NCBI GenBank assembly: GCA_030628225.1
Contig: DAOVRJ010000088.1
Location: forward strand, 1-9,125
From: Candidatus Zixiibacteriota bacterium
GTDB lineage: Bacteria; SM23-81
Length of the DNA stretch: 9,125 bases
Direction: 5' to 3'
Shown piece by piece: positions 1 through 9,125 of this stretch (positions are counted from its first letter, which is position 1; each line of letters starts with the position of its first letter). The translations under genes and the position numbers were made by a program. The notes below the pieces were generated by a model. That model searched no databases, was not told the origin of the DNA, and saw nothing but the letters and a program-made list of their open reading frames with translations.

Positions 1-44
1 CCGCCAGCCTCGCGGTCTTTCGCTACCCCCTCTGAAAAACCGAA

Positions 45-111
45 ACTCGAGACTCGGTAACCGTAAAATACATCATAAGCCCGTTGATTTTACGAATCTC
101 GAGTCTCGAAT
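45..111. repeat. Two-tier inverted repeat
   Basis: The outer arms TCGAGACTCG (47-56) and CGAGTCTCGA (100-109) are perfect 10-bp complements. The inner arms CGTAAAAT (62-69) and ATTTTACG (87-94) are perfect 8-bp complements. The arms are separated by symmetrical 5-nt internal spacers and enclose a 17-nt loop. The symmetry suggests a real hairpin in DNA or RNA rather than chance. No gene depends on it within the window. Confidence 0.7.
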
Positions 112-138
112 CCCGAACCCCGGTTTTTACGAAGCTCG
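88..138. repeat. 14-bp direct repeat pair, 37-bp period
   Basis: TTTTACGAATCTCG at 88-101 and TTTTACGAAGCTCG at 125-138 differ at one base. The first copy forms the 3' arms of the hairpin at 45-111 and the second supplies the left outer arm of the hairpin at 131-234. The two hairpins may therefore share a common ancestral unit. Confidence 0.6.
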
Positions 139-234
139 TTTATCGGTGTCGAAACTTGAAAAAACCGATCCTAGATCCAGGATCTAGGATCCAGTTCCAT
201 CCAGAATCCGGTTTCATATCGAGCATCGAGCTTC
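131..234. repeat. Nested inverted repeat centred on a 25-bp palindrome
   Basis: The outer arms GAAGCTCG (131-138) and CGAGCTTC (227-234), middle arms AAACCG (162-167) and CGGTTT (209-214), and core GATCCTAGATCC (167-178) with GGATCTAGGATC (180-191) all complement perfectly and are concentric. The core is a 12-bp perfect inverted repeat around one base. The internal spacers are unequal (23 against 12 nt outside, 17 nt on one side inside), so a continuous stem is not implied. Confidence 0.65.
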
Positions 235-290
235 CAGTTACGGCCCCTGTTTTTCTATTGACGCGACACCGAGATCCCTTTTCTTTCCCT

Positions 291-311
291 GATCTCTGAT
301 CTCTAATCTCT
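291..311. repeat. Three-copy 7-bp tandem repeat
   Basis: GATCTCT, GATCTCT and AATCTCT lie head to tail, the third with one change. They end a pyrimidine-rich stretch and abut the G-rich tract. Such short tandem arrays can vary in copy number by slippage. Confidence 0.7.
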
Positions 312-334
312 GGTGGGGTTGGGGTTAGGGGAGG
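312..334 (+). other. G-rich tract, possible G-quadruplex
   Basis: The runs GG, GGGG, GGGG, GGGG and GG are separated by T, TT, TTA and A, giving telomere-like TTGGGG and TTAGGG units. Only three runs reach three or more Gs, so a two-quartet quadruplex is possible within the tract, and a three-quartet one is not without an outside run. It ends 4 bases before the lipoprotein stop codon, so the transcript carries the C-rich complement just after the stop. Confidence 0.45.
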
Positions 335-338
335 ATAC

Positions 339-1187
339 TCACGGACACTCAATATCCTGCAGATCACCATCCCAGCAGTGCCACTGTTCATCGCCGAAGT
401 GGTGCTCATCCTTCACCCGACCATCTTTGGTGGTCAGGTCCCACTCGATGTCCGTGTGATTTTCATACCCCTTGTTGTAGATGTCGTAGAAAGCATCGTA
501 CAGGGTGTCGGTGGTCGTTCCGTAGAAGATGTAACCGCCGTTTTCCGGGCCGCCGGGGACGATGTTGGTGTATTTGATGTCGGCTGTGCTGTCCTGCACA
601 TTGCAGTGCCATACGATGCCCACAAAGGGAATGGGGTAATCGGGATCTTTGTTCAGGGTCCAGGTGCCCTCGGTGAGAAAGAGATCCGCCTCCCCGGTGT
701 ACCAGAGAAAATCCTCGTAGTGCTCCTGTTTGGAGATGTACATCTCCCAGTAAGTTCCGTCGGTGTCGATGGAACCATATAGCTCAGCGGTATAGGTGTC
801 TTCCTCGACGGTGAAATCGTATGACCACAGCCAGGCGCCGCCGGACTGCTGCTGGGGTTGGTGGGCGAAAGACTCCACGAAGGCGGCCGCGGGCACGGCC
901 AGTCCCACCGTGATGATGATGTTCCAGATACCCACGTTGAGCGCTGCCCAGCCCCAGTTGTCCTGGGAGAGGGTGATATTATGAGGCGCATTGTCAGCGG
1001 GGGAAGTCATAGATTTGCCCGTCGTGAAATCGTCGAAATCCATCAGAAATGTGGACACCGGCGGGATCTGTGGGGGTTGCACTTCCGGTTCTGTAGGATT
1101 GTCCTCGCCGCAGGCGAAGATGAGAATTGCTATGGATACGAGCGATAAAAGAAGCAATGTGTAAAATTTCCTGCTGGTCGTTTTCAT
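339..1187 (-). CDS. Lipoprotein of unknown function
   Basis: This 282-residue protein is probably lipid-anchored. Residues 1-25 are a signal peptide (RKFYTLLLLSLVSIAILIFA) and Cys26 is in an IFAC lipobox followed by GEDNPTEPEVQPPQIPP, an acidic, proline-rich tether. A second hydrophobic stretch lies near residues 86-104 (GIWNIIITVGLAVPAAAFV); it could be a buried strand or helix rather than a membrane span. The remainder is rich in Trp, Tyr, Asp and Gly (WEMYISKQEHYEDFLWYTG; VPGGPENGGYIFYGTTTDTL; YDIYNKGYENHTDIEWD) and ends DEHHFGDEQWHCWDGDLQDI plus ECP. This is consistent with a beta-rich extracytoplasmic domain. Two C-terminal cysteines (271 and 281) and Cys195 might form disulfides. The ATG has AGGA 9 nt upstream. 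I do not recognise a named family. It is preceded by a 195-bp gap and followed by a repeat-rich region, so it is probably a single-gene unit. Confidence 0.85.
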   Translation of the reverse strand: MKTTSRKFYTLLLLSLVSIAILIFACGEDNPTEPEVQPPQIPPVSTFLMDFDDFTTGKSMTSPADNAPHNITLSQDNWGWAALNVGIWNIIITVGLAVPAAAFVESFAHQPQQQSGGAWLWSYDFTVEEDTYTAELYGSIDTDGTYWEMYISKQEHYEDFLWYTGEADLFLTEGTWTLNKDPDYPIPFVGIVWHCNVQDSTADIKYTNIVPGGPENGGYIFYGTTTDTLYDAFYDIYNKGYENHTDIEWDLTTKDGRVKDEHHFGDEQWHCWDGDLQDIECP

Positions 1188-1382
1188 ATCCCTGTTCCTT
1201 TCTTCTTTCTCGTTACAGTTATTGTCACTTGCTCGGCTATCTTAGCAACACCACTCCCATTCCTTATCTAAGATCGAACTGAATTCAAAGATCAGTTATC
1301 CGGCCATATCTGATGTGTCGCCAGCAGGTTGATTATTCTCTCAACTGGCTAGCTCATCGAGGGAATCTGGATGAAAATAAGC
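1188..1382. other. Intergenic region upstream of the lipoprotein gene
   Basis: These 195 bp separate the AT-rich outer-membrane gene from the lipoprotein gene. They contain the shared 11-mer leader element and the lipoprotein ribosome-binding site. Just past the upstream gene is a weak imperfect hairpin: CCAGTTG and a bulged CAACCTGCTGG. I saw no strong terminator or promoter. Confidence 0.5.
1227..1237 (-). promoter_or_regulatory. Leader element shared with the first RDD gene (copy 1)
   Basis: On the minus strand this reads GCCGAGCAAGT and ends 39 bases before the lipoprotein ATG. An identical 11-mer occurs in the same orientation at 3858-3868, 32 bases before the first RDD gene. Downstream, both leaders contain a CTnTAAC sequence (CTGTAAC and CTCTAAC). 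An upstream TTGCTA with 17-nt spacing to ACAATA is a weak promoter candidate. Chance identity is possible, so this is tentative. Confidence 0.25.
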
Positions 1383-2546
1383 CTAATGGACTCGATGTGC
1401 CATACTAACTGGAAGAAAGTTCAAGTGAACGCCAGCGCTGATCTGATTATCCTTGCGCAGGTTGACAAAAAACCCCGGCGATACCATTCCAATATTGATC
1501 AAGCCGGGATAGATATTCACCCGAGCTTTATTGCCTTTTGTGCCTGATAAGATCAAAGATGCCATCAAAGAGTTGCTTTTATCATAAAAGAAACCCAATG
1601 TCCACACTAAAGATGTCGTCAGCCAGCGTGTGCCGTTGGCGTTATCGACTTCGATAAGATCTTTTGCCCACAATCCACCGGCTGCGGAGAAGCTGCTGCT
1701 ATCAGCACGTTGGTAAGACAACCCCGTCATACCATGTATGCCCCAATGGCTAAAAGAGCTCCATGATTTTAAATAAGGGAGCTTTATTTTTATGGCAAAG
1801 TTTTGACCTGCGTTCTCTACGGTGCGTAAATGAGGATCATAACCGGGCATAAAAGACCAATCTCGCATATGCAGGGTATGTCCAAAAAACCTGGTCACTC
1901 GATCGGAAGAAAACAGCAGAAGTCCCAGGGGATTAAAAATATACATATCCGCGATGGGATCCACATTGGGACCGACGTAACTATTATTTTCTATGACTTC
2001 ACATAAAAAATGATAGCTGAACCAGGATGAAAGTGCGCACAACATGGGCTTGGGATAGCCATGCCAGCGGTACCATTCTAGAAAAACTCGGTAAGTAAAA
2101 CCACCTCCGATGAGATGTAATTGATAATTAGGATAAAATTGGGCATTTTTTAGTTCAACGCTTGTTGGAATCACCTCGCAGCGAATGAAATTCTCCCAAC
2201 CGAATTTCGAAATGGCCCCGAAAGGATGAGATAGATTATAGGTGACGTTTTTCATACCAGTACGAAAATCTATATCATTGATGCTATTGGAACGATTGCT
2301 GATTTGGAGGATGCCAAAACCCCCATTGAGAATGACTGTCAAAGGGTTAAAGATGGCCTCCGAGCCGTAGGGTTTCCCGTGATAAAAATAGAAAGCTGAG
2401 TCATAGGATTGACAGTAAGTAGAAGAAACCAGGGTGAAAAATAGGAGGCAAGAACAACCCAGAATGATAATGCTGCGTTTTGTCTTCTTCCTGGGCGGAT
2501 TTTGAATATTTACAGTTCTAAGTTCCGACGGCGATACCCGTTGCAT
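1383..2546 (-). CDS. Probable outer-membrane protein of unknown function, weakly DUF3943-like
   Basis: This encodes 387 residues from the ATG at 2546. A GTG nine bases upstream (2555) would add three residues, but the only Shine-Dalgarno-like sequence (AAAGG, 2562-2558) lies 2 nt from that GTG and 11 nt from the ATG, so ATG is favoured. Residues 19-45 look like a signal sequence: basic RKKTKR, hydrophobic SIIILGCSCLLFFTLVSS, likely cleavage near TYC/QS. The preceding 18-residue polar extension is long for a signal peptide. Mature features are NPLTVILNGGFGILQISN (67-84), LSHPFGAISKFGWENF (105-120) and VGPNVDPIADMYIFNPLGLL (191-210), then many short amphipathic, aromatic-rich stretches that suggest a beta barrel. 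The 'HPF...' and 'E...P..D' layout recalls DUF3943 outer-membrane proteins, but I hold that loosely. The gene is clearly more AT-rich than its neighbours (two 60-base lines at 1561 and 2101 count 38% and 35% GC, against 65% at 7021), which hints at foreign origin. Confidence 0.75.
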   Translation of the reverse strand: MQRVSPSELRTVNIQNPPRKKTKRSIIILGCSCLLFFTLVSSTYCQSYDSAFYFYHGKPYGSEAIFNPLTVILNGGFGILQISNRSNSINDIDFRTGMKNVTYNLSHPFGAISKFGWENFIRCEVIPTSVELKNAQFYPNYQLHLIGGGFTYRVFLEWYRWHGYPKPMLCALSSWFSYHFLCEVIENNSYVGPNVDPIADMYIFNPLGLLLFSSDRVTRFFGHTLHMRDWSFMPGYDPHLRTVENAGQNFAIKIKLPYLKSWSSFSHWGIHGMTGLSYQRADSSSFSAAGGLWAKDLIEVDNANGTRWLTTSLVWTLGFFYDKSNSLMASLILSGTKGNKARVNIYPGLINIGMVSPGFFVNLRKDNQISAGVHLNFLPVSMAHRVH

Positions 2547-2557
2547 CCGGACCACGA

Positions 2558-2562
2558 CCTTT
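2558..2562 (-). promoter_or_regulatory. Weak ribosome-binding site before the AT-rich outer-membrane gene
   Basis: AAAGG on the minus strand is the only purine-rich anti-16S match ahead of this gene. It is 11 nt from the ATG at 2546, longer than ideal, and 2 nt from the GTG at 2555, which is too short. It therefore favours ATG and suggests weaker initiation than for the neighbouring genes. It also lies just after the 2572-2609 inverted repeat. Confidence 0.4.
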
Positions 2563-2571
2563 ACAATAACA

Positions 2572-2609
2572 GACGGCGGCCACGGCTATAAAGGACCACA
2601 ACCGCCGTC
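2572..2609 (-). terminator. GC-rich inverted repeat, possible terminator or attenuator
   Basis: GACGGCGG and CCGCCGTC form a perfect 8-bp inverted repeat (2602-2609 and 2572-2579 read on the minus strand) with a 22-nt loop. It lies 23 bp past the stop of the second RDD gene and 25 bp before the ATG at 2546. Position and GC content suit a terminator for the RDD genes. However, the downstream sequence TGTTATTGT is only moderately U-rich, so efficient intrinsic termination is uncertain. An attenuator role for the next gene is an alternative. Confidence 0.4.
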
Positions 2610-2632
2610 GGAGTTTTACATGCTTCAAATGA

Positions 2633-3145
2633 CTATGAATCCACCTCGACCACCTTCGTGCCGGCCAGCTTGTCGCCCATCCGGCGGCCCTCAGGATCGG
2701 TGAGCACCAGGACGATCTCGATGATGCCCAGGATAAGGGAGATCACTCCCACCACAGGGATCAGTGCCCAGCCGATAACGGGTATGTACATGAGCACCTG
2801 CACGATAGCTCCCAGTGCGAACATCCAGTTGCGTTTGACGGATGTGATCGTATCTATATTTCCTCCCCCATCCAACATCACAGGGCGTAGCTTCATGACT
2901 TTCTTACCGATGGAACGATGGTCCATGAAATCAAATTCGAGTCCGTCGCGCAGAAGCATGTAGGCGGCACCGATGAGTCCTCCGATGATGGGGATGAGGC
3001 CAACGACAAATGCACAACCCACGTCGATGAGGGCAGCGAGGAATCTTTTCCCCAGATCGGCTTTTCCGTTGCCCTTTGGTTTGGTCTCTTTTGCTGGAGC
3101 CTCCGGTTTGGTCTCTTTTTCCGGAGTGGCTTGTTCTTCTGCCAT
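2633..3145 (-). CDS. RDD family membrane protein with Pro/Glu/Lys-rich N-terminal tail
   Basis: This 170-residue RDD-family inner-membrane protein is the second of a tandem pair. Residues 1-28 are a charged, low-complexity tail containing a near repeat (KETKPEAPAKETKPKG) that the paralog lacks. The first hydrophobic block (36-65) carries GKRFLAALIDVGCAFVVGL and IPIIGGLIGAAYMLLRDGL. The family motif FMDHRSIGKKVMKLRPV follows at about 73-89. A long hydrophobic stretch (108-149) probably holds two helices, and the protein ends TDPEGRRMGDKLAGTKVVEV. I place the start at 3145: AAGGAGA lies 6 nt before that ATG. An in-frame ATG at 3181 would add 12 residues (MMSTTLTRRRFI) and read through this ribosome-binding site, so it is less likely. 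The function is unknown. The 191-bp gap after the first RDD gene suggests separate or loosely coupled expression. Confidence 0.85.
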   Translation of the reverse strand: MAEEQATPEKETKPEAPAKETKPKGNGKADLGKRFLAALIDVGCAFVVGLIPIIGGLIGAAYMLLRDGLEFDFMDHRSIGKKVMKLRPVMLDGGGNIDTITSVKRNWMFALGAIVQVLMYIPVIGWALIPVVGVISLILGIIEIVLVLTDPEGRRMGDKLAGTKVVEVDS

Positions 3146-3151
3146 GATGAA

Positions 3152-3158
3152 TCTCCTT
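3152..3158 (-). promoter_or_regulatory. Ribosome-binding site that fixes the start of the second RDD gene
   Basis: On the minus strand this reads AAGGAGA, 6 nt before the ATG at 3145. It is a near-perfect anti-16S match and the reason for rejecting the longer reading frame from 3181. The two RDD genes and the PorV-like gene all have GGAG-type sites at 6-7 nt, so this host appears to use conventional Shine-Dalgarno initiation for these genes. Confidence 0.75.
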
Positions 3159-3336
3159 CTCGTAAGGGTTGTGCTCATCACGAACTGACGATTTGATCCG
3201 CGAACTGGTGAAGAGTTTCCGGCCTCCTTGTCTTTGAGATGTTAAAAAGCCGCCGATTGTTTTTTCCTCTAACAGCTTCTGTCGTAGCTCAACTTGTTTC
3301 CCTTATCAACCACCGTTAAAACGAAAGTGCTCCCGG

Positions 3337-3825
3337 CTAATTTTTTACCTCGATGACTTTGGTGCCGGCCAGCTTATCGCCCCAGCGACGTCCCTGAACA
3401 TCGGTGATCAGCAGAACGATCTCGATAATACCTATGATAACTCCGGCCCAGATGAGTAACAATCTAAATCCACGGAGTGACCACATGACCCTCCAGCCTA
3501 ATAAGATGTAGCTGGATCCGATAGCCTGGCTGAGCGGTCCCAGGATGAACATCCAGTTGCGTCTGATGGAGGTGTTGATGTCCACAGTTCCCCCGTCAAC
3601 AGCCACCGGGCGCAGTTTCATCAACTTTTTGCCAATAGAGCGATGGTCCATGAACTCAAGGTCCAGCCCGTCGCGCAGCAGCATGTAGGCTGCCCCGACA
3701 AGTCCTCCGATGAGCGGGATGATCCCAACTACAAATGCCAGGGCTCCATCGATGAGCGCGGCCGGGATCCGCTTTCCCAGATCAGCTTTTTCATTGTTTT
3801 TCGGTTTGCTTTGCGAACCCTCCAT
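3337..3825 (-). CDS. RDD family membrane protein (paralog of the next gene downstream)
   Basis: This 162-residue polytopic inner-membrane protein is of the RDD family, named for conserved Arg and Asp residues; some members are linked to ion exchange or membrane stress, but most are uncharacterised. Residues 1-13 are a short polar N-terminus. The first helices lie near residues 20-50 and contain the Arg/Asp signature (GKRIPAALID, then IPLIGGLVGAAYMLLRDGL). The soluble motif FMDHRSIGKKLMKLRPV (58-74) matches the family's GxSxGKxxxxLRVV pattern. The last hydrophobic part (about 122-141) leads to the conserved tail TDVQGRRWGDKLAGTKVIEV. An AAAGGAGG Shine-Dalgarno 6 nt before the ATG makes the start secure. 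It shares its N-terminal and C-terminal thirds almost residue for residue with the downstream RDD gene but differs at residues 90-125, where it has GPLSQAIGSSYILLGWRVMW. It starts 158 bp after the PorV-like gene, so it may have its own promoter. Confidence 0.85.
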   Translation of the reverse strand: MEGSQSKPKNNEKADLGKRIPAALIDGALAFVVGIIPLIGGLVGAAYMLLRDGLDLEFMDHRSIGKKLMKLRPVAVDGGTVDINTSIRRNWMFILGPLSQAIGSSYILLGWRVMWSLRGFRLLLIWAGVIIGIIEIVLLITDVQGRRWGDKLAGTKVIEVKN

Positions 3826-3857
3826 GATAAACCTCCTTTAGGGGTTAGAGATAATCA

Positions 3858-3868
3858 ACTTGCTCGGC
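3858..3868 (-). promoter_or_regulatory. Leader element shared with the lipoprotein gene (copy 2)
   Basis: GCCGAGCAAGT on the minus strand, 32 bases before the ATG of the first RDD gene, is identical to the element before the lipoprotein gene. It is followed by ATTATCTCTAACC and then the Shine-Dalgarno. I found no convincing -35/-10 pair around it. A shared operator or promoter part is inference only. Confidence 0.25.
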
Positions 3869-3983
3869 AGTCGACGAAATCCACAAAATGGCTAAAAAAT
3901 CGTGCTCTACCTCCGCGGGTCTTTAAATAAGCGAGATGGGATGGTTCATTGTTCCTTTTCCCTAAATCTCGTTTATAAGATTC

Positions 3984-4994
3984 TCAGAACTCCAGTCCCA
4001 TGGAGAACCGGTGTACGTATTCCAGACGGCCCCAATTGGAACAGGCGTAATCGATCTTGACGGTGGTGGCCACAGTCAGGGGGTAGTGTATCCCGCCGCC
4101 GAAGGTCAACCCCTGCTCACTGTCCTCCCTGCCCAGGGCTTTGTAACCGCCGCGCAGGGCGATGAGATCGTTCCACATCACTTCGCTGCCCAGGTTGATG
4201 GCCTCGTTGTTGTCGTTGGGATGCATGGCGTCCAAGGCCACGGTCCAGCGCAGAGGTTCGCCGCTTAGCAGATCCATGGCAACGCCCACGCGGAAATTCA
4301 GGGGTAGATCCCAGGCGTGCGTATCTAGATAAGCTCCTACAGCTTCATTGTTGCCGGGGAGTCCAGGGTCGACGTCGTGAAAGACCGCGCTGTCCTTGCC
4401 TTCCATCTTCATTTTACTGCCGAAATTGGCCATGGACATGCCGATGCGCATCCCTTTGAAGCGGGTGATGTACAGGGTTCCCACGTCAAAGGCGAAGCTG
4501 GAGGAGTTCATGTGCCAGATGTTCTGCTGGATATATTTGACGTTGAAGCCAAAGGAAAAACGGTCCGTCAAACTACGGGCATAGCTGGCGGCCAGGGCGA
4601 AGTCGCTGGCCCCCATGATCTCCCCGGTGCCCTCGGGCTTATCAACGGTGGTGACTTCCCACTCCCCGTAATCCAAGGCGGTCAGGGAAGCTCCCAGGGT
4701 GTTGTTCCCGATATGCACTACCACTCCCCCGAAGTTGAAGTTCGTGCTGGCCAGCCATTTGGCGTGCATCAGTAGAATCTCATTGCCAGTGAGAGAAACC
4801 AGCCCGGCCGGGTTCCAGAAAAGGGCTGCGGCATCGTCGGCTATGGCCACGTATGCTCCCCCCAGAGCCGCAGCCCGGCATCCCACCCCGATCTTCAGAA
4901 ACTGGGCCGCGCTGGTGCCCACCTTGGTGGTGGCCATAGCGGGCCCGACGGTCACCAAGGTTATCAGGAGAGCGAACAGGACTACTTTTCGCAT
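3984..4994 (-). CDS. PorV/PorQ-family outer-membrane beta-barrel protein
   Basis: This 336-residue protein belongs to the PorV/PorQ family, FadL-like 14-strand barrels of the outer membrane. In Bacteroidota, PorV binds the C-terminal signal of T9SS cargo and shuttles it from the translocon to the attachment machinery; that role here is by analogy. Residues 1-21 are a signal peptide (likely cleavage after AMA). The family hallmark follows at residues 30-65: AAQFLKIGVGCRAAALGG, then AYVAIADDAAALFWNPAGL. The rest is alternating amphipathic strands, and the protein ends HRFSMGLEF, with the terminal Phe expected of a barrel. The ATG is preceded by GGAGG at 7 nt spacing, which supports the start. 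The gene begins 21 bp after the stop of the 1020-residue secreted protein, so the two are very probably co-transcribed, placing a candidate shuttle beside a candidate cargo. PorV and PorQ cannot be told apart by eye, so no gene symbol is given. Confidence 0.87.
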   Translation of the reverse strand: MRKVVLFALLITLVTVGPAMATTKVGTSAAQFLKIGVGCRAAALGGAYVAIADDAAALFWNPAGLVSLTGNEILLMHAKWLASTNFNFGGVVVHIGNNTLGASLTALDYGEWEVTTVDKPEGTGEIMGASDFALAASYARSLTDRFSFGFNVKYIQQNIWHMNSSSFAFDVGTLYITRFKGMRIGMSMANFGSKMKMEGKDSAVFHDVDPGLPGNNEAVGAYLDTHAWDLPLNFRVGVAMDLLSGEPLRWTVALDAMHPNDNNEAINLGSEVMWNDLIALRGGYKALGREDSEQGLTFGGGIHYPLTVATTVKIDYACSNWGRLEYVHRFSMGLEF

Positions 4995-5015
4995 GGGTTA
5001 ACCTCCGCTGAGATC

Positions 5016-8000
5016 CTATTTAATGATGGCGAATTTGCCGATTTTTTCTCCGATGGACGATTCGATGTGGTAGATGTAGATCCCATAGGCGATTTCCATA
5101 TCGTCCTTGGACAGTAGATTCCACGATTCGGAGCCGTCGTAGAGATCGTCATCGTGCTCAATGGTCTGCACCAGGTCCCCGTAGATGGTGTAGATGCGAA
5201 TGGTACACCGGCGGGGTAGGTGGATGAAGTCGATCCGGCGCTCTCCCCGGCCGTGGCCGGGGGGGATGTCCGGTGGCAGGGTCTCCCATTTGGCCGCGCT
5301 CACGTAGGGGTTAGGCACAACTTTGATCAGATCCAGCTGGTTTTTAGTGGCCCCGGCTGTGCTGGGTACCTGGGTGCTGAAGGTGATCTGGTCGCTGGCC
5401 GTCAGGAGTTCGGCGATCTCTATGAAGGCCACATCCCCGGCCTGGGGATCGATCCTGGTTACGATGGTATCAACGGGTTCGACCACAAAGCTGTCCACAG
5501 TGACCCAGACGGTGTCCATCACCACCGAGTCGGGTGGGGCGGTGAAGGTGACCAGCCAGGTGCCCTTGGGCGTGCTGTTTTCGTATAGTACCGGCAGGAC
5601 GTCGTCTCCGCTGGTCACATAAGAGTCTGGGTCGTTGCTCTGGTCTTTGTCGTAGAAGATGAAGTCGTTCTGCATTTCCTCGCTGACATTCCACACCTGG
5701 AACTTGACCGGCTGCGGGCTGACGATCTTGGATGTGTCCGCTATCGAGTCGAAGAAGCGGATCTCGTAGTCGGCGGGATAGCGAATCCCGCCCTGAGGGA
5801 AGAGTTGAGCGGTGATCTCGTAGTTGCAGTTCCCAACGGTCCAGGCCAGCAGGCTATCGATGACGTCCACGGTGTCCACGTCATCGATGGTCAGATCCAA
5901 CCCGTCGAAGATGACCTCTTGTCCCTCCAGGCCGGTGTTGTTCTCCTCCACCAACTCTCCCAAATCCTCATCCAGGATGGAGAATGTAGTCCAGGCAGAG
6001 GAGGTGTCGTCGAAGGTGATCCGGTACTGGTGGCCGGTGATTTCCTGCGGGTCCAGTACCTCTATGGAGATGGCCGCGTCGGCATTGCCCTGATGGGTCA
6101 GGTTGACGATCTCCGGGGCCACATAGCCCAGGGGACGGGCGTTGGGGACCAGGGCGACGATGTTCGGCTCGGTGACCTGATCCGCATCTTTGATGGCCTT
6201 GCCGCACTCTACCGGGGACACGAACTGCTCCTGGCTGCCCTTATCGTAGGAACAGACGGCGTAGTAGTAGCGGATGCCGTTGGTCACATTCCGGTCCGTC
6301 CAGGAGTGCACCAGGCCTGTGTCGTCGCCCATGTAAAAATGAATGCCGGAGCTGTTTGGATCTGTGGCCGGCCGGCCCTGGTTATCCAGGGGGTGCGAGC
6401 CGGTGATGCCATCGACCAGATCGAACTGGGCGATGGGCTCCCAGTAGACCTGCACGCCGCGATTGTCGGTGATGGGATTACCCCAGGTGGCCCCCCGGTC
6501 GGTGCTGCGGTAGATGGTATAGCCTTCGAAGTCAAGCCCCAACAAGGGATCAACCGATTTCTCGGCGATCTCGTTCCAGTAAAGGGTCACCTGCCCATCC
6601 CCGGCCACGCCTGTCACGCTGGGCGCAAAAGGTGCCTTGGTGCTCTGGTAGCCTGAGCTGTAGATGCTCTGAGCCACCTCGGCGTTATTCCACAGATCCA
6701 CGCTGTCGGCTCCCACGATAATGGCGATGGACATGGGTTGGGCTTCTCCCGGCTCCAGAGAGAAGTATCCCGAGCCGAAGAAGAAGACGTTATCGCCGAT
6801 GGGAAAGGTCTCCGAGAAGCTGCCCGGGGTCAGGGCGATCCAGCCGGTTGAGTCGTTACCGGCATTGAAGGGGCTGTTGTAGTCGTAGCTCATCATGCTG
6901 GTCATACCCAGCTGGTCGCTCTCGTCGATGTCCCGGATCTCGAAGTCCGGCTCCCCCACAGTGGGCAGGCCGTCCCCTTCGCCCTCGTCCTCGGTGTCGG
7001 GGATGCCGTCAGCTCCCACGTCGTCGGAGAGCTGGTCCAGGTCGTTGGGATCCTGCTGGGCCTGTTCGTCGGTGGCTTGCCAGTCGCCATCGTCGTCGAT
7101 GCCGTTGTACTGCGACTCGTCGATCATCCCGTCGCCGTCGTTGTCGATGCCGTCATGATCGTTGAAGGGGGTCTCCAGGTATTTGAAGCCCACCCAGCCC
7201 ACGTCGCCGGGGAAGTTGGGGCTGCTGTTGTCGGTGTCCCAACTGTAGACGAAATTGTTCTCCCTGTCGAAGTCAACTCCGTCGTCGGCGAAGTCCGGAT
7301 AGCCGCCCACGTCCAGGTCGACGAAATAGCCGGCCACCACCTTGTCCAGGCGTTTATAGCCGATATTCTTGATCTCGTAGACGAAGAAGATGATGTCCTC
7401 GGCGATAGCCGCCGCCCACTGATAGCCCCGGGAGCTGATCTCGATGCCCAGCCCCTGCAGGGTGTCTGTCTCCGGATAGTAGTCGTAGATGCCGGCGGCA
7501 TTGCCCACGCCGTTAGAGGCCTGGTCGCTCAGCACGAAGTAGCTCTCCTGGTCGGCGGTGATCACCCCGGGCCCGAACTGGCCGGGCCACTCGGTCCACT
7601 CCGCTGGCCAGGTAGAGGGATCGTCGCTCATGGCCGGGCTCTCGTTGGGCAGGGGGGCGAAGTAGCCGGGGAGGGGCTCCAGGTCGTCGTCCCCGCCGTC
7701 CAGGATGCCCTCGATGGTGCAGTGGATGGTGTCCGGCTCCCCGGTGGTCGTGTCGACCCTGATGAACTCGCCGGCTATTATCGGTCCGAACTCGTAGCCG
7801 TACTCGTGGCCGCTGTAAGCGGGCCACTCAATGCGCGGGGGATAGCGGCCGATGGAGCCAAAGTTGGTGAACCGGGTCCTGACCCTGTTTCCGGCGTGAA
7901 TGCCCGCTTTTCGATCGGGGTTGACCAGGGACTTGGCCAGGACTTCCCTGGCCTGTTGGTCACTCATATGCTTCTGGCCCGGTTGGCCGGCCCAGCTTTG

Positions 8001-8078
8001 CTCTGGAGCCAGAAGTCGGAGGCTGGCCAGGGCGACAAGCAGCAGGATAAACAGGGTCAATCCGCTGGTTTTTTTCAT
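5016..8078 (-). CDS. Large secreted protein with Asp/Gly calcium-binding-like repeats, FN3-like region and C-terminal FlgD-like/T9SS sorting domain
   Basis: This 1020-residue protein is probably exported by Sec and then carried to the cell surface by a type IX-like route. Residues 1-30 form a signal peptide (hydrophobic core LTLFILLLVALASL, likely cleavage after SWA). Residues about 60-460 are a large module with many aromatic and acidic residues that I cannot assign. Within it, residues 307-338 hold two Asp-rich units (DGIDNDGDGMIDE and NGIDDDGDWQATDE), with a further acidic stretch to about 383; these resemble EF-hand/thrombospondin-3-like calcium-binding loops. A fibronectin-III-like region lies near residues 483-615 (APSVTGVAGDGQVTLYWNEI, then YTIYRSTDRG). 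Residues about 918-1020 form the C-terminal domain: linker KVVPNPYVSAAKWE, strands RIDFIHLP and CTIRIYTIYGDLVQTIEHD, and end GEKIGKFAIIK, as in FlgD-Ig/T9SS type A sorting domains. The ATG has an upstream GAGGG about 7 nt away. No catalytic motif was seen, so a structural, adhesive or ligand-capture role is inference. It lies between the receptor gene and a PorV-like gene 21 bp downstream. Confidence 0.88.
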   Translation of the reverse strand: MKKTSGLTLFILLLVALASLRLLAPEQSWAGQPGQKHMSDQQAREVLAKSLVNPDRKAGIHAGNRVRTRFTNFGSIGRYPPRIEWPAYSGHEYGYEFGPIIAGEFIRVDTTTGEPDTIHCTIEGILDGGDDDLEPLPGYFAPLPNESPAMSDDPSTWPAEWTEWPGQFGPGVITADQESYFVLSDQASNGVGNAAGIYDYYPETDTLQGLGIEISSRGYQWAAAIAEDIIFFVYEIKNIGYKRLDKVVAGYFVDLDVGGYPDFADDGVDFDRENNFVYSWDTDNSSPNFPGDVGWVGFKYLETPFNDHDGIDNDGDGMIDESQYNGIDDDGDWQATDEQAQQDPNDLDQLSDDVGADGIPDTEDEGEGDGLPTVGEPDFEIRDIDESDQLGMTSMMSYDYNSPFNAGNDSTGWIALTPGSFSETFPIGDNVFFFGSGYFSLEPGEAQPMSIAIIVGADSVDLWNNAEVAQSIYSSGYQSTKAPFAPSVTGVAGDGQVTLYWNEIAEKSVDPLLGLDFEGYTIYRSTDRGATWGNPITDNRGVQVYWEPIAQFDLVDGITGSHPLDNQGRPATDPNSSGIHFYMGDDTGLVHSWTDRNVTNGIRYYYAVCSYDKGSQEQFVSPVECGKAIKDADQVTEPNIVALVPNARPLGYVAPEIVNLTHQGNADAAISIEVLDPQEITGHQYRITFDDTSSAWTTFSILDEDLGELVEENNTGLEGQEVIFDGLDLTIDDVDTVDVIDSLLAWTVGNCNYEITAQLFPQGGIRYPADYEIRFFDSIADTSKIVSPQPVKFQVWNVSEEMQNDFIFYDKDQSNDPDSYVTSGDDVLPVLYENSTPKGTWLVTFTAPPDSVVMDTVWVTVDSFVVEPVDTIVTRIDPQAGDVAFIEIAELLTASDQITFSTQVPSTAGATKNQLDLIKVVPNPYVSAAKWETLPPDIPPGHGRGERRIDFIHLPRRCTIRIYTIYGDLVQTIEHDDDLYDGSESWNLLSKDDMEIAYGIYIYHIESSIGEKIGKFAIIK

Positions 8079-8132
8079 CCTCTTTCCCTCGTTTTAATAG
8101 TTTAATGACTTAAAAAGCTCTTTCCGCATAGT

Positions 8133-9125
8133 TTAGAATTCCAGCTCCAGTCCCACCAGGACCTTCCGCGGCTCACTGTAGAAGTGAGGCCTGTTGATGT
8201 AGTCGAGGCGGAGCTCCTCTCCTCCTTCCCCGATGAGATTTTCATAGGGGTTTAGATTGTAGGTGGCCCGCCCGGTGCTGCTCCACACCTGGTTCTCGTT
8301 ATTTGTGTCGAAGATATTGTAGACACGCAAGAAGATTCCAGTACGCAGATCCCGGCCGTAAACGTTTCTCCAGATGAGATCCTTGCGAGCATTAAGATCG
8401 AAGTTCAGGGTGGCTGGCTTGCGCTCGCTGTTCTCCTCCCCGGTCCGGTACCCTTTGGAGTCCAATGGGGTATAGGGGAGGCCGCTGCCGTACTTGCCGA
8501 TGAGCCCCAGGCCCCAGTTGTCAGGCTGGGACAGAGTCAGCGAAAGACTCAAAGTATGGGTCTGGTCCCAGTCCAGGGGCACCACCTTCTTTTCCGGCTG
8601 GACCCTCAGGTTGGCCGACCAGTCGGCGTGCTGGGCGTCGGGGTTGGAGGCGTTGCCCTCGGCCACCTGGTAGGTGTAGTTGATGTTAAAACCTAACAGG
8701 TTCCGGCGCCGCTTGGCCAGCTCCAGGGTGACTCCTTTGACGTTTCCATAATCCAGATTGACGTATTGAAAATAGCTCTCCGCGGCGGTGAGCTTGAACC
8801 TCTTGGTGCCGATGAGGTTGGTGATGTCCTTGTAGAATCCGGTGACGTTCAGGGCCAGGTCTTCGACCATCTCCTGCCGGAACCCAACCTCGTAAATGAC
8901 CGTTTTCTGAGGCTCCAGCTCGCCGGCCACTATCTGTTTATCGCGGAGCTCAAATTCCGAGTTGGTATAGATGTAATTGTAGGTGGGAATCTGGAAGAAG
9001 TGACCGTAAGAGAAGTAGAGCATTCCTTTATCGGAGATGGGATAGGCCATTCCCAGACGGGGGCTCCACTGGCTATGAGTGCTTACCGGCACCGTTTTAT
9101 CCTCTTCGGGGAAGTCGTCCCAGGC
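8133..9125 (-). CDS. TonB-dependent receptor, C-terminal part (5' end beyond window)
   Basis: This is the C-terminal 330 residues of an outer-membrane TonB-dependent receptor, a family that imports large or scarce nutrients using TonB-transmitted energy. The frame stays open to the right edge, so the gene begins outside the window; a GTG codon at 9092 is internal, because in-frame coding (AWDDFPEEDKT) continues upstream of it. Visible family features are the barrel segment SPRLGMAYPISDKGMLYFSY followed by GHFFQIPTYNYIYTN, the strand YEVGFRQEMVEDLALNVTGF followed by YKDITNLIG, many alternating aromatic/polar strands, and a C-terminal Phe (LVGLELEF) typical of outer-membrane barrels. The plug domain, TonB box and any carboxypeptidase-regulatory-like N-terminal domain would lie upstream and cannot be checked. 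The stop is TAA. It is followed after 54 bp by the 1020-residue secreted protein in the same direction, probably in the same operon. The substrate cannot be inferred; a SusC-type role is possible, but no SusD-like gene is present. Confidence 0.9.
   Translation of the reverse strand, partial: AWDDFPEEDKTVPVSTHSQWSPRLGMAYPISDKGMLYFSYGHFFQIPTYNYIYTNSEFELRDKQIVAGELEPQKTVIYEVGFRQEMVEDLALNVTGFYKDITNLIGTKRFKLTAAESYFQYVNLDYGNVKGVTLELAKRRRNLLGFNINYTYQVAEGNASNPDAQHADWSANLRVQPEKKVVPLDWDQTHTLSLSLTLSQPDNWGLGLIGKYGSGLPYTPLDSKGYRTGEENSERKPATLNFDLNARKDLIWRNVYGRDLRTGIFLRVYNIFDTNNENQVWSSTGRATYNLNPYENLIGEGGEELRLDYINRPHFYSEPRKVLVGLELEF

Follow-up and report, generated by a model that had tools for sequence, protein, structure and literature searches.

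A recurrent trio of TonB-dependent receptor, T9SS-type surface protein, and PorV-family barrel as a possible counterpart of SusC/SusD

The locus described here raises the question of whether a PorV-like outer-membrane barrel can belong to one secreted protein and one TonB-dependent receptor. A reading of the sequence alone had proposed that these three genes form a dedicated export-and-uptake unit. The stretch of DNA under study (the window) spans contig C20 (9125 bp) from end to end; the contig belongs to a draft genome of 2.34 Mb. In transcription order, its minus strand encodes a TonB-dependent receptor (8133–9125), a 1020-residue exported surface protein with a signal peptide and a T9SS-type C-terminal domain (CTD) (P0002; 5016–8078), and a 336-residue outer-membrane barrel of the PorV/PorQ family, also with a signal peptide (P0001; 3984–4994). 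The gaps between them, 54 bp (8079–8132) and 21 bp (4995–5015), as well as the single direction of the trio, are as first reported. No terminator-like site was found on the coding strand of either gap (also minus), counts being in line with those in shuffled sequences.

The rest of the window holds two adjacent and similar RDD-family membrane proteins (PF06271; 2633–3181 and 3337–3825), probably a tandem duplication, a probable lipoprotein with CGEDNPTEP after its signal (339–1187), and a 390-residue protein (1383–2555). Neither of the latter two had a match in Pfam or NCBIfam.

Structural features of the three proteins

The contig ends within the receptor gene, of which only the C-terminal barrel remains (330 residues; PF00593, 91 bits). 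A full-length orthologue of 886 residues (L085:13700–16360) has CarbopepD_reg_2, Plug, and barrel domains. This succession of carboxypeptidase-regulatory domain, plug, and barrel is the domain order of SusC-like receptors; it is found in the orthologue, the window gene itself being truncated.

The AlphaFold model of P0002 (pLDDT 76) has an N-terminal β-supersandwich domain (residues 54–480; 6639–7919, minus strand). This domain matched glucodextranase 1ug9 and glucoamylase 1lf6 (VIA Z = 20.5, RMSD = 2.7–2.9 Å, approximately 240 residues) and GH94 phosphorylases (Z = 18–19). Glucoamylases and GH94 phosphorylases have the β-supersandwich as their non-catalytic domain. We rejected the possibility that P0002 is itself a GH94/GH15-type enzyme, since the modeled domain consists only of the supersandwich and short helices, with no (α/α)6 catalytic barrel. 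Because this helical barrel is missing from the model, a binding rather than a catalytic role is likely for P0002; the predicted supersandwich fold by itself is not proof of sugar binding. The domain carries an acidic insertion, DHDGIDNDGDGMIDE... (residues 315–387; 6918–7136, minus strand), which, judging from its sequence and a pLDDT below 50, is probably disordered or Ca-binding.

The supersandwich is followed by a fibronectin-III-like region (residues ~484–640; 6159–6629, minus strand), recognized from conserved columns, modeled β-strands, and Foldseek rows to fibronectin. Apart from the CTD, this is the most conserved stretch of P0002, with the motif FEGYxIYRST. The N-terminal domain differs from trio to trio and is divergent or unrecognizable in some of the shorter ones. 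PorZ was among the first Foldseek rows for P0002, but the alignment was poor (TM ~0.1) and was given no weight. P0002 has no lipobox, a lipobox-like motif was absent from all 36 trio surface proteins, and P0002 had no match to the SusD model PF07980. SusD_RagB matches were lacking in seven of nine genomes, this one among them; there was one in G057 and two in G077.

P0001 scored 224.8 bits against the PorV/PorQ family model NF033709 (cut-off 90) and 41.3 bits against PF19572 (cut-off 27). Its scores against the models for PorV proper (NF033710, 78.6 bits) and PorQ (NF033711, 106.8 bits) were below the equivalog cut-offs of 250 and 220, respectively. The top match of its AlphaFold model (pLDDT 90) was PorV of F. 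johnsoniae (Z = 34.7, 281 residues, 3.2 Å); the PorV structures 8gl6 and 6h3i gave Z = 34, and FadL-type barrels came next at 31 or less. The NF033709 score and PorV as the closest fold bear out the PorV/PorQ-like barrel of the sequence-only reading. All 36 trio PorVs group in a single branch (50 rows, SH-aLRT 100) of a tree built from 93 PorV-family proteins, and the PorU-linked PorVs lie outside this branch. Two PorV-family proteins of approximately 750 residues (G002:C55:24296–26470 and G003:C146:13075–15249) have a long insertion that splits the match after the first 41 positions.

PorV is related to FadL, and CymD, FadL, and TodX (Z = 30–31) score just under PorV (34–35) on the P0001 model, as would suit a FadL-type channel that passes some hydrophobic substrate or product, with P0002 exported via the shared PorV. 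We consider this quite improbable: PorV is the best match both by fold and by family model, the barrel accompanies a special class of CTD and not just any receptor-linked protein, and the neighbors of trios include sugar genes, not lipid or aromatic genes. Our preferred assignment of P0001 is that of a proposed dedicated carrier and anchor.

The C-terminal domain and the T9SS machinery

P0002 had no match, up to an E value of 0.1, to TIGR04183, TIGR04131, Por_Secre_tail, or FlgD_ig. Its score against CHU_C (14.4 bits) was below the cut-off of 27, and the test for a type B CTD was thus negative. C20 is also missing from the genome's 64 matches to the type A model (TIGR04183, cut-off 23 bits). 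The CTD (residues 915–1020; 5019–5336, minus strand) was recognized through alignment with relatives (VVPNPY ... GKFAIIK) and through Ig-like strands at the C terminus. It has the two general type A features, that is, Ig-like strands, as modeled, and a conserved lysine near the C terminus, in the tail GKFAIIK, where relatives mostly have K or R. The T9SS-type CTD of the sequence-only reading is real, but the FlgD part of that assignment found no FlgD_ig match, and the domain is not an ordinary type A CTD. We describe it as noncanonical on the basis of the alignment, a class test, and bimodal genome-wide scores.

The CTDs of trios start with VVPNPY and end with GKF(A)IIK, and other CTDs nearby end with KKMxLLK. 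These tail patterns were spotted by eye and post hoc, and inspection was therefore replaced by leave-one-genome-out profiles. This test assigned 35 of 35 trio CTDs and 75 of 87 other CTDs correctly; the 12 misassigned ones came mostly from variant-order cassettes, tandem copies, or contig ends. Scores against the trio-CTD profile in three whole genomes were bimodal, with 25 matches above 55 bits and the remainder below 50. Twenty-two of the 25 strong matches directly adjoin a PorV gene (one counted via a tandem copy), two occur within cassettes of variant order or where a contig ends, and the last (G061 2970889) consists of a receptor and a CTD protein followed by a run of Ns, with no PorV. 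A few trio-type CTDs have no adjacent PorV, G061 2970889 and L098 being examples.

The two CTD classes also part company in relation to the barrel. Sixty-one CTDs in this genome pass TIGR04183; all nine CTDs encoded immediately upstream of a PorV gene fail it. A P0002-type N-terminal domain occurs on four proteins with type A-like CTDs (L054, in this genome, L085:11957–13654, L106, and L107). These four lack an immediately downstream PorV gene, while among PorV-adjacent proteins with this N-terminal domain every one of the 33 bears the trio CTD. Hence, PorV adjacency tracks the CTD class and not the binding domain. The L085 protein, from the closest relative, has 565 residues and joins a type A-like CTD (KKMLLFR) to a binding domain that shares 83% identity with the one in P0002. 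Its gene sits between the receptor and cargo genes, which means that both CTD classes occur on the same domain within one operon.

A search for the translocon, suggested as a check together with the original proposal, found SprA in this genome (632 bits over the frame) and in six of six genomes. The PorU sortase was found on contig C166 (743 bits) and at full length in all seven genomes tested, so that the case of a genome with no T9SS translocon genes did not arise. The PorM model TIGR03517 was silent in seven genomes and equally in all controls. The core T9SS locus (L036:5448–14643, contig C166 of G000) encodes PorU, two tandem PorV proteins, and then a 1023-residue CTD protein, and the PorU-linked PorVs at this site are likely the shared core.

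The presence of full-length PorU in every genome tested and the Ig-like, type A kind of CTD in P0002 would both agree with an ordinary fate for this protein, in which the adjacent barrel exports it, PorU cleaves the CTD, the protein ends up attached to LPS or released, and the receptor is merely a co-regulated neighbor. This course of events seems unlikely to us, as the trio CTD is consistently unlike the type A CTDs with which it shares a genome, and as the operon of the closest relative carries the 83%-identical binding domain with a type A-like CTD, as though the two forms were meant for two destinations.

Recurrence and co-divergence of the cassette

PorV-family genes are multicopy, with 22 matches in this genome and 9 to 24 in six other genomes. 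In the single-contig genome G061, a CTD gene lies directly upstream, on the same strand, of 11 of the 14 PorV-family genes (binomial ~3e-13, given a background of 4%), more than expected by chance; a count of PorV-like genes and their CTD neighbors had been suggested as a check. Mapping of the surroundings in the searched genomes yielded 63 CTD–PorV pairs and 36 full trios in 12 genomes. A receptor-less pairing, in which a 470- to 500-residue CTD protein is followed by two tandem PorV-family genes, was seen at L038 (G000), L140 (G001), L133 (G077), and L154 (G061).

Named genomes were scanned with aligned relatives of P0002 as the query, which gave at least 577 confirmed stretches. The 80 best of these belong to KSB1, Calditrichota, Neomarinimicrobiota, Ignavibacteria, Melioribacteraceae, Stygiobacter, Rhodothermales, Gemmatimonadetes, Stahlbacteria, WOR-3, Delongbacteria, and MAGs labeled Bacteroidetes. 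The sequence-only reading had drawn on Bacteroidota for comparison; the nearest named relative among the matches listed comes from KSB1 (a MAG) rather than from Bacteroidota. Where the contig left room, a TonB-dependent receptor was found upstream in 70 of 71 of these best loci and a PorV gene next downstream in 61 of 69. Of the 62 loci with room on both sides, 57 kept the whole trio. As the named loci were picked via the surface protein, these figures show the fidelity of the other two genes and not the frequency of the trio. Variant orders exist, namely receptor–PorV with the CTD gene further upstream (L037, L139, L130, and L160) and receptor–PorV–CTD (L090). An orphan or chance arrangement is rejected by this recurrence among the best 80 and by the binomial result for G061; the single orphan locus that would have spoken against the original proposal was not what we found, the trio being present in many phyla.

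For 31 trios, all six distance correlations were between 0.70 and 0.79, above all 2000 within-genome partner shuffles. The partial correlations were lower, 0.19 for PorV–CTD and, at the maximum, 0.40 for PorV–receptor. The cassette is inherited and diverges as a unit, with no PorV–CTD excess, and this co-divergence may be attributable to linkage alone. The use of the mirror tree as evidence for contact is weakened by the low partial correlations. The suggestion that trees would reveal co-evolution was borne out insofar as receptor, cargo, and PorV distances agree beyond shuffles and the trio PorVs form a clade, but a signal specific to PorV and CTD is absent.

Co-divergence of the whole cassette with partial correlations of 0.19 to 0.40 is also what one might see if functionally separate outer-membrane genes had been joined by co-regulation or joint transfer, with no complex being formed. 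We regard this as improbable, considering that order and spacing are conserved across many phyla (57 of 62 loci, among the best 80 of at least 577), that the variant orders still hold all three parts, and that the CTD class follows PorV adjacency. A dedicated unit is well supported at the gene level. The export-and-uptake unit first proposed is thereby partly supported, by the multicopy PorV family, the recurrence, the presence of SprA and PorU, and distances that agree beyond shuffles, but not by any PorV–CTD excess.

Ligand, mechanism, and relation to known systems

Sugar genes near the trio were found neither in the window nor in its closest relative. Among 84 trio neighbors in the searched genomes, there were five LacI regulators, five PpiC-type chaperones, four ABC-type permeases, two amylases, two GH130 proteins, two solute-binding proteins, one GH94 protein, and one GDE_C protein. 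The 80 neighbors of named trios included GH3 (eight), solute-binding proteins (seven), LacI (six), permeases (five), GH94 (four), NamZ (two), GH2 (two), and amylase (two). Both tallies are descriptions and not enrichment tests. Riboswitches were dropped as a clue to the ligand, none being found at gathering score in the window and seven related loci.

Two further features were seen beside trios. Genes for PpiC-type peptidyl-prolyl isomerases, some with two rotamase domains, directly adjoin trios at L089, L093, and L095; these could possibly be dedicated periplasmic chaperones of the cargo or the receptor. A gene for an exo-β-N-acetylmuramidase (NamZ) lies near a trio, on the opposite strand, at L211:11620–12870, which hints that muropeptides may be taken up by way of some trios.

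On balance, we lean toward a SusCD-like uptake unit in which a T9SS-delivered surface binding protein is held on a dedicated PorV-like anchor. P0002 would cross the inner membrane through its Sec signal and be recognized by the SprA translocon by its CTD. It would leave SprA bound to its own PorV-family barrel and not to the shared, PorU-linked PorV. The CTD would remain uncleaved and be kept on the adjacent barrel, as is reported of PorZ/PorQ and PorU/PorV. Retained beside the receptor as its proposed ligand-binding partner, P0002 may present the ligand through its supersandwich domain, and the SusC-like receptor would import this ligand, which is presumably oligosaccharide-like.

This arrangement resembles SusC/SusD, and also RagA/RagB and BtuB/BtuG, in that a receptor whose orthologue shows the SusC-like order of domains is paired with a surface protein, and in that the neighboring genes in relatives are those of polysaccharide utilization loci. 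However, whereas the SusCD partner is a surface lipoprotein, the trio surface protein is not SusD and lacks a lipobox; P0002 combines a supersandwich with a fibronectin-III-like region and a CTD of the T9SS type, and it is accompanied by a barrel of the PorV family.

Type B CTD cargo has dedicated PorP/SprF carriers encoded downstream (PMC12618676), which are reported to anchor such cargo too (PMC9143113). The trios share with these pairs a carrier gene directly downstream of the cargo gene and many carrier copies per genome. Their carrier, however, belongs to the PorV and not the PorP/SprF family, and their CTD is Ig-like (NPY...GKFAIIK) and scores below the type B models. PorZ on PorQ and PorU on PorV keep their CTDs uncleaved, and cognate PorV-like barrels have been proposed as CTD protectors (PMC10202324). 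The trio, likewise a PorV/PorQ-family barrel with a CTD protein that is proposed to stay uncleaved, fits this idea, for a new class; unlike those single machinery parts, the trio pair is repeated and tied to a receptor and nutrient genes. With the SprA–PorV–type A CTD translocon (PMC10994853), the trio has in common the PorV fold and the general CTD type. Type A cargo is described as using one common PorV (PMC12618676), whereas the trio has a separate PorV clade and a separate CTD class.

In the open literature (subscription work and preprints being outside that search), we found no paper on a trio of receptor, CTD protein, and PorV, and PorV and T9SS both go unmentioned in the paper on the C. 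abyssi genome. Repeated across many little-studied phyla, the trio appears to be a so far undescribed equivalent of SusC/SusD, the pair that serves sugar uptake. It departs from the current account, in which dedicated carriers are reserved for type B cargo (PMC12618676), by having many copies per genome of PorVs from one clade together with CTDs of a corresponding class. Such copies occur next to receptors, and in relatives also next to sugar genes, across lineages that range from KSB1 to Ignavibacteria and Rhodothermales. More tentatively, phyla of the FCB group without SusD might have their own solution for glycan capture, that is, a T9SS-delivered receptor lid on a PorV-family anchor of its own, together with a CTD sub-code in which GKFAIIK marks retained and KKMxLLK released proteins. 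If true, this would explain how SusD-less bacteria give their TonB receptors surface partners, would provide a rule for recognizing retained T9SS cargo by its sequence, and would make many unannotated genes probable nutrient-capture proteins.
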